Assembly (NCBI GenBank): GCA_019429205.1 | Contig: JAHYIT010000006.1 | Coordinates: forward strand, 17,236-81,235 | DNA from: Mariniphaga sp. | Lineage (GTDB): Bacteria > Bacteroidota > Bacteroidia > Bacteroidales > Prolixibacteraceae | Direction: 5' to 3' | DNA: 64,000 bases | Shown: positions 1 to 64,000 of the stretch, in pieces | How the letters are laid out: each line of letters opens with the position of its first letter | How positions within the stretch are numbered: position 1 is the first letter of the stretch | The notes under the pieces: generated by a model | The model's database searches: none | The model's input: only the letters and a program-made list of their open reading frames with translations | What the model was told of the DNA's origin: nothing | Translations under genes and position numbers: made by a program

Positions 1-1313
1 CCTCTGCATTTAATAACTGGCCGGAGTTTCAGGAAATCAGCTCATCCGCCTGGATATTGGACAGCACCTGGCACGGGAAAAACAGCCCAACCAAAATAAT
101 TATTGAAAACGATGAGCATCCCGTAACAAATGGTTTGTCAGGCTTTTTTATTTTCGATGAATTGTGGATAAATGCCGGGAAAAATGAAAAATTTGAAATT
201 CTGGGAAGTGCCACAAACGAAGATTTTTTAAATAAAGGAATGGAGAATCAGCCTGCAATAATGGTTTCAGAATTCGGAAAAGGAAGGATATTCCATACCA
301 TTCTGGGGCATGACGTAAGAGCCATGCGAAATACCGGTTTTCAAACTCTGCTGCGAAGAGCCGTTGAGTGGGCGGCAACAGGAGAGGTAGCCCAAATTTT
401 GCCACAGGAACTCAGTCTAAAGAATGTTCCGGAGCAAAACTATTCGTGGCAAAAATCTGATACCACTTTCGCCCTGCTGAAAGGGGAAAATATGGTATGG
501 CAATACAATTTTAACACGAAACACGGCAGGCCGTTTTTTCATCCTGTTTATGCGGGCAGAAATAATTTAACCTGCCTGAGCCCCGTCGATCACCGATGGC
601 ATTTGGGGCAATGGTTTTGCTGGAAATACATAAACGGGGTAAATTACTGGGAATACCTTGGTGATTCATTCAACTCAGCAGGGAAAACTGAAATTCAATC
701 TATTGAAATTATATCAAATCCTGATTATTCTGCTGAAATTAACATGGAAATTGTTTATCATCCTGTAAGTGGGGAGAATGTTTTGGCTGAAAAACGGGTT
801 ATTAAAGTTTCACCTCCGCAGGAAAACGGGAATATTCAGATGGATTACAATTTTGTTTTTGAAGCTCTTGCTGATACAGTTTTGTTGGATCGTACCCCGA
901 TTGAAGGCGAACCGGATGGGAAATCGTGGGGCGGATATGCCGGACTTTCCATCAGGTTTAATCAGGACTTTACAGATTCACGTTTTATTTCGGCGTGGGG
1001 CGACCATGAAAACATCAACGGAAAAACAGGCGATTGGTTGTACATGGGTTTTAAGGGCCTTGACGGGAAACCGGTTGGCACTCAGATAATGGTTTACCCG
1101 GAACCCCAAACCGAAGGGGCTGCCTGGTATTCTGTGAATACCGGTGATTTGCCGTTTTATTATTTCAGTCCGGCTGTTTTATACAAGAAATCTATGATGC
1201 TTTTAAGAGGAGAAAAGTTACATTTGAATTATCGTATAGTTCATCATAACGCCGAAGTAACTGAATCCATATTGAAAAATCATTTTATGAAATTTTCTGA
1301 AAAGAAAAATTAA
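1..1313 (+). CDS. ThuA-domain C-terminal part fused to DUF6807 (PmoA-like) protein, 5' truncated by window edge
   Basis: Frame is open upstream of the listed TTG start (reads SAFNNWPEFQEISSSAWILDSTWHG from nt 3). N-terminal part resembles ThuA (GKGRIFHTILGHD); C-terminal part resembles DUF6807 (GRPFFHPVYAG, DHRWHLGQWF). Confidence 0.75.
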   Translation, partial: SAFNNWPEFQEISSSAWILDSTWHGKNSPTKIIIENDEHPVTNGLSGFFIFDELWINAGKNEKFEILGSATNEDFLNKGMENQPAIMVSEFGKGRIFHTILGHDVRAMRNTGFQTLLRRAVEWAATGEVAQILPQELSLKNVPEQNYSWQKSDTTFALLKGENMVWQYNFNTKHGRPFFHPVYAGRNNLTCLSPVDHRWHLGQWFCWKYINGVNYWEYLGDSFNSAGKTEIQSIEIISNPDYSAEINMEIVYHPVSGENVLAEKRVIKVSPPQENGNIQMDYNFVFEALADTVLLDRTPIEGEPDGKSWGGYAGLSIRFNQDFTDSRFISAWGDHENINGKTGDWLYMGFKGLDGKPVGTQIMVYPEPQTEGAAWYSVNTGDLPFYYFSPAVLYKKSMMLLRGEKLHLNYRIVHHNAEVTESILKNHFMKFSEKKN

Positions 1314-1322
1314 AAAGAAACC

Positions 1323-2687
1323 ATGAAAAAAACCGAACAAAAATTATCGAGAAGGGATTTTTTGAAAAGTACCTCAGCCGGAGTTGCCGGAACTGTTTTG
1401 GTTCCCACCATACTTTCATCGTGTGCCAAAGGTATTAACGATCGTATTTTAATGGCCCACATCGGGGTGGGGTCGCGCGGGCAGAGTACTATGAAAAGCT
1501 ATTTTGTACCCCTGGAAACTTCCTTTTCGGTAGCCACCTGCGATCCGTTTGAGCAGCGCCGGAATGCTTCATCTGATTATATCAGGACACAATACCGCGA
1601 AAAAGGTGTAAAAGCTCCGAAGTGTAATCCTTATCTTCATTACCGGGAGATACTGGAGCGCAGCGATATCGATGCGGTTCATATTTCCACACCCGATCAC
1701 TGGCATGTTCCGCTGGCAGTGGAAGCAGCGCGCGCCGGAAAACATATTTACTTAGAAAAACCGCTCGGTTTGAGCTATCCCAATTTTAAAATTCTTGAAA
1801 AAGAAGTGAAGGAAAATGATGTAAGGTTTCATTATGGCACCCAGCAACGCTCAATGCGCCATATTCAACTGGGAATAGATATGATAAAGGATGGAAAAAT
1901 CGGCGAAATTGAAAGGGTGGAAGTCTGGGCGCCGGGTTACAATCCGGTTGAATCACCGGTTTGCCAAGAAGTGCCGGTTCCCGATGATTTTGATTACGAC
2001 CTTTGGACCGGCCCTGCACTACTAAATACTTATTGCCCCGACCGCGTTACCAATAACAGTAGCTGGTTTCAGTGGGACTACAGCATCGGGTTTCTGGCCG
2101 GCTGGGGTGCACATCCGCTCGATGTTATGGCTTGGGCACTGAAAGATAAGCTGAACGGAAAATACGCCTGCGAAGGCACCGGAAAGTACTGGGAACCTGG
2201 TGGAATTTACAATAACATCCGGGCCTGGGATTTGAATTATGCCTATGATTCAGGTATTCAAATGCACTTTTTCGATACAGATTTTGCCAATGAAAACAAC
2301 TTGTTGCATTACCGGAATCTGAAAGAAGGAAACGGAACAACATTTTACGGAACAAAAGGCTGGATTTCCCTCAGCCGGTCATCCGCCCAATCGAATCTTT
2401 CCGACCTGGACAGACAATTGAATGATTTTCCCAAAAATGAAAACGGTTGGATTCGAAGTGAAGAAAATACAATGGGGCAATTGTTTGTTGATGTTATTAA
2501 AGGAAATATTCCGGAAGTTTGTCCGCTTGATGATGCCATTATTTCCGACTGTGTCAGTCACATGGGAAATATTGCCATCCGTACCGGGCGAAAGATTACC
2601 TGGAACCCGTTGAAGGGCGAAGTGGAAGAAGATCAGGAAGCAAATCGTTGGTTTTTCCGTGAAATGAGGAATCCTTATCAGATTTGA
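1323..2687 (+). CDS. Gfo/Idh/MocA family oxidoreductase with Tat-type signal
   Basis: SRRDFLK Tat motif, then a Rossmann region (IGVGSRGQ), STPDHWH and EKPLGLS motifs. Confidence 0.9.
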   Translation: MKKTEQKLSRRDFLKSTSAGVAGTVLVPTILSSCAKGINDRILMAHIGVGSRGQSTMKSYFVPLETSFSVATCDPFEQRRNASSDYIRTQYREKGVKAPKCNPYLHYREILERSDIDAVHISTPDHWHVPLAVEAARAGKHIYLEKPLGLSYPNFKILEKEVKENDVRFHYGTQQRSMRHIQLGIDMIKDGKIGEIERVEVWAPGYNPVESPVCQEVPVPDDFDYDLWTGPALLNTYCPDRVTNNSSWFQWDYSIGFLAGWGAHPLDVMAWALKDKLNGKYACEGTGKYWEPGGIYNNIRAWDLNYAYDSGIQMHFFDTDFANENNLLHYRNLKEGNGTTFYGTKGWISLSRSSAQSNLSDLDRQLNDFPKNENGWIRSEENTMGQLFVDVIKGNIPEVCPLDDAIISDCVSHMGNIAIRTGRKITWNPLKGEVEEDQEANRWFFREMRNPYQI

Positions 2688-2817
2688 TTGATTTTGTAGA
2701 AAAGCTTTCAGAAAGATTTGTCGGGTTAATTTTCATATTTTCTTCTTTTAATCCGTAACCACATTAATCTTACGATATAAAAAATGCCCGAAAACAGAAT
2801 AATTATAAAAATGATAC

Positions 2818-3276
2818 TTAAAACTGAATAAGCTGACGTTCATCTTTTTCAATTGCCGGACCTGAGTGAACAGTACGCATCCGGTGCCGAATTCCATTGT
2901 TTTCTGAAAGAATCATTAAATCCGGTGTGTCGAAGTAAGTATCGGTGAAATCTTCATCTCCAAATTCAGCTTCAAATCTGTAATCCTCATCATTGAGCCA
3001 GGCAACATCTTTATAACGTACAACCAACCAATCCCAAACTTCATCAATTTGTTCAAGCGGCAATCTCAGTTTAATTTCATATTCAATGCGAATGTTATTA
3101 TCGTCGTTGGATGGGTGTTGAAGAGAATTCCCTGAATCCTGAGCTTTTATATCCGTTAAATATTCCTGACTGAAAGTAGCCCGGGAATCAACAAAAGCAA
3201 TTCCGGGTATGGTTAAAACCAAAGCAACAAAGAAAAGAGATAGTCTGAAAAGCAATGCCTTAAATTTTGCCAACAT
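2818..3276 (-). CDS. Membrane/exported protein with a CYTH/VTC-like domain, apparently C-terminally short
   Basis: N-terminal hydrophobic segment; IRIEYEIKLRLP and TYFDTPDLMILSENNGIRHRMR resemble CYTH domains; ORF stops right after. Confidence 0.5.
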   Translation of the reverse strand: MLAKFKALLFRLSLFFVALVLTIPGIAFVDSRATFSQEYLTDIKAQDSGNSLQHPSNDDNNIRIEYEIKLRLPLEQIDEVWDWLVVRYKDVAWLNDEDYRFEAEFGDEDFTDTYFDTPDLMILSENNGIRHRMRTVHSGPAIEKDERQLIQF

Positions 3277-3351
3277 ATTTTCACCTGTTTTTTAACAAAT
3301 TGCAAATTTTGAATACAATATAACTAAAAAAGCAGGATTGATTGGAATGTT

Positions 3352-5769
3352 TTACAACTCAGGAAATCTTTTCTCATCGGTTTCCCGCATCATATCGTAT
3401 GCATTCCTGAAAATCTTTTCCACGTTTGGTTTCGAAAAGTATTCCCCATCAATTCCATAAGCAGGCCGGTGTTCCATTGCAGAAAGCGTGCGTGGCGCAG
3501 TGTCAAGATAATCGAATGCTTTTTGTTCTTCAATTACCTTTTGCATCATATAAGCCGAAGCGCCACCCGGGTAATCTTCGTCAACAAAAAGTACTTTATT
3601 CGTTTTTTTAACCGATTCAAGAATGATTTGATTAATATCGAAAGGTATCAGGGTTTGCACATCAATCACTTCTGCCGAAATTCCTTTAGACCTTGTTAGC
3701 AAACGGGCTGCTTTAATGGCGTGGTGTGAGTTCCATCCGTAAGTTACAATCGTAATATCGGTGCCGGTTCGTAAGATTTCCGGAACACCAAGCGGAATTT
3801 TATATTTACCGATATTGGCCGGCATTTTTTCCTTTACATTGTAGCCTTTCAATGGCTCAATCACCAGCGCAGGATCGTTTCCTTCGAGCAGGGTGGTGTA
3901 AAAACCTGCTGCTTGTGTGAGGTTTCGGGGTACGCACAAATATATTCCTCGCATGGAACCCAATAGCATTTGCATCGGCGAACCCGCGTGCCAGATTCCC
4001 TGCAACTGATGACCGCGCGTGCGAATAATCACGGGCGCAGCCTGTTTCCCATGAGTCCGGTATTGCATGGTGGCCAGGTCGTCGCTGATTTGCGACAGCG
4101 CGTAAATCAGGTAATCCAAATATTGAATTTCAGCAATGGGGCGAAAGCCCCGCAACGCCAATCCAATTCCCTGTCCAAGGATTGTGGCTTCCCGGATTCC
4201 TGCGTCTGAAACTCGGTCGGCACCGTATTTTTTCTGCATCCCCTTCATTCCCTGGTTTACATCGCCCAGTTTGCCGGTATCCTGACCAAAAGTTACCAGA
4301 TTCGGATATTTATGAAAAAGAACATCAAAGTTTTTACTGATGATTACCGAACCGTTTACTTCCGGTGCATTCTTGTCATATTTTACAGGAACTCCGGTAA
4401 CATTCAGCGTTGAATCAACGCCTGTTCTGTAAAGTTGTTTGTTGTAAAATTCGGCGCTGTTTGCTTCAAATTTTTTAATCCATTCTTTTAGTTCTTTCCG
4501 GTCATTTTCGACTTCTTTTTTCAGGTGAATTTTCAAAGAAAGGCCTTTTGCAAAACTCAAATGCGAACGTCGTGTCGGAAATGTTTTTTGTGTAATTTTT
4601 TCAAAATCAGATAAAGTGTAAGTTGGGAGATCGACTTTATTTTCAATTTTCAAGATGATTTTTCTAATTTCATCCTGCTCTTTTTTAAACCCGCCAATGT
4701 AATTTTGCCAGGCATTGTCCCGGGCTTCCTTTGCCAGTTTTTCAGCTTTCTTTTCAATCTTTTCCAGGGCTTCTGAATCCACTTTTGCCTCTTCCAGCAA
4801 CCACTTTCTAAATTGCTTTAAAGCATCGTGTTCCTTTTCCCATCCCAGCCGTTCGCGTGTTTTGTAACGTTCGTGCGAACCTGAAGTGGAATGGCCTAAC
4901 GGCTGGGTAAGTTCGGTAATGTGAAAAACTGCCGGAACATGTGTTTCCCTGCATTTGGCAACTCCCCCGGCAAAAGTTTCTACAAGCACCGGGTAATCCC
5001 AGCCTTTGCAGGTGTAGATCTCAATTCCGTTTGTATTTTTTTCTTTTCGAAATCCTTTTAATACTTCCGAAATACTCGATTTTGTGGTTTGCAGTTCAAC
5101 AGGTACACTAATTCCGTAATTATCATCGTAAACCGCAACAACCACAGGAACCTGCATCACGCCTGCCGCATTGATGGTTTCAAAGAAAATACCTTCCGAA
5201 GTACTGGCATCGCCAATCATTCCAAAAGCAACTTCGTTACCGGTTACATTATTTTTAAGATGCTTTTTTAGCGACGGATTGTTGCGTACTATTTTTGAAG
5301 CTTGCGCCAATCCCAGCAAACGAGGTACTTGTCCGGCTGTAGGAGAAATATCAGATGCTGAATTGTACTGGTCGAGGAGATTTTTTATTTCACCGTTTTC
5401 ATCGATGTTTCGGGTGCTGAAATGGTTGTTGAAGTTTCGTCCAACGGTTGACGGGTTAAATTCGATATCGGTATCGCCGTAAATCATGGCAAAAAACTCT
5501 TCGGGCTGAAGCAATCCGAGATATAGCATAAAAGTCTGGTCGCGGTAATAGCCCGATCGCCAGTCGCCTTTTTGAAAGGTTTTTGCATACGCAATTTGCG
5601 TCACCTCTTTCCCGTCGCCAAAAATACCAAAATGTGCGCGGCCATTATGAACCTCGCGTCGTCCAAGTATGCTTAACTGGCGGCTTAAGTAAGCAATATA
5701 ATAGTCGTTTAAGGCTTCTTTTGTCAAAACTTTGGTTGTTGATTTAATTTCAGTTTTCTCTAAAAACAT
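3352..5769 (-). CDS. 2-oxoacid dehydrogenase E1, fused alpha+beta subunits (thiamine pyrophosphate-dependent)
   Basis: E1 alpha TPP motif region (GMIGDASTSEGIFFETINAAGVMQVPVVVAVYDDNYGIS) followed by E1 beta (GQDTGKLGDVNQGMKGMQKKYG, IAEIQYLDYL, IRTRGH). Confidence 0.9.
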   Translation of the reverse strand: MFLEKTEIKSTTKVLTKEALNDYYIAYLSRQLSILGRREVHNGRAHFGIFGDGKEVTQIAYAKTFQKGDWRSGYYRDQTFMLYLGLLQPEEFFAMIYGDTDIEFNPSTVGRNFNNHFSTRNIDENGEIKNLLDQYNSASDISPTAGQVPRLLGLAQASKIVRNNPSLKKHLKNNVTGNEVAFGMIGDASTSEGIFFETINAAGVMQVPVVVAVYDDNYGISVPVELQTTKSSISEVLKGFRKEKNTNGIEIYTCKGWDYPVLVETFAGGVAKCRETHVPAVFHITELTQPLGHSTSGSHERYKTRERLGWEKEHDALKQFRKWLLEEAKVDSEALEKIEKKAEKLAKEARDNAWQNYIGGFKKEQDEIRKIILKIENKVDLPTYTLSDFEKITQKTFPTRRSHLSFAKGLSLKIHLKKEVENDRKELKEWIKKFEANSAEFYNKQLYRTGVDSTLNVTGVPVKYDKNAPEVNGSVIISKNFDVLFHKYPNLVTFGQDTGKLGDVNQGMKGMQKKYGADRVSDAGIREATILGQGIGLALRGFRPIAEIQYLDYLIYALSQISDDLATMQYRTHGKQAAPVIIRTRGHQLQGIWHAGSPMQMLLGSMRGIYLCVPRNLTQAAGFYTTLLEGNDPALVIEPLKGYNVKEKMPANIGKYKIPLGVPEILRTGTDITIVTYGWNSHHAIKAARLLTRSKGISAEVIDVQTLIPFDINQIILESVKKTNKVLFVDEDYPGGASAYMMQKVIEEQKAFDYLDTAPRTLSAMEHRPAYGIDGEYFSKPNVEKIFRNAYDMMRETDEKRFPEL

Positions 5770-5948
5770 GCTCTTTATTTTGTCTTTAAACCACTGAAAT
5801 AACGTTTTGAAGTTGAGATTTGTTTAATAGAAATTCAATGCATAAATGCAGAAATGAAATAATGCAAGAATATGCAGGGAATCAATGGAATTATTAAATC
5901 ATCTATTGAATTATGCACAAATCACCACAAATCTCTACCAATCACAAT

Positions 5949-6088
5949 TATACTAAAAACGGGATAAATTTATACATTTATGTAAATTGGCAAAAAGCAA
6001 TTGGCAGTTGGCAAGTCATTTTGCCAACTGCACTTTTGCCAACTGCCAACTAAATTTGGTTGGCACATTTTATCCCGTGCGAAGTATA
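5949..6088. mobile_element. MITE-like dispersed repeat, copy 1
   Basis: Starts TATACTAAAAACGGGATAAATTTATACATTTATGTAA and ends CACATTTTATCCCGTGCGAAGTATA. Imperfect terminal inverted repeats TATACT(N4)ACGGGATAAA. Near-identical ends in a second copy at 27836-27979. Confidence 0.75.
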
Positions 6089-6109
6089 ATCACCACCAAT
6101 CTCCAACTT

Positions 6110-6628
6110 TCACTCTTGCTCCTCATCCGGTTTTTGAATGCTTCCGTAATACGAAATGGCTTGCCGGTTGGTGCTGGTTACATTAAGTGTGGAATATCCC
6201 AACTCCGAAATGAAGAAAGAATACGTAATGTAGTCCATTTTGTTTTTGACTTCCAGTTTAATCCTGTATCCATTCCCATCACTTTCCATTTCATAATTCT
6301 CGATGGGATGTGAAAAATCGAAAGCTGAATTACGGCCGCCATAATCTACATGATAGGCAACACCATAAAATGGTAAATACGAAAAAACTGAATCGCCCCT
6401 TACTTCAGCCTCAAAGGTATAACTTAGTTGAATACTCCCTCCTCCAAGCGGCATGGCATGAGTTGGAATAAATACAAATGTTTTGTTCTCAACCAGATTT
6501 TTTACTTCTTCTTTTCTTTTTTCCTGACGTTCTTCCCTTCGTTCTTTCCGGCTTTTTGCCGGTTCCTGGGCAAAAAGGTCAGGAAGAACTAATGTAAAAA
6601 AAAGTGTGAATAAAATTATTCCTTTCAT
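6110..6628 (-). CDS. DUF4251 domain-containing exported protein
   Basis: Signal peptide; KTFVFIPTHAMPLGGGSIQLSYTFEAEVRGDSVFSYLPFYGVAY pattern of the DUF4251 family. Confidence 0.8.
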   Translation of the reverse strand: MKGIILFTLFFTLVLPDLFAQEPAKSRKERREERQEKRKEEVKNLVENKTFVFIPTHAMPLGGGSIQLSYTFEAEVRGDSVFSYLPFYGVAYHVDYGGRNSAFDFSHPIENYEMESDGNGYRIKLEVKNKMDYITYSFFISELGYSTLNVTSTNRQAISYYGSIQKPDEEQE

Positions 6629-6734
6629 GGCTTCGTATTTTTTAATTGAACCAATAAGCTTATTTTCGCTTCATCAATCCGCTGTTAAGCAAAAATTGTT
6701 CCGGCGGAGTTTACGTTAAAAACTAAAATTGGTT

Positions 6735-7583
6735 ATGACTGAAAAATATTTTGGTGCGCATGTGAGCGCTGCGGGGGGTGTTGAAAATGCACCTGTAAAC
6801 GCTCATGAAATTGGCGCCACGGCATTTGCCCTGTTTACCAAAAACCAGCGACAATGGCAGGCAAAACCGCTGACGGGGGAAAGCATCAGCGCTTTTAAAA
6901 CGAATTGCGAAAAATTTGGCTACAAACCGCAGCAAATCCTGCCTCACGACAGTTATCTGATTAATTTGGGCCACCCGGAAAAAGCGGCGCTGCAAAAATC
7001 GCGCGATGCGTTTTTAGAGGAAATGCAGCGCTGCGAACAACTGGGCCTCGACCGGCTGAACTTCCATCCCGGAAGCCATCTTAATAAAATGAGTGAGGAT
7101 GAATGTCTGGCTACCATTGCACAGTCCATCAATATTTCTTTGGGAAAAACAAATGGTGTAACTGCCGTAATTGAAAATACCGCCGGACAGGGAACCAATC
7201 TCGGTTTTTCGTTTTACCAGTTGAAAAAAATCATAGACCAGGTGGAAGATAAAAGCCGGGTAGGGGTTTGCATCGATACGGCCCATGCCTATTCTGCGGG
7301 CTATGATTTGAAAACCAAATCCGGCTTTGAGAAGGTTTTTCAGGAATTTGACGAAGTTATTGGTTTCGAATACCTGAAAGGAATGCACCTGAACGATTCC
7401 AAAAAAGATTTCGGCTCGAAGGTGGACCGCCACGACAGTTTGGGGAAAGGCACGCTGGGACTGGAAGTTTTTGAATGTATTATGAATGATGAACGTTTTT
7501 CCGGCATTCCACTTATTTTGGAAACACCCAACGAAGACCTTTGGGCCGAAGAAATAAAACTTTTGAAAAGCCTGCAAAAATGA
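6735..7583 (+). CDS. nfo: Deoxyribonuclease IV (endonuclease IV, AP endonuclease)
   Basis: [69 protein letters not shown] at 6735 preferred to the listed 6729 TTG. Confidence 0.95.
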
Positions 7584-8416
7584 GCGAGGTAGTTTACCTG
7601 AACGGCACATTCATCCTTAAAGAAAAAGCGGCCATTTCTCCCGACGACCGTGGGTTTATTTTTGCAGACGGTGTTTACGAAGTGATTAAATATTACAACG
7701 GAAAACCTTTCCGATTCGCCGACCATCTGGAACGGCTGGAGAGAAGTTTACAGGAAGTTCAAAACGGATTTGAAGATTTAGCGGGCCTTGGATCGATTTT
7801 CAGCAAGTTACTGGAAGAAAACAATCTGGTTAAAACACATGCCGGAGTTTATTTGCAGATTACCCGCGGAGCAAACAAACGGGTACATCATTTTCCTGAA
7901 GGAGTTCAACCAACGGTTTATGCTTTTGCATTTACACTGCCTTCGTTTACCGAAAATCTGGAAAAAGGAATAAAAGTGATTACCCATGAAGATATCCGGT
8001 GGTTGCGCTGCGATATTAAATCGGTGGCCTTGTTGCCCAATACCATGCTGTACAACCAGGCAGTGGAGGCCGGGGCTGGGGAGTGCATCCTTATCCGTAA
8101 CGGAAAAGTTACCGAAGCTACTCATTCCAGCGTGCTGGCGGTAAAAAACGGAACTGTAATCACACATCCGCTTTCGAACCTGATTTTACCGGGCATTACC
8201 CGGAAAGTGGTTCTGGAAATTTGCGCGGAAAATAATATTCCGGTGGAAGAACGGGCCTTTTCAGAACACGAGTTGTACGAAATGGATGAACTGATAATTG
8301 CCGGTACCGGCAGCGAAATAACACCGGTTATCCGGATAAATGATACACCGGCGGGAAACAAAAAACCGGGTGAAATTACCCGGTTTCTGCAGCGTAAGTT
8401 TTTTTATTTGGTCTGA
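7580..8416 (+). CDS. dat: D-amino-acid transaminase / class IV aminotransferase
   Basis: [55 protein letters not shown] overlap with the nfo stop codon. Confidence 0.85.
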
Positions 8417-8501
8417 TTTCATTGACGTTTTCTTGCCAATCTTTAAAAATAAGTGTTTACAGCAAACCCGAATTGGTCAATAAAGATTCTTTTAAAACTT
8501 G

Positions 8502-8645
8502 TTATGTTATTTTGTTCATAAAATAAAAGAATGGCTTTTTTACATAACTATTTGTTGCAGAAAGACCTTCAAAAATTTCTTTGGAAGAAATTTCCTGATT
8601 TTTTTTAATGAGATCAATAATTTCCAGTTCTCTTATGTCATTCAT
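8502..8645 (-). pseudogene. Short ORF (47 aa) resembling the start of a winged-helix/HTH regulator; probable remnant
   Basis: Manual translation MNDIRELEIIDLIKKNQEISSKEIFEGLSATNSYVKKPFLYFMNKIT. IIDLIKKNQEISSKEIFEGL looks like a first HTH helix pair but the ORF stops early. Confidence 0.35.
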
Positions 8646-8681
8646 AGAACTTAAATTTATGGCTCACAAATATAATCATTG

Positions 8682-8709
8682 CGGCTCAAATGGTGACATA
8701 ATTGAGCCG
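8682..8709. promoter_or_regulatory. Inverted repeat CGGCTCAA-N12-TTGAGCCG
   Basis: Perfect 8-bp arms, just upstream of the HTH remnant; a further GGCTCA half-site lies at 8661. Confidence 0.4.
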
Positions 8710-8852
8710 TATTTTTGTTTGTGGGGAGCTTCAAAGTTGGGTCAAGATTGAAATGGTTCAAGTTCTGGTGGGATAAATTTTTTCAGCCGGAGGTAAAATA
8801 AATACAGATTTTTGCAAGGGACCACTGTCTGATTAAATGAATGAAATAAAAA

Positions 8853-8884
8853 AACCTTCAAGGTATCCAAAAACCTTGAAGGTT
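8853..8884 (-). terminator. Rho-independent terminator downstream of tkt
   Basis: 11-bp perfect stem AACCTTCAAGG/CCTTGAAGGTT; on the minus strand it is followed by a TTTTTTT tract. Confidence 0.8.
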
Positions 8885-8945
8885 CAATTTGCTGATTACT
8901 AAAAACTTTTCCTTAGTTCTGTCCTTGGGAAAATACTTTAAAGAG

Positions 8946-10976
8946 TTATTTCAGCATTTTCATCACTTGAGAATAAACATTTTCTCCGTTGAATCCCAGT
9001 TTTTCGTCGAGCACTTTGTAGGGTGCAGAAAATCCGAACGTTTCCAGTCCGAATGTTTTTCCGTTTTCGCCTACCAAACCGGCTAAAGTAACTGGCAAAC
9101 CGGCAGTGAGACCGAATCGTGGAACACCGGTTGGAAGCACGCTTTCCTGGTATTCTGCAGACTGGTTGCGGAACAATCCTTCCGAAGGAGCAGAAACCAC
9201 CTGAACTTTCAGTCCGTCGCGTTCGGAAAGCAGTTTGGCGCCTTCCACCAAAGTGGCAACTTCTGAGCCGCTGGCTACCAGCACCACATCGGGTTTTTCA
9301 ACTGGCTTAAGCACAATGTAAGCGCCTTTTTCGGTTTGTAAAGCTGATTCATAAGCATTGCCGTCAACGGGCAGGTTTTGGATATTCTGGCGCGACAATA
9401 TAAGTGCAGTTGGCGTATCTGTATTCTCGATAGCCATTTTCCAGGCTACAGTAGTTTCATTAGCATCGGCCGGACGCAACACCAGTACACTGTTTTTATG
9501 GCTATGGTTTTTCAGTTTTTCCATAAGGCGGATTTGTGCCTCCTGTTCCACCGGCTGGTGGGTTGGGCCGTCTTCGCCTACACGGAATGCGTCGTGAGTC
9601 CATACATATTTTACCGGAAGTTCCATTAACGCGGCCAGTCGAACGGCTGGTTTCATGTAGTCGGAAAACACGAAGAAAGTTCCGCAAACCGGGATTACCC
9701 CGCCGTGCAGCGCCATTCCGTTGGCCATGCAGGCCATGGTGAGTTCACTAACACCAACCTGAAGGAACGAACCGCTGAAATCGCCTTTCACAAAAGCAGT
9801 GGTTTTTTTCAGGAATCCGTCGGTTTTATCTGAGTTGGAAAGGTCAGCCGAAGCTACAATCAGATTTTCCACTTTGCCGGCCATGGCTTCAAGTACCGTC
9901 CCTGCAGCACCACGTGTTGCCACATTGGCTTTTTGCTCTATTGAAGCAAAATCAAATTCAGGTGCATTTCCAGAAAAGAATTGTTTCCATTTTTTTGCAA
10001 ACTCCGGATATTCAGTTTCCCATTTGGCCTGTGCTTCTTTCTTGGCTTTGGCAGCTTTTATAAGTTCTTCTTTTCGTTTTTCGTAAACTGCTTTTACCTC
10101 ATCGAAAATCATAAACGGATTTTCCGGGTCGCCCCCCAGGTTTGTAACAGATTTGGCGAAAGAAGCACCGGCTTCACCCAATGGCATTCCATGGGTTGAA
10201 GTCTGGCTTTCAAAGCTTTCACCCGATTCAGTAACAGCACCTTTGCCCATAATGGTTTTTCCAATGATGAGGGTGGGTTTTTCTGTTTCGGTATGGGCAT
10301 TTTTTAACGCCCCTCTAATCTGATCCGGATCATTTCCCTGAATGCTAATAACATTCCAGCCCCAGGCCTCATATTTTTTTGCTGTATCTTCAGCGGTTAC
10401 CGCATCGGTTTTTGTTGAAAGCTGAATATCGTTTGAATCGTAAAACATAATCAGGTTTGCAAGACCGAGGTAGCCGGCAATGCGGCCGGCACCCTGCGAA
10501 ACTTCTTCCTGAATACCGCCATCAGAAATGAAAGTGTAGATTTTATGTGCAACCCAGTTGCCAAAACGGGCTGCCAGAAATTTGGCTGCAATGGCAGCGC
10601 CAACAGCCATGCTGTGGCCTTGTCCGAGCGGTCCGGAGGTATTTTCCACACCCCGTTCAACATCCAGTTCGGGGTGCCCCGGAGTTACGCTGCTCCACTG
10701 TCGGAAGTTTTTTAAATCTTCCATGCTGTAAAAACCGGCTAAAGCCAGCACCGAATAAAGCATGGGCGACATGTGCCCCGGATCAAGGAAAAAACGGTCG
10801 CGGTTTGCCCAGGTCATGTCCGACGGGTCGTAGTTTAAAAATTCAGAATAAAGGATGTGGATAAAATCTGCTCCACCCATGGCTCCGCCAGGGTGTCCCG
10901 ATTTCGCTTTTTCTACCATGGCTGCCGAGAGAATTCGGATATTGTCAGCTGCTTTGTTTTCAATTCGTTTACTCAT
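8946..10976 (-). CDS. tkt: Transketolase
   Basis: MVEKAKSGHPGGAMGGADF, GHMSPMLYS, NTSGPLGQG, THDAFRVGEDGPTHQPVEQ. Confidence 0.95.
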   Translation of the reverse strand: MSKRIENKAADNIRILSAAMVEKAKSGHPGGAMGGADFIHILYSEFLNYDPSDMTWANRDRFFLDPGHMSPMLYSVLALAGFYSMEDLKNFRQWSSVTPGHPELDVERGVENTSGPLGQGHSMAVGAAIAAKFLAARFGNWVAHKIYTFISDGGIQEEVSQGAGRIAGYLGLANLIMFYDSNDIQLSTKTDAVTAEDTAKKYEAWGWNVISIQGNDPDQIRGALKNAHTETEKPTLIIGKTIMGKGAVTESGESFESQTSTHGMPLGEAGASFAKSVTNLGGDPENPFMIFDEVKAVYEKRKEELIKAAKAKKEAQAKWETEYPEFAKKWKQFFSGNAPEFDFASIEQKANVATRGAAGTVLEAMAGKVENLIVASADLSNSDKTDGFLKKTTAFVKGDFSGSFLQVGVSELTMACMANGMALHGGVIPVCGTFFVFSDYMKPAVRLAALMELPVKYVWTHDAFRVGEDGPTHQPVEQEAQIRLMEKLKNHSHKNSVLVLRPADANETTVAWKMAIENTDTPTALILSRQNIQNLPVDGNAYESALQTEKGAYIVLKPVEKPDVVLVASGSEVATLVEGAKLLSERDGLKVQVVSAPSEGLFRNQSAEYQESVLPTGVPRFGLTAGLPVTLAGLVGENGKTFGLETFGFSAPYKVLDEKLGFNGENVYSQVMKMLK

Positions 10977-11078
10977 TATTATTATTTTTGAATTAATATT
11001 TTACCTGATTTTCAGTTGAGGCTAAAAATAGCGAAAAAATAGGAACCCGCTGAATTCCTATTTTATAGCCAATATTTT

Positions 11079-12251
11079 TTATGCCTGGATAATGCGGACC
11101 ATAATAACACCTTTGATGGCTTCCAGCTTTGTTTTAATTTCCGGATTAATGGATGCACGAGCAACATCAATGATATTGTATGCGATATTTTCGTGTTTTT
11201 TGTTCAGCATGTTGTCGATGTTCAGTCCTTCAGAGGCTAACACGTTTGAAATCTGGCTCACCATGTTGGGAATGTTCTGGTTGGCAATCAAAATTCTTGC
11301 CCCGCCGTTACGATCCATTTGTGCTTCCGGGAAGTTTACCGAATTTTTAATGTTCCCGTCTGCCAGAAAATCTTTGAGCTGGCTAACTGCCATAATCGCA
11401 CAATTGGTTTCCGATTCTTTGGTGGATGCCCCAAGATGAGGAATGGCAATTACGTTTTTCATCGTCAGGGTTCTTTCGTTGGGAAAATCAGTTACATAGC
11501 GTGCTACTTTTCCTGATTCAATGGCTTCTCCCAGTGCATCGAGATCTACCAGGCCGCCACGTGCAAAGTTCAGAATGCGGACATCGTTTTTCATCATCCC
11601 GAATTTTTCCTTGTTGATGTAATTTTTGGTTTCAGGAGTCAGCGGAATATTTAATGTTATATAGTCAGCCTGGCTCAGCAATGCTTGAATTCCTTTAACA
11701 AACTTTACCTGGTTGCTAAGTTTTAGAGCCTGCTTAACCGACATGTAAGGGTCGTACCCGATTACTTTCATACCCATTGAATGAGCCGCGTTTGCCACCA
11801 AAACACCAATGGCGCCCAGTCCTACAACGGCCAGTGTTTTTCCCTGGATTTCCTGTCCGGCAAAATTCTTTTTACCCTGTTCAATAAGTGCCGGTACTTC
11901 TTGTCCTTTTCCTGCCAGTGTTTTTGTCCAGAGCACTCCTTCGGTTATGTCGCGTGATGCCAGCAACAGTCCAGCAATCACAAGTTCTTTTACACCATTG
12001 GCATTGGCGCCTGGTGTATTAAAAACCACTATGCCTTTTTCGGTACATTTATCAATTGGGATATTGTTAACTCCTGCACCTGCACGGGCTATGGCTTTTA
12101 ATGATGTGGAAAATTCCATTTCGTGCATATTAAAACTACGCAAAACAATGGCATCAGGATGAGGTATTTCACTTGCAATTTCATAATTGTCTAACGGAAA
12201 AAGGCTCAACCCTTCGGTATCAATTTTATTTAACGTTTGAATTTTAAACAT
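11079..12251 (-). CDS. serA: D-3-phosphoglycerate dehydrogenase
   Basis: ARAGAGVNNIPIDKCTEKGIVVFNTPGANANGVKEL, VVGLGAIG, NFARGG, C-terminal ACT-like region. Confidence 0.9.
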   Translation of the reverse strand: MFKIQTLNKIDTEGLSLFPLDNYEIASEIPHPDAIVLRSFNMHEMEFSTSLKAIARAGAGVNNIPIDKCTEKGIVVFNTPGANANGVKELVIAGLLLASRDITEGVLWTKTLAGKGQEVPALIEQGKKNFAGQEIQGKTLAVVGLGAIGVLVANAAHSMGMKVIGYDPYMSVKQALKLSNQVKFVKGIQALLSQADYITLNIPLTPETKNYINKEKFGMMKNDVRILNFARGGLVDLDALGEAIESGKVARYVTDFPNERTLTMKNVIAIPHLGASTKESETNCAIMAVSQLKDFLADGNIKNSVNFPEAQMDRNGGARILIANQNIPNMVSQISNVLASEGLNIDNMLNKKHENIAYNIIDVARASINPEIKTKLEAIKGVIMVRIIQA

Positions 12252-12373
12252 ATGATTTTAATTTTAGTTTGTTAACTGACAGTGCAATAGTGACAAATAT
12301 CAGGATTTTATCTGAAGAAGGCGGACTGATTCCGGCTTAACTTTTCAATATGAAATTAACATTAAGCCGATTA

Positions 12374-13210
12374 TTATTTCAACTGAACTTTGGCAAAAAC
12401 CGGCAGGTGATCCGATGGAAACCGGTGGTCTTTAAAATCAGTTAATGCGGCATATTTTAGCACATCAATTCCTCCGTGTACAAATATATAATCGATACGG
12501 CGGCTTGTTAAGTCAGCATCAATTTTAAATCCGTTGTAAGTTCCAACCGGACCGTAGGGTGGTTCTTCGGTTACCTCGAAACTGTCTCGCATGTATTTTT
12601 TTAGCAGAACAATGGGTTCGGTGTCGGGAGTGAGGTTAAAATCGCCTGTCAGGATTACCGGCAGGTTTTTGTTGCGGGTCATTTCCCTGATTTTTTTCTC
12701 GATGAGCAATGCCGAATTTTTCCGTGCTTCAGTTCCCCTGTGATCGAAATGGGTATTAAATACCAAAAACTGTTTTCCGGTAACTTTCGATTGAAAAAGG
12801 CCCCAGGTAACAATCCGGTTTAGCGCTGCATCCCAGCCCTTGCTCGGAACATCCGGAGTTTCTGAAAGCCAGAAAGTACCGTGGTCGTAAAGAATAAATT
12901 TCGATTTATTATAGAAAATGGGGGAGAATTCACCGGCTTTTTCACCATCGTCACGGCCAACGCCAAACCATTCAAACCCGGTAAGTCCATTTTCAATATC
13001 CAGGATTTGATCATACAACGCTTCCTGAAGGCCAAAAATATCGGCTTCATGAAAACGCAGCAGGCCATTCACCATTTCAATGCGATTGGGCCAGGCATTT
13101 TCACCGTCGGAAGTTGTGTTCATTCTAATATTATAAGAAACGATATTCATTTGCTGCGAAAATAGGGTAGAAGGGATTAAGAACAAAAGGATACTTAATA
13201 ATTTTTTCAT
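12374..13210 (-). CDS. Exported endonuclease/exonuclease/phosphatase family protein
   Basis: Signal peptide; NIVSYNIRMNT, FGLQEAL, LTGDFNLTPD, IDYIFV, SDHLPVFAKV. Confidence 0.9.
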   Translation of the reverse strand: MKKLLSILLFLIPSTLFSQQMNIVSYNIRMNTTSDGENAWPNRIEMVNGLLRFHEADIFGLQEALYDQILDIENGLTGFEWFGVGRDDGEKAGEFSPIFYNKSKFILYDHGTFWLSETPDVPSKGWDAALNRIVTWGLFQSKVTGKQFLVFNTHFDHRGTEARKNSALLIEKKIREMTRNKNLPVILTGDFNLTPDTEPIVLLKKYMRDSFEVTEEPPYGPVGTYNGFKIDADLTSRRIDYIFVHGGIDVLKYAALTDFKDHRFPSDHLPVFAKVQLK

Positions 13211-13299
13211 TCGTTTATATTTGAAATTTTTAATGGTAACTCATGGAACTCACATGGAGAGTTATTAAACTCCATTAAAATTTTTACATGCTCGTTTCA

Positions 13300-14253
13300 T
13301 CACTCACAAAAATTAAATGGTTCGTATTTTGGATTTCGGCTTCCACTTTCTATGATGGTATGCCTGAACTCTTTTTTCTGATTCAGCACAAAATTATAAC
13401 AAAAATCTACAATTTCATTGAAATATTCGGTCATCGGTTTTCCTGCCATTTCATGCCCCCCACCGCAGGTTGTGTGCAACCAGTTGGGCACATTCTGTTT
13501 TTCTAGCTTATTGGCAATAGTATGCGAACCATGTAAAACAATATACCCGGGTTTATCTTTTTCGCAATAATGGTGTGGTGCGGTTGCATACGGGACCAAA
13601 TTATCGTCAGTGCCATGAAAAAAGAGTGAAGGTACAGCCGATTCTTCGTAAATAATGGATGTGTCGGGAATGGCGCCTGCCATGCCAATTACGCCGGCAT
13701 AGGCAACAGGGCCCGAAGGCAAATCATAACAAACCGGCGGCGAATAGGCCGTAATAAGAACTGCCTCAGCTCCTGCACTGCTTCCGGCAAGAATGATATT
13801 TTGCGGATCAATTCCCAGGTATTCATAATTTTGAATGAGGTAAAACGTTGCATCCTGAATATCTGCCACGGCTGCATCAAAGGTTACCAGCTTTTCCTGA
13901 ACCGGGCAATCGCATCCAAATCCTCCCGGCTGGTCCTTGCGTGTTAACCGGTACGAAATGGAAACCACTACATAACCATATTCTGCCAGATTGGTGCAAA
14001 ATTGAATAATGTCATTACTGTTTCTAATGCCTCCCTGAAATCCACCGCCGTGCACATAAACAATCACCGGCCTGTCTGTGTCCGGATCATTTTGTGGCAG
14101 GTAAATGTCCATTTCCAGGTTTTGCCCGTCTTTTGTGGCATAAGTATGTGTTTCAGTTGTAATTTCGCTGGTATAAGAATTTAGATATTTTTCCTGGCTG
14201 TATAGCGAAAAAACCACGGCTACCATTGAAAAGATTAAAGCGATTTGTTTCAT
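13300..14253 (-). CDS. Exported alpha/beta hydrolase (carboxylesterase-like)
   Basis: VIVYVHGGGFQGG oxyanion motif, LAGSSAGAEA nucleophile elbow, signal peptide. Confidence 0.85.
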   Translation of the reverse strand: MKQIALIFSMVAVVFSLYSQEKYLNSYTSEITTETHTYATKDGQNLEMDIYLPQNDPDTDRPVIVYVHGGGFQGGIRNSNDIIQFCTNLAEYGYVVVSISYRLTRKDQPGGFGCDCPVQEKLVTFDAAVADIQDATFYLIQNYEYLGIDPQNIILAGSSAGAEAVLITAYSPPVCYDLPSGPVAYAGVIGMAGAIPDTSIIYEESAVPSLFFHGTDDNLVPYATAPHHYCEKDKPGYIVLHGSHTIANKLEKQNVPNWLHTTCGGGHEMAGKPMTEYFNEIVDFCYNFVLNQKKEFRHTIIESGSRNPKYEPFNFCE

Positions 14254-14314
14254 TTCAATAAAATTTTGTCGAAGATAAGAATAATGTGATTTTAGGAAAA
14301 GGAAATAAAAAAAA

Positions 14315-14337
14315 GGGATTCGGAATTTCCGAATCCC
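14315..14337 (-). terminator. Rho-independent terminator after the hydrogenase operon
   Basis: GGGATTCGGAA/TTCCGAATCCC stem; the minus strand continues with TTTTTTTT. Confidence 0.75.
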
Positions 14338-14394
14338 CGTTGGTTTAATACGCTGTTAAACCAGATGTTAATTATTCAACTGTGAAATAAACAT

Positions 14395-16185
14395 TTAAAA
14401 GCGCTCGCGTTTGGTGTATTTTGTATGCAGCAAATGATGCGATATCTCACCAAGCGGTTCCTTTAGAAAATCTTTATAAAGTTTTTGAACTTCCGGGTTC
14501 TCATGCGATTTTCGGATAGGCAGGTCGGCGTCTTCGGCATAAATGGCTTCGGCACGTTTTTGCCTGATTTCCGGATTGGTGGGAATTGGTTGACCGCCAC
14601 CGCCGAGGCATCCGCCCGGGCAGGCCATAATTTCTACAAAATGGAAATCGGCTTCACCTGCTTTTATCGCATCCATTATCTTTTTAGCATTAACCAATCC
14701 GTGTGCAACGGCACATTTAAGTTCCACACCATCGAGAAAAGCCCATTCTTCCAATGGATTTTCAATTTTTATGGACGCTTTTCTTACGCCTTCCATACCA
14801 CGAACCGGAGCAATGTTCAGGTTTTCGAAAGGTACATCGCGACCGGTAACCAGTTCGTAAGCTGTACGAAGTGCTGCTTCCATTACTCCGCCTGTTGCAC
14901 CAAAGATTACACCGGCACCGGTTGAATCGCCCATCAGCCTGTCAAATTTTGCAGGAGCAAGTTTATCGAAATCCAGACCGGCCTGTTTTACCATTATGGC
15001 CAGCTCGCGCGTTGTTAGCACGTAGTCAACATCGCGGTACCCGCTGTCGTGCATCTCGGGCCGGTGTGCTTCGTACTTTTTCGCTGTGCATGGCATTATG
15101 GAAACCGAAACGATGTCTTCAGGTTCAATGTTTCGTGCTTTGGCATAATAGGTTTTTGCCAGTGCTCCAAACATTTGTTGCGGCGATTTACAGGTTGAAA
15201 GGTTGTCAAGATTATCGGGATACAAATGTTCAATATATTTAATCCATCCTGGCGAACAGGAGGTTATCATTGGAATTCTGATGCTTTTGTCTTTTTCAAC
15301 GAGTGCTTTTTTAAGCCTTGTGAGCAGTTCCGTGCCTTCTTCAACAATGGTTAGGTCGGCAGTAAAATCGGTATCGAGTACTGAATCGAATCCCAACCTG
15401 CGCAAAGCGGCAACCATTTTTCCTGTTACTCTTTCGCCGGGTTTCATACCCATTTCTTCGCCTAAACCAACTCGCACAGCAGGGGCAGTTTGTACCACCA
15501 CATGTTTGGTCGGGTCAGAAATGGCACCCCAAACTTCTTCTATATAATTTCTTTCAACCAGGGCGCCTGTTGGGCAGTGGTTTACGCATTGCCCGCAATT
15601 GGTACAAACCACATCGTTCATTGCTTTTTCAAAGAAAGTGGATATTCTCATGTGGTCGCCTTTGTAGGCCACGGTAAGTGCGTTTACCCCCTGCAGTTCG
15701 GCACAGGTTCTTACACACCGCTGGCACTTGATGCATTTGCTGTCGTCTTTCATTATTGATGGCGAATACATATCGATGGTGTAATTTTTTAGCGGAGCCA
15801 GTTCGATAAAATCCTGGGTCATTATTTTATATTCCGAAGAAAGCTCCTGCAATTCGCAGTTTCCGTTTCTGTAACATTTGGTACAGTCAGCATTGTGTTC
15901 TGCCAGAATAAGTTCTATGATATGTTTTCTGGAATTTCTTACTTTCAGGCTGTTGGTAAGAATTTCCATTCCGTCTTCGCATGGAGTGGCACAAGCCGCC
16001 GAAAGTCTTTTCTGCCCAACTACCTCAACTACACAAACACGACAATTTCCTGCAACGCACAAGTCTTTGTGGTAACACAGCGTTGGAATCTTTATGCCTT
16101 GTTCTTCGGCAGCTTCAAGAATGGTTTTTCCTTTTTTTAATTCAACCGGAAAACCGTTGATGGTAATATTTACTTTTTTATCCAT
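14395..16185 (-). CDS. hydA: NAD(H)-linked [FeFe]-hydrogenase catalytic subunit (HydA/HndD-type)
   Basis: N-terminal [2Fe-2S] (CYHKDLCVAGNCRVC), His-ligated cluster (HNADCTKCYRNGNC), two [4Fe-4S] motifs, H-cluster motifs TSCSPGW, MPCTAKKYE, MACPGGCLGGGGQP. Confidence 0.95.
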   Translation of the reverse strand: MDKKVNITINGFPVELKKGKTILEAAEEQGIKIPTLCYHKDLCVAGNCRVCVVEVVGQKRLSAACATPCEDGMEILTNSLKVRNSRKHIIELILAEHNADCTKCYRNGNCELQELSSEYKIMTQDFIELAPLKNYTIDMYSPSIMKDDSKCIKCQRCVRTCAELQGVNALTVAYKGDHMRISTFFEKAMNDVVCTNCGQCVNHCPTGALVERNYIEEVWGAISDPTKHVVVQTAPAVRVGLGEEMGMKPGERVTGKMVAALRRLGFDSVLDTDFTADLTIVEEGTELLTRLKKALVEKDKSIRIPMITSCSPGWIKYIEHLYPDNLDNLSTCKSPQQMFGALAKTYYAKARNIEPEDIVSVSIMPCTAKKYEAHRPEMHDSGYRDVDYVLTTRELAIMVKQAGLDFDKLAPAKFDRLMGDSTGAGVIFGATGGVMEAALRTAYELVTGRDVPFENLNIAPVRGMEGVRKASIKIENPLEEWAFLDGVELKCAVAHGLVNAKKIMDAIKAGEADFHFVEIMACPGGCLGGGGQPIPTNPEIRQKRAEAIYAEDADLPIRKSHENPEVQKLYKDFLKEPLGEISHHLLHTKYTKRERF

Positions 16186-16202
16186 TTGCTCTTTTTTTGA
16201 TA

Positions 16203-17387
16203 TTAATAAATCATCTCTTCACGGAAGTTTTCCACGATGGAGGAGAATGAGTTTGCTACTGATTGTCCCAATCCGCATTTGGCAGTAAGCTGCATGGTTT
16301 CGGTCAGCTTTAAAAGTTTGTCGAGGTACGACGCTGGTTTTTCTCCCCGTTTAACTGCCTTAATTCCCAGCAACAGTTGCTGACAACCTACTCTGCATGG
16401 CGTGCACTGGCCGCATGATTCTTCCCTGAAAAATTCGAGGTAATTATCGAGCACATTGAACATAGAACGTGAACTGTTAAAAAGCATCATTGAACCTCCG
16501 GTAGGAAGTGAAATACCGACGAGTTTTCCTTCGTAACCAATGGCGGTGTCTTTAAATTTTTTCCGGGGAACCAAAAATCCGGATGCGCCGCCAACCTGTA
16601 CGGCCTTGGTGTCGCCATCGCCAAATTCATAAACAAAATCCTGGAGGCTCATACCGAGTTCCAGTTCGTAAATGCCTGGTTTTGGTGTATCACCTGAAAC
16701 CGAGAATAATTTGGTTCCGCGTGAATACTGCACGCCCAGATCGTAGAATTTTTTGGCGCCGTATTTAAAAATGGTCCAGGTATGAACAAGCGTTTCCACG
16801 TTGTTTATAACGGTGGGTTTTTTGCGGTACCCAGCCTGGGTTGGGAATGGAGGCTTGTTACGGGGTTCGCCGCGCCTGCCTTCCATCGATTCCATCAGGG
16901 CGGTTTCTTCGCCACAAATGTAGGCGCCGCTTCCCATAAATATTTTTATTTTGAAATCGAGGTTAATCTCCTGGCAGTAGTACTGGAATTCGTCAATAGT
17001 CTTGTTGAGTTCTTCTTCAAGGAATTTGTATTCGCCCCTCAGGTAAATAAAACCTTCTTTTGCTCCGGTAACATATCCGCAAACAGCCATTGCTGTGAGT
17101 ACTTTGTAAGGAACTTTTGTAAGGATTTCGCGATCTTTAAATGTCCCGGGTTCTCCTTCGTCGGCGTTGCAAATTACATATTTTTCCTTTGATTTTGATT
17201 CCGCGGTCAGCTTCCATTTTAATCCTGTAGGGAAGCCTGCGCCACCACGTCCTTTCAGTTCAGAACTGATTAGTTCGTTTATAATTTCGTCTGGTTTCTT
17301 TTTTATGGTATTTGAGAGAACTTTCTCCCAGTCGTTTTCATTTCTGAAAATGAAATCTACCCTTTTAAGCTGATATGAGTATGCCAT
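16203..17387 (-). CDS. hydB: [FeFe]-hydrogenase NuoF-like beta subunit (short form)
   Basis: SELKGRGGAGFPTGLKW, NADEGEPGTFKDRE, GAYICGEETALMESMEG, SCGQCTPCRVGC. No N-terminal thioredoxin-like or C-terminal ferredoxin domain in 394 aa. Confidence 0.9.
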   Translation of the reverse strand: MAYSYQLKRVDFIFRNENDWEKVLSNTIKKKPDEIINELISSELKGRGGAGFPTGLKWKLTAESKSKEKYVICNADEGEPGTFKDREILTKVPYKVLTAMAVCGYVTGAKEGFIYLRGEYKFLEEELNKTIDEFQYYCQEINLDFKIKIFMGSGAYICGEETALMESMEGRRGEPRNKPPFPTQAGYRKKPTVINNVETLVHTWTIFKYGAKKFYDLGVQYSRGTKLFSVSGDTPKPGIYELELGMSLQDFVYEFGDGDTKAVQVGGASGFLVPRKKFKDTAIGYEGKLVGISLPTGGSMMLFNSSRSMFNVLDNYLEFFREESCGQCTPCRVGCQQLLLGIKAVKRGEKPASYLDKLLKLTETMQLTAKCGLGQSVANSFSSIVENFREEMIY

Positions 17388-17399
17388 TGCTACCTGTTT

Positions 17400-17876
17400 T
17401 TAAATGTTTTCTTTCATGTAATTCGTAAGAATTTCCCGTACTTTTTCCGGTGTTACTTCGGTATAAACATCATCGTTTATAAGCATTGCCGGAGCTTTGT
17501 GGCACCATCCCAGGCAGTTGGTTTCAAGCAGAGTGAACCTTTTGTCGGGAGTAGTTTCACCGGTTTTAATTTTCAGCATGTCCTGAATGGCAAATAACAA
17601 TTGGTTTTTACCTTTCATGGCGCAGGTAATTGTTTTACAAATACGGATAATGTATTTACCCGCGGGTTTCGTTTCCAGGAACGAATAGAATGTGGCCGTT
17701 CCAAATACTTCGGCTGCCGGGATGTCCATTTCCCGTGCAATTTCGATCATCGAGTACTCAGAAAGGAACTTCTCTTTTTGGACAACTCCCTGCATTACCG
17801 GCAACAGGTTTTCACGATGCCTGCCATGCAGATCGGCGAGGTCTTTGATTAAAGATTTTATGGGATTCATAGGCAA
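17400..17876 (-). CDS. hydC: [FeFe]-hydrogenase NuoE-like subunit
   Basis: AEVFGTATFYSFLETKPAGKYIIRICKTITCAMKG, ETNCLGWCHKAPAMLIND: thioredoxin-like [2Fe-2S] family. Confidence 0.9.
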   Translation of the reverse strand: MPMNPIKSLIKDLADLHGRHRENLLPVMQGVVQKEKFLSEYSMIEIAREMDIPAAEVFGTATFYSFLETKPAGKYIIRICKTITCAMKGKNQLLFAIQDMLKIKTGETTPDKRFTLLETNCLGWCHKAPAMLINDDVYTEVTPEKVREILTNYMKENI

Positions 17877-18230
17877 AATTTAAGTTATAAAATCGTTTTT
17901 TTTTTTGTAAATTTATATACCTTTTCAGGTATGTTTCGTTGTAAAATTTATATCAACAAAACTGTGCATAAAAATAAGCAGATGATTGAAAAAAAACGAG
18001 GACATTGTTGTGTAACATGTCTGTTTTTCAACATGAAATTGGACATCTAACGTAGATTAATTTTAAATAAGTAGGAAATTATGATTTTTATCAAATAATG
18101 AGCGGTTTATTGGTTTGATTTTTGTTTAAAAAAACTATAAAAAATAAAAAATGAAAGCAACCTTTTTAGCCATGAGGTTGTCATTATTTCAGAAGCCATT
18201 TATTTTTTAATTACAAGATTCAGAAAAGCA

Positions 18231-18632
18231 ATGAAAACAATGTTCAGGTTATTCTTTTTGGGGGTAGTTATTCTATTTCCCCAGGTCGCAGAGGCACAAC
18301 TTTTATCTCTTTCGGGATATGTAAAAAATTTTATTACGGGCGAACCCATTGAAAATGCTGCTATTTATGAAACAGCATCTGGAATAGGAACTATCACAAA
18401 CAGAGATGGTTACTATAAATTGCTTTTGCAAAAAGGAGAACAGAAATTAAAAATTACCAGCGCCGGTAGCGAAAGTTATAATGCTACTTTTGTTATGGCG
18501 TCAGATACTATTGTTTCGGTTGAATTAAAACCGCACAACTTTTCTAAAAACAGTATTGTTGCCGGAAATAAAATAGTAAAGGATTCGGTTTCTGAAGATG
18601 AAAAATCAAATTCAGCAAGAAAACGGCGATAG
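18231..18632 (+). CDS. Small exported protein with a carboxypeptidase-regulatory-like (beta-sandwich) domain
   Basis: Signal peptide; LSGYVKNFITGEPIENAAIYETASGIGTITNRDGYYKLLLQKGEQKLKIT. Confidence 0.7.
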   Translation: MKTMFRLFFLGVVILFPQVAEAQLLSLSGYVKNFITGEPIENAAIYETASGIGTITNRDGYYKLLLQKGEQKLKITSAGSESYNATFVMASDTIVSVELKPHNFSKNSIVAGNKIVKDSVSEDEKSNSARKRR

Positions 18633-18716
18633 CTTAAAATCTAAATTTATCTGATATATAGTTCTCATTTCTGTGTATGTGCGCTTATTCTGACAAACCG
18701 GATAAGGAAAATAAAA

Positions 18717-20360
18717 CTACCTTCCGTTTAATACCTGAGTTATGGTTACTCCAAGGCTTTTGTCGGGACGCGGAATTTGAATTAAATCGCTAATCGTTGG
18801 CACCAAATCAACAGCATTGTATTTTTCTGTAATATTTTGTGGCTTAATTCCCGCACCGTAAAACACCAATGGAATATGCGACTGGTCGACAAAATTTACT
18901 TTTTTAAATTTATAGGAAGGTTGCCATCCCTCTTTCAACAGATACAGAAAATCTCCTGAGCGGTCTTTGGCATACGATTTATAAACCGTGGACAGCAGAC
19001 CGTTTGTTGAACTTCCCTGTTCAAGCTGGTGGGCCGTCATCGATAATTGAACGCCTTCAAACTGATTGATAAAATTGGATGCTACCTCCCGAATTTCATT
19101 CAGGTTGATTTTATTTTTTTTGATTAAATCATGGTTTAAATAAACCTGGAGATCGGTGTAAAATTCAATCCAGTTTCCCTCTCCATAGGTAACATTTAAG
19201 TATGATGTGAGCAGTGCCAGCGAGCTTTCAGGAGAAAAATGATTTACCGGCAAATTAAACTCTTCCTTAAGATAATCAACCGGATAAGATGCCGAAGTGT
19301 TGGCCGTCAGAAAAAAGAGCACGTTTTCTTTCCCAAACTTTTTTTCGGCATAATATACCACTTCTGCAATGTATTTATCGAGGTAAAGGTAGCTGTCCTG
19401 CATCTCAAGTGAAGCTGGTCCGAAAGAACCATTCATATAATCCATTGACGAAAAAACCAGGGAAACAAAATCGGTATGTTCATCTTCTCCAATGGGTTCA
19501 TTTTCAAATAACTGAATGGCAAAAGTTTTTATGATTTCATTGGCAAAAGGTGTAGTTTTTACCGGAGTAAGCTGTTCGGCTCTCCGTGTATATCTGCCAA
19601 TGGTATGCGGGAAAGTGTTCCAGCTATCAAAATACCCTTTTTCAAGCAGGTAATTATCAGGCAGGCTTTCGGTGTATTCTTTTTCAGGTAAAAGAGTTAC
19701 CCAGTTTTGGTAGCTAAACCTTTCGCCGTAATTTTCAGCATTAAAGTTGCGAACCCAGTCGGGAAAAGTGGAGATGTAAAATGAACTCGAAATCATTCTT
19801 CCGTTTTCGGTATCATACCAGAATGCTCCATCGGCAGCATGTCCTGCTGCAAAAATTGCCGATTCACGGTTCATGGCAGCACTGAAAACCATTGATTTTC
19901 CCTGCGAGAATATTTTAAGGTTGTCGGTTATGGTATTTGAAAGCAGTTTTTTTGGTGAAGCGTTTCCGTTTTTAGAATCAGACCCCACCGTAAAATAATA
20001 ATCATCAGTTGTACATTCTGTCTCTTTATTGCGTAACCTGTCGTACCAGGTTTTTCCAATAATTCCGTGAATGGACGGATTAACCCCTGTAAAAAGTGTG
20101 GCTGTTCCGCTTGCATAACTATGATATTGTTGGGTTAAATTTATATTGGAACAAACCGCACCACCAGCATACAATTTTTTAAAACCATCGGGTTGAAATT
20201 TATTCCAGTAGCGTTGAATGTAATCGGGGCGCATGTTTTCAACCACCAATCCGATAACCACTTTGGGTTTTTGCGCATTTGCATTGTAATTTGAAGGTGC
20301 CTGAGCAGCTGCCATTCCAGCGAAAAACAGGTAAAATATAAGAGAAAAAACTCTAATCAT
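18717..20360 (-). CDS. Alkaline phosphatase family protein (PafA-like)
   Basis: Signal peptide; KPKVVIGLVVENMRPDYIQRYW, SYASGTATLFTGVNPSIHGIIG, VPLVFYGAGI. Confidence 0.8.
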   Translation of the reverse strand: MIRVFSLIFYLFFAGMAAAQAPSNYNANAQKPKVVIGLVVENMRPDYIQRYWNKFQPDGFKKLYAGGAVCSNINLTQQYHSYASGTATLFTGVNPSIHGIIGKTWYDRLRNKETECTTDDYYFTVGSDSKNGNASPKKLLSNTITDNLKIFSQGKSMVFSAAMNRESAIFAAGHAADGAFWYDTENGRMISSSFYISTFPDWVRNFNAENYGERFSYQNWVTLLPEKEYTESLPDNYLLEKGYFDSWNTFPHTIGRYTRRAEQLTPVKTTPFANEIIKTFAIQLFENEPIGEDEHTDFVSLVFSSMDYMNGSFGPASLEMQDSYLYLDKYIAEVVYYAEKKFGKENVLFFLTANTSASYPVDYLKEEFNLPVNHFSPESSLALLTSYLNVTYGEGNWIEFYTDLQVYLNHDLIKKNKINLNEIREVASNFINQFEGVQLSMTAHQLEQGSSTNGLLSTVYKSYAKDRSGDFLYLLKEGWQPSYKFKKVNFVDQSHIPLVFYGAGIKPQNITEKYNAVDLVPTISDLIQIPRPDKSLGVTITQVLNGR

Positions 20361-20478
20361 AATGAATTATTTTGGCCGCCTAAAGTAACAAAGTCTTGTC
20401 TTAATTCAAATAAACGGGAAGCATTCCAAATTATTTTTCTTTATTTTATGGCCTATTTAAATTAAAAAACAGAATACA

Positions 20479-21357
20479 ATGAAAAAAATTTTTGTAACTA
20501 TCTTTTCCTTGCTTTTTGTCTTGAACGTATTTTCGCAGGAGTTGTCTTACCGTTTGGAGGAACTTACGGCGCCTGACTTTATTAAGGCCGTTGAAAAAAG
20601 TTCCAAAACCTGTATCATTCCCATTGGAGTTATGGAAAAACATGGGGCGCAACTGCCATTGGGAACCGATTTGTACCTGGCGCGTGAATATTCGCTGCGG
20701 GCTGCTGAAAAGGAATACACGGTGGTATTTCCGTGGTATTATTTCAGCCAGATTAACGAAGCCCGCCACCAGCCCGGAACCATTTCCTACAGTCCGGAAC
20801 TGATTTGGAAAATGTTGCAGGAAACGTTGGATGAACTCAATCGCAACGGATTTGAAAAAATAATTTTGGTGAATGGACACGGAGGCAACAATGCTTTTCT
20901 GAACTATTTTGGAATGGCCCAACTATCGGAGCCGCGCGACTATACGCTATACTGGTTCAGGCCTGAGCGGAGCCGCGAAGTGCGGGAGAAGGTTGAACAA
21001 ATAACGCAGCCCGATCGATTCGATTCACATGCCGGAAACAGTGAAACTTCGATGATGGCCGCTGCACAGCCTGATGTAACTCATCCTGAGCGGTCAGCTC
21101 AACAATCGGGGATTGACCAGCAGCGCATGAAACACCTCGAGTATATTTATACCGGAATCTGGTGGTACGCCAGTTTTCCGAACCATTACGGCGGCGACGG
21201 CGCCAAAGCCAATGCCGAAGCCGGCGAGCTGCTGATAAATGAAACCGTTGAGCAACTGGTGAAAATGATTCGTCAGGTGAAAGCAGATGAAACTGTTCCT
21301 GAGCTGCAAAAACAGTTTTTTGAAGAATCGGAAAATCCGCTCAAAACGAAGCAATAA
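20479..21357 (+). CDS. Creatininase family protein, exported
   Basis: CIIPIGVMEKHGAQLPLGTDLYLA, ILVNGHGGNNAFL, DSHAGNSETSMMAA. Confidence 0.85.
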   Translation: MKKIFVTIFSLLFVLNVFSQELSYRLEELTAPDFIKAVEKSSKTCIIPIGVMEKHGAQLPLGTDLYLAREYSLRAAEKEYTVVFPWYYFSQINEARHQPGTISYSPELIWKMLQETLDELNRNGFEKIILVNGHGGNNAFLNYFGMAQLSEPRDYTLYWFRPERSREVREKVEQITQPDRFDSHAGNSETSMMAAAQPDVTHPERSAQQSGIDQQRMKHLEYIYTGIWWYASFPNHYGGDGAKANAEAGELLINETVEQLVKMIRQVKADETVPELQKQFFEESENPLKTKQ

Positions 21358-21522
21358 TAAAGGGTGCAGTGGTTTCTTCCAAAGGAATCGCTTTGCGCCA
21401 AACCGCTGATTGCCGGAAACAGAGTTTTCGATTCCCGGCAATCAATCACCAACTTGAAAAGTCCATGTCCCGGTTTTAATTTCAGACAAAAAAATCTTTT
21501 CTTTGTGCCAAAATTAGTTTGG

Positions 21523-22818
21523 ATGGGAAAAAAGCGCGTGAATGTGGTAACAATGGGGTGTTCGAAAAACCTGGTGGATTCTGAGGTTTTGCTGAACCAA
21601 CTGGAGCGTGGTAAGTTTGAAGTGGTGCACGATTCCAGCGAAACCGGATTTGATGCCGTTTTTGTGAATACCTGCGGATTTATTCACGACGCCAAGCAGG
21701 AATCCATCGACATGATTCTGGATTACGTGGACGCCAAAAAACGGGGCGATATCGGGAAATTGTATGTGATGGGCTGTCTCTCCGAACGCTACCAGAAAGA
21801 TTTGGAAAAGGAGATTCCCGAAGTGGACCGCTACTTTGGCAAGTTCGATTTGAAAGCCATGGTGGATGAACTCCAGGTGAACTATTACCCGGAATACATT
21901 TACGAGCGAAAAATTACCACACCTTCGCATTATGCGTATCTGAAAATCGCCGAAGGATGCAACCGTTCCTGTGCCTTTTGCGCCATTCCCATGATGACCG
22001 GCCGCCATAAATCGCGAACCATCGAAAGTTTAGTGAAAGAAGCCCGGTATCTGGCCAAGAAAGGAGTGAAAGAAATCCTGCTCATTGCCCAGGAGTTGTC
22101 ATACTACGGAATCGATATTTACGGGAAAAATCAACTGCCAGAGCTTATGGAAAAGATTTCGGAAATTGAAGGAATTGAGTGGATTCGCTTACATTATTTA
22201 TATCCCACTAAATTTCCATACGAAATTTTGCCGGTCATGCGCGATAATCCGAAGGTGTGCAAATACCTCGACATGCCTTTGCAGCAAATTGCCAATCCGG
22301 TGCTTAAAAATATGCTGCGCCATGTTACCCGCGAAGAAACCGAAGCGCTCATCAAAAGAATTAAAGAAGAAGTGCCCGGTGTGATTTTGCGCACTACCAT
22401 GCTGGTGGGATTTCCGGGAGAAACAGAAGCCGATTTTGAAGAACTGAAACAATTCATCATCGATACCAAATTTGAACGGCTGGGTGTTTTCACCTATTCG
22501 CATGAAGAAAATACGTACGCAGCCAAAAAATTTCAGGACGATGTTCCCGAAGAAGTGAAGCAAACCCGCGCCGATGAAATCATGGAAATTCAGCAGCAAA
22601 TTTCGGCTGAGCTGAACCGGCAAAAAATTGGACATACCTTTAAGGTGATAATCGACCGGAAGGAAGATGATTATTATGTAGGCCGCACTGAATACGATTC
22701 GCCCGAAGTGGACGGTGAAGTGCTGATTTCTTCGTTTTCAGAATTAAAAAAGGGCGAATTTCACCGCGTTAAAATAACAGGCGCCGAAGATTACGATTTA
22801 TTCGGGGAAGTGGTTTAA
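21523..22818 (+). CDS. rimO: Ribosomal protein S12 methylthiotransferase
   Basis: VTMGCSKNLVDSEVLLNQL, NTCGFIHDAKQESI, radical SAM CNRSCAFCAIP, TRAM domain. ATG at 21523 rather than listed 21364. Confidence 0.95.
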   Translation: MGKKRVNVVTMGCSKNLVDSEVLLNQLERGKFEVVHDSSETGFDAVFVNTCGFIHDAKQESIDMILDYVDAKKRGDIGKLYVMGCLSERYQKDLEKEIPEVDRYFGKFDLKAMVDELQVNYYPEYIYERKITTPSHYAYLKIAEGCNRSCAFCAIPMMTGRHKSRTIESLVKEARYLAKKGVKEILLIAQELSYYGIDIYGKNQLPELMEKISEIEGIEWIRLHYLYPTKFPYEILPVMRDNPKVCKYLDMPLQQIANPVLKNMLRHVTREETEALIKRIKEEVPGVILRTTMLVGFPGETEADFEELKQFIIDTKFERLGVFTYSHEENTYAAKKFQDDVPEEVKQTRADEIMEIQQQISAELNRQKIGHTFKVIIDRKEDDYYVGRTEYDSPEVDGEVLISSFSELKKGEFHRVKITGAEDYDLFGEVV

Positions 22819-22845
22819 GAAAAATGGTTAAGTTGATTTAAAATA

Positions 22846-22871
22846 TTACACCGCCCTGAAGGACGGTGTAA
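22846..22871. terminator. Hairpin between rimO and the convergent gene
   Basis: TTACACCGcCCTgaAGGaCGGTGTAA palindrome in a convergent intergenic region. Confidence 0.6.
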
Positions 22872-22900
22872 AGAAACTTATTTATAATGTTATTTCGGTG

Positions 22901-23533
22901 TCAGAGTTTACTCATTTCGGCTTCATTTATTTCCTTTCCCCAGTTGGGTGAAAGCGGAGTTGCCCGCTGAAAACTCTCAAATTTTTCTTTAGCCGTTTCA
23001 AAAATGGGTTTGGCCACGGCAGGCCCGCCACCAAATTCAGGAGGCATATTTAGAGTGGTGATGGCCCGCAGAAAATACGGTCGCGGATTATCAGGGTTCA
23101 ATTGGGTGGCCTTGTCCAGGGCTTCATAAATTTTTCCCATGTATTCCGGCCCCCGTCCCATGGGGTCAACCATAATTTTGCCAGGGTACAGAAATGCCTG
23201 CAAAGCAAAAAGTTCCGATTCTTCCGGTGCAATCTCAAATGCCTTGTTGAGAAACTGTTGCGCTTTGTCGAGGTACCGGTCTTTTTGATTGCCATCTTCA
23301 ATTTCGAAACTGGTAACTACATAAGCATAAGCTGCATAATAAAGAGGCAGCCATTCATCTGGTTCGGCTGTGCTGATGCGTTCGAATGTATTGGCCAGGG
23401 GTATGTATTCATCCGGTGTGACCGAATTGTTCAGCGTTTCAATGGCTTTTTGCATAGCTTGCTGATACTGGCTTTCCTGACCTTGTGCCAGAAATAAAAG
23501 AACCGTAAATAGAATTGTAATTGTTGTTTTCAT
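22901..23533 (-). CDS. Exported TPR-like protein
   Basis: Signal peptide; repeated helical segments (AQQFLNKAFEIAPEESELFALQAF, ATQLNPDNPRPYFLRAITTLN). Confidence 0.7.
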   Translation of the reverse strand: MKTTITILFTVLLFLAQGQESQYQQAMQKAIETLNNSVTPDEYIPLANTFERISTAEPDEWLPLYYAAYAYVVTSFEIEDGNQKDRYLDKAQQFLNKAFEIAPEESELFALQAFLYPGKIMVDPMGRGPEYMGKIYEALDKATQLNPDNPRPYFLRAITTLNMPPEFGGGPAVAKPIFETAKEKFESFQRATPLSPNWGKEINEAEMSKL

Positions 23534-23550
23534 GATGTTGAAATTTTGGT

Positions 23551-25677
23551 TTATAACTGAAATGAAATTAAAAATATGGCCATTCGCTTTTGTGCCGGGA
23601 TAACTGGCTGGGCCTGAAAAATTCCGTTCTGGTCGGGAGATGCGCTGTAATTGTACCCAAAAACATTGTTGAATCCCAGAACATTGTTCAACACAAGATG
23701 GGCAACCGTCTGGGTATTGAACAGGTAAAAAACGCGGGTGAGCCCGAGGCTTAAATCGTTGTAGGTTTTGGTTCGGTCGGCCATAAATTCCGGATTATTG
23801 GGATTGAAATAAGGCCGCCCGCTGGCAAAGGAATATGATGCCGAAACGAACGAGTTTACAGGCAGCAAAAACCGCTTGTAAACAACCGAAAAGTTGTGCT
23901 CCGAAACGTAATGCGGCGCAACTTTTTCAGGGAAATCGCGGTAATCCCGTTTCGAGTCGGTCCAGGAGTAGGAAATCCAGTAATCGCTTTTCCCAAATTC
24001 CTTTTGGTTCCGCCAGAATACATCAATTCCCCTGGAAAACCCGCTGCCGGTGTTGCTGTAGTTTCCGGGTTCCATTGAAAATTCATCCTCGAATTTTACC
24101 AGGTCGGAGTAATTTTTATAATACGCTTCAACTCTCAGGGTGCGTGTATCTTTTCTGAATTGCCAGGTTAAAATCGAGTGGGACGATTTTTCCGGCGACA
24201 GTTCAGTGGAAAATTTGAGGTAATCATCTGCCGGATTTTGGAAAAACATGCCGTAAGCAGCCGAAAACTGACTGTACTTTCCGGTTTTTACGGCAGCCGA
24301 CAGGCGCGGAACGGCGCTGGTTTTATTCAGAAGTGAATGGTGTTCGGCACGCACACCGGCTTTCAGGGCAAGGTGCCGTGTAGCCTTCAGTTCCGACTCG
24401 GCAAATGCCGCATACTGGTGATTTGAGAAGGCAAGCTGAAAATCGTTCTCCATCAAAATATCCTGTAAATAGTCGTAAAACATATATTCAGCGCCCGTTT
24501 TGGTGGTCAGGTTTTTTACAAAGGTATTGGTTAAAGAAAATTTCAACTGCCCGCTTTTTCTTGTTGTAAACAATTCATCATTGCCCGGTTTGATAATTTC
24601 CCAATCGGAGTTTAAAGCCACACCGGTTTGAAGCATCCAGTCATCGTTGAGCATTTCGTTGAAAGTAGTATTTACATACACGTTTTTATTGCCGAGGCTG
24701 ATTTCCTGCAAAACCGACTGTTGAAAGTTGTTGTGCAGCAAGGTGCTTGCATCGTAACTGAAACTTCCGAAGGTTTTTATCATGCCGGTTTCGCTTGTTT
24801 TGTGCCTGAACATGAGGGTAGAACCAACAATTACAGGGTCATTCACCCACTCGATGTTTTGTTTGATGATGCGGTTGCTGAGGCCGGTGTGCAGATACTC
24901 GCCGGTGAGTGACAGAGAGGTGTTTTCCCAGCGTTTGGCATGCGAACCCTGAACACCAACTGTCATCAGCGAGATGCCCGATTTGTCTTCCGGTTCCAGT
25001 GCAACCGTGTTTAAGGCCACTATGGACGAAAGTGCTTGCCCAAATTCAGCAGAGTAACCGCCTGTGCTGAAAACCGAACCGTTAAAAAGCAGGGGTGAAA
25101 AACGTCCGCGTGTGGGTAAATCGGGCATTTTTGAAAAATAGGGTGTGTTAATCAGCATGCCGTCCATAAAGGTTTTGGTTTCGTAACTTTCGCCGCCGCG
25201 CACAAACAAGCGGCCTTCTTCGCCCACTTTATGCGAGCCGGGCAACGTGCCAAAAGCGCCGAAAATGTCGCCGTTTGCGCTCGCCGTCAGGGCAATGTCG
25301 AGCGGTTTCAAAATAACCGACTTCTTTTTATCGCTGGCTTCAAATGTTCCTGCGTTGATGGTCACTTCGTTCAGTTCGTTGATTTCTTCCACCAATACGA
25401 TTTTCAGGTTGGAAATGTTTGAAGAAAGTTTCAAAGGAATGGCCTGTGTTTCAAATCCGATACAACTGGCAATCAGGGTTTGTTCCCCTGTGGCATCGGT
25501 TCTGAATTCAAACCGCCCCAGACTGTCGGAAGTGGTTCCGTCGTAGGTTCCCTGCAAAAACATATTTACCCCTGCAACCGGGTTTTGGGGTTTGGTGACC
25601 ACCGTCCCCGAAATTTTCACCTGCGCCTGTGTGAAAAAAATCAGGAACTGAAAAAGGATAATTAAACTTGTTTTCAT
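23551..25677 (-). CDS. TonB-dependent receptor with carboxypeptidase-like regulatory domain
   Basis: Signal peptide, KISGTVVTKPQNPVAGVNMFLQGTYDGTTSDSLGRFEF, plug and beta-barrel sequence. Confidence 0.85.
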   Translation of the reverse strand: MKTSLIILFQFLIFFTQAQVKISGTVVTKPQNPVAGVNMFLQGTYDGTTSDSLGRFEFRTDATGEQTLIASCIGFETQAIPLKLSSNISNLKIVLVEEINELNEVTINAGTFEASDKKKSVILKPLDIALTASANGDIFGAFGTLPGSHKVGEEGRLFVRGGESYETKTFMDGMLINTPYFSKMPDLPTRGRFSPLLFNGSVFSTGGYSAEFGQALSSIVALNTVALEPEDKSGISLMTVGVQGSHAKRWENTSLSLTGEYLHTGLSNRIIKQNIEWVNDPVIVGSTLMFRHKTSETGMIKTFGSFSYDASTLLHNNFQQSVLQEISLGNKNVYVNTTFNEMLNDDWMLQTGVALNSDWEIIKPGNDELFTTRKSGQLKFSLTNTFVKNLTTKTGAEYMFYDYLQDILMENDFQLAFSNHQYAAFAESELKATRHLALKAGVRAEHHSLLNKTSAVPRLSAAVKTGKYSQFSAAYGMFFQNPADDYLKFSTELSPEKSSHSILTWQFRKDTRTLRVEAYYKNYSDLVKFEDEFSMEPGNYSNTGSGFSRGIDVFWRNQKEFGKSDYWISYSWTDSKRDYRDFPEKVAPHYVSEHNFSVVYKRFLLPVNSFVSASYSFASGRPYFNPNNPEFMADRTKTYNDLSLGLTRVFYLFNTQTVAHLVLNNVLGFNNVFGYNYSASPDQNGIFQAQPVIPAQKRMAIFLISFQL

Positions 25678-26215
25678 AGCTCGATTTCTTTTTAACTGTT
25701 TTCCGGGTCAAATATCTGTTAGATTTTGTGCCTGTAAAAATTTTAAAATACAGGCGGTCAAAATTTAGGTATGAACGGGAATTATCGGAACACGAATCGG
25801 ATGTTTATTCTGGAGAACTGTCCGAATGCCAGGCGGGAATTATTTGTTTCTTGAATAATAGAGAGCATGATAAATGTGCGACTCTGCCGAAGTCGTATTT
25901 CATTAATGTCGTTCAGGTTCTATAAACATTTGACCTCGCTGAGGTCGTTTTTTTGGGAAACTTCCTGAATCTATTTTTATCGGGTTGCATAATTCTGGGA
26001 AAAAGAGTTCAAATAAATCATTTGAATTAGGCACTTAACAGATACAAATTGAAATGTGGCTAAAGCCCTGCTCAAATGTCACATATAAAAACCGTCAGCT
26101 TGGCATAGCCATCCCTTCGGGAAAAGCAGACGGCAATAAATAATCTACAAAACTAAAATTGATGTATATATTGCCTTTCTTTTAGTGAACGGATTTGTTA
26201 AATCAAGATGGTTAA

Positions 26216-26250
26216 GGGGTTTTTCCGAATGGATTCCTTCGGAAAACCCC
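26216..26250. terminator. Strong hairpin GGGGTTTTTCCGAA...TTCGGAAAACCCC
   Basis: 13-14 bp stem in an intergenic region. Confidence 0.5.
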
Positions 26251-26296
26251 ATTCTCGAATTATCAAACATATTTGCAAAGTGTCTACTTCAATAAA

Positions 26297-27277
26297 TTAT
26301 TTCCCAAAAATGTATATTATGGAAAGCTGCTGCGATTGATCCAAATCGTCCCAGTCAACAAGGTGGAATGATAAATTGAACCGTCCGTTAACCTTTTCGT
26401 GGTTAATAAAATACCAGATAACATCGGTGCGCCAGTAGTTTTTCTGCCTGTAAAACCGGTCGCCATCTTTAAAGCGGTGGCCATCTCCCGAGTGCAGAAC
26501 CGATTTTATTCCATAATTTTTGTATCGTCCCTGCGCTTCGGCAAACAAACTGGTTGCATGCACAAATCCATCGGTTACACTGCGTTCGCGGAAGGAGGAA
26601 CCCAAAACACCGGCTTTTATTAAACCGTTCAGCGGAGAATTTTCTGCTGTGCGAACTCCTGCCTGCAGCGCATATCCGAGGTAGTCTTTTACGTGGTCAT
26701 CCTGAAGTTTGATGCCTGGTCCGGCGTCGTGGAACATGAGCAAATAATTTTGAAGAAACAGGTTTTTATGAAAAATTTCTCCCGAAAATCCCACGATGAA
26801 ATTTTCGCGTTTTACATCCGTCTGGCGGCTAACCCAGTCCACAAATCCGTTTTGATGGCCCCAGTCCCAGCGCACTTCACCAAACATACCTTCGATGTTG
26901 GGTCGGTAATAAAGAAGGGTATCGGTGAGCATGGCCAGCGGAAAATCAATTCTTCCACGACGTGGAAACGCACCGAAAAGGAAATCTTTTTTTGCATCAG
27001 AAAACTGGTAATAAAGAGTGAGTTTAGGTTGATGAAAGTCAATGTTGCTACCGAATTCATGGAGCTGACTCAATCCGCCCCTGATGCGGTGCCGGTCGAA
27101 ACTCACGCCCAGTTCAAAGGCTCCGCGCGCTCCCAAAATGGTTTGTGACATGGCTTTGTTGCTGGTTGAAAATTCGCGGTTGTCGCCAATTCCTTCAAAT
27201 ACTACCTGATATTCAAAATTCTGAGCAATCCCAAAAAAAGGAATCAACCCAAAAATTATGCATAGAAGTTTTTTCAT
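26297..27277 (-). CDS. Exported hypothetical protein, probable outer-membrane beta-barrel
   Basis: Signal peptide; alternating amphipathic strands; ends in aromatic pattern IIYIFGK. Confidence 0.5.
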   Translation of the reverse strand: MKKLLCIIFGLIPFFGIAQNFEYQVVFEGIGDNREFSTSNKAMSQTILGARGAFELGVSFDRHRIRGGLSQLHEFGSNIDFHQPKLTLYYQFSDAKKDFLFGAFPRRGRIDFPLAMLTDTLLYYRPNIEGMFGEVRWDWGHQNGFVDWVSRQTDVKRENFIVGFSGEIFHKNLFLQNYLLMFHDAGPGIKLQDDHVKDYLGYALQAGVRTAENSPLNGLIKAGVLGSSFRERSVTDGFVHATSLFAEAQGRYKNYGIKSVLHSGDGHRFKDGDRFYRQKNYWRTDVIWYFINHEKVNGRFNLSFHLVDWDDLDQSQQLSIIYIFGK

Positions 27278-27386
27278 TCGTTCTGCTTTTCAATAGCGAA
27301 AGTAATAAATCATTTGTTAACCCGGTAAAATAAGGCTATTCGATTAATTCTTTTTATTTTCGGGTGAAATTTAAAATTAAAAAATT

Positions 27387-27722
27387 ATGGCCGTTTTAAA
27401 ATTTGACGAAGTGCCTTATGAAAAAGTAAAGGAAGGACTTCAGCGAAAAATTATTCATACCGATAACCTGATGAGTGTTTTGATTGATTTCAGTAACGGA
27501 CCCTGGGCAGAACCCGATCCGCCACATTCGCATCTGCATGAGCAAACCTCTTATGTGGCTGAAGGTGAAATTATATTTTATTGTGAAGACGAACCGGAGG
27601 TGCACTTAAAAGCCGGCGATATGTTTGCAGTTCCACCCAATAAAAAACATACAGTGAAGTTGCTCACCAAAAATGTAAGATTGATTGACAGTTTTACGCC
27701 GCTGCGGGAGGATTTCATTTAA
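27387..27722 (+). CDS. Cupin domain protein
   Basis: PPHSHLHEQTSYVAEGEIIFYCEDEPEVHLKAGDMFAVPPNKKHTVK. Confidence 0.85.
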   Translation: MAVLKFDEVPYEKVKEGLQRKIIHTDNLMSVLIDFSNGPWAEPDPPHSHLHEQTSYVAEGEIIFYCEDEPEVHLKAGDMFAVPPNKKHTVKLLTKNVRLIDSFTPLREDFI

Positions 27723-27723
27723 A

Positions 27724-27835
27724 AGTTGGCAGTTGGCAAAGGACAGTAGGCAGAGAGCAAAGGGCAGAGAGCAGAGAGCAGAGAGCAAAGGGCAGAGAGC
27801 AAAGGGCAGAGAGCAGAGAGTTAGGAGTTAGGAGT
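27724..27835. repeat. Heptanucleotide tandem repeat tract, 16 units
   Basis: Divides exactly into 7-mers: AGTTGGC x2, AAAGGAC, AGTAGGC, then alternating AGAGAGC/AAAGGGC, AGAGAGT, TAGGAGT x2; ends exactly at the MITE boundary. Confidence 0.9.
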
Positions 27836-27979
27836 TATACTAAAAACGGGATAAATTTATACATTTATGTAAGTTGGCAAAGGTACAGTTGGCAAAAAGA
27901 CTTGCCAACTGTACCTTTGCTCCCGAATGCTCGGGACCAACTAAATTTATTTGGCACATTTTATCCCGTGCGAAGTATA
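27836..27979. mobile_element. MITE-like dispersed repeat, copy 2
   Basis: Same 37-bp left end as 5949 and nearly the same 43-bp right end; palindromic core interrupted by TCCCGAATGCTCGGGAC. Confidence 0.75.
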
Positions 27980-27988
27980 GAAGCCAGA

Positions 27989-28822
27989 TTAAAATTTATA
28001 AACCAGTGATATTCCTTTTTGGTTTCCCAACTGAAAAGGAAAAATATCGAACCGTTTCAGGTGTTTGTTGTCCCATTTGTATTGGTGGGCGAGGTAAACC
28101 AGTTCGGTTGAAAAAATCCCGATTCCGGCTCCTACCAGCACATCGGAAATCCAGTGGGCGCTTTTTGCCACCCGCATGTAACCAACTGTTGCAGCAGCAG
28201 AATAGGCGCCAACAGAATACCACGGGCTCAATTCACCGAATTCCTTGTGCATAAAATGGGCAAACATAAATGCTTTGGACGTGTGGCCCGACGGGAAAGA
28301 ACGCACTCCTCCATTGGGTCGTGGCTCGTTAATCCAGTATTTTAGCCGGTCGGTGATTAATCCATTCAGTAAAAAACTTTTTACCAGGATTGCCGTGCTG
28401 TTGCCAAAGTTGTTTTTTCCTTTTATTCCCAAAGCGTTCAAACCATAAACTGCAACTCCGGGAGCATATTGCAGGTAGTCATCCACCCTTCCTTGGTAAG
28501 CCAGGTTTTCCTGCATAAATTCATGTACATTATTTTTCGTATTTGTTGCAAAATGCAAGGCGGTTCCGGTTGACATCAAAAGGGTAGGGGCAATCCAGGG
28601 TTTCAGCCCACGTTGTTTATCGGGATAACGGAAATTCAGCTGATGGATGGAATCTTGATGAAAGGAATAATAATTTGAATTTGAGTGAGAAGATTGATTG
28701 TCAATTAAAAAGTTTTTCTCATTTTCTTTTTCAGTACCAGGTGGATTTGCATAAAGCGGATTAATAACACCTAAAATCAGGAATTGAAAGGCAATTGCAA
28801 TTTTTAGCACACGCAATTTCAC
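27989..28822 (-). CDS. Phosphatase PAP2 family protein
   Basis: KYWINEPRPNGGVRSFPSGHTSKAF, RVAKSAHWISDVLVGAGIG. Confidence 0.9.
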   Translation of the reverse strand: MKLRVLKIAIAFQFLILGVINPLYANPPGTEKENEKNFLIDNQSSHSNSNYYSFHQDSIHQLNFRYPDKQRGLKPWIAPTLLMSTGTALHFATNTKNNVHEFMQENLAYQGRVDDYLQYAPGVAVYGLNALGIKGKNNFGNSTAILVKSFLLNGLITDRLKYWINEPRPNGGVRSFPSGHTSKAFMFAHFMHKEFGELSPWYSVGAYSAAATVGYMRVAKSAHWISDVLVGAGIGIFSTELVYLAHQYKWDNKHLKRFDIFPFQLGNQKGISLVYKF

Positions 28823-28824
28823 GT

Positions 28825-29622
28825 TTATCCAGAAATTGTTTTTATAAATTTGATGGAACGCTGGTTAAACGCGTCAGGCTGATCGAGGTTGCATACATGA
28901 CCGCTGTTGCTTATTACCTCAAGTTTCGAGTTGAAGTGTTTTTTTACCAAATCGGTAACCATGGGCAAAAACATGTGGTCGCGGTCGCCCATCAGGTACA
29001 GCACCGGTGCCGAAGCTTCCTTTACGATGAATTCTTTCAGGTTGAAACGAATTTCGTCTGACATTTGTAACCATTTTTTAAACTCCTTATCACCCAACCG
29101 GATAGCTTCACTGATGAATAATTTTCGCGATTGCGCATGTTTCTTCGAGGGAATTAAGATCCACGCATTCAGCCGGTAAAGCCACATGTAAGGCAAAATG
29201 GAGTTGAGCAGTTTGGCCATACTCACCAGTACATTTATTTTTTTGTTGAATTGTACTATCGCACCTCCCAGAATAATGGATTCAGCCCTGCCCGGAGCAA
29301 GCTTGTCGATGGACCTTATGATAATACATCCTAACGAAATGCCTACAAAATGGGCTTTCTCAATTTCCAGGTGGTCCATCGTTTTGATCACATCCATGGC
29401 AATTTCGTCGAAACGGTACATTTCTTCTTTGGAATAATGTGCTTTTGATTTTCCATGGCCGCGCAAATCGACCAAAAGCACGTTGAAATGCTTTTTAAAA
29501 TCGCGCAGTTGCCGAAACCAAACCACATTGCTGCCGCCGGCACCGTGAACAAAAACCACCCAGGTTTTCGACGTTTTATGTCTGAATATTTTATGATATA
29601 ACATCGGGCTAAAAATATACAA
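28825..29622 (-). CDS. Alpha/beta fold hydrolase
   Basis: VVFVHGAGGSNVVWFRQL, LLVDLRGHGKS, HFVGISLGC. Confidence 0.85.
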   Translation of the reverse strand: MYIFSPMLYHKIFRHKTSKTWVVFVHGAGGSNVVWFRQLRDFKKHFNVLLVDLRGHGKSKAHYSKEEMYRFDEIAMDVIKTMDHLEIEKAHFVGISLGCIIIRSIDKLAPGRAESIILGGAIVQFNKKINVLVSMAKLLNSILPYMWLYRLNAWILIPSKKHAQSRKLFISEAIRLGDKEFKKWLQMSDEIRFNLKEFIVKEASAPVLYLMGDRDHMFLPMVTDLVKKHFNSKLEVISNSGHVCNLDQPDAFNQRSIKFIKTISG

Positions 29623-29712
29623 TTATATATTAACTGCAAATGGCCGGATTTGTTGAAAAAAACTCATCCGAATAGTTACCTATCCGGATAAGTTTTTCCT
29701 GTCCTTTATGGT

Positions 29713-30504
29713 TTAAATATCAGAATATTCAGTAGGATGCAGTAACTGAATTTCTGAACGGGAAACGGTATTTTTATATTTTTCCAGTGCCTTCATGATT
29801 TCCCATTCGGGATGGGTTCTGAACGTATTCCAGTGCTCGTCGTGCGATTTCATATCAGAAAAAGTAGTCATGTACATTAAGTTGGGCATGGTGTTTCCCG
29901 AAATAACTTCGCCGTAAAAAACAGCCTGAAAATCGAGCCGGTCAAATAAATCAATTTCACCACCTTCGTTAAACATTTCCACTTTTTTGAGGTAATAATT
30001 TTCTGTTGGGCCTTCGTAACTGCGCAGTTCATAAATTCTTTCCGAGGGCGGTGTTTTATGTTTGGGAACACCAAATTCGGGCATTTCACTAAACGCTTTC
30101 AAAAGAACCGATTCAATTCGCTGGTACGGGGGATTGTCATGCAGAGCGTTGATGTACTCCGCTCCACCAGCCTGGTACTGCGTGTCTTTGGCCAGTTTTG
30201 ATTCAATTTTGTCCAGGTCATCAAGTTTTTTCAAGGGAATAAATACAATGATTTTTTTCCCGGCTTCGTCGTTACTTTCAATGGGTTTAAAAACGCCTAC
30301 CTTTTTTATGCCGGCACGGTGCAAAGCAGGAAGATACGCAGTCTTCAGGTAATTTTCAACCCTCGCTTCCTGGGCATGATCTTTCAGGTTGTAAATTTTC
30401 AGTTGGTAATAATCCCGCGCGGAAAGCTGGTATGTAAAAGAAAAGGCTACCAGAATTAAAACAAGGAATAATCCTTTTAAAAACGATTTTTTTCGTGATT
30501 TCAT
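29713..30504 (-). CDS. NIPSNAP family protein, exported
   Basis: YYQLKIYNLKDHAQEARVENYLKTAYLPALHRAGIKKVGVFKP, IYELRSYEGPTENYYLKKVEMFNEGGEIDLFDRL. Confidence 0.85.
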   Translation of the reverse strand: MKSRKKSFLKGLFLVLILVAFSFTYQLSARDYYQLKIYNLKDHAQEARVENYLKTAYLPALHRAGIKKVGVFKPIESNDEAGKKIIVFIPLKKLDDLDKIESKLAKDTQYQAGGAEYINALHDNPPYQRIESVLLKAFSEMPEFGVPKHKTPPSERIYELRSYEGPTENYYLKKVEMFNEGGEIDLFDRLDFQAVFYGEVISGNTMPNLMYMTTFSDMKSHDEHWNTFRTHPEWEIMKALEKYKNTVSRSEIQLLHPTEYSDI

Positions 30505-30527
30505 GTTTAAATGATTTATTGATTTAT

Positions 30528-31343
30528 TTAATTTTTACCAGGATATACCGGGCTCACCCACTCTTCTTTGGGAAGGTATTTGCTACCGCTGGCCCAGCGA
30601 ATTCCTCTCAGAAAAAGTTCCATCAGTTCCGGCGAATCAAAATCATCGGCAACGTGCCCGGGAGAAAGGTAAAAGACCCGTCCTTTCCCGTAAGTTTTTT
30701 TCCAGGCAACGGGCATTACCGCGCCATCAATCCAGTCGTCGTATTCGCCTGTAAAACTGGTGGTTGCAAGTACTTTAACATTGGGGTCGATATGCATGTA
30801 GTATTGTTCCGATTTCAGTTGAAAATCATTGATGCCACGGGTGATGGGATCATTTTTATCGGTAATGTTAATGGTGTGTTTATGAACGTTGCCCGGGTGA
30901 GCAACCCACTGTCCGCCCACCATATACTGGTATCCTGTATTTTCGCGGAATGAATCACCCAAACCACCGTGAGCTCCGGCAATTCCGGTTCCGTTTTTCA
31001 CTGCATCGAGCAACCCTTTTTCCTGTTCTTTCGAAATTTTCCCCATGGTCCAGGCCTGAATAATTAAATCGAAGGAATCCATGAGTTTTTTGTTGGCATA
31101 AACGCCGAGCGAATCTGAAACAGTGATAATTGCGCCTTCTTTTTCAAGAAGTGGTTTCAGTTTGTACGTGACCTGCCTGGGTTCGTGACCTTCCCAACCT
31201 CCCCAAACCATCAGGATTTTTTTACCTTTTAACGAAGGCAGATCATCCGGAGGTGTTGTTGCAACAACCGGTTTCATGTTCAACACAAAAAGAGATAAAA
31301 GTACAAACAGTGCAAGTTTTCCGGAAAACGAATTTGTTCTCAT
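30528..31343 (-). CDS. ThuA domain-containing protein, exported
   Basis: ILMVWGGWEGHEPRQ, GIAGAHGGLGDSFRENTGYQYMVGGQWVAHPG, GKGRVFYLSPGHVADDF. Confidence 0.85.
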   Translation of the reverse strand: MRTNSFSGKLALFVLLSLFVLNMKPVVATTPPDDLPSLKGKKILMVWGGWEGHEPRQVTYKLKPLLEKEGAIITVSDSLGVYANKKLMDSFDLIIQAWTMGKISKEQEKGLLDAVKNGTGIAGAHGGLGDSFRENTGYQYMVGGQWVAHPGNVHKHTINITDKNDPITRGINDFQLKSEQYYMHIDPNVKVLATTSFTGEYDDWIDGAVMPVAWKKTYGKGRVFYLSPGHVADDFDSPELMELFLRGIRWASGSKYLPKEEWVSPVYPGKN

Positions 31344-31390
31344 TTTAATATGGTTTATTTGATTTATTCAGAAAGGTAAAAATACATTTA

Positions 31391-32473
31391 TTATTGATTC
31401 CAAATCTTACTTAAGGCCTTAAAACTTTCCGCCGAGTTGTCCATTCTGTCCTCCTTTGCTGTTCCGTTGTAACTGTCCATAAAATTTCTGGTTGAGCCCC
31501 AAACCGTTTGTAACATGCCGAGGTAACGGGGTTTCATATCCCGGGTAGCCGAATCGATAAACAGACGCATCATTTTTTCCTGTTCCACTGCATTTTCGAC
31601 ATTTCTCCACGGGCAGGTAAGTACCTGCAATCCTTTGGAGGCAAACAAAAAGGCTGTAGGATCCGGGCGTTCATAATGCCAGTCGCAAATCACCACATCT
31701 TTCGGAATCATATCGATGGCGCGGTGGGTGTTGTTGTAACTGCCTTCCCACAAACCGATTCCGGTGGTTTTTCCGTCAATCAGCCGATCGCCCCACATCC
31801 AGAGTTCGGCTCCTGATTTAGCCAGGTGGTCCCTGATTTTGGTAACCTCGCCGGCAAACAGTTCGGCCTTGTCGTGGCCATAACATCGCGGGCAATCTTC
31901 GTGGCCGATATAAAAAACTTCATCGAGCCCCGCATGAAAGGCATCGGTTTCAAACACTTCCACAATTTCGTCCACCAATGCAAAAACCACATCGTGCACT
32001 TCGGGATGCAATGGACAATAGCTTTTACAGTAAAGCCCATCGGGATTGGGCCATTCATATTCACCGGGTTCAGGCAGCTTTATATCAGGCGTTTCATCAA
32101 ATTCCGGATAAACTTCCAGCAGTTTGCCCAATGTGCTGTGCCATGACTGATGCCCCAGCAGGTTGATTTGTGGAATGAGCCGGATGTTGTTTTCGCGGCA
32201 CACCTCAACCAGTTTTTTTACATCGGCATTGGTTAACGGATTATTACCCCGAAGTTCGGGATGCGACTGGTATTCGTAGCCCCAGTCAACCCTCAGAATC
32301 AACAGATTCAGACCTGAAGGCGCCAGTTCTTTTTCGATGAAACCGGCAAACTCATCCACCTGGTTGGGCGGAGGGGCAGCAATGCAAAGTCCGCGTACCG
32401 GATAGGGAGAATTAGCCAACAGATAAAAAGTTGTAAATGAGAAAACTAAAAAGGTAGCAAGTATTCGTTTCAT
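31391..32473 (-). CDS. Family 20-like glycosylhydrolase
   Basis: TIM-barrel start RGLCIAAPPPNQVDEFAGFI, FHAGLDEVFYIGHEDCPRC catalytic-like motif, signal peptide. Confidence 0.65.
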   Translation of the reverse strand: MKRILATFLVFSFTTFYLLANSPYPVRGLCIAAPPPNQVDEFAGFIEKELAPSGLNLLILRVDWGYEYQSHPELRGNNPLTNADVKKLVEVCRENNIRLIPQINLLGHQSWHSTLGKLLEVYPEFDETPDIKLPEPGEYEWPNPDGLYCKSYCPLHPEVHDVVFALVDEIVEVFETDAFHAGLDEVFYIGHEDCPRCYGHDKAELFAGEVTKIRDHLAKSGAELWMWGDRLIDGKTTGIGLWEGSYNNTHRAIDMIPKDVVICDWHYERPDPTAFLFASKGLQVLTCPWRNVENAVEQEKMMRLFIDSATRDMKPRYLGMLQTVWGSTRNFMDSYNGTAKEDRMDNSAESFKALSKIWNQ

Positions 32474-32786
32474 AATAGTAAGATTAATTTTTTGGGAAAA
32501 TAATTATTCAACACGCCGTTATAACCTTCTCTTACAGCAAAGTTGGTTTTTCCAAGTTCGGCAAGAATGGCTTCATTGCTGTCGGCACACATAACGCTTA
32601 CGGGAACGACATGGTTTTGGGTGGTCAGGTACTCAATCATTTCCCTTGCTGAATTTTTGATTTCAGCAGCTTCCTGCATCAATAACTGAACTGGCAGCCC
32701 TCCTGTAGTTTCTTTATCTTCAAATCCGTAAAAAATGAAAACCCTGAAGGTTCGGGAATTATTCAAGGTTTTCTTTTTTCCTTTTA

Positions 32787-34091
32787 TCAGAATTTGGTGA
32801 AATCCCATTTGCCGCGGTATGGACGTGTTAGCATCATATTTGCCCATTCGTCGCCAGTGAATTTTTCGGCTTTTGGATCCCATAAAAGTGGTCTTTGCAG
32901 TTCGTAAGCGATATTCGTAATATTGCAAACAGAAGCAGTACGGTGCCCGGTTTCCACGTCTGAAATGGGTTTTGTGCGTTTTTTCATGGCATCCACCCAG
33001 TCCTGGTAATGATTGTCGCTGAAATAAACCCTTTTGTCTGTTGGTTTTAAATCGGCTTTTGCCAGGTTTTTATCGGGAAAAGTACGCAGGAATCCTCGGC
33101 TGACTTCAATTCTTCCATCGGTTCCTATAAACTGAACGGCGTTTCCATCTTCTTTGCCGCCCCATAATTTATGGTTAACGCGAACTCCGTTTTCGTAAAC
33201 CATGGTCAACCCGTGCGTTTGTTCAGGTTTAGAAGGAGGCAAAAATCTTACCGGCCCCGAATCGTCCATTCCGAGTGCCCATTGTGCAATGTCGAACATG
33301 TGTGCGCCCCAGTCGGTAATTAAACCGCCGCCGAAATCGCGGTATCCGCGCCACCATGCCCATGGTCCGTTGGTACTTAAAGGTGCCAGGTCTTCGTGAT
33401 ATCCGCGGTAAAGCGTTGGTCCAACCCATTCGTTCCAGTCCAGTCCTTCAGGTACGGACTGCGTTGGCAAGTCGCACTGTTTCACCGGTTCGCCCACACT
33501 CACGTTAATTTCTTTAATTTCTCCAATATATCCATTGCGCACCAGTTCCACTGCATGGCGAAAATCGCGCCACGAACGCTGCATATTTCCGGTTTGGAAA
33601 ACGCGGTCGTACTTGCGGGTGGCATTTACCATGGCGCGACCTTCGGCCACGGTAAGCGATAGGGGCTTTTCGCAGTAAATGTCTTTTCCTGCTTTGGCAG
33701 CATCAACCACAATTTGGGCGTGCCAGTGGTCGGGCGTTACAATAACTACGGCATCCACATCGCTGCGCTCCAGCAATTCGCGGTAGTAGTGGTAAGGTTC
33801 CACTTTTACGTTCAGGCCTTTGTTTGTGTTGTTTTTGTTGGCTGACTGCACAAAATTGTCCAGCTTGCTTTTAAAAACATCACATGCTGCAACAGCGGCT
33901 GTTTCCTTACATTTACCAATGCCATTAAGCAGTGTGGAAACTTGTTTCCCGGTACCGATGTAACCCAGGTTAATGCGGTCATTGGCAGCTACAAATCCTT
34001 TTCCGCCCATCACATGGCGCGGAATAATGGTTACTGCTGCAGCTCCGGCGGCTGCTTTTCCAATGAAATTTCTGCGGTTCATTTTATTCAT
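32787..34091 (-). CDS. Gfo/Idh/MocA family oxidoreductase with Tat-like leader
   Basis: MNRRNFIGKAAAGAAAVTIIP, LGYIGTGKQ, VTPDHWHAQIVVDAAKAGKDIYCEKPLSLT. Confidence 0.9.
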   Translation of the reverse strand: MNKMNRRNFIGKAAAGAAAVTIIPRHVMGGKGFVAANDRINLGYIGTGKQVSTLLNGIGKCKETAAVAACDVFKSKLDNFVQSANKNNTNKGLNVKVEPYHYYRELLERSDVDAVVIVTPDHWHAQIVVDAAKAGKDIYCEKPLSLTVAEGRAMVNATRKYDRVFQTGNMQRSWRDFRHAVELVRNGYIGEIKEINVSVGEPVKQCDLPTQSVPEGLDWNEWVGPTLYRGYHEDLAPLSTNGPWAWWRGYRDFGGGLITDWGAHMFDIAQWALGMDDSGPVRFLPPSKPEQTHGLTMVYENGVRVNHKLWGGKEDGNAVQFIGTDGRIEVSRGFLRTFPDKNLAKADLKPTDKRVYFSDNHYQDWVDAMKKRTKPISDVETGHRTASVCNITNIAYELQRPLLWDPKAEKFTGDEWANMMLTRPYRGKWDFTKF

Positions 34092-34167
34092 TATAAGAGA
34101 TTTAATTGATTTAAAAATAGATATTGAATTTTTTGTATTTCATATTTCTGATGTACAAACTTAAAAA

Positions 34168-35121
34168 TTATTCTGAATCAGGATTTCCTGCACACCTGAA
34201 TCCGGTATTAAAAAGTGAAGTTTCGTGTGAATTCATGGAACGTCCGCTTACTGAAAAGCTGTCTTCGCCGCTTTGGTCGAAAAAGAATGAACCGCCGCGA
34301 ATGACTTTTACATTCGGATCAATTCTATACGGTTCATTGTTGCCCGGGTAAGGTTTGTAAGTATCGGCGCACCACTGCCAAACGTTTCCACCCATGTCAG
34401 TTAATCCGGCTTCGTTTTCTCCAAAAGCTCCAACCGGCGAGGTAAACAGGTAACCGTCTTTTGTTTCAGAAGCATTTATTTCTCCCTGCCAGGTGTTTGC
34501 AAAATATTGCCCGTTAACAGAAATCTCGTTTCCCCAACTGAATTTTTCACCCGAATTTTTTCCACTACGCGCAGCAAATTCCCATTCCGCTTCAGTGGGT
34601 AATCTTTTGCCTGCCCATTCGGCATAAGCCACTGCATCGTTCCAGCTTACGTGGGTAACCGGGTGATTGTCTTCGGCATCGGGCCCCGACGGACCAAAAG
34701 GTTTTTTCCAGAAAGCGCCGGGCAACAATTCCCAGGTTTGTTTTTCGAGGTTAAAAACGCCTGAATCGCCAAATTTTTCCGCTTCGGTTTTGAAGCCGGT
34801 TGCCTCAACAAAAGCTTTAAACTGAACTATTGTTACCGGAGTTTTATCGATATGAAAAGGTTCTATTTTGACTTCGTGAACCGGTTTTTCATTGGGAAGC
34901 CCTGTTTCAGATCCCATGAGAAAAGTGCCGCCTTCAAAAAAGACCATTTCGCTGGTATTTTGTGAAATGTACTCTTTGGAGGATGAAGGTGTTTCAATGG
35001 TTTCAGATGGAAGAGATTCGGTTGCTTTAACCTCTTTTTTTTCGTTTCCCTCTTTTTGTGATTTACTTCCGGTGCAGGAAGCGAATATTAATAAGAGTAA
35101 TATTATAACCAGTTTGTACAT
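34168..35121 (-). CDS. Formylglycine-generating enzyme (SUMF1)-like lipoprotein lacking the catalytic cysteines
   Basis: Lipobox FASC; FFEGGTFLMGSETGLPNEKPVHEVKIEPFHIDKTPVT, WNDAVAYAEWAGKRLPTEAEWEFAARSG, NVWQWCAD, VIRGGSFFFDQSGEDSFSVSGRS. Confidence 0.9.
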   Translation of the reverse strand: MYKLVIILLLLIFASCTGSKSQKEGNEKKEVKATESLPSETIETPSSSKEYISQNTSEMVFFEGGTFLMGSETGLPNEKPVHEVKIEPFHIDKTPVTIVQFKAFVEATGFKTEAEKFGDSGVFNLEKQTWELLPGAFWKKPFGPSGPDAEDNHPVTHVSWNDAVAYAEWAGKRLPTEAEWEFAARSGKNSGEKFSWGNEISVNGQYFANTWQGEINASETKDGYLFTSPVGAFGENEAGLTDMGGNVWQWCADTYKPYPGNNEPYRIDPNVKVIRGGSFFFDQSGEDSFSVSGRSMNSHETSLFNTGFRCAGNPDSE

Positions 35122-35259
35122 GCTGAAAATTTAGAATTGTAAAAATGGGTGTTTTTATTTTTTGTTCCAAATGAAAAAGAAGGAATATGGAATGGATGCT
35201 AAAGAATTCAATTAAACGATGCTGTAGGATTAATTCACCGGATTTTTAAAAATACATAT

Positions 35260-35376
35260 AATCCGGTTGCAGCAGGTTTGGTGAAAAACCGGGAGGACTG
35301 GCCCGGCATTTGGTACATCGGGTATAACAGGTACATCGGGCGTCCCGGGTGCAGCGGTCTCCGAACCGCTGATTAA
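35260..35376 (+). pseudogene. 3'-end remnant of a RAYT (REP-associated tyrosine transposase)
   Basis: Manual translation NPVAAGLVKNREDWPGIWYIGYNRYIGRPGCSGLRTAD*, matching the C-terminus of the intact RAYT (NPVAAGLVKNREDWSGNWCSGCSGLRTAD*). Confidence 0.8.
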
Positions 35377-35496
35377 AAAAAATGCGCGGTTTGGAAACCA
35401 CGCCACCCAATATGCGCGATTCGACCGCCTGAATGACGCAGTCGGGCAAGGAATCCAATCTAACCAAAATGAGCGGTTCGGAGACCACGCCACCCA
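35350..35496. repeat. REP-like palindrome cluster, left of RAYT
   Basis: AGCGGTCTCCGAACCGCTGATTAAAAA... and AGCGGTTCGGAGACCACGCCACCC units. Confidence 0.75.
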
Positions 35497-35560
35497 AAAA
35501 AATCACACTTACGTGTTTATATTTCTTTCGGAATTATTAATTTGCCCTTAAAAACAACCC

Positions 35561-36388
35561 ATGAAGAAAGAATTTTACCGGTATTTGTTGCCTCATTTTC
35601 AACAACCCGGGCAGGCTTATTTTATTACCTGGAGTTTAAAAGATGCAGTACCAAAAAAAGCATTGAAACGATACAGTGACGAAATGGAGAAGTTACGGTT
35701 GCAGATTAAAAGCTATGGTACAGCGAGCGTCATGGGTCCAGCGGGTGTTGCGGGTGCAGCGGATTCCGATCCGCTGATTAAGAAAATGAGCGGATCGGAA
35801 TCCGCTCCACCCAGAATGAGCGATTCGGAGATCGCTCCACCCAAAATGAGCGGTTCTGCCCCGGATAGCTATCGGGGCGCTCCCCCCGCAGGCGCTCCAC
35901 CCGAACTAAAAAAGCAGTATTATTCGCTTCGAAAAAAATACATAAAAGCGTATGACGAGTTGCTGGATAGCGATAAAAACCCAAAAATCAACCTTTCAAA
36001 ACCTGAGAATTTGCAACCAGTAAAAGAAACCCTGTTGTTCTGGAATGGCAAAAAACTGGAAAACTATGCTTTTTGTATTATGCCAAATCATATACACTGG
36101 GTGTTTCGTGTGTTTGAAAAAGATAAAAAAAATAAACCGGTTTATTTACAGGATATTATGAATTCGGTAAAACGGTTTTCTGCCAATCAGATTAATAAAG
36201 TGGAAAACCGAAAAGGAGCGGTTTGGCAAACCGAGAGTTTCGATACTACCATTCGCGATGAGAAACACTTGCATTATGCCATTGAATACACTTTGAATAA
36301 TCCGGTTGCAGCAGGTTTGGTAAAAAACCGGGAAGACTGGTCGGGAAACTGGTGCAGCGGGTGCAGCGGTCTCCGAACCGCTGATTAA
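35561..36388 (+). CDS. REP-associated tyrosine transposase (RAYT, IS200-like Y1)
   Basis: GQAYFITWSLKDAVP, CIMPNHIHWVFRVF (HxH), GAVWQTESFDTTIRDEKHLHYAIEYTLNNPVAAGLV. Confidence 0.9.
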   Translation: MKKEFYRYLLPHFQQPGQAYFITWSLKDAVPKKALKRYSDEMEKLRLQIKSYGTASVMGPAGVAGAADSDPLIKKMSGSESAPPRMSDSEIAPPKMSGSAPDSYRGAPPAGAPPELKKQYYSLRKKYIKAYDELLDSDKNPKINLSKPENLQPVKETLLFWNGKKLENYAFCIMPNHIHWVFRVFEKDKKNKPVYLQDIMNSVKRFSANQINKVENRKGAVWQTESFDTTIRDEKHLHYAIEYTLNNPVAAGLVKNREDWSGNWCSGCSGLRTAD

Positions 36389-36495
36389 AAATGAGTGGAT
36401 CGACCCCGGATATCTGACGGGTCGCTCCATCCATAATGATCGAATTCCGAACCGCTGATTAAAAAAATGAGCGGTTCGGAGACCGCTCCACCCGA
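36362..36495. repeat. REP-like palindromes, right of RAYT
   Basis: AGCGGTCTCCGAACCGCTGATTAAAAATGAG... and AGCGGTTCGGAGACCGCTCCACCC; arms are reverse complements. Confidence 0.8.
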
Positions 36496-36572
36496 ACGCT
36501 CTGTTGCAGTTTTTTTAAAAGTTGCTACTTTTGGTGGAACAAAATCATTTTGGAAAAAACTAACGTAATAAG

Positions 36573-38120
36573 ATGATGAAGCAATTGCATTTTTTTAATA
36601 CTGTCCTTTTTCTGTGGCTTTGCCATTTTGCAGTTGCCCAGCCATATTCATTGGAGGTGAGCATAAAAAACCAGCCCGATAACCCTGTTGTTTTGGGAAC
36701 TATCAAGGGCGATAAATTTACACCGCTGGATTCGCTTGTACTTCAGGAGGTGGCGGGTGGTTTGCCTGATGAAAACCATTCGGGTTCGCAAGGTTCTATT
36801 CAGCAGGTGACTTCGGGTCACCAGCTGAAGAAAGTAATCTGGCAGTTTCCGGAAAACTCAGTTTCCGGGATGTACCGGCTTGTTTTTGGTCAGACAACTT
36901 ACGCCCGCGTGATGGATGAATCGCCGCAGCAACTGGATTTCATTTTTAATAACGAAGATATTGTTTTTGAAACGGACTTTAAGGCGCCGCAAGATAGTCT
37001 GGTTGTTTTAAAATCGGAGGAAAACCGGTTGTGGTTTGATTTTTTGAAAAAAGATAAGGAACTTCAGAATCATCTGGATTTGCTGGAAAAGGAATTGGAT
37101 TATTTTCAAACGAGAGTGGCCGCTGCAAAGTCCTCGGCCGGAGCCGTTGCTGAAGCTGATTTGCAGGAACTGGAAATGCAGGCTGTGCAACAAGCCAATT
37201 CTTTCAACCAACTGCAAATGGCTCGCGACAGGTTCATTCTCAATACAGCAGAAAAGAATAAAGAATTATTGGCATTACGTTTCATCTCCATTTTTAGAGA
37301 ACCTTTTCGCGATGGGTACTTTTTATCTCAGGAAAGGAGGGAGTTTTACCAAAAGGAATATTTCCGGCACATTGATTTTTCCGATGAATCTCTCATCAAC
37401 TCTCCGGTTTTAACGGATAAAATTTTCGATTACCTGGTTACATACAATCAGCCCGGTTTTAACCAGGAGCAACGGGAAAAGGCGTATATGAAAGCGGTTG
37501 ATGTTGTGATGAGTCAAATTGAACCTGTGAAGCCTGGCAGCCAGGCCAATAATCCGGTTTATGAATTTATTTTAAATTACCTGGTAACCGGATTTGAAAG
37601 GCTGAATATGGATCATGTATTGACTTACATTGCTGAAAATTATTCCGGTACCCTTTGTCAGACCGACGAAAAAACCACGCTCGAACGGAAACTGGAATTT
37701 CAGAATATGAAACCCGGCGATTTGGTGCCCGATTTTACCATCAATGATTTGAGCGATGAACCGACGACATTATCGCATATTTTAAAACCACGCAACCTTA
37801 TTCTTTTTTATGCAAGCTGGTGCCCGCACTGCGCAGAAATACTTCCTCAGATTAAAGCCTGGCGACGGCAGTTTCAGGCTACCGAACTGGAAATTATCGC
37901 CATATCGCTTGATACTTCCAAATCAGACTGGCAGCAAATTGTTCGGGAAACCCGTTTCGATGAATTTTTTAATCTTTCTGAACTGAAGGGATGGGATGGT
38001 GAGGTGGCCCCAAAATACAACGTATATGCCACGCCCACCATGTTTGTCGTTGACAATAACCTTCGGATTCTGGCCAAACCACAATCTGTGAGTGAGTTGA
38101 TTGAGTATTTTGGAAAATGA
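36573..38120 (+). CDS. Exported TlpA/thioredoxin-like protein
   Basis: Signal peptide; C-terminal LILFYASWCPHCAEILPQIKAW with CxxC. Confidence 0.85.
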   Translation: MMKQLHFFNTVLFLWLCHFAVAQPYSLEVSIKNQPDNPVVLGTIKGDKFTPLDSLVLQEVAGGLPDENHSGSQGSIQQVTSGHQLKKVIWQFPENSVSGMYRLVFGQTTYARVMDESPQQLDFIFNNEDIVFETDFKAPQDSLVVLKSEENRLWFDFLKKDKELQNHLDLLEKELDYFQTRVAAAKSSAGAVAEADLQELEMQAVQQANSFNQLQMARDRFILNTAEKNKELLALRFISIFREPFRDGYFLSQERREFYQKEYFRHIDFSDESLINSPVLTDKIFDYLVTYNQPGFNQEQREKAYMKAVDVVMSQIEPVKPGSQANNPVYEFILNYLVTGFERLNMDHVLTYIAENYSGTLCQTDEKTTLERKLEFQNMKPGDLVPDFTINDLSDEPTTLSHILKPRNLILFYASWCPHCAEILPQIKAWRRQFQATELEIIAISLDTSKSDWQQIVRETRFDEFFNLSELKGWDGEVAPKYNVYATPTMFVVDNNLRILAKPQSVSELIEYFGK

Positions 38121-38199
38121 ATAATTCTAAGATACTGTTTTGAAATAATATTTACAGAATTTATGCTGATATTTCAAGGATTTATTTGTTTTATAAATT

Positions 38200-38258
38200 A
38201 GACGCTTTCAGGTTATAAAAACGCTGAAAGGTCGGGAATCGGAAACCTGACAGCGTCT
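38200..38258. repeat. Imperfect inverted repeat AGACGCTTTCAGGTT ... AACCTGACAGCGTCT
   Basis: 14/15 matching arms around a 29-bp spacer; related fragments follow immediately (AGACCTGTCAG). Confidence 0.55.
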
Positions 38259-38370
38259 TTAAGACCTGTCAGAGTTTAAACAGCTTAACACTTAAAAAAC
38301 GTCTGATTCAGTCCTATCATTTTGGTGAGTATATTCACCAATTATTATAATTTTTGCTGATTAGAAAAAC

Positions 38371-39342
38371 TTAATCCTCCAACCCGTCAATGGTTTTAAT
38401 AGTGCCGTCAGCATTGTATTCCAGTTCAACTACTTTAATGCTGCGTAACCAGGTTTTGCCGCCCGAAGGTTTGCTGTCGTGGTGAAACAGATACCATTTT
38501 CCATTAAACTCTACAATGGAATGGTGTGTTGTCCAGCCAACCACGGGTGTAAGAATTACACCTTTGTATGTAAATGGTCCGTAAGGATTATCTCCAACCG
38601 CGTAGCACAATTTATGTGTATTTCCGGTGGAGTAGGAGAAATAATACTTCCCGTTGTATTTGTGTATCCACGGCCCTTCAAAAAAGCGCCGATCGTGATC
38701 GCCTGCTTTCAAAGGTTCGCCGTTTTTATCGAGAATAATCACGTCTCGGGGTTCTTCTGCAAATTCCAGCATGTCGTCGCTGAGTTTTGCCACGCGCGCA
38801 GAAAGGGCCGGTTCATTGTTTTTCGGTTCGTGGCCGCACTCAATGGCTTTGTTGTTGCGGTAGCGCTGCAATTGCCCGCCCCAAAGTCCGCCCCAGTATA
38901 TGAAATAATCGCCGTTGCCGTCGTCCAGCACAGCAGGGTCGATGCTGAAACTGCCTTTAATTGGATTTTCCTGCGGCACAAAAGGCCCTTCGGGTTTATC
39001 GCCTACAGCTACTCCCAGCCTGAAAATGTCGTTTTTATCTTTCAGCGGAAAATAGAAATAGTATTTGCCGTTTTTGTATGTTGCATCGGGTGCCCACATT
39101 TGACGTCCGGCCCAGGGTACATCCTTAATGTGGAGTGCAACACCGTGGTCGGTAACTTTGCCATCAATAGAATCCATCGAAAACACATGATAATCGCGCA
39201 TGTCGAAATGGTCACCCAGATCATTTTCCGGGATTCCGGCATCGATGTCGTGTGATGGGTAAATGTAAATTTTACCGTTAAAAACATGAGCCGACGGATC
39301 GGCTGTGAACATGTTATCGACCAAATATCTCTTTTTTTTCAT
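38371..39342 (-). CDS. Glycoside hydrolase family 43 protein
   Basis: ADPSAHVFNGKIYIYPSHD, WAPDATYKNGKYYFYFP, SIDPAVLDDGNGDYFIYWGG, FEGPWIHKYNGKYYFSYSTG. Confidence 0.9.
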   Translation of the reverse strand: MKKKRYLVDNMFTADPSAHVFNGKIYIYPSHDIDAGIPENDLGDHFDMRDYHVFSMDSIDGKVTDHGVALHIKDVPWAGRQMWAPDATYKNGKYYFYFPLKDKNDIFRLGVAVGDKPEGPFVPQENPIKGSFSIDPAVLDDGNGDYFIYWGGLWGGQLQRYRNNKAIECGHEPKNNEPALSARVAKLSDDMLEFAEEPRDVIILDKNGEPLKAGDHDRRFFEGPWIHKYNGKYYFSYSTGNTHKLCYAVGDNPYGPFTYKGVILTPVVGWTTHHSIVEFNGKWYLFHHDSKPSGGKTWLRSIKVVELEYNADGTIKTIDGLED

Positions 39343-39360
39343 TTTAAAGCGATTTAAAAG

Positions 39361-40500
39361 TTATTTAACTGCTTCTTCGATAATGGTTTGCACTACAGGT
39401 TTTGGTTGATAATCGCGGTCGAAAAGAAGCGGGTAATCGGTACGTCCGCGAATTGGCCAGTTGTTTTTCCATGAGTGATTATCTGTTACGCCCCAGGTAG
39501 TTACACGGCTAATTTTATCCTGATGTTTCAGGAAAAGCCGGAAAATTTCGGTGCAGGCTTCGTTCCATTCAGTCAAAATTTCTTCGGTAAAACCGTTAGC
39601 GTACGGGTTCATCCGCGACTCGTATTCGGCCCGCAGACCAACGTCGGCTGTTGTTTCCCGTGTGGGAAATGGCAAAATGGTCAGGTCGAATTCGGTTATC
39701 ATTACCTTAACTCCTAATTCAGAAAATGCAACAATACTCTTTTCGAATTCTTCCAGGTTGAGCGATTCCAGGTTCAGGTGTCCCTGCATGCCGATTCCGT
39801 CAATTTTAATTCCTTTGGCCTGAAGTTTTTTCACCATTTCGATCACCCCTTTGCGCCTGCCCTGATTGCCCATTCCGTAATCGTTGTAATACAGTTCAGC
39901 TCCCGGGTCGGCTTCGGCAGCAAACTGAAATGCCAGTTCAATATACTCTTCGCCGATAATTTCATAAAACTTGCTTTTTCTGTTGGAGCCATCTTCAACA
40001 ATGGCTTCGTTTAACACATCCCAGCCACGAACCCGTCCTTTGTAGCGGCCAGCAACAGTTGAAATATGGTTTCGCATACGTTCGATCAGAACTTCGCGAC
40101 TTACATCGTTTCCTGCCTCGTCAACAAAAAACCACCGGGGAGCCTGTGAGTGCCAGATGAGCGTATGGCCCACAATGTGCATGTTGTTCTTTTCTCCGAA
40201 TTCCACAAAACGATCGGGTAAATCAAAACTGAATTTTCCTTCTTCGGGTTGAATCCGTTCGCTTTTCATGCAGTTTTCAGCCACAATGGAGTTGAAATGT
40301 TTTTTTACGATTTGGATTGAAAGAGAATCCCGGCCTGTGATTTGCCTTTCGTTTAACGCTGCGCCCATATAAAATTTTCCTTCAAGCGCATCTTTAAGCG
40401 TTTTTTCCGTTTCAGCGTTGTTTGATGTACATGCAGAAAAAAAAGTGAACAAAATGGTGAAAGTTAGCATAATTCGGATATTCATAATACGATTCATCAT
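39361..40500 (-). CDS. Endo-1,4-beta-xylanase, GH10, lipoprotein
   Basis: FNSIVAENCMKSERIQPEEGKFSF, GHTLIWHSQAPRWFF, WDVLNEAI, VMITEFDLTI, TTWGVTDNHSW; start moved to MMNRIMN upstream of lipobox FSAC. Confidence 0.95.
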   Translation of the reverse strand: MMNRIMNIRIMLTFTILFTFFSACTSNNAETEKTLKDALEGKFYMGAALNERQITGRDSLSIQIVKKHFNSIVAENCMKSERIQPEEGKFSFDLPDRFVEFGEKNNMHIVGHTLIWHSQAPRWFFVDEAGNDVSREVLIERMRNHISTVAGRYKGRVRGWDVLNEAIVEDGSNRKSKFYEIIGEEYIELAFQFAAEADPGAELYYNDYGMGNQGRRKGVIEMVKKLQAKGIKIDGIGMQGHLNLESLNLEEFEKSIVAFSELGVKVMITEFDLTILPFPTRETTADVGLRAEYESRMNPYANGFTEEILTEWNEACTEIFRLFLKHQDKISRVTTWGVTDNHSWKNNWPIRGRTDYPLLFDRDYQPKPVVQTIIEEAVK

Positions 40501-40534
40501 TTTTAAAATTAAGTGGTTAAATATCAGTACAAAG

Positions 40535-42007
40535 TTAAATATCTGCTTTCCGGCGTGCAATTAAATCCTGCTCAATCTGAACTTCCATTTTTTTATTGAT
40601 TTCGTAAAAGAACAGACAGGCAACACTCACCATAAAAGTAATGGTTGGAAACAAACTTACTGAAAGTTTAATTCCCATAATTGTTTCCGGTAGTTGTACC
40701 AGCAATTGTTCGTTGTACCCGAAAACAGCCAGAATTCCTGCAACAAAGGCGCCGCCAACACTCAGACCCGCCTTCAATCCAAATATCATGGCTGAAAAAA
40801 CAATAGCAGTGGCCCGGCGGTGGTTTTTCCATTCGGAATAATCGGCCACATCGGCAATCATAGCCCAAAGCAGCGGTATGGTAAGTCCGTAGAAGAAACC
40901 GTGTAAAATCTGACTGATAAATACCAGCGCTATGGATGTTGGGGCATAAAAAAGAAAAGCAAGCAGGAAGAGGGCAGACAGGAACAACCCGATGCCAAAA
41001 ACTTCTCTTTTCCCGTATTTGTCGGCCAGGCTTTTCGAAAAACCTATTCCTACAATCATGAAAATAATACCGCCGGCGTTAAACAAACTGAATCCCGATG
41101 TTGGCGCATCCTCGGGCCACTGAAATCCAACCATTCCCAGGTTGACCAGCAAATTGTTTAATCCATCAATAAATCCGTTAAATCCGCAATTGTTTAAGAA
41201 TTCGGCCAAATGTGGTTCATTCAGATAATATTTAAAATAGTAAACATACATTCCTCCTTTTAATGACAGAGTGATAAAAATAAAAATGGTAATAACAAGC
41301 ATGGCAATCCAGGGTTTGTTGCCAATCAGATCTTTTAAGTCCTGCTTTACGCTCGATTTTTGTTCTTTAGCCGGAATAATGCGTTCTTTTGTGGTTAAAA
41401 AGGTAATAAAAAAGAAAACAACCCCTGCAACGGCAAATATGGTCATGGTTTTTTCGAATCCGGCTACGCGATTGCCATCACCGAGAATGAGCACCAACGG
41501 GAGCAGCAAAACCTGCACAATAAACTGGGCAACCATTACCGCAACAAAACGATAAGATGAAAGACTATTCCGTTCGGCCATATCGCCGGTTATTACTCCA
41601 CTTAAGGCAGCATAAGGAAGGTTATTCGATGTATAAACCAGTACCAGGAAAATGTATGTAATAAAGGCATAGGCTATTTTCCCTTTATCGCTGAAATTGG
41701 GTGTGGAAAATGCCAGAATAGCCATTATCCCAAAGGGAATAGCAGTCCAGAGAATCCATGGGCGAAATTTACCCCATCGTGAAATTGTACGGTCTGCAAT
41801 GGCTCCGATTACTGGTGTGGAGAAGGCTCCAACCATCCCGCCGGCAAAAATAATAGCCGATGCCGAAGCTGGTGGAATACGAAAAACATCAGTGTAAAAG
41901 TAGGCTAAAAAGGTCATTAATGTTTGAAAAATCAGATTGGCGGAAAGGTCGCCAAGACTGTAGCCGATTTTTTCAATTACTGAAATTTTTTGTGAAGCTG
42001 GCTTCAT
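40535..42007 (-). CDS. MFS sugar transporter, glycoside-pentoside-hexuronide:cation symporter type
   Basis: GYSLGDLSANLIFQTLMTFLAYFYTDVF, IGAIADRTISRWGKFRPWILW, multiple TM segments. Confidence 0.9.
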   Translation of the reverse strand: MKPASQKISVIEKIGYSLGDLSANLIFQTLMTFLAYFYTDVFRIPPASASAIIFAGGMVGAFSTPVIGAIADRTISRWGKFRPWILWTAIPFGIMAILAFSTPNFSDKGKIAYAFITYIFLVLVYTSNNLPYAALSGVITGDMAERNSLSSYRFVAVMVAQFIVQVLLLPLVLILGDGNRVAGFEKTMTIFAVAGVVFFFITFLTTKERIIPAKEQKSSVKQDLKDLIGNKPWIAMLVITIFIFITLSLKGGMYVYYFKYYLNEPHLAEFLNNCGFNGFIDGLNNLLVNLGMVGFQWPEDAPTSGFSLFNAGGIIFMIVGIGFSKSLADKYGKREVFGIGLFLSALFLLAFLFYAPTSIALVFISQILHGFFYGLTIPLLWAMIADVADYSEWKNHRRATAIVFSAMIFGLKAGLSVGGAFVAGILAVFGYNEQLLVQLPETIMGIKLSVSLFPTITFMVSVACLFFYEINKKMEVQIEQDLIARRKADI

Positions 42008-42225
42008 AGATTTTTATTAAAAGGTTTTTCAAATATAGATATGAAATTTATTTTTTTATTGTGTGCAAGATATAATTTAGATTGTAAATATTACAGTATC
42101 GGCTTTGTGATTTGAGTATTTTTCTGAGAAAAATTTATTCTGAACCCAAATTTTTGTTGTAAAATTGTGCGTTTGACTAAATAAAAACTTTAAATAATTA
42201 TAACCGAAATCTAATTGATTACACA

Positions 42226-44055
42226 ATGAAACTTACTGTTGTTGATATTATTATCATATTTGTTTACCTCCTTGCCACTGTATTTATCGGGTTAATTCTG
42301 AAAAAGGTTGCACAAAAAAGTAAAGCAAACTACCTGCTGGCAGGAAATAAACTGCCCTGGTACATGCTGGGACTTTCCAATGCATCGGGCATGTTCGATA
42401 TTTCGGGCACCATGTGGTTGGTCACTTTGTTATTTGTTTACGGTTTGAAAAGTATCTGGATTCCCTGGCTTTGGCCGGTTTTCAACCAGATTTTTTTGAT
42501 GGTATTCCTGAGCATCTGGCTGCGCCGTTCAAAAGTTACCACCGGCGCCGAATGGATAAACACCCGCTTTGGCCGCAGCCGCGACAGTAAACTTTCTCAT
42601 GGTGTGGTTGTGGTTTTTGCCTTAATCATGTGCCTCGGTTATTTAGCTTATGGTTTCATTGGTCTGGGTAAGTTTGTAATGATTTTTATTCCCTGGGAAA
42701 TTGTTGCGCCATATATTCCTTTTGAAGTTCCACTGGCTTACGTACCGCACATTTATGGTATTGTATTTACAATGTTCGCTGTTTTTTATGCTGTTTTGGG
42801 AGGAATGTCGAGTATTGTCTGGGCCGATGTGCTGCAATATATTATCATGACTATTTCAGCCATTTTAATAGGCATTTTGGCTATGAAAGCCATGGCAGTG
42901 GAAACACTCGATGTACCCGATGGCTGGCGTTCCCCGTTTTTCGGTTGGAACCTGAACGATTTGGACTGGCGCGGGATTATTGATGAAGTAAACAATAAAA
43001 TCGCCAGTGACGGTTATTCGCTGTTTACTATCTTTTTTATGATGATGGTGTTTAAGGGAATTTTGGTTTCGATTGCCGGGCCGGCGCCAACTTACGATAT
43101 GCAGAAAATTCTTTCGACCAAATCGCCTAAAGAAGCAGCCAAAATGAGCGGATTTGTTTCGGTTGTTTTAATGCCAATCCGGTACTTTATGATTGCCGGT
43201 TTTGCGATCCTCGGTATTTTATACTACGACAGGCTGAACCTTATGGTAGCCGGGCAAATTGACTTTGAACAGATTCTGCCTTCTGCTATTTCCGAGTTTG
43301 TGCCAATCGGATTTATGGGCTTGCTGCTTGCCGGACTTCTGGCTGCTTTCAACTCCACTTTTGCCGGAACTTTAAATGCCGCCCAGGCATACATTGTGAA
43401 TGATATTTACCTACGGTACATAAAACCCGATGCCACGAATATTGAAACCCGGAATATGAACTACATAACCGGTGTTGTGGTTGTTGTTGTAAGTATTATT
43501 TTCGGTGTGTTTGCGCAGGATGTTAACAGTATGTTGCAGTGGATAGTTTCGGCACTTTATGGCAGCTACGTGGTTTCCAATGTGCTGAAATGGTACTGGT
43601 GGCGGTTTAACGGTTACGGTTATTTCTGGGGAATGGTGGCCGGTCTCATCCCTGCACTTATTTTTCCCTACGTGTTTTCTGAAACGCTGGATTTATATTA
43701 CTTCCCCTGGTTGCTCCTGATATCCATAGCCGGAGCTGTTCTGGGAACTTTCCTTGCACCGCCAACCGATGAAAAAACCCTGAAAGAATTTTACAGCAAT
43801 GTCAGACCTTGGGGATTTTGGGGCCCCATTAAACAAAAAGTGATGGCAGAAGATCCGGCATTCGAACCCAATAAAAATTTTAAACGCGATATGTTTAATG
43901 TGGTAATCGGCACGATTGCCCAAACTGCATTGGTGGCATTACCCATATACATCGTGCTCAAAGAAACCCTTCCTATTTGGATTACCATAATTATTACCGT
44001 AATTTGTGGTTTTATTCTAAAGAAAACCTGGTGGGATACGCTTCCGGAGAAGTAG
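42226..44055 (+). CDS. Sodium:solute symporter family transporter
   Basis: LAGNKLPWYMLGLSNASGMFDISGTMW, GPAPTYDMQKILSTKSPKEAAKMSG, LLAGLLAAFNSTFAGTLNAAQAY. Confidence 0.9.
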   Translation: MKLTVVDIIIIFVYLLATVFIGLILKKVAQKSKANYLLAGNKLPWYMLGLSNASGMFDISGTMWLVTLLFVYGLKSIWIPWLWPVFNQIFLMVFLSIWLRRSKVTTGAEWINTRFGRSRDSKLSHGVVVVFALIMCLGYLAYGFIGLGKFVMIFIPWEIVAPYIPFEVPLAYVPHIYGIVFTMFAVFYAVLGGMSSIVWADVLQYIIMTISAILIGILAMKAMAVETLDVPDGWRSPFFGWNLNDLDWRGIIDEVNNKIASDGYSLFTIFFMMMVFKGILVSIAGPAPTYDMQKILSTKSPKEAAKMSGFVSVVLMPIRYFMIAGFAILGILYYDRLNLMVAGQIDFEQILPSAISEFVPIGFMGLLLAGLLAAFNSTFAGTLNAAQAYIVNDIYLRYIKPDATNIETRNMNYITGVVVVVVSIIFGVFAQDVNSMLQWIVSALYGSYVVSNVLKWYWWRFNGYGYFWGMVAGLIPALIFPYVFSETLDLYYFPWLLLISIAGAVLGTFLAPPTDEKTLKEFYSNVRPWGFWGPIKQKVMAEDPAFEPNKNFKRDMFNVVIGTIAQTALVALPIYIVLKETLPIWITIIITVICGFILKKTWWDTLPEK

Positions 44056-44111
44056 TTCAAAGTTTCGCCGAAGACGTCCCTTCGAGAAAAGTTTAATGCT
44101 TATAGATTAAC

Positions 44112-45314
44112 GTGAAAAAACAGGAAAAAATGACATATTCAAAAAAAGAATTTGAGAAAAGGCTGCTTAACCTGAAAAAAGAGCACGAAAAATTGCTGAC
44201 AAGAAAAAATAAACCGGTTAAAAAAAATTACAACGGAATTTATTACCGGTATAAACGCCCCATTTTAACCGGCAAACACGCACCGCTGGAGTGGCGATAC
44301 GATATGAATTACAAAACCAATCCCTTTTTAATGCAGCGCATTGGTATTAATGCTGCATTTAACAGTGGTGCTATTTATCTCGATGGCCGGTACTTGCTGG
44401 CAGTTCGGGTCGAAGGCTGGGATCGCAAATCCTTTTTCGCCATTGCCGAAAGTTCCAACGGGATTGATAACTGGCGCTTTTGGGAAAGACCGGTTACCAT
44501 GCCTGAAACGGAAGATCCCGATACCAATGTGTACGACTTGCGACTTGTCCAACATGAGGACGGCTGGATTTACGGCATTTTCTGCGCCGAGCGGAAAGAC
44601 CCGTCAGCACCGAAAGGAGACACATCTATGGCCACAGCAAGTGGAGGAATTGCGCGCACTAAAGATTTGATAAAATGGGAGCGGCTGCCTGACTTTATCT
44701 CGCACCACGGACAGCAGCGGAACCTGGTTTTGCATCCTGAGTTTGTTAACGGGAAATATGCTTTTTACACCCGTCCGCAGGATGGCTTTATTGAAGTTGG
44801 TGGGGGCGGAGGCATTGGCTGGGCGCTTGTTGACGACATTACAAAAGCTGAAGCCCCGCACGAAGAAATCATGGACGAAAAGGTATATCATACAATAAAA
44901 GAATTGAAAAACGGGCAGGGTCCGGCGCCACTGAAAACTAAAAAAGGCTGGCTTCATTTGGCGCATGCTGTACGTGGCTGCGCTGCCGGTTTGCGGTATG
45001 TGCTTTATTTGATTATGACCGATTTGGAGGACCCCTCGAAAGTGATTGCACGGCCCGGCGGTTACTTTATGGCCCCGGAAGGCGGGGAGAGAACCGGAGA
45101 CGTTTCAAACGTGCTTTTCGCCAATGGCTGGATTTGCAATGAAAAAGATGAAGTATTTATTTATTATGGTTCTTCAGATACCCGGATGCATGTGGCTACT
45201 TCAAACATTGACCGGTTGGTGGATTATTGCCTAAACACGCCGGAAGACGGACTGCGTTCGGCTGAAAGTGTGAAAAAAATTAATGAATTGATTGACAGGA
45301 ATGGGAAGCAGTGA
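44112..45314 (+). CDS. GH130 beta-mannoside phosphorylase-like protein
   Basis: [80 protein letters not shown]. Confidence 0.85.
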
Positions 45315-45465
45315 ATAGTGAAAAAGTAAATTGTGAACGGTAAAAAGTGGGAAAGCTGGAAGTTGGATGAAGATTGAAGTTGAAAGCGAGAAGCGTAAAG
45401 AAAGGAGCAGTTGGCAACTTCGGGAATCTTCCTGATGGCCAGTGACTAATGACCAATGACCGTCA
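45309..45465. repeat. Degenerate heptanucleotide-periodic tract
   Basis: Manual parsing gives CAGTGAA TAGTGAA AAAGTAA ... and later GTGACTA ATGACCA ATGACCG; decayed relative to 27724-27835. Confidence 0.5.
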
Positions 45466-45559
45466 CCGTGCATCCTGCAAACAGATTTAATTTAAACAGA
45501 ATTTAGTGAAAAATTTGAAATCGGAAAACATCTGACTACTTTTGGAAAAACTTAAATTA

Positions 45560-46564
45560 ATGGGAAAAAAATACAATTGGGCCATTTTGGGTTGTGGAAA
45601 AATTGCAAGGAAATTCAGCAACGATTTAAAATTATTACCCAATGCGAACCTTTATGCGGCTGCATCACGGGATTTGAAAAAAGCAGAGGATTTTGCCTCG
45701 GAAAATGGATTTGAAAAGGCGTATGGCAGTTACGAAGAGATGGTTGCCGACCCGAATGTGGATGCAGTTTATGTGGCTACACCCCACTCGCACCATCACG
45801 AACATGCGATGCTTTGCCTGAACCATAAAAAAGCTGTTTTATGCGAAAAAGCGTTTGCCCTCAATAAAAACGAAGCAGAGGAGATGATGGCCTGTGCCAA
45901 AAAAAACAATACGTTTTTAATGGAAGCGTTCTGGACCATGTTTCAGCCCAGTTTTAAAAAGGCTATGGAAATCGTAAAATCAGGAGAATTGGGCAAACTG
46001 AAAGTAGTTCGTTCTGATTTTGCATTCAATGCCCTTTTCGACGAAAACAAAAGGTTGTACAACGTAAAACTTGGTGGTGGTTCGTTGCTCGATATTGGCA
46101 TTTATCCGGTATTTGCTGCACTTACCTCGCTGGGAAAACCGGAAATCATTAAAACTTTTGCCGATTTTGCCTCAACAGGTTCAGAAGAATCCATCAGCAT
46201 GATTTTCAAATACAAAGATGGGCAAATGGCCAACCTTACTTCCAGTTTTGCCGCTTTTTCGCCCACCCAAACCGAATACTGGTTTGAAAAAGGGTACATG
46301 GTACTGAATCCAAAATGGCATGCTCCAACCAATATTACTGTTTGGAAAGATGGCGGTGAAATCCAAACCTTTCCTTCGGAACATAAGGAAGGATTTGGCT
46401 ACCAATACGAAGCAGCTCATGTAATGGAATGTTTGGATGCCGGAAAAATTGAAAGCAACAAAATGCCCTGGCAAATGAGCCTCGACCTGATGGAAACGCT
46501 GGACCGGGTACGTATCGATGCAGGGATATTTTTCCCTGACCATGATAAAAGCATGTTTTTTTGA
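45560..46564 (+). CDS. Gfo/Idh/MocA family oxidoreductase
   Basis: NWAILGCGKIARKF, VDAVYVATPHSHHHEHAMLCLNHKKAVLCEKAF; ATG at 45560 preferred. Confidence 0.9.
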   Translation: MGKKYNWAILGCGKIARKFSNDLKLLPNANLYAAASRDLKKAEDFASENGFEKAYGSYEEMVADPNVDAVYVATPHSHHHEHAMLCLNHKKAVLCEKAFALNKNEAEEMMACAKKNNTFLMEAFWTMFQPSFKKAMEIVKSGELGKLKVVRSDFAFNALFDENKRLYNVKLGGGSLLDIGIYPVFAALTSLGKPEIIKTFADFASTGSEESISMIFKYKDGQMANLTSSFAAFSPTQTEYWFEKGYMVLNPKWHAPTNITVWKDGGEIQTFPSEHKEGFGYQYEAAHVMECLDAGKIESNKMPWQMSLDLMETLDRVRIDAGIFFPDHDKSMFF

Positions 46565-46605
46565 TTAAATTATACTGCGCCAAAGTGCGTACTTTTTTTA
46601 TAACA

Positions 46606-47802
46606 ATGATTAATCTGAATTTCCAAAAGTTAAAAAAGCAGTTCGAAAACGAACTTACTGACAACATTCTGAATTATTGGGCAAAAGAGGTTTATGATCC
46701 AAAGCGGAGAACATTCTTCGGACGAATTACCAACGACGGAAAAAAGTTTCCCGAAGCGCCGCTTTCAGCTGTATTTGTTACGCGAATTTTGTGGACATTT
46801 TCGGCGGCATACCGGTTTTACCCGACGGCGGTTTATAAAAAATTGGCCGATGAGGCGTTCCGTATTTTGCAGATTTCATTCTGGGACCATGAGCATGGCG
46901 GAATCTACTGGAGTATTCTGCCCAATGGAAAACCGGTAGATACCAAAAAACAGTTTTATGCTGAGGCGTTTTTTATTTATGCGCTCTCGGAATATTATCT
47001 GGCTTTTCAGGATGAACGGGCAAAACAACTGGCTGTTTCCATGTTTATGCTGATGGAAAAATATGCTTTCGATCCGGAATTTGGCGGATACGTTGAGGCC
47101 AAAACTGCCGATTGGCAGGACACCGACGACCAGCGACTGAGTCCCAAAGAGTTAAATGTAAAAAAGTCGATGAACACGCACCTGCACATCCTGGAAGCGT
47201 ACACCAATCTTTACCGGATTTGGAAAACCGATGAATCAGAAAAGCAGTTGCGGCATCTTATCCGGATTTTTCTCGATAAAATTACCAGCCACGAAACTTT
47301 TCATTTTCACCTGTTTTTCGATGCTGACTGGACTGTGCGTTCAGAAATTGATTCTTACGGACACGATATTGAAGGAAGCTGGCTGCTGTGCGAAGCTGCC
47401 GAAGTTTTGGGAAACAAAGAGCTGATGGAAGAAGTGGAACATGTTGCCTTGAAAATGGCGGAAGTAACCCGCGACGAAGGTTTTGCTCCACACGGTGGAT
47501 TGTATTACGAAAAAGAAGGCAATCATTTGATGGAACAGTTCGACTGGTGGCCGCAGGCAGAAGCCGTTGTGGGATTTTTTAATGCCTGGCAGTTAACTCA
47601 AAACGAAGAATATTTGAATCTGGCCCTTCGGAGTTGGGATTTTACACAAAAATTCATCATCGACAAAAAGAACGGCGAATGGTTTTGGGGTGTTACAAAT
47701 GAATTAAAACCCGTTTCAAACGACAAGGTAAATGGCTGGAAAGCGCCTTATCACAATGGCCGCATGTGTATGGAAATGATGCGGCGGATTGAACAGATTT
47801 GA
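46606..47802 (+). CDS. AGE-family epimerase (cellobiose/mannobiose 2-epimerase-like)
   Basis: NTHLHILEAYTNLYRIW, YGHDIEGSWLLCEAAEVLG, FDWWPQAEAVVGFFNAW, EWFWGV; ATG at 46606 preferred. Confidence 0.85.
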   Translation: MINLNFQKLKKQFENELTDNILNYWAKEVYDPKRRTFFGRITNDGKKFPEAPLSAVFVTRILWTFSAAYRFYPTAVYKKLADEAFRILQISFWDHEHGGIYWSILPNGKPVDTKKQFYAEAFFIYALSEYYLAFQDERAKQLAVSMFMLMEKYAFDPEFGGYVEAKTADWQDTDDQRLSPKELNVKKSMNTHLHILEAYTNLYRIWKTDESEKQLRHLIRIFLDKITSHETFHFHLFFDADWTVRSEIDSYGHDIEGSWLLCEAAEVLGNKELMEEVEHVALKMAEVTRDEGFAPHGGLYYEKEGNHLMEQFDWWPQAEAVVGFFNAWQLTQNEEYLNLALRSWDFTQKFIIDKKNGEWFWGVTNELKPVSNDKVNGWKAPYHNGRMCMEMMRRIEQI

Positions 47803-47843
47803 AAGAGCAAAACTCCTCTGAAAAAATTGAAAAAAGGCATAAA

Positions 47844-48386
47844 ATGAAAAATTTTTGGGTTATTTTGGCTGTTATTACAGCGTTTTCAGGATTTAATACA
47901 GGATGCAAAACAACACAAACTACAGTGAATACTTCTACAATAAACGAACTCGATCTTGACAGGTACCTGGGAAAGTGGTATGAAATTGCGCGGTATGATC
48001 ATTCATTTGAGCGCGACCTGGTTGGGGTAACTGCTACTTACTCTTACCGCGAAGATGGAAAAATTAAGGTTGTCAATGCCGGCTACAAAAACAGCCTCGA
48101 CGGGAAATACAGTGAAGCTGTTGGTAAAGCAAAGCAGCCCCGGCCAGACAAAGATCCCGGCAAGTTAAAGGTTGCTTTTTTCTGGATTTTTTATGCCGAT
48201 TATTTTATTCTTGAGCTTGACGAAGATTACCAATGGGCTTTAATTGGCAGCTCATCCGACAAATACCTCTGGATTTTAAGCCGCACACCGCAAATTAAGC
48301 AGGAAACACTGGATAACATTCTGGATAAAGCCAGGGAAAGAGGTTACGATACCGACAAACTGATTTGGGTGGAGCAGAAAGAATAA
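47844..48386 (+). CDS. Lipocalin family lipoprotein (Blc-like)
   Basis: LDRYLGKWYEIARYDHSFERDLVGVTATYSYREDGKIKVVNAG, WALIGSSSDKYLWILSRTP. Confidence 0.9.
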   Translation: MKNFWVILAVITAFSGFNTGCKTTQTTVNTSTINELDLDRYLGKWYEIARYDHSFERDLVGVTATYSYREDGKIKVVNAGYKNSLDGKYSEAVGKAKQPRPDKDPGKLKVAFFWIFYADYFILELDEDYQWALIGSSSDKYLWILSRTPQIKQETLDNILDKARERGYDTDKLIWVEQKE

Positions 48387-48559
48387 GTTCACAATTTTTG
48401 TGGAATTTTGTGTTTTTGTGGCAGAAAGTAATCCTTATGACCAGCTTCAACTTTAAATTTCGGTTAACAAACACACTTTTACAATAAAGAAAATTTTCTT
48501 TAAATAATTTGTTTCTACTTTTGAAGTGGATTTAAATGAAAAAATAAAATTCACTTGAA

Positions 48560-49213
48560 ATGAACGAAAAAAGGAAATACAAAACAAAAAGCCATGCTCC
48601 GGAACCGACGCTCAAAAGGTTACCCGGTTATTTGTATTTTCTTGAACAGGTGAAAGAGGAAGGAGTCTTAAATATTTCGGCGCCTACTATTGGGAAAGAG
48701 CTTGATTTGGATCCGACACAGGTTGTGAAAGATTTGGCTGTAACCGGTGTAAAGGGAAAACCGAGGGTGGGATACAACACTTACGAACTGATTCACGCCC
48801 TGGAGGATTTTCTGGGATTCAACAAAGTGAATGAAGCTTTTCTGGTTGGAGCCGGAAACCTCGGTTCGGCGCTGATGGCTTACCAGGAACACCAGTCGCT
48901 TGGGTTAAAAATACTGGCCGCTTTTGATGTGGATGAGGCTAAAATAGGCCAAACCATAGGTGGAATTCACATTCTGGAATACAACAAGTTGTTCCATCTT
49001 TCAGGCCGGTTAAATGTCAAAATTGGTATTCTGACCACACCCAATCATGTGGCACAGGAAGTTGCAGAAGATTTGGTCAACTGTGGCATCAAAGCCATTT
49101 GGAATTTTACCTCAGCCAAAATCAATTTACCCAAAGAAATTATTGTTCAAAATACTTCAATGAGTTCTTATGCTGCTGTTTTGCTGCGGCGGCTAAACGA
49201 TGCAAGTTTATAA
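48560..49213 (+). CDS. rex: Redox-sensing transcriptional repressor Rex
   Basis: RLPGYLYFLEQVKEEGVLNISAPTIGKELDLDPTQVVKDLAVTG, FLVGAGNLGSALMAY, FDVDEAKIG. Confidence 0.9.
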   Translation: MNEKRKYKTKSHAPEPTLKRLPGYLYFLEQVKEEGVLNISAPTIGKELDLDPTQVVKDLAVTGVKGKPRVGYNTYELIHALEDFLGFNKVNEAFLVGAGNLGSALMAYQEHQSLGLKILAAFDVDEAKIGQTIGGIHILEYNKLFHLSGRLNVKIGILTTPNHVAQEVAEDLVNCGIKAIWNFTSAKINLPKEIIVQNTSMSSYAAVLLRRLNDASL

Positions 49214-49232
49214 CCATTAAAAACCGTTAAAA

Positions 49233-49433
49233 ATGAAAACTTTAAAAAAAATCATCAACTGTTTGGATAGCTATATAAAGAAAAATTTCTTTAATTTGCA
49301 AAAAACTGACATTTCTCAAGGTTGTGAGGAGGTGCTGGGGATTCATGCTTTCGATGACAAAAAGGCTGAAGAAATGCCTGTTGAAGAGTATGTTTCCTGC
49401 TATAAAAATACTACGCGGTGGCAAACGCTGTAA
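49233..49433 (+). CDS. Small hypothetical protein (66 aa) downstream of rex
   Basis: Short ORF with plausible start 20 bp after the rex stop; no family recognised. Confidence 0.45.
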   Translation: MKTLKKIINCLDSYIKKNFFNLQKTDISQGCEEVLGIHAFDDKKAEEMPVEEYVSCYKNTTRWQTL

Positions 49434-49442
49434 TTTTTTAAT

Positions 49443-50537
49443 TTATTTAAAATAACTTTCGTCAATCAATCCATGCCTTACTGCGGCAAGCGCGGCTTCG
49501 TGAGTATTTTGTACTTCGTAATAACTTGTATGTATTTCTTTCAGTTTTTCTCCAACGTTTTCATTTCCATCAATAAATGTGCGTTTTCTTATTTTTCGGA
49601 TAAAAATGGTTTCGATTCTCCGTGGAAATTCAAATGCCAGCCGGGAATAGATCTCCGGGTCGTGCTGACCACTGTCGCCAATTAGAATGAATTTGTGCTC
49701 CGGATAAAACCTGAGCAGGGATTTAATTTTTTCATATTTGTGTTCGTGGCTGCCACCGCCCGATTTCCAGAATTTGTAAATACTCGATTCCAGTTTCCGC
49801 AGCATAAAAACACCTTTGGGTAGGTGGTTATAATGGAAAAAATCCTCCAGCAAATCATACAAATTCCATTCGCTGCTCGATACATAAAAGAACGGATTGT
49901 TTTCTGTTTGGTGCTTTCCTGCGCAAAGGGCAGCATAAAATTTAGAAACTCCTTCAAAAGGAGAACGGGTAAGCGCATTCTTCAGCAACATCAGCCTGAG
50001 TTTTTTCAGGATTTGGGTAGCATGCGAAATCATGACCGTGTCGTCAATATCGGAAACAATGATGCGTTTTTGCCGGTGCGAAATAATCCTGACTTCACCA
50101 GTGGCATGGATGGGCGGCTGGTTTTCTGTTATTTCATCAAGTAGTTCAAAATGAATGGAATGCCTCTCTTTTGTCAGCAGTTCATCCTGTTTGTTTTCAA
50201 ATTGAAAATGAAAAGAAAAAAAGCCCCACTCATCGGTTTCAACGGTTTGTGATTCTCCCAAAAAGGTTGCATTTACAGCAACTCCGGGAATCTCGTCGCC
50301 CGAAAACCGTTTAATGGTAGCCAGCATATTGGTCCAGAACCGGTGTTTGTTTTTAGGTTTTGCTAATCCTTTGTCTTCAATTACCATCCCCTGTATAAAA
50401 ACCTCTGTTTCGTTTCCATACCCTTTGTATGGAAGTATTTTGGGCATGTCGAGCCAGCCGGCTTTCTGTTTTAAGAATATTTTTAAAACTTTGAATGGTT
50501 TTTTAATGCCTTTTATGAATGGTTTAAAGTACTTCAT
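49443..50537 (-). CDS. DUF2183 / App1-like phosphatidate phosphatase family protein
   Basis: IIVSDIDDTVMISHAT DxDxT motif, FFYVSSSEWNLYDLLEDFF, FILIGDSGQHDPEIY. Confidence 0.85.
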   Translation of the reverse strand: MKYFKPFIKGIKKPFKVLKIFLKQKAGWLDMPKILPYKGYGNETEVFIQGMVIEDKGLAKPKNKHRFWTNMLATIKRFSGDEIPGVAVNATFLGESQTVETDEWGFFSFHFQFENKQDELLTKERHSIHFELLDEITENQPPIHATGEVRIISHRQKRIIVSDIDDTVMISHATQILKKLRLMLLKNALTRSPFEGVSKFYAALCAGKHQTENNPFFYVSSSEWNLYDLLEDFFHYNHLPKGVFMLRKLESSIYKFWKSGGGSHEHKYEKIKSLLRFYPEHKFILIGDSGQHDPEIYSRLAFEFPRRIETIFIRKIRKRTFIDGNENVGEKLKEIHTSYYEVQNTHEAALAAVRHGLIDESYFK

Positions 50538-50650
50538 AATTCCTGTTCAATGCCTTTTTTCAAACTGGTTTTGCTCATTCATTAAAATCAGCGTAAAGAT
50601 AACCAGAATTGGAAATACAGAAGAACAGAATAAACATGACTGAACAGCTA

Positions 50651-51236
50651 TTCTAATTTTCATTTTCTGGTTCAGGATATTTCCAGGTTTAATGAGGTAA
50701 AAACCAATCTGATTTCTTTTTTAAAAGACACTCAGGTTCTTGATTTGGTGATTTTGAATGCCGGTGTTTTGAGTGAAATTAAAGATGTAAAAGATACCAG
50801 CCTCGACGAGATAAAGAAAGTGATGGATGTAAACGTTTGGGCAAACAAGATTTTGATTGAAACCTTGTTTAGCGAAGTAAATGAAATTAAGCAGGTTGTA
50901 GCAGTTTCATCTGGCGCTGCGGTAAGCGGTGCGCGCGGCTGGAATGTTTATTCGCTCTCGAAAGCCACACTGAATATGCTTATCAGCCTGTTTGCAAAAG
51001 AATACACCGACACCCATTTTTGTGCACTGGCCCCCGGCCTTGTGGATACAGGAATGCAGGATTACATCTATTCCCTGGAAGATGAAGGAAAGTTTCCGAT
51101 TGTTCAACGGTTAAAGCAAGCCAAAGGGACTGAAAAAATGCCTAAACCCGATGAGGCTGCCAGGATTTTTGCCAAAGCGGTAGAATTTGCAAGAAACTAT
51201 GAAAGCGGAACTTTCCTGGATGTCAGGAAGATGTGA
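50651..51236 (+). pseudogene. 5'-truncated short-chain dehydrogenase/reductase
   Basis: In-frame upstream translation reads LNSYSNFHFLVQDISRFNEVKTNLISFLKDTQVLDLVILNAGVL... with a TGA just before; the N-terminal TGxxxGxG cofactor motif is absent. YSLSKATLN catalytic motif is present. Confidence 0.7.
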
Positions 51237-51277
51237 TTTTTGTTATTTTTATGCCATAAAAGTTTAAATTATTTCTA

Positions 51278-52174
51278 TTGAAAAACAATTCAACAAAGCG
51301 TATTTTATTTGTCGTTAATCCAAAATCGGGCAAGGGACAACGAAAGGACATTGATCTGGTTTTGTCGCGTTTTTCAGAAGAATATAGTTTTGTATATAAA
51401 GTTTACCGAACGACCGGTGAAAATGATCAGGAAGAAATTAGCCGGCAGTTAGTAGATTTTATGCCCGAAACAGTTATTGCTGTGGGTGGAGACGGCACAA
51501 TAAATATGGTGGCAACCCTGCTCGTTAACAGTGAAATCAAGTTGGGAATTATTCCGGCAGGTTCGGCCAACGGATTGGCCTATAATCTCGAAATTCCGGA
51601 AAACTTTGAAGAAGCACTGAAGAAAAATTTAAGTGGTCATGTCCATACTATTGATGTAATACGAATGAATAAAAAGTACCATTGTTTTCATTTAGGAGAT
51701 ATTGGCCTGAATGCCCGCATTGTGAAACGGTTTGAAAAAGAGGGATCAAAAGGATTGCTGGGGTACGCGAAACAACTTTTTAAAGAGCTGTTTGAAGGGA
51801 AAACTTATTTTTCATTTTACATTGAAATTCCGGAACACCGCCGTCGAAAGATGAAAGCAGAAATGCTAGTCATTGCCAATGCCAAAAGTTTCGGTACCGG
51901 CGCAATTATCAATCCAACCGGAAAACTTAACGACGGTAAATTTGAAATTGTAATTATCAGGCCATATCCCTGGTGGTTTGTATTAACTTTTTTATACTCA
52001 GCTTTTACCGGGCACCTTCATAAAATGAAATATGTAAAAATATTTTCAGCATCCGAAGCATTAATTACCTTGCCAAAATCACAGGAATTCCAGATTGACG
52101 GTGAAATTATTCCGGAAACTAAAGAAATTAATGTTGAAATATTACACAACTCTCTGAAATTGACAGGCGGCTGA
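51278..52174 (+). CDS. Diacylglycerol/lipid kinase family protein
   Basis: ILFVVNPKSGKGQRKDID, VIAVGGDGTINMVATLL, IPAGSANGLAYNLEIP. TTG start. Confidence 0.9.
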   Translation: MKNNSTKRILFVVNPKSGKGQRKDIDLVLSRFSEEYSFVYKVYRTTGENDQEEISRQLVDFMPETVIAVGGDGTINMVATLLVNSEIKLGIIPAGSANGLAYNLEIPENFEEALKKNLSGHVHTIDVIRMNKKYHCFHLGDIGLNARIVKRFEKEGSKGLLGYAKQLFKELFEGKTYFSFYIEIPEHRRRKMKAEMLVIANAKSFGTGAIINPTGKLNDGKFEIVIIRPYPWWFVLTFLYSAFTGHLHKMKYVKIFSASEALITLPKSQEFQIDGEIIPETKEINVEILHNSLKLTGG

Positions 52175-52296
52175 TTTTTCTTAAATATGTTTTAAAGATT
52201 GTTTTAGAACCATTTATAAGAAGAGTTCTTTTTGTAATTTGCGGCCAATATCAACTGTTGAAATTTTTGTCACTAATTTCAAAACGTAAAACCAAA

Positions 52297-53964
52297 ATGG
52301 AACAACCTGCAAAACCGGATAAGAAAGGAAAAATTAAAGCATTTGTTTATAAATATTTGCGGTTTAAGTCGTCTATATACGTCCGCGTGGTTTACATTAT
52401 TGCCATTTTATCCTTTTTTCTTTTTATTGCTTTTGGTGCTATTTTTAACTCTGTTTATGGCGAGTATTTAGATAAAGTAATCAGGCAACGCGGAAATGAC
52501 ATTGGTTCCATCATTGAAGGTTCGCTTTATTATTCCATGTTAAAAAACGACAATGCTGCCTTGCACAGCACATTGGATATTATCAACACCATTTCCGGTG
52601 TTGACGAAGTAAACCTTTACGACCACGACAACGAACTGGTTTATTCTTCTCTTTTTGCCGACACTGTAAGAACCAGCGATCCGGACTGCATCAGTTGCCA
52701 TACTGATTTTAACACCATGTTCCCCGCGAACGAAAAGGCCTATACCATAATTGATTATCACAGTGCTTGTAGCATGAGTATTACTAATGAAGGACACAGG
52801 CAACTGCTCATTCGTTCTCCGATTCTGAATGAACCATCATGTTACACTGCCGCTTGTCATTTTCACAGTGCCGACGAAGAACTGCTTGGTTCACTCATTA
52901 TTAAAGTGCCCCTCGAGCAGTTGGATACCGCTGTTTCACAATCATCAGCAGAATTTTTTTTGCTGGCTGCATTAACTACATTTATTCTTGTTTTGTTTTT
53001 AATTTTCTTTACGAATAATAAAATCAGAAAGCCGCTTACAGCGCTTATTACGGCGAGTGAAGCTGTTGCCCGGGGCGACCGGAACCGCAGGCTGGAAATT
53101 AAACCCAACCTGCTCGACGATATGAAAATGGTTTCCATGGCATTCAATAACATGCTCGATAATTTAGATTCGGCAAATAAAGAACTGGAAAACTGGTCGC
53201 ATCAACTGGAATACAAAGTTCAGAGAAAATCAGAAGAACTCTCAGAGATACAAAATGAACTTATTCATATTGAGCGGATTGCATCATTGGGAAAACTGTC
53301 GTCGTCGGTAGCTCACGAGCTAAACAATCCGTTATCGAGTATTTTAACCTATACTAAACTGGTTTCCAAAAAAATAAACCGGATGGAACTGGATGAAGAG
53401 CTTTCAGGATCGTTGCTAAAGCATTTGAAGGTAATTGAAAAAGAAACCAAACGGTGTGGTGAAATTGTAAAAGGACTGATGGATTTTTCAAGAAAAGGCC
53501 AGGAGGACTTTAAAGATACGCATCTGCATCAGGTATTTAAAGAAACATACGATTTAATTGAGCACCAGATGAAAATGGCAAACATTCACTTTTATACCGA
53601 TTTCGGCGCAGCAAACGATTTGGTTTCCTGCAACGAAAACCAGATAAAACAAGTGTGTGTGGCCCTGCTTGTTAATGCTTCGGAAGCGGTTACTGAAAAT
53701 GGTGAAATATTGATGAAAACCAGTAATCCCGACGGAGAGCATTTACAATTGGACATTATTGATAATGGGGTGGGAATACCGTCTCAGGATATACCACACA
53801 TTTTCCAACCATTTTTTTCTGCCAAGCGGCAGGCCAGCGGAATAGGCCTCGGACTGGCCATTGTGCACGGCATTGTTCAAAGCCACAAGGGCAGGGTAGA
53901 TGTGGAATCGGAACCGGGAAAAGGAACAACGATGTCTGTAATTTTTCAATTGGTTAAAAACTAA
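52297..53964 (+). CDS. Membrane sensor histidine kinase with periplasmic c-type-heme-like motifs
   Basis: TM helix, periplasmic DPDCISCHTDF (CxxCH) and CYTAACHFH (Cx4CH), second TM, HAMP-like, VAHELNNPLSSIL H-box, N/G boxes. Confidence 0.9.
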   Translation: MEQPAKPDKKGKIKAFVYKYLRFKSSIYVRVVYIIAILSFFLFIAFGAIFNSVYGEYLDKVIRQRGNDIGSIIEGSLYYSMLKNDNAALHSTLDIINTISGVDEVNLYDHDNELVYSSLFADTVRTSDPDCISCHTDFNTMFPANEKAYTIIDYHSACSMSITNEGHRQLLIRSPILNEPSCYTAACHFHSADEELLGSLIIKVPLEQLDTAVSQSSAEFFLLAALTTFILVLFLIFFTNNKIRKPLTALITASEAVARGDRNRRLEIKPNLLDDMKMVSMAFNNMLDNLDSANKELENWSHQLEYKVQRKSEELSEIQNELIHIERIASLGKLSSSVAHELNNPLSSILTYTKLVSKKINRMELDEELSGSLLKHLKVIEKETKRCGEIVKGLMDFSRKGQEDFKDTHLHQVFKETYDLIEHQMKMANIHFYTDFGAANDLVSCNENQIKQVCVALLVNASEAVTENGEILMKTSNPDGEHLQLDIIDNGVGIPSQDIPHIFQPFFSAKRQASGIGLGLAIVHGIVQSHKGRVDVESEPGKGTTMSVIFQLVKN

Positions 53965-53976
53965 AATTTTAAAGAA

Positions 53977-55323
53977 ATGGCAAATAATGTTTCATTACTA
54001 ATTGTTGATGACGAGGAATCTGTTAGGGACTCACTCTACAACTGGTTTATTGAAGATGGTTTTAAGGTGGAATGTGCCGAAAATGCCAAGGAAGCACTGG
54101 CTATGCTGGAGGCCGGACACTTTGATATTATTTTGGCTGATATAAAAATGCCCGGCATGGATGGAATGGAAATGCACCGGCGCATCAGGGCGCTGAATCC
54201 TGAAGCAATTGTGATTATTATGACTGCTTTCGCTTCGGTTGAAACTGCCGTTCAGGCTTTAAAAGACGGTGCTTTTGATTACATTACCAAACCCTTTGAT
54301 CCGGATGATCTTTCACATTTAATTCGCAATGCTGCCAAACAGGTGGAAATGAAAGTGGAAAATGAGACCTTAAAAAACCGTATTGTTTCGCTTGAAAACA
54401 TTGAAGATATTGTTGGCACCAGTCAGGCAATGATGAAGGTTTTGAAAGATGTGGAAAGTGTTTCACAATCAAATTCTTCGGTAATAATAACAGGTGAAAG
54501 CGGAACCGGAAAAGAACTGATTGCAAGGGCCATTCATTCCAATTCTTCACGGAAGTTTTTCCCTCTGGTTACCGTGCATTGTGGCGCTTTGTCAGAAGAT
54601 TTGCTCGAAAGCGAATTGTTTGGCCACGAAAAAGGAGCATTTACCGGAGCCATGTTTAACCGGAAAGGTCGTTTTGAAATTGCCGATGGCGGTACCATCT
54701 TTTTGGATGAAATTGCAACTATTTCAGGAAAAATGCAAATTGAATTGTTGCGTGTTCTGGAATCGAAAAAATTTGTGCGTGTGGGTGGAAATAAGGAGAT
54801 TCAATCCGATTTCAGAGTGATTTGCGCCACCAACCGCGATTTAAAAAAAATGGTGGATGAGGGTTTGTTTCGCGAAGACCTTTATTATCGGTTAAATGTG
54901 GTGAATATTTCCATTCCTTCTTTACGCGAGCGGGCCGGCGACATTCCGTTGTTGGTAAATTATTTCATAAAAAAATACTGCAACTCCATGAGCCGCGACC
55001 TGATTTCTATTGAGCCTGCTGCTTTGAATCGACTGGAACAGTATGATTTTCCGGGAAATGTGCGTGAGCTGGAAAACATGATTGAACGTGCAATTGTGGT
55101 TGGAAACGGAAAAGAAATCAGGTTGAAAGACTTGCCCATTGGTACGGCAACACCCGGTAATTCAGCCGATAGCCTGGCGGAACTGGAGAAGAATCATATT
55201 TTTCAAACATTAAACAGACTGGACTGGAATATCAGCCGTTCGGCCAAATTGCTAAAGGTTGACCGTGTTACACTTTACAACAAAATTAAAAAATACAACC
55301 TGAAAAAAAGCAAGGGAAAATAG
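53977..55323 (+). CDS. Sigma54-dependent response regulator (NtrC family)
   Basis: Receiver ILADIKMPGMDG, AAA+ GESGTGKELIARAIH, GAFTGA loop, C-terminal Fis-type HTH. Confidence 0.95.
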   Translation: MANNVSLLIVDDEESVRDSLYNWFIEDGFKVECAENAKEALAMLEAGHFDIILADIKMPGMDGMEMHRRIRALNPEAIVIIMTAFASVETAVQALKDGAFDYITKPFDPDDLSHLIRNAAKQVEMKVENETLKNRIVSLENIEDIVGTSQAMMKVLKDVESVSQSNSSVIITGESGTGKELIARAIHSNSSRKFFPLVTVHCGALSEDLLESELFGHEKGAFTGAMFNRKGRFEIADGGTIFLDEIATISGKMQIELLRVLESKKFVRVGGNKEIQSDFRVICATNRDLKKMVDEGLFREDLYYRLNVVNISIPSLRERAGDIPLLVNYFIKKYCNSMSRDLISIEPAALNRLEQYDFPGNVRELENMIERAIVVGNGKEIRLKDLPIGTATPGNSADSLAELEKNHIFQTLNRLDWNISRSAKLLKVDRVTLYNKIKKYNLKKSKGK

Positions 55324-55363
55324 ACCTTTTATTTTTCACTCAGGCAATTAAAGTTTTTACTGT

Positions 55364-55933
55364 TTGAAGGAACAGGATAATTGTAAAATTTTTCAATTGG
55401 ATAAACAGCGTATTTTACTCGTATCATTTGGGCAGTTCGAAAAAAAATTCCTTCACAAAATTGCAGCTGCCGTCCAACCTGTTATCGGCTTGCCGGTCGA
55501 TATTGAATCGGGTTACACCGACCTGTCCAAATATTACGATCCTGCCCGGCGCCAATACGATGGCAACAGGCTAATCCATTTTATCCATTCAGAATATGCT
55601 TTTGATAAAAGAAAAGTAATTGGCCTGTTTCAGGTAGATTTGTTTATTCCCATTCTAACATATATTATTGGCCAGGCCATTTATAAAGGAAATGCCGGAG
55701 TGGTTTCGTTTTTTCGGTTGAAAAATGAATTGTATGGGCTTAAAAAGGATGATAATCTTTTATTTGAGCGTTTTGTCAAGGAAATTGTTCATGAACTGGG
55801 TCACACAATGGGATTAATTCATTGTTATTCAACAATATGTGTTATGCGTTCCAGTACCTACATAGAAGATGTTGACCAGAAAGAAGCACATTTTTGTTCG
55901 AAATGCAGGCAGAAGCTGGATGAAGAACGTTAA
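55364..55933 (+). CDS. Archaemetzincin family Zn-dependent protease
   Basis: HELGHTMGLIHCYSTICVM followed by CSKC, the archaemetzincin signature; TTG start. Confidence 0.9.
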   Translation: MKEQDNCKIFQLDKQRILLVSFGQFEKKFLHKIAAAVQPVIGLPVDIESGYTDLSKYYDPARRQYDGNRLIHFIHSEYAFDKRKVIGLFQVDLFIPILTYIIGQAIYKGNAGVVSFFRLKNELYGLKKDDNLLFERFVKEIVHELGHTMGLIHCYSTICVMRSSTYIEDVDQKEAHFCSKCRQKLDEER

Positions 55934-56159
55934 GCTTTTCAGGAAAAAAATCTCCTTCACCATTTAATATTTGGAATATTGTCCCAGATTGAAACCGGGC
56001 AATTATCGTGTATTTATTGCTATCCTTCTTTAAATCAGTAACGATCGCATAAAAAAACCCGGCAGCTTTTCAGTTACCAGGTTTTGATAGGCTGAATCTT
56101 TTCAAACAAAAAGGTTGGTATGCTCTGTTGCAACCTTAGCGCAATTTGAAAAGGCAATT

Positions 56160-57080
56160 TTAAGCGTTTTTCAAAATGTCGGTTGTAAGGTTACTGATGC
56201 TTGTTTCCAGTGCTTCGAAAGGTTTTCCGTTGCCCTGGTTATCATCCTCTACAAAATGATATTTCATGCCTGCTACATCAGCGGCTGCAAGTATCCGTTT
56301 AAAATCAATTACCCCAGCTCCAACCGATGTTATGTCGTCTTTAACGATGTCGAAATATGGTGCTTGTTGGGTAAGCATATCTTTTAAGTGGAAAAGTTGG
56401 AATCTTCCCGGATAACGGTTAAACATTTCCACCGGATCCTGACCGGCTTTAGTTACCCAGTAAAAGTCAATTTCCATGGTAATTAAATCCGGATCCATTT
56501 CGGGCATAAAAATATCGTAATAGGGAACAATACCATCCAGGTTATCGAATTCGAAGTTGTGGTTGTGGTACCCGAACTGAATGCCAACACCTTTCATAAT
56601 CCGGCCAACTTCGTTCCACTCGCCAACCATTCTTTTATAGAACTCAACATGGCGGTCTTGCTCTTCAACCCAGGGCTGAACGCAATATTTCACTCCAAGT
56701 TCTGCATGGTCGTCGGCCATTTTTTGTGCACTTTCGGTAGTAATTCCTTCGGCCTCAACACTGGTGTGGCTGCTGATTATTTCCATACCCATGTCATTCA
56801 CCATTTTTTTGAATTCGGTTGGAGCATAACCGTAAAATTTTCCGTTGGAATAATCGGCAAGTTCCAGGTTTTTGTAACCCATGTCCGAAAGTTTTTGCAA
56901 TGAACCTTTAACATCGGCAGCCATGGCATCGCGAATGGTGTAAAGTTGCAACCCAACGCCAAAGCTTTTGCGGTCAACTGCTCCACCAGGCGAGCAGGCC
57001 AGGGGGCCCAAAGCCATCAAACCAAGTGCACCGGCTCCTGAAATTTTTAAAAAATCTCTCCTGTTTTTCGAAGTTTTCAT
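56160..57080 (-). CDS. Sugar phosphate isomerase/epimerase, Tat-type leader
   Basis: NRRDFLKISGAGALGLMALG, GVGLQLYTIRDAMAADVKGSLQKLSDMGYKNLELADY, FGYHNHNFEF. Confidence 0.9.
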   Translation of the reverse strand: MKTSKNRRDFLKISGAGALGLMALGPLACSPGGAVDRKSFGVGLQLYTIRDAMAADVKGSLQKLSDMGYKNLELADYSNGKFYGYAPTEFKKMVNDMGMEIISSHTSVEAEGITTESAQKMADDHAELGVKYCVQPWVEEQDRHVEFYKRMVGEWNEVGRIMKGVGIQFGYHNHNFEFDNLDGIVPYYDIFMPEMDPDLITMEIDFYWVTKAGQDPVEMFNRYPGRFQLFHLKDMLTQQAPYFDIVKDDITSVGAGVIDFKRILAAADVAGMKYHFVEDDNQGNGKPFEALETSISNLTTDILKNA

Positions 57081-57237
57081 AATTTTTATTTATTGTTTCA
57101 TTAATATTAAAAACGAATTGATTTTTGGTGGGTTAAAAATAATACAAATAAATTGTTTATTGAACAGAAATAGACTGTTTTACTCCTTTTTATTCCTTTT
57201 CTTTTGTAACTTTGGTACAACTGTTAAAAATAGTTTT

Positions 57238-57798
57238 TTGAAGATATTCATTAAAAATATGGTTTGTATTCGCTGCCAGATGGTAGTGAAAGCAGAGCTT
57301 GAAAAACTTGGCCTGAATCACGCACAGGTAAAAATCGGAGAAGTGGATTTGGTTGGAAAAATAAAACCGGAACAACTGGAACAACTTAATACCGGATTAA
57401 AAAAAGCCGGACTTGCATTAATGGATGATAAAAAAAGCATTCTGGTTGAAAAAATCAGAAGTGCCATCATCGAACTGGTGCACTATTCCGAAGACCAGAT
57501 TAAAGTGAACCTTTCTGATTTTTTAAGCGAAAAACTCAATTACAATTATACCTATCTCGCCAATCTTTTTTCAGAAGTAAAAGGGATTACCATCGAAAAA
57601 TTTTACCTCACCCATAAAATTGAACGGGTAAAAGAATTAATCGTTTACGATGAACTGAATCTTTCTGAAATAGCTTACCGAATGAACTACAGCAGTGTAG
57701 CCCACCTTTCAAATCAGTTTAAAAAATTTACCGGATTAACCCCAACCCATTTTAAAATGCTAAAAACCAAAAGGCGCGACACACTTGAAAATGTGTGA
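57238..57798 (+). CDS. AraC-family regulator with N-terminal HMA-like CxxC domain
   Basis: KIFIKNMVCIRCQMVVKAELEKLGL then AraC HTH (LNLSEIAYRMNYSSVAHLSNQFKKFTGLTPTHFK). TTG at 57238 or ATG at 57259; listed 56968 start is too long. Confidence 0.8.
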   Translation: MKIFIKNMVCIRCQMVVKAELEKLGLNHAQVKIGEVDLVGKIKPEQLEQLNTGLKKAGLALMDDKKSILVEKIRSAIIELVHYSEDQIKVNLSDFLSEKLNYNYTYLANLFSEVKGITIEKFYLTHKIERVKELIVYDELNLSEIAYRMNYSSVAHLSNQFKKFTGLTPTHFKMLKTKRRDTLENV

Positions 57799-57809
57799 AT
57801 GATGTAACT
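57789..57809. repeat. Left arm of 21-bp perfect inverted repeat
   Basis: AAATGTGTGAATGATGTAACT; reverse complement at 60582-60602. Confidence 0.9.
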
Positions 57810-57849
57810 CTTATTCTGAATTGTGTAACACTTCCAAAAAAAATGCCCG

Positions 57850-57867
57850 GTAACTTTGTAAAGTTAC
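57850..57867. promoter_or_regulatory. Perfect palindrome GTAACTTTGTAAAGTTAC-type site
   Basis: 8-bp arms GTAACTTT/AAAGTTAC; downstream bases AAAGTTACATTCAT partly match the 21-bp repeat. Confidence 0.45.
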
Positions 57868-57984
57868 ATTCATCGCATGTTATTAAAGCAAATGAACGGT
57901 TTAAAATGGTTTCAACCATCATAAAAAGCGGTTACGAAGGCATTTTAATCTGAGAGAATTAGGCAAACAATTAAAACAGAAATC

Positions 57985-58119
57985 ATGTCAAAAAGCAATG
58001 AAGGAAAAGAGCGCAGAAACCATAAAAAGGGACCTGCAAAAAGTCTGAAAGAGAAAAGAGCTTCAAAAGCAGAAAAAAGGGATGAAAAGAAAGGAAACGG
58101 CACAATTTTTCAAAAATGA
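57985..58119 (+). CDS. Small basic protein (44 aa), first gene of a GT operon
   Basis: Manual translation MSKSNEGKERRNHKKGPAKSLKEKRASKAEKRDEKKGNGTIFQK; ATGA overlap with the next ORF. Confidence 0.6.
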   Translation: MSKSNEGKERRNHKKGPAKSLKEKRASKAEKRDEKKGNGTIFQK

Positions 58120-58331
58120 ACCGGCAAATTGCAAAAAAAAGATTTAGAGAGGGTGAAGTTGTTTGTGCACTTGTAAATCCAAAGCTTAAGCTGGTAATCC
58201 GGCGTTATGTGGATCGGATATATTATTGTAAAATTCAGCAAGATACTGCCCGAAAAGAACTGGTTTATTTCGACCGGGAACTCATGGATTGTAAAAATCT
58301 GAAAGAAATTAAAAACACAGCAAAAAGATGA
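58116..58331 (+). CDS. Small conserved-looking protein (71 aa)
   Basis: MNRQIAKKRFREGEVVCALVNPKLKLVIRRYVDRIYYCKIQ; ATGA overlaps on both sides. Confidence 0.7.
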   Translation: MNRQIAKKRFREGEVVCALVNPKLKLVIRRYVDRIYYCKIQQDTARKELVYFDRELMDCKNLKEIKNTAKR

Positions 58332-60574
58332 AATTAGCTTACATTGCAACTTATCCTCCCCGTGAGTGTGGAATTGGCACATTTACTAACAACCTGTTCA
58401 AATCGATGCTGAACGGGAATGTAAACCAGAATGAAGAGAATGAGGGTTTTGTGGTTGCCTTAAATGACAATGAACTTGAATATAAATACCCTGATGAAGT
58501 TAAAGCGACTATCAGGCAGGATTACCAGGAAGATTATCTGAAGGCGGTAAAGTACATTAACCTGAGCGGCGCCGACGTTTGTATTCTCCAGCATGAATTT
58601 GGCATTTTTGGCGGGCAGAGCGGGGTTTATATTCTTCCGTTGCTGCACCGGCTTGAAATTCCGCTTGTTGTAACACTGCATACCATTCTTAAAGCTCCAT
58701 CGTATAACGAAAAAGCCATTCTGAAGGAAATTTGCAAAATGGCAAATAAGGTTGTGGTAATGAGTATTAAAGCCATCGAGTTTTTAACCACCATTTACGA
58801 TGTGCCTAAAGAAAAAATTGCATTAATTGAACATGGAGTCCCGGATATTCATTTCAACCCCGAAAAATCGAAAAAAGAGTTTAAACTTGAAAACAAGAAA
58901 GTGCTGCTCACTTTTGGGTTTATCGGACGAAGCAAGGGCATTGAAACGGTTATAAAAGCGCTGCCTGACGTAGTAAAAAAATACCCGGAACTCATTTATA
59001 TAGTTTTGGGGAAAACCCATCCGAATGTGCTGCGTCATTCCGGTGAAGAATACCGGATTTCCCTTTTGCGTTTGGTGAAAAACCTTCATCTTGAAAAACA
59101 TGTTCTGTTTTTAAATGAATTTATTGACGAACAGAATTTATTCAAATATTTATATGCCTGCGATATTTACATCACACCGTATTTAAACGAAGCCCAGATT
59201 ACCAGCGGAACACTTTCATACGCGGTTGGAGTGGGAGCCGCTGTGCTTTCAACGCCTTACTGGCATGCAGCAGAACTACTGGCAAAAGGAAGAGGCCGGT
59301 TGTTTCATTTTAATGATTCGGATGAACTGGCGAATACATTATCTCAACTCTTCGATAATCCGGAACAACTTAAGAAATTAAAAAACAAAGCCGGTGAATA
59401 CGGTAAAAAGATAACCTGGCCCAAAACCGGAGAAAAATATGTTGCGCTGGCCGGAAAAATACTTGAGGAGGAGCATTTGGAAGTTGACAAAAAAGAATCG
59501 GAGCTCGATTTGCTCATTCTCCCCCCTTTTTCACTTACCCACATCAACCGGTTAACCGACGATACCGGTATTATTCAGCACGCCAAATTCGGCATCCCAA
59601 ACTTAAAAGAGGGGTATTGTCTTGACGATAATTCACGGGCTTTGCTGATGGTTTTAATGGCCTACCGGCAGATGAAAGACAAACGGGCGCTTGAACTGTC
59701 GCCTATTTATCTGAGCTACATTCATTACCTTCAAAATCCGGACGGGACTTTCCGGAATTTCCTGAGTTTCAGCCGGAATTTTCTGGACGAGAAGGGTTCT
59801 GAAGATTCGTTTGGACGGACCATCTGGGCTCTGGGTTATTTACTGGGAAATGCCCCAAATGATGCTTATTATCAAACGGGCAGATTGATATTTTTTAATG
59901 CAGCTCCCAATTTCGAGAAGTTGACTTCCATACGGGGAATTGCCAACACCATGATTGGAATCAGTTATTACCTGAAAAGCAATCCTTCAGATGATTCAAT
60001 GACTGAAAGATTAAGAAACTTCGCGAATGTTTTAATGAAACATTACAAGGAAAATCAGTCTGACGGCTGGACCTGGTTTGAATCGTTGCTGGCTTATGAC
60101 AATGGAATTCTGCCTTTGGCATTGTTACATTCAGCCGAAATACTGAACGATGAGATAATTACGCAAACAGCCATTGATTCTATGAACTTTCTGACTGAGC
60201 ATACTTTAAAGGATAATTATTTATCGATAATTGGCAACGAAAAATGGTATAAAAAAGAAGGCGAACGTTCCGTTTTTGCCCAGCAACCCATCGATGCCAT
60301 GGCCATGGTGTTGATGTATCACCAGGCATTTCACGTAACAAACGACAAAGAGTACCTGAATAAATTATACACTTCATTTTTGTGGTTTTTGGGTGAAAAC
60401 GATTTGCGCATGAGTTTATACGATTTTGAAACCAAAGGGTGTTGCGACGGGTTTGAAAGTTACGGTGTAAACCGCAACCAGGGCGCTGAAAGTTCGCTGG
60501 CCTATTTAATTTCACACTTAACCGTATTGCAGGCTTACGAAGAATTTCACAGGTCGGATTTAAAATTGGTATAA
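58328..60574 (+). CDS. Glycosyltransferase (GT4-like) fused to an alpha/alpha-barrel domain
   Basis: YPPRECGIGTFTNNLF, QHEFGIFGGQSG, LLTFGFIGRSKGIETVIKALP; C-terminal helical repeats with catalytic-barrel-like WTWFESLLAYDNGILPLALL. Confidence 0.85.
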   Translation: MKLAYIATYPPRECGIGTFTNNLFKSMLNGNVNQNEENEGFVVALNDNELEYKYPDEVKATIRQDYQEDYLKAVKYINLSGADVCILQHEFGIFGGQSGVYILPLLHRLEIPLVVTLHTILKAPSYNEKAILKEICKMANKVVVMSIKAIEFLTTIYDVPKEKIALIEHGVPDIHFNPEKSKKEFKLENKKVLLTFGFIGRSKGIETVIKALPDVVKKYPELIYIVLGKTHPNVLRHSGEEYRISLLRLVKNLHLEKHVLFLNEFIDEQNLFKYLYACDIYITPYLNEAQITSGTLSYAVGVGAAVLSTPYWHAAELLAKGRGRLFHFNDSDELANTLSQLFDNPEQLKKLKNKAGEYGKKITWPKTGEKYVALAGKILEEEHLEVDKKESELDLLILPPFSLTHINRLTDDTGIIQHAKFGIPNLKEGYCLDDNSRALLMVLMAYRQMKDKRALELSPIYLSYIHYLQNPDGTFRNFLSFSRNFLDEKGSEDSFGRTIWALGYLLGNAPNDAYYQTGRLIFFNAAPNFEKLTSIRGIANTMIGISYYLKSNPSDDSMTERLRNFANVLMKHYKENQSDGWTWFESLLAYDNGILPLALLHSAEILNDEIITQTAIDSMNFLTEHTLKDNYLSIIGNEKWYKKEGERSVFAQQPIDAMAMVLMYHQAFHVTNDKEYLNKLYTSFLWFLGENDLRMSLYDFETKGCCDGFESYGVNRNQGAESSLAYLISHLTVLQAYEEFHRSDLKLV

Positions 60575-60581
60575 AAATAAA

Positions 60582-60602
60582 AGTTACATCATTCACACAT
60601 TT
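60582..60602. repeat. Right arm of 21-bp perfect inverted repeat
   Basis: AGTTACATCATTCACACATTT, exact reverse complement of 57789-57809. Confidence 0.9.
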
Positions 60603-60701
60603 CCACGTTTTACCGTACCCGGATTACTGATGCCATTTTTTTTAATATAATCTTTATCGGAGAGCAATAAGATAATAAGGTAGAAATCAAATGTGCAACT
60701 A

Positions 60702-60783
60702 TTTTACTAAGGTTAATACATTGAAAATAAGGTTTTTCTGTTTCTGAATAAACCTTATTTTCTTTCATCAAACCTTAGTAAAA
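60702..60783. repeat. Nested double inverted repeat
   Basis: Outer arms TTTTACTAAGGTT/AACCTTAGTAAAA (13 bp), inner arms GAAAATAAGGTTT/AAACCTTATTTTC (13 bp). Confidence 0.9.
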
Positions 60784-60840
60784 CTGGCAAACAACAGAAA
60801 GGTAACCTTATTCCCTTATTAATAATGAAAAAAAATGGTA

Positions 60841-61581
60841 TTACTTCTTCATTCTCGCTGATACTTTCTTTTGCTTTAACTTAAGTCTCAATTCTTCCTT
60901 ATCCAACTTAAGTTTGCTGTTTTCTTTAACCAGTTTTTCAATGGTTTTCCCTAATTTTTTATTTACAACATCGGTTTCAATTTTTGCATTTATTACGTCG
61001 AAGCGCAAATCCTGTAACTGAACCAATTGCTCTTTTAATTGCCGGTGTAATTCAAGTAGTTCAATTTCTTTTTGTTTTAATGCTGTAATATCGGTGGCTA
61101 CTATAATATAATTATCGCCGTGCAGGTAAGCGGGTAATAACCGAACAGACAGTCTTAGCCAGGTTGAGTTGGTTAAGGATATTATCAGCACACTGTTTTT
61201 TCGGGTAGTCAATTTCTCCAGCAGGTTTTCCAGGTTTAATTTGTCACCAGGAATGATATAATCTTTAAAATATGAACCAATTACATGGTTAACCGGATGT
61301 TTTACGAGTTCAGCAAACCGGTTATTGCAATACAAAATCAGACCTTCTTTGTTCAATGTAACTGCCCCTCCGTGCATTTCTTCAACAAAAGTACGATAGG
61401 GTGTTTCAGACGAAGAAAGCGAATAAACCTGTTCTCCTTTTTCACCTGAAATTACAATTGCATCCACTTCTCCGCTTCGTATTGCTGAAAGCATTTCTTT
61501 TGTTTCCAACAGGCGGGAATGTAATTCTTCATTGTCAACTATTAGCTGCTCCTTTGTTTTGGATGTTGCTGTATTTGTCAT
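60841..61581 (-). CDS. PAS domain protein with C-terminal coiled coil, no kinase domain
   Basis: MLSAIRSGEVDAIVISGEKGEQVYSLSSSETPYRTFVEEMHGGAVTLNKEGLILYCNNRFAEL; charged heptad-like C-terminus. Confidence 0.85.
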   Translation of the reverse strand: MTNTATSKTKEQLIVDNEELHSRLLETKEMLSAIRSGEVDAIVISGEKGEQVYSLSSSETPYRTFVEEMHGGAVTLNKEGLILYCNNRFAELVKHPVNHVIGSYFKDYIIPGDKLNLENLLEKLTTRKNSVLIISLTNSTWLRLSVRLLPAYLHGDNYIIVATDITALKQKEIELLELHRQLKEQLVQLQDLRFDVINAKIETDVVNKKLGKTIEKLVKENSKLKLDKEELRLKLKQKKVSARMKK

Positions 61582-61611
61582 AAATCGAATGTTTTAATTC
61601 GTTAAAAAACA

Positions 61612-61965
61612 TTACGTTTTTGCTAATTTTCTCAGGTCTAAACCCACAAGCACTTTCTCTTCATTCGACATATCGCCAATGATGCGCCTGAAAGGGAGCG
61701 GCAGTTTTTTAATCAGGGTTGGGGCTGCAATTATCTGTTCCTCTTTTGCCAAAAGCGGGTTTTTGTAGAGGTCAATCACTTCCAGTTCATATTGCCCTTC
61801 AAGATATTCTTCGCAAATCTTTTTCAGGTTCGATATGGCCAGCACCGATCGGGCTGTAGAACCGGTAATGAACAACCGAAGCATATATTTATCGTGGCCC
61901 ACATCAGCCGCGGTCTGATTAAACTCTTCTGTGGCACTTTTTACTTTTGCTTTTTTCTCGTTCAT
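61612..61965 (-). CDS. kaiB: KaiB family circadian clock protein
   Basis: [72 protein letters not shown]. Confidence 0.95.
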   Translation of the reverse strand: MNEKKAKVKSATEEFNQTAADVGHDKYMLRLFITGSTARSVLAISNLKKICEEYLEGQYELEVIDLYKNPLLAKEEQIIAAPTLIKKLPLPFRRIIGDMSNEEKVLVGLDLRKLAKT

Positions 61966-61995
61966 AACTTATATCTTACGAATATTGTTTATTCT

Positions 61996-62337
61996 TCAGT
62001 TCGCTTCCAATAAATCCAGGCCAATTAAAACGCGTTCTGTATCTGAGAGATCACCGATTATTTTGCGAACAGGTACCGGTAATTTCCTGATTAATGTTGG
62101 CAGGGCAACAATTTGATACTCGTTGGCCAAATGTGGATTTTCCAACAGATCGATCACTTCAATGGAGTATTTTCCGTCCAGTTGTTCTTCACAAATTTTT
62201 TTCAAATTGGTAAATGCAGTAATGGCTTTTGGTGTTTGCCCGGCTACATATAACCGAAGTATCCACATGTCTTTTGTTGTTTTGCCTGGTGTTTTTTCCT
62301 TAACTTTTACATCCGGGTTTTCTTTATCTGGCATCAT
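61996..62337 (-). CDS. kaiB: KaiB family circadian clock protein, second copy
   Basis: [72 protein letters not shown]. Confidence 0.95.
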
Positions 62338-63920
62338 AGTATAGTTTTTTTATAGTTTCTTTTGTTGAATCTGAATCGTTCTATTTCACGTTTTTTCCGT
62401 TCAATATCATTCTTTCGTTTCAGCACTTCGGCATTTTCCAGCGCTTCCTGTGCAATACGGGCCGAGCCGGTTAAAAAACCATCTGGGCCTATATAAACCT
62501 TACGTAACTCTACGCCGTGGTTGGTTAAAATGAATTCGCGAATTTGGTTGGAATTGGCCATACCCCTTGATTTAAGGACGTACATTCCCCTGTTTCGTTC
62601 GCCGTTTAATTCTATATCACGAAGCAGCAGCCAGGTATCAATAAGCGATGAAATGTTTGTATCAGCATGCTCCAATGCAGTTCCGCAGGTTGTTAAGCTG
62701 GTAAATAAGGCCGTTATTTGATTCAACTTCAGGAAATCGACAATACGCATGAGCATTGTTTTTACTTCGAACTCTTTATCGCCAATTACGAAAGTATTTA
62801 TTGGATCGAAAATTACAACTTCAGGTTTGAAATCATTAACCGCCTTGTGTGTTGCAACCAGGTGCATTTCCAAACCATAAAATGTGGGCCGGGTTGCCTG
62901 AAATTGTAAAAGTCCTTTCTGCACCAGGGGTTCAAGGTCAATTCCAATAGAAAGCATATTCCGTATAAGCTGGGTTGGAGATTCTTCGAAACAGAAATAA
63001 AGAACACGTTCGCCACGTTTACATGCTGCTTCGGCAAAGTGTGCTGCAATACTTGTTTTTCCCAATCCGGCAGTTCCCGAAATGAGTACGGTGCTCCCCC
63101 TGAAATACCCTTTTCCTTCAAGCATTTTATCGAGTGCAGTTATACCACTGGAGATTCTTTTATTTGTAACCGTGTGGTTTAATCCCAGGGAAGTTACCGG
63201 TAATATCGAAAAACCATCTTCGTTAATCAGAAACGGATATTCATTGGTACCATGAAGCGACCCACGATACTTAACAATCCGTAACCGGCGGGTGGAATTT
63301 TGTTGAGTAACCCGGTGATCGAGCATAATAACACAATCCGAAACATACTCTTCCAAACCCTGGCGTGTTAGAGTTTCGTTTCCGCGTTCACCGGTTATAA
63401 TTGCGGTAACCTTTTTTTCTTTCAGCCAACGGAACAAACGCCGCAGTTCGGCACGCAGAATCAGTTGGTTGGGCAATCCTGCAAACAAGGATTCAATGGT
63501 GTCCAAAACAACTCGTTTTGCTCCAATGGAATCAATGGCATAACCAAGGCGAATGAATAATGCTTCCAAATCGTATTCGCCGGTCTCTGCAATCTCACTG
63601 CGTTCGATGTGGACGTGTTCGAGCACAATTTTTTTGTTTTTTACAAGGTCGTCCAAATCGAAACCAAGTGAAGAAACATTTTGTATCAATTCTTCATTTG
63701 TTTCTTCGAACGACATAAACACGCCGGGTTCGTTAAACTGTGTTACTCCCCGCACAATAAACTCCATTCCGAACAGCGTTTTTCCACAACCTGCACCACC
63801 GCAAACAAGCGTTGGCCTGCCGGCAGGTAATCCGCCATTGGTTATTTCATCGAATCCCTGAATTCCGGTTGGCGACTTGTGTAGTTCATGGCCGAAGGGT
63901 TTCTCTTCCGTTTTTTTCAT
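62334..63920 (-). CDS. kaiC: KaiC-like double RecA/P-loop ATPase
   Basis: CI Walker [17 protein letters not shown] Walker [26 protein letters not shown] region. Start moved to [20 protein letters not shown]. Confidence 0.95.
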
Positions 63921-64000
63921 TAACTCAATATCTTTAAACTGATGGCATAAAATTATGGAGTACAACAAAGGATGTTGTTACACCATTATGAAAAATATTT

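Follow-up and report, generated by a model that had tools for sequence, protein, structure and literature searches.

The tract between the cupin gene and the PAP2-superfamily gene is probably an intergenic heptameric simple-sequence array of a known kind, which grew by slippage and into which a MITE was later inserted at a TA. It is mainly a well-documented further example of heptamer arrays that have already been reported, and the evidence requires no function for it. Seven bases is the favoured intergenic tandem period across the Bacteroidota that we sampled, and individual slots can hold this period while the word changes. Words are also common to separate loci across the genome, which is not predicted by simple local slippage. 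The genome is a 5.12 Mb draft in 305 contigs. The window is a stretch of 64,000 nucleotides from this genome.

The spacer and its heptameric tract

The relevant features, with positions in the window, are as follows.

27387..27722, plus strand: gene for a cupin-domain protein (Cupin_2), ending 1 nt before the tract
27724..27837, plus strand: heptameric tandem tract, 16 full units (27724-27835) and 2 nt of a 17th
27836..27979, plus strand: MITE copy with the TIR TATACTNNNNACGGGATAAA at both ends, TA ends and a heptameric hairpin core
27921..27936, no strand given: palindrome TCCCGAATGCTCGGGA, present where copies such as L004 have 6 nt of heptameric MITE core
27989..28822, minus strand: PAP2-superfamily gene, in convergent orientation to the cupin gene; the spacer ends at its stop codon
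5912..5950, plus strand: left half of a 10-nt tract, the right half of which resumes at approximately 6089-6114
5949..6088, plus strand: second MITE copy of the window, which splits this tandem tract of approximately 10 nt, in phase with the TA counted once

Read letter by letter, the tract measures 112 bases, which is exactly 16 heptamers. Units 1-8 are AGTTGGC AGTTGGC AAAGGAC AGTAGGC AGAGAGC AAAGGGC AGAGAGC AGAGAGC and units 9-16 are AGAGAGC AAAGGGC AGAGAGC AAAGGGC AGAGAGC AGAGAGT TAGGAGT TAGGAGT. The cupin stop codon TAA occupies positions 27720-27722, a single A follows, and the tract starts at 27724. The MITE begins with TATACT at 27836, directly after the last full unit ends at 27835. 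Hence, positions 27836-27837, the last 2 nt of the tract period, coincide with the TA of the MITE end. A sequence-only reading of this DNA had described 16 consecutive 7-mers, running from 1 nt past the cupin stop up to the MITE copy, and the letters bear this out. The same reading saw a gradual drift of the units. Instead, the units jump between discrete words; AGAGAGC and AAAGGGC, which differ at 2 positions, alternate in the tract, and it has no unit of intermediate sequence.

Tandem repetition of the 7-nt units is beyond chance. At lag 7, the tract has 78/105 matches. For 5000 copies of the tract simulated under an order-1 Markov model, the equivalent score averaged 34.9 and peaked at 61. 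Blocks of 14 and 21 nt recur within the tract, as multi-unit slippage would leave. The array would have grown in a spacer where the reading frame is irrelevant, through slippage or unequal recombination that repeatedly involved blocks of 7, 14 and 21 nt. The tract folds little (z -1.5 as RNA and -1.7 as DNA, quadruplexes being outside the calculation). There was no terminator-like site at 27600-28100, and the window had no matches to Rfam families and none in a tRNA scan.

The abutting MITE

The MITE copy at 27836..27979 folds strongly (z -11.2). Its core is built from AGTTGGC units too, as the sequence-only reading had it, and lag-7 identity in the core is 0.48 vs at most 0.32 at lags 4-6 and 8-12. 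In the MITE copy L007, AGTTTAA-like words lie approximately 10 nt away. The MITE-type TIR is present at approximately 76 places in the genome, and 25 complete MITE copies were compared.

The sole DDE_3 (IS630) transposase match in the genome is at C177:7771-8094. It is flanked by MITE-type ends at 7621 and 8831 on C177, 1.2 kb apart. Judged by this profile match, a putative parent transposase lies within the same ends, and G000:C177:7621-8831 is likely to be the parent IS630 element. The TA ends, and this sole DDE_3 transposase, mark the MITE as IS630-type by sequence. It carries the TIR and an apparent TA target duplication; no empty orthologous site was seen. Like IS630-type MITEs, which have a TA target, it is short and hairpin-forming, with TA ends, approximately 40 copies in the genome and one likely DDE_3 parent. 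Unlike them, it has a core of heptamer words and, in some copies, a nested TCCCGA-TCGGGA palindrome. In the genus, four other genomes were searched and none had the MITE. Its left end, or the heptameric core without the ends, was matched in G046, G048 and G049, which belong to other families of the order.

The palindromes have the form TCCCGA-loop-TCGGGA and, at two different sites of the MITE core, stand in place of six bases, CAGTTG or CAACTG. They occur at 27921-27936 of the window and in the MITE copies of L006, L011-L016, L026 and others. A longer form, TCCCGATAGCTATCGGGA, borders an AGTT tract in L325.

With the flanks joined, and the TA counted once, the second window copy (5949..6088) keeps the 10-nt period of its tract (7/10 and 13/20). 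The copy at 27836 keeps the 7-nt period more weakly (4/7). Since the period is kept across the junctions, the array is most likely older than the MITE; the second window copy argues well for this order and the copy at 27836 argues weakly. Most likely, an IS630-driven MITE then entered the array at a TA within it, which would have fixed the apparent right end of the array. Such a TA-targeted insertion would account for the exact abutment of tract and MITE.

Alternatively, the array might belong to the MITE, as a flank or a coupled unit, and coupling of this sort had been suggested from the sequence alone. The exact abutment, and the AGTTGGC words of the MITE core, speak for such ownership. However, a heptamer array abuts just 1/25 complete copies, that at 27836..27979, and the second window copy interrupts a tract with a 10-nt unit. 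Most heptamer tracts, moreover, were found without a MITE. Ownership by the MITE is refuted as a general rule and we regard it as very improbable; the coupling seen at this tract is incidental.

Period 7 in the genome, its relatives and the phylum

We scored tandem matches at lags 4-30 in 0.83 Mb of the genome taken in stretches. Some of the contigs had been picked for carrying AGTTGGC or the MITE. In the lag scans, gene ends were defined by long ORFs rather than by a gene caller. At lag 7, and at score 14, there were 14 intergenic tracts vs 1 coding tract. Intergenic tracts numbered 7 at lag 14 and 5 at lag 21, with 0-2 at each of the other lags. Once the window and four AGTTGGC contigs were removed, 9 lag-7 tracts were left; an order-2 Markov null gave approximately 0. 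The relatives sample yielded 3 intergenic lag-7 tracts, plus 4 at lag 11 (Markov null approximately 0). The phylum sample yielded 10 intergenic lag-7 tracts vs a Markov null of approximately 0, and was partly drawn from AGTT-positive genomes, so that the density of tracts is not a fair average. In the sampled genome, relatives and phylum, intergenic repeats have lag 7, with its multiples, as their main period, which stands alone or almost alone. The heptanucleotide repeats lie at many loci in this genome and are mainly intergenic. Our first, narrow unit pattern had found one locus only. The sequence-only reading was to fall if this genome and its relatives held no further lag-7 tracts; such tracts recur both here and across the Bacteroidota.

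The distance from a tract to the nearest gene end ranged from 0 to >500 nt, with start codons and stop codons both adjoined. Tracts occur before starts, after stops and in convergent and tandem spacers. The start of our tract at a stop codon, to which attention had been drawn, is thus no rule.

A second, rarer intergenic period is that of octamer tracts, which were met at L044:9642-9718, L066:5084-5113 and L053:17559-17585 (AATTTGTC, AAACTATC and AAACTGTG types).

Orthologous places differ between close relatives in both the length and the sequence of the repeat, as judged by comparison of spacers. The genome belongs in or near Mariniphaga (Prolixibacteraceae), given that its cupin has 92% identity to the cupin of Mariniphaga sediminis. 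Neither M. sediminis nor M. anaerophila has a tract in the orthologous cupin-PAP2 spacer, which is short in both. In Mariniphaga LH_M28, and in Tangfeifania, the spacer has short stretches of related words. A slot in the Flavobacteriaceae behaves similarly. It holds approximately 11 AAGTTAG copies in G144 and approximately 9 TTAGTTG copies in G351, with flanks 86% identical between the two, which are members of one genus of another class, probably Flavobacterium. Several further species have heptamer-like words of other kinds at this slot, and many have none. At this slot, period 7 is kept although the words change.

In Mrazek's survey of 2007, as Rehm and MacGregor cite it, heptamers are said to be the commonest class of long simple sequence repeats, and slippage was reportedly proposed. 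Our results agree in that the heptamer is the dominant long period. What is added here, beyond that general survey, is a lag spectrum for the Bacteroidota and the turnover of words at fixed slots.

The sequence-only reading likened the tract to the heptanucleotide short tandem repeats of cyanobacteria, and membership of that general kind is supported. Heterogeneous heptamers, (GGGANTN)n, are present at 186 loci in Xanthomonas, where they vary in length and sequence between relatives, and GGGGA(C/T)T repeats occur in Nostoc; the same authors cite the idea that seven nucleotides mirrors polymerase contact (Rehm et al., 2015; PMC4692102). Like these heptamers, the arrays described here are intergenic, have many loci per genome and a unit that is part fixed and part variable, and vary between close relatives. 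Unlike the G-quadruplex formers of Xanthomonas and Nostoc, they use words such as AGTTGGC, AGAGAGC, AAAGGGC and AGTTTAA, and have little structure of their own, quadruplexes again being outside the calculation. In the repeats of Rehm and co-workers every unit has three or four consecutive G, which is not a property of the tract; GGG is present in 3/16 units (AAAGGGC).

Direct repeats of TAACTGA are known from Beggiatoaceae, Cyanobacteria and five Bacteroidetes, and arrays of TAACTGA and other heptamers from Gramella, Aequorivita (A. sublithincola), Elizabethkingia, Flexibacter and Paludibacter (MacGregor, 2015; PMC4679880). Hence, ours is not the first heptanucleotide repeat from the Bacteroidota. 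We looked for the TAACTGA (TCAGTTA) unit in the tract and it was absent. The likeness is in the 7-base intergenic tandem units, common within a genome and with a scattered distribution over lineages, among them Bacteroidetes that have larger heptamer assemblages. The difference is that TAACTGA is one fixed word, mostly just upstream of BOGUAY starts, whereas the arrays here have several words and no fixed position or orientation with respect to genes.

Words shared between loci

Ten unselected tracts of the genome gave 10 identical-unit pairs. When heptamers were drawn from the genome's own intergenic DNA, 0.15 pairs were expected and the maximum was 4. The five tracts with identical units sit on three contigs. 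Not all are unlinked, as C195 has three of them at distances of 4 to 11 kb. Anchored on AGTT, a genome-wide search gave 17 tracts on 15 contigs, with a small set of words in which AGTT is mostly followed by TAA, CAA, TCG or CAG. Orientation of these tracts to neighbouring genes is approximately half and half, and an mRNA-level site, which we rejected, is thus unlikely. Within the family, preference differs by genome, with ATG/ATA in G011 and TCA/CAA/CCA in G021 and G026.

These data count against slippage as the whole account. Pure local slippage should amplify each locus's own heptamer, yet separate loci share words far beyond chance. Furthermore, AAAGGGC and AGAGAGC recur at a different locus in another genus (G034). 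Words of the genome's own could arise if arrays, whole or in part, were spread in trans, whether through ectopic gene conversion, MITE-borne copies or templated synthesis. The excess of identical pairs fits such spread, as do the AGTTGGC words that the MITE carries in approximately 40 copies and the pattern-found AGTTGGC tract L032, which sits inside a MITE-like copy. However, by eye, tracts with the same word have no common flank sequence outside the array, and AGTTTAA words are absent from the MITE. Sequence-biased slippage might also yield the excess of words. We consider spread in trans unlikely.

Quite unlikely, too, is a genome-specific factor that binds the arrays as double-stranded DNA, for instance at regulatory or nucleoid sites, so that selection holds period and words. 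Common words at separate loci in both orientations are expected of such sites. The unit is also part fixed and otherwise variable (AGTTTAA/AGTTTCG/AGTTCAA/AGTTCAG), a pattern for which the AGTT-anchored search itself selects. Yet the position of the arrays relative to genes is inconsistent, covering starts, stops, and convergent and tandem spacers. The array is missing from the orthologous spacer in sister species, and word sets differ among genomes of one family.

It is distinctly doubtful that each genome keeps its own heptamer vocabulary by a trans-acting process, with separate arrays sharing and exchanging words and the 7-nt period being kept. The process, as part of the same doubtful proposal, might be templated synthesis, ectopic copying or a heptad-reading protein. 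Our preferred reading remains an array grown by slippage.

AGTT is a preference of this genome and not of the phylum. Five-fold AGTTNNN was found in 100/299 genomes, but the reversed control, TTGA, was found in approximately 62 (a count by eye). Among phylum tracts found by lag alone, AGTT was present in just 1/11, near the 8% null. AGTT was rejected as a fixed phylum rule. A broad ARARRGC pattern, with 11 genomes vs approximately 4 for the reversed control, was also rejected.

Some heptamer tracts, such as L235 (G132:C11:70675-70769), L236 and L237, have the same or similar words again after them, in inverted orientation. The inverted copies at these three loci are predicted to be able to form long hairpins.
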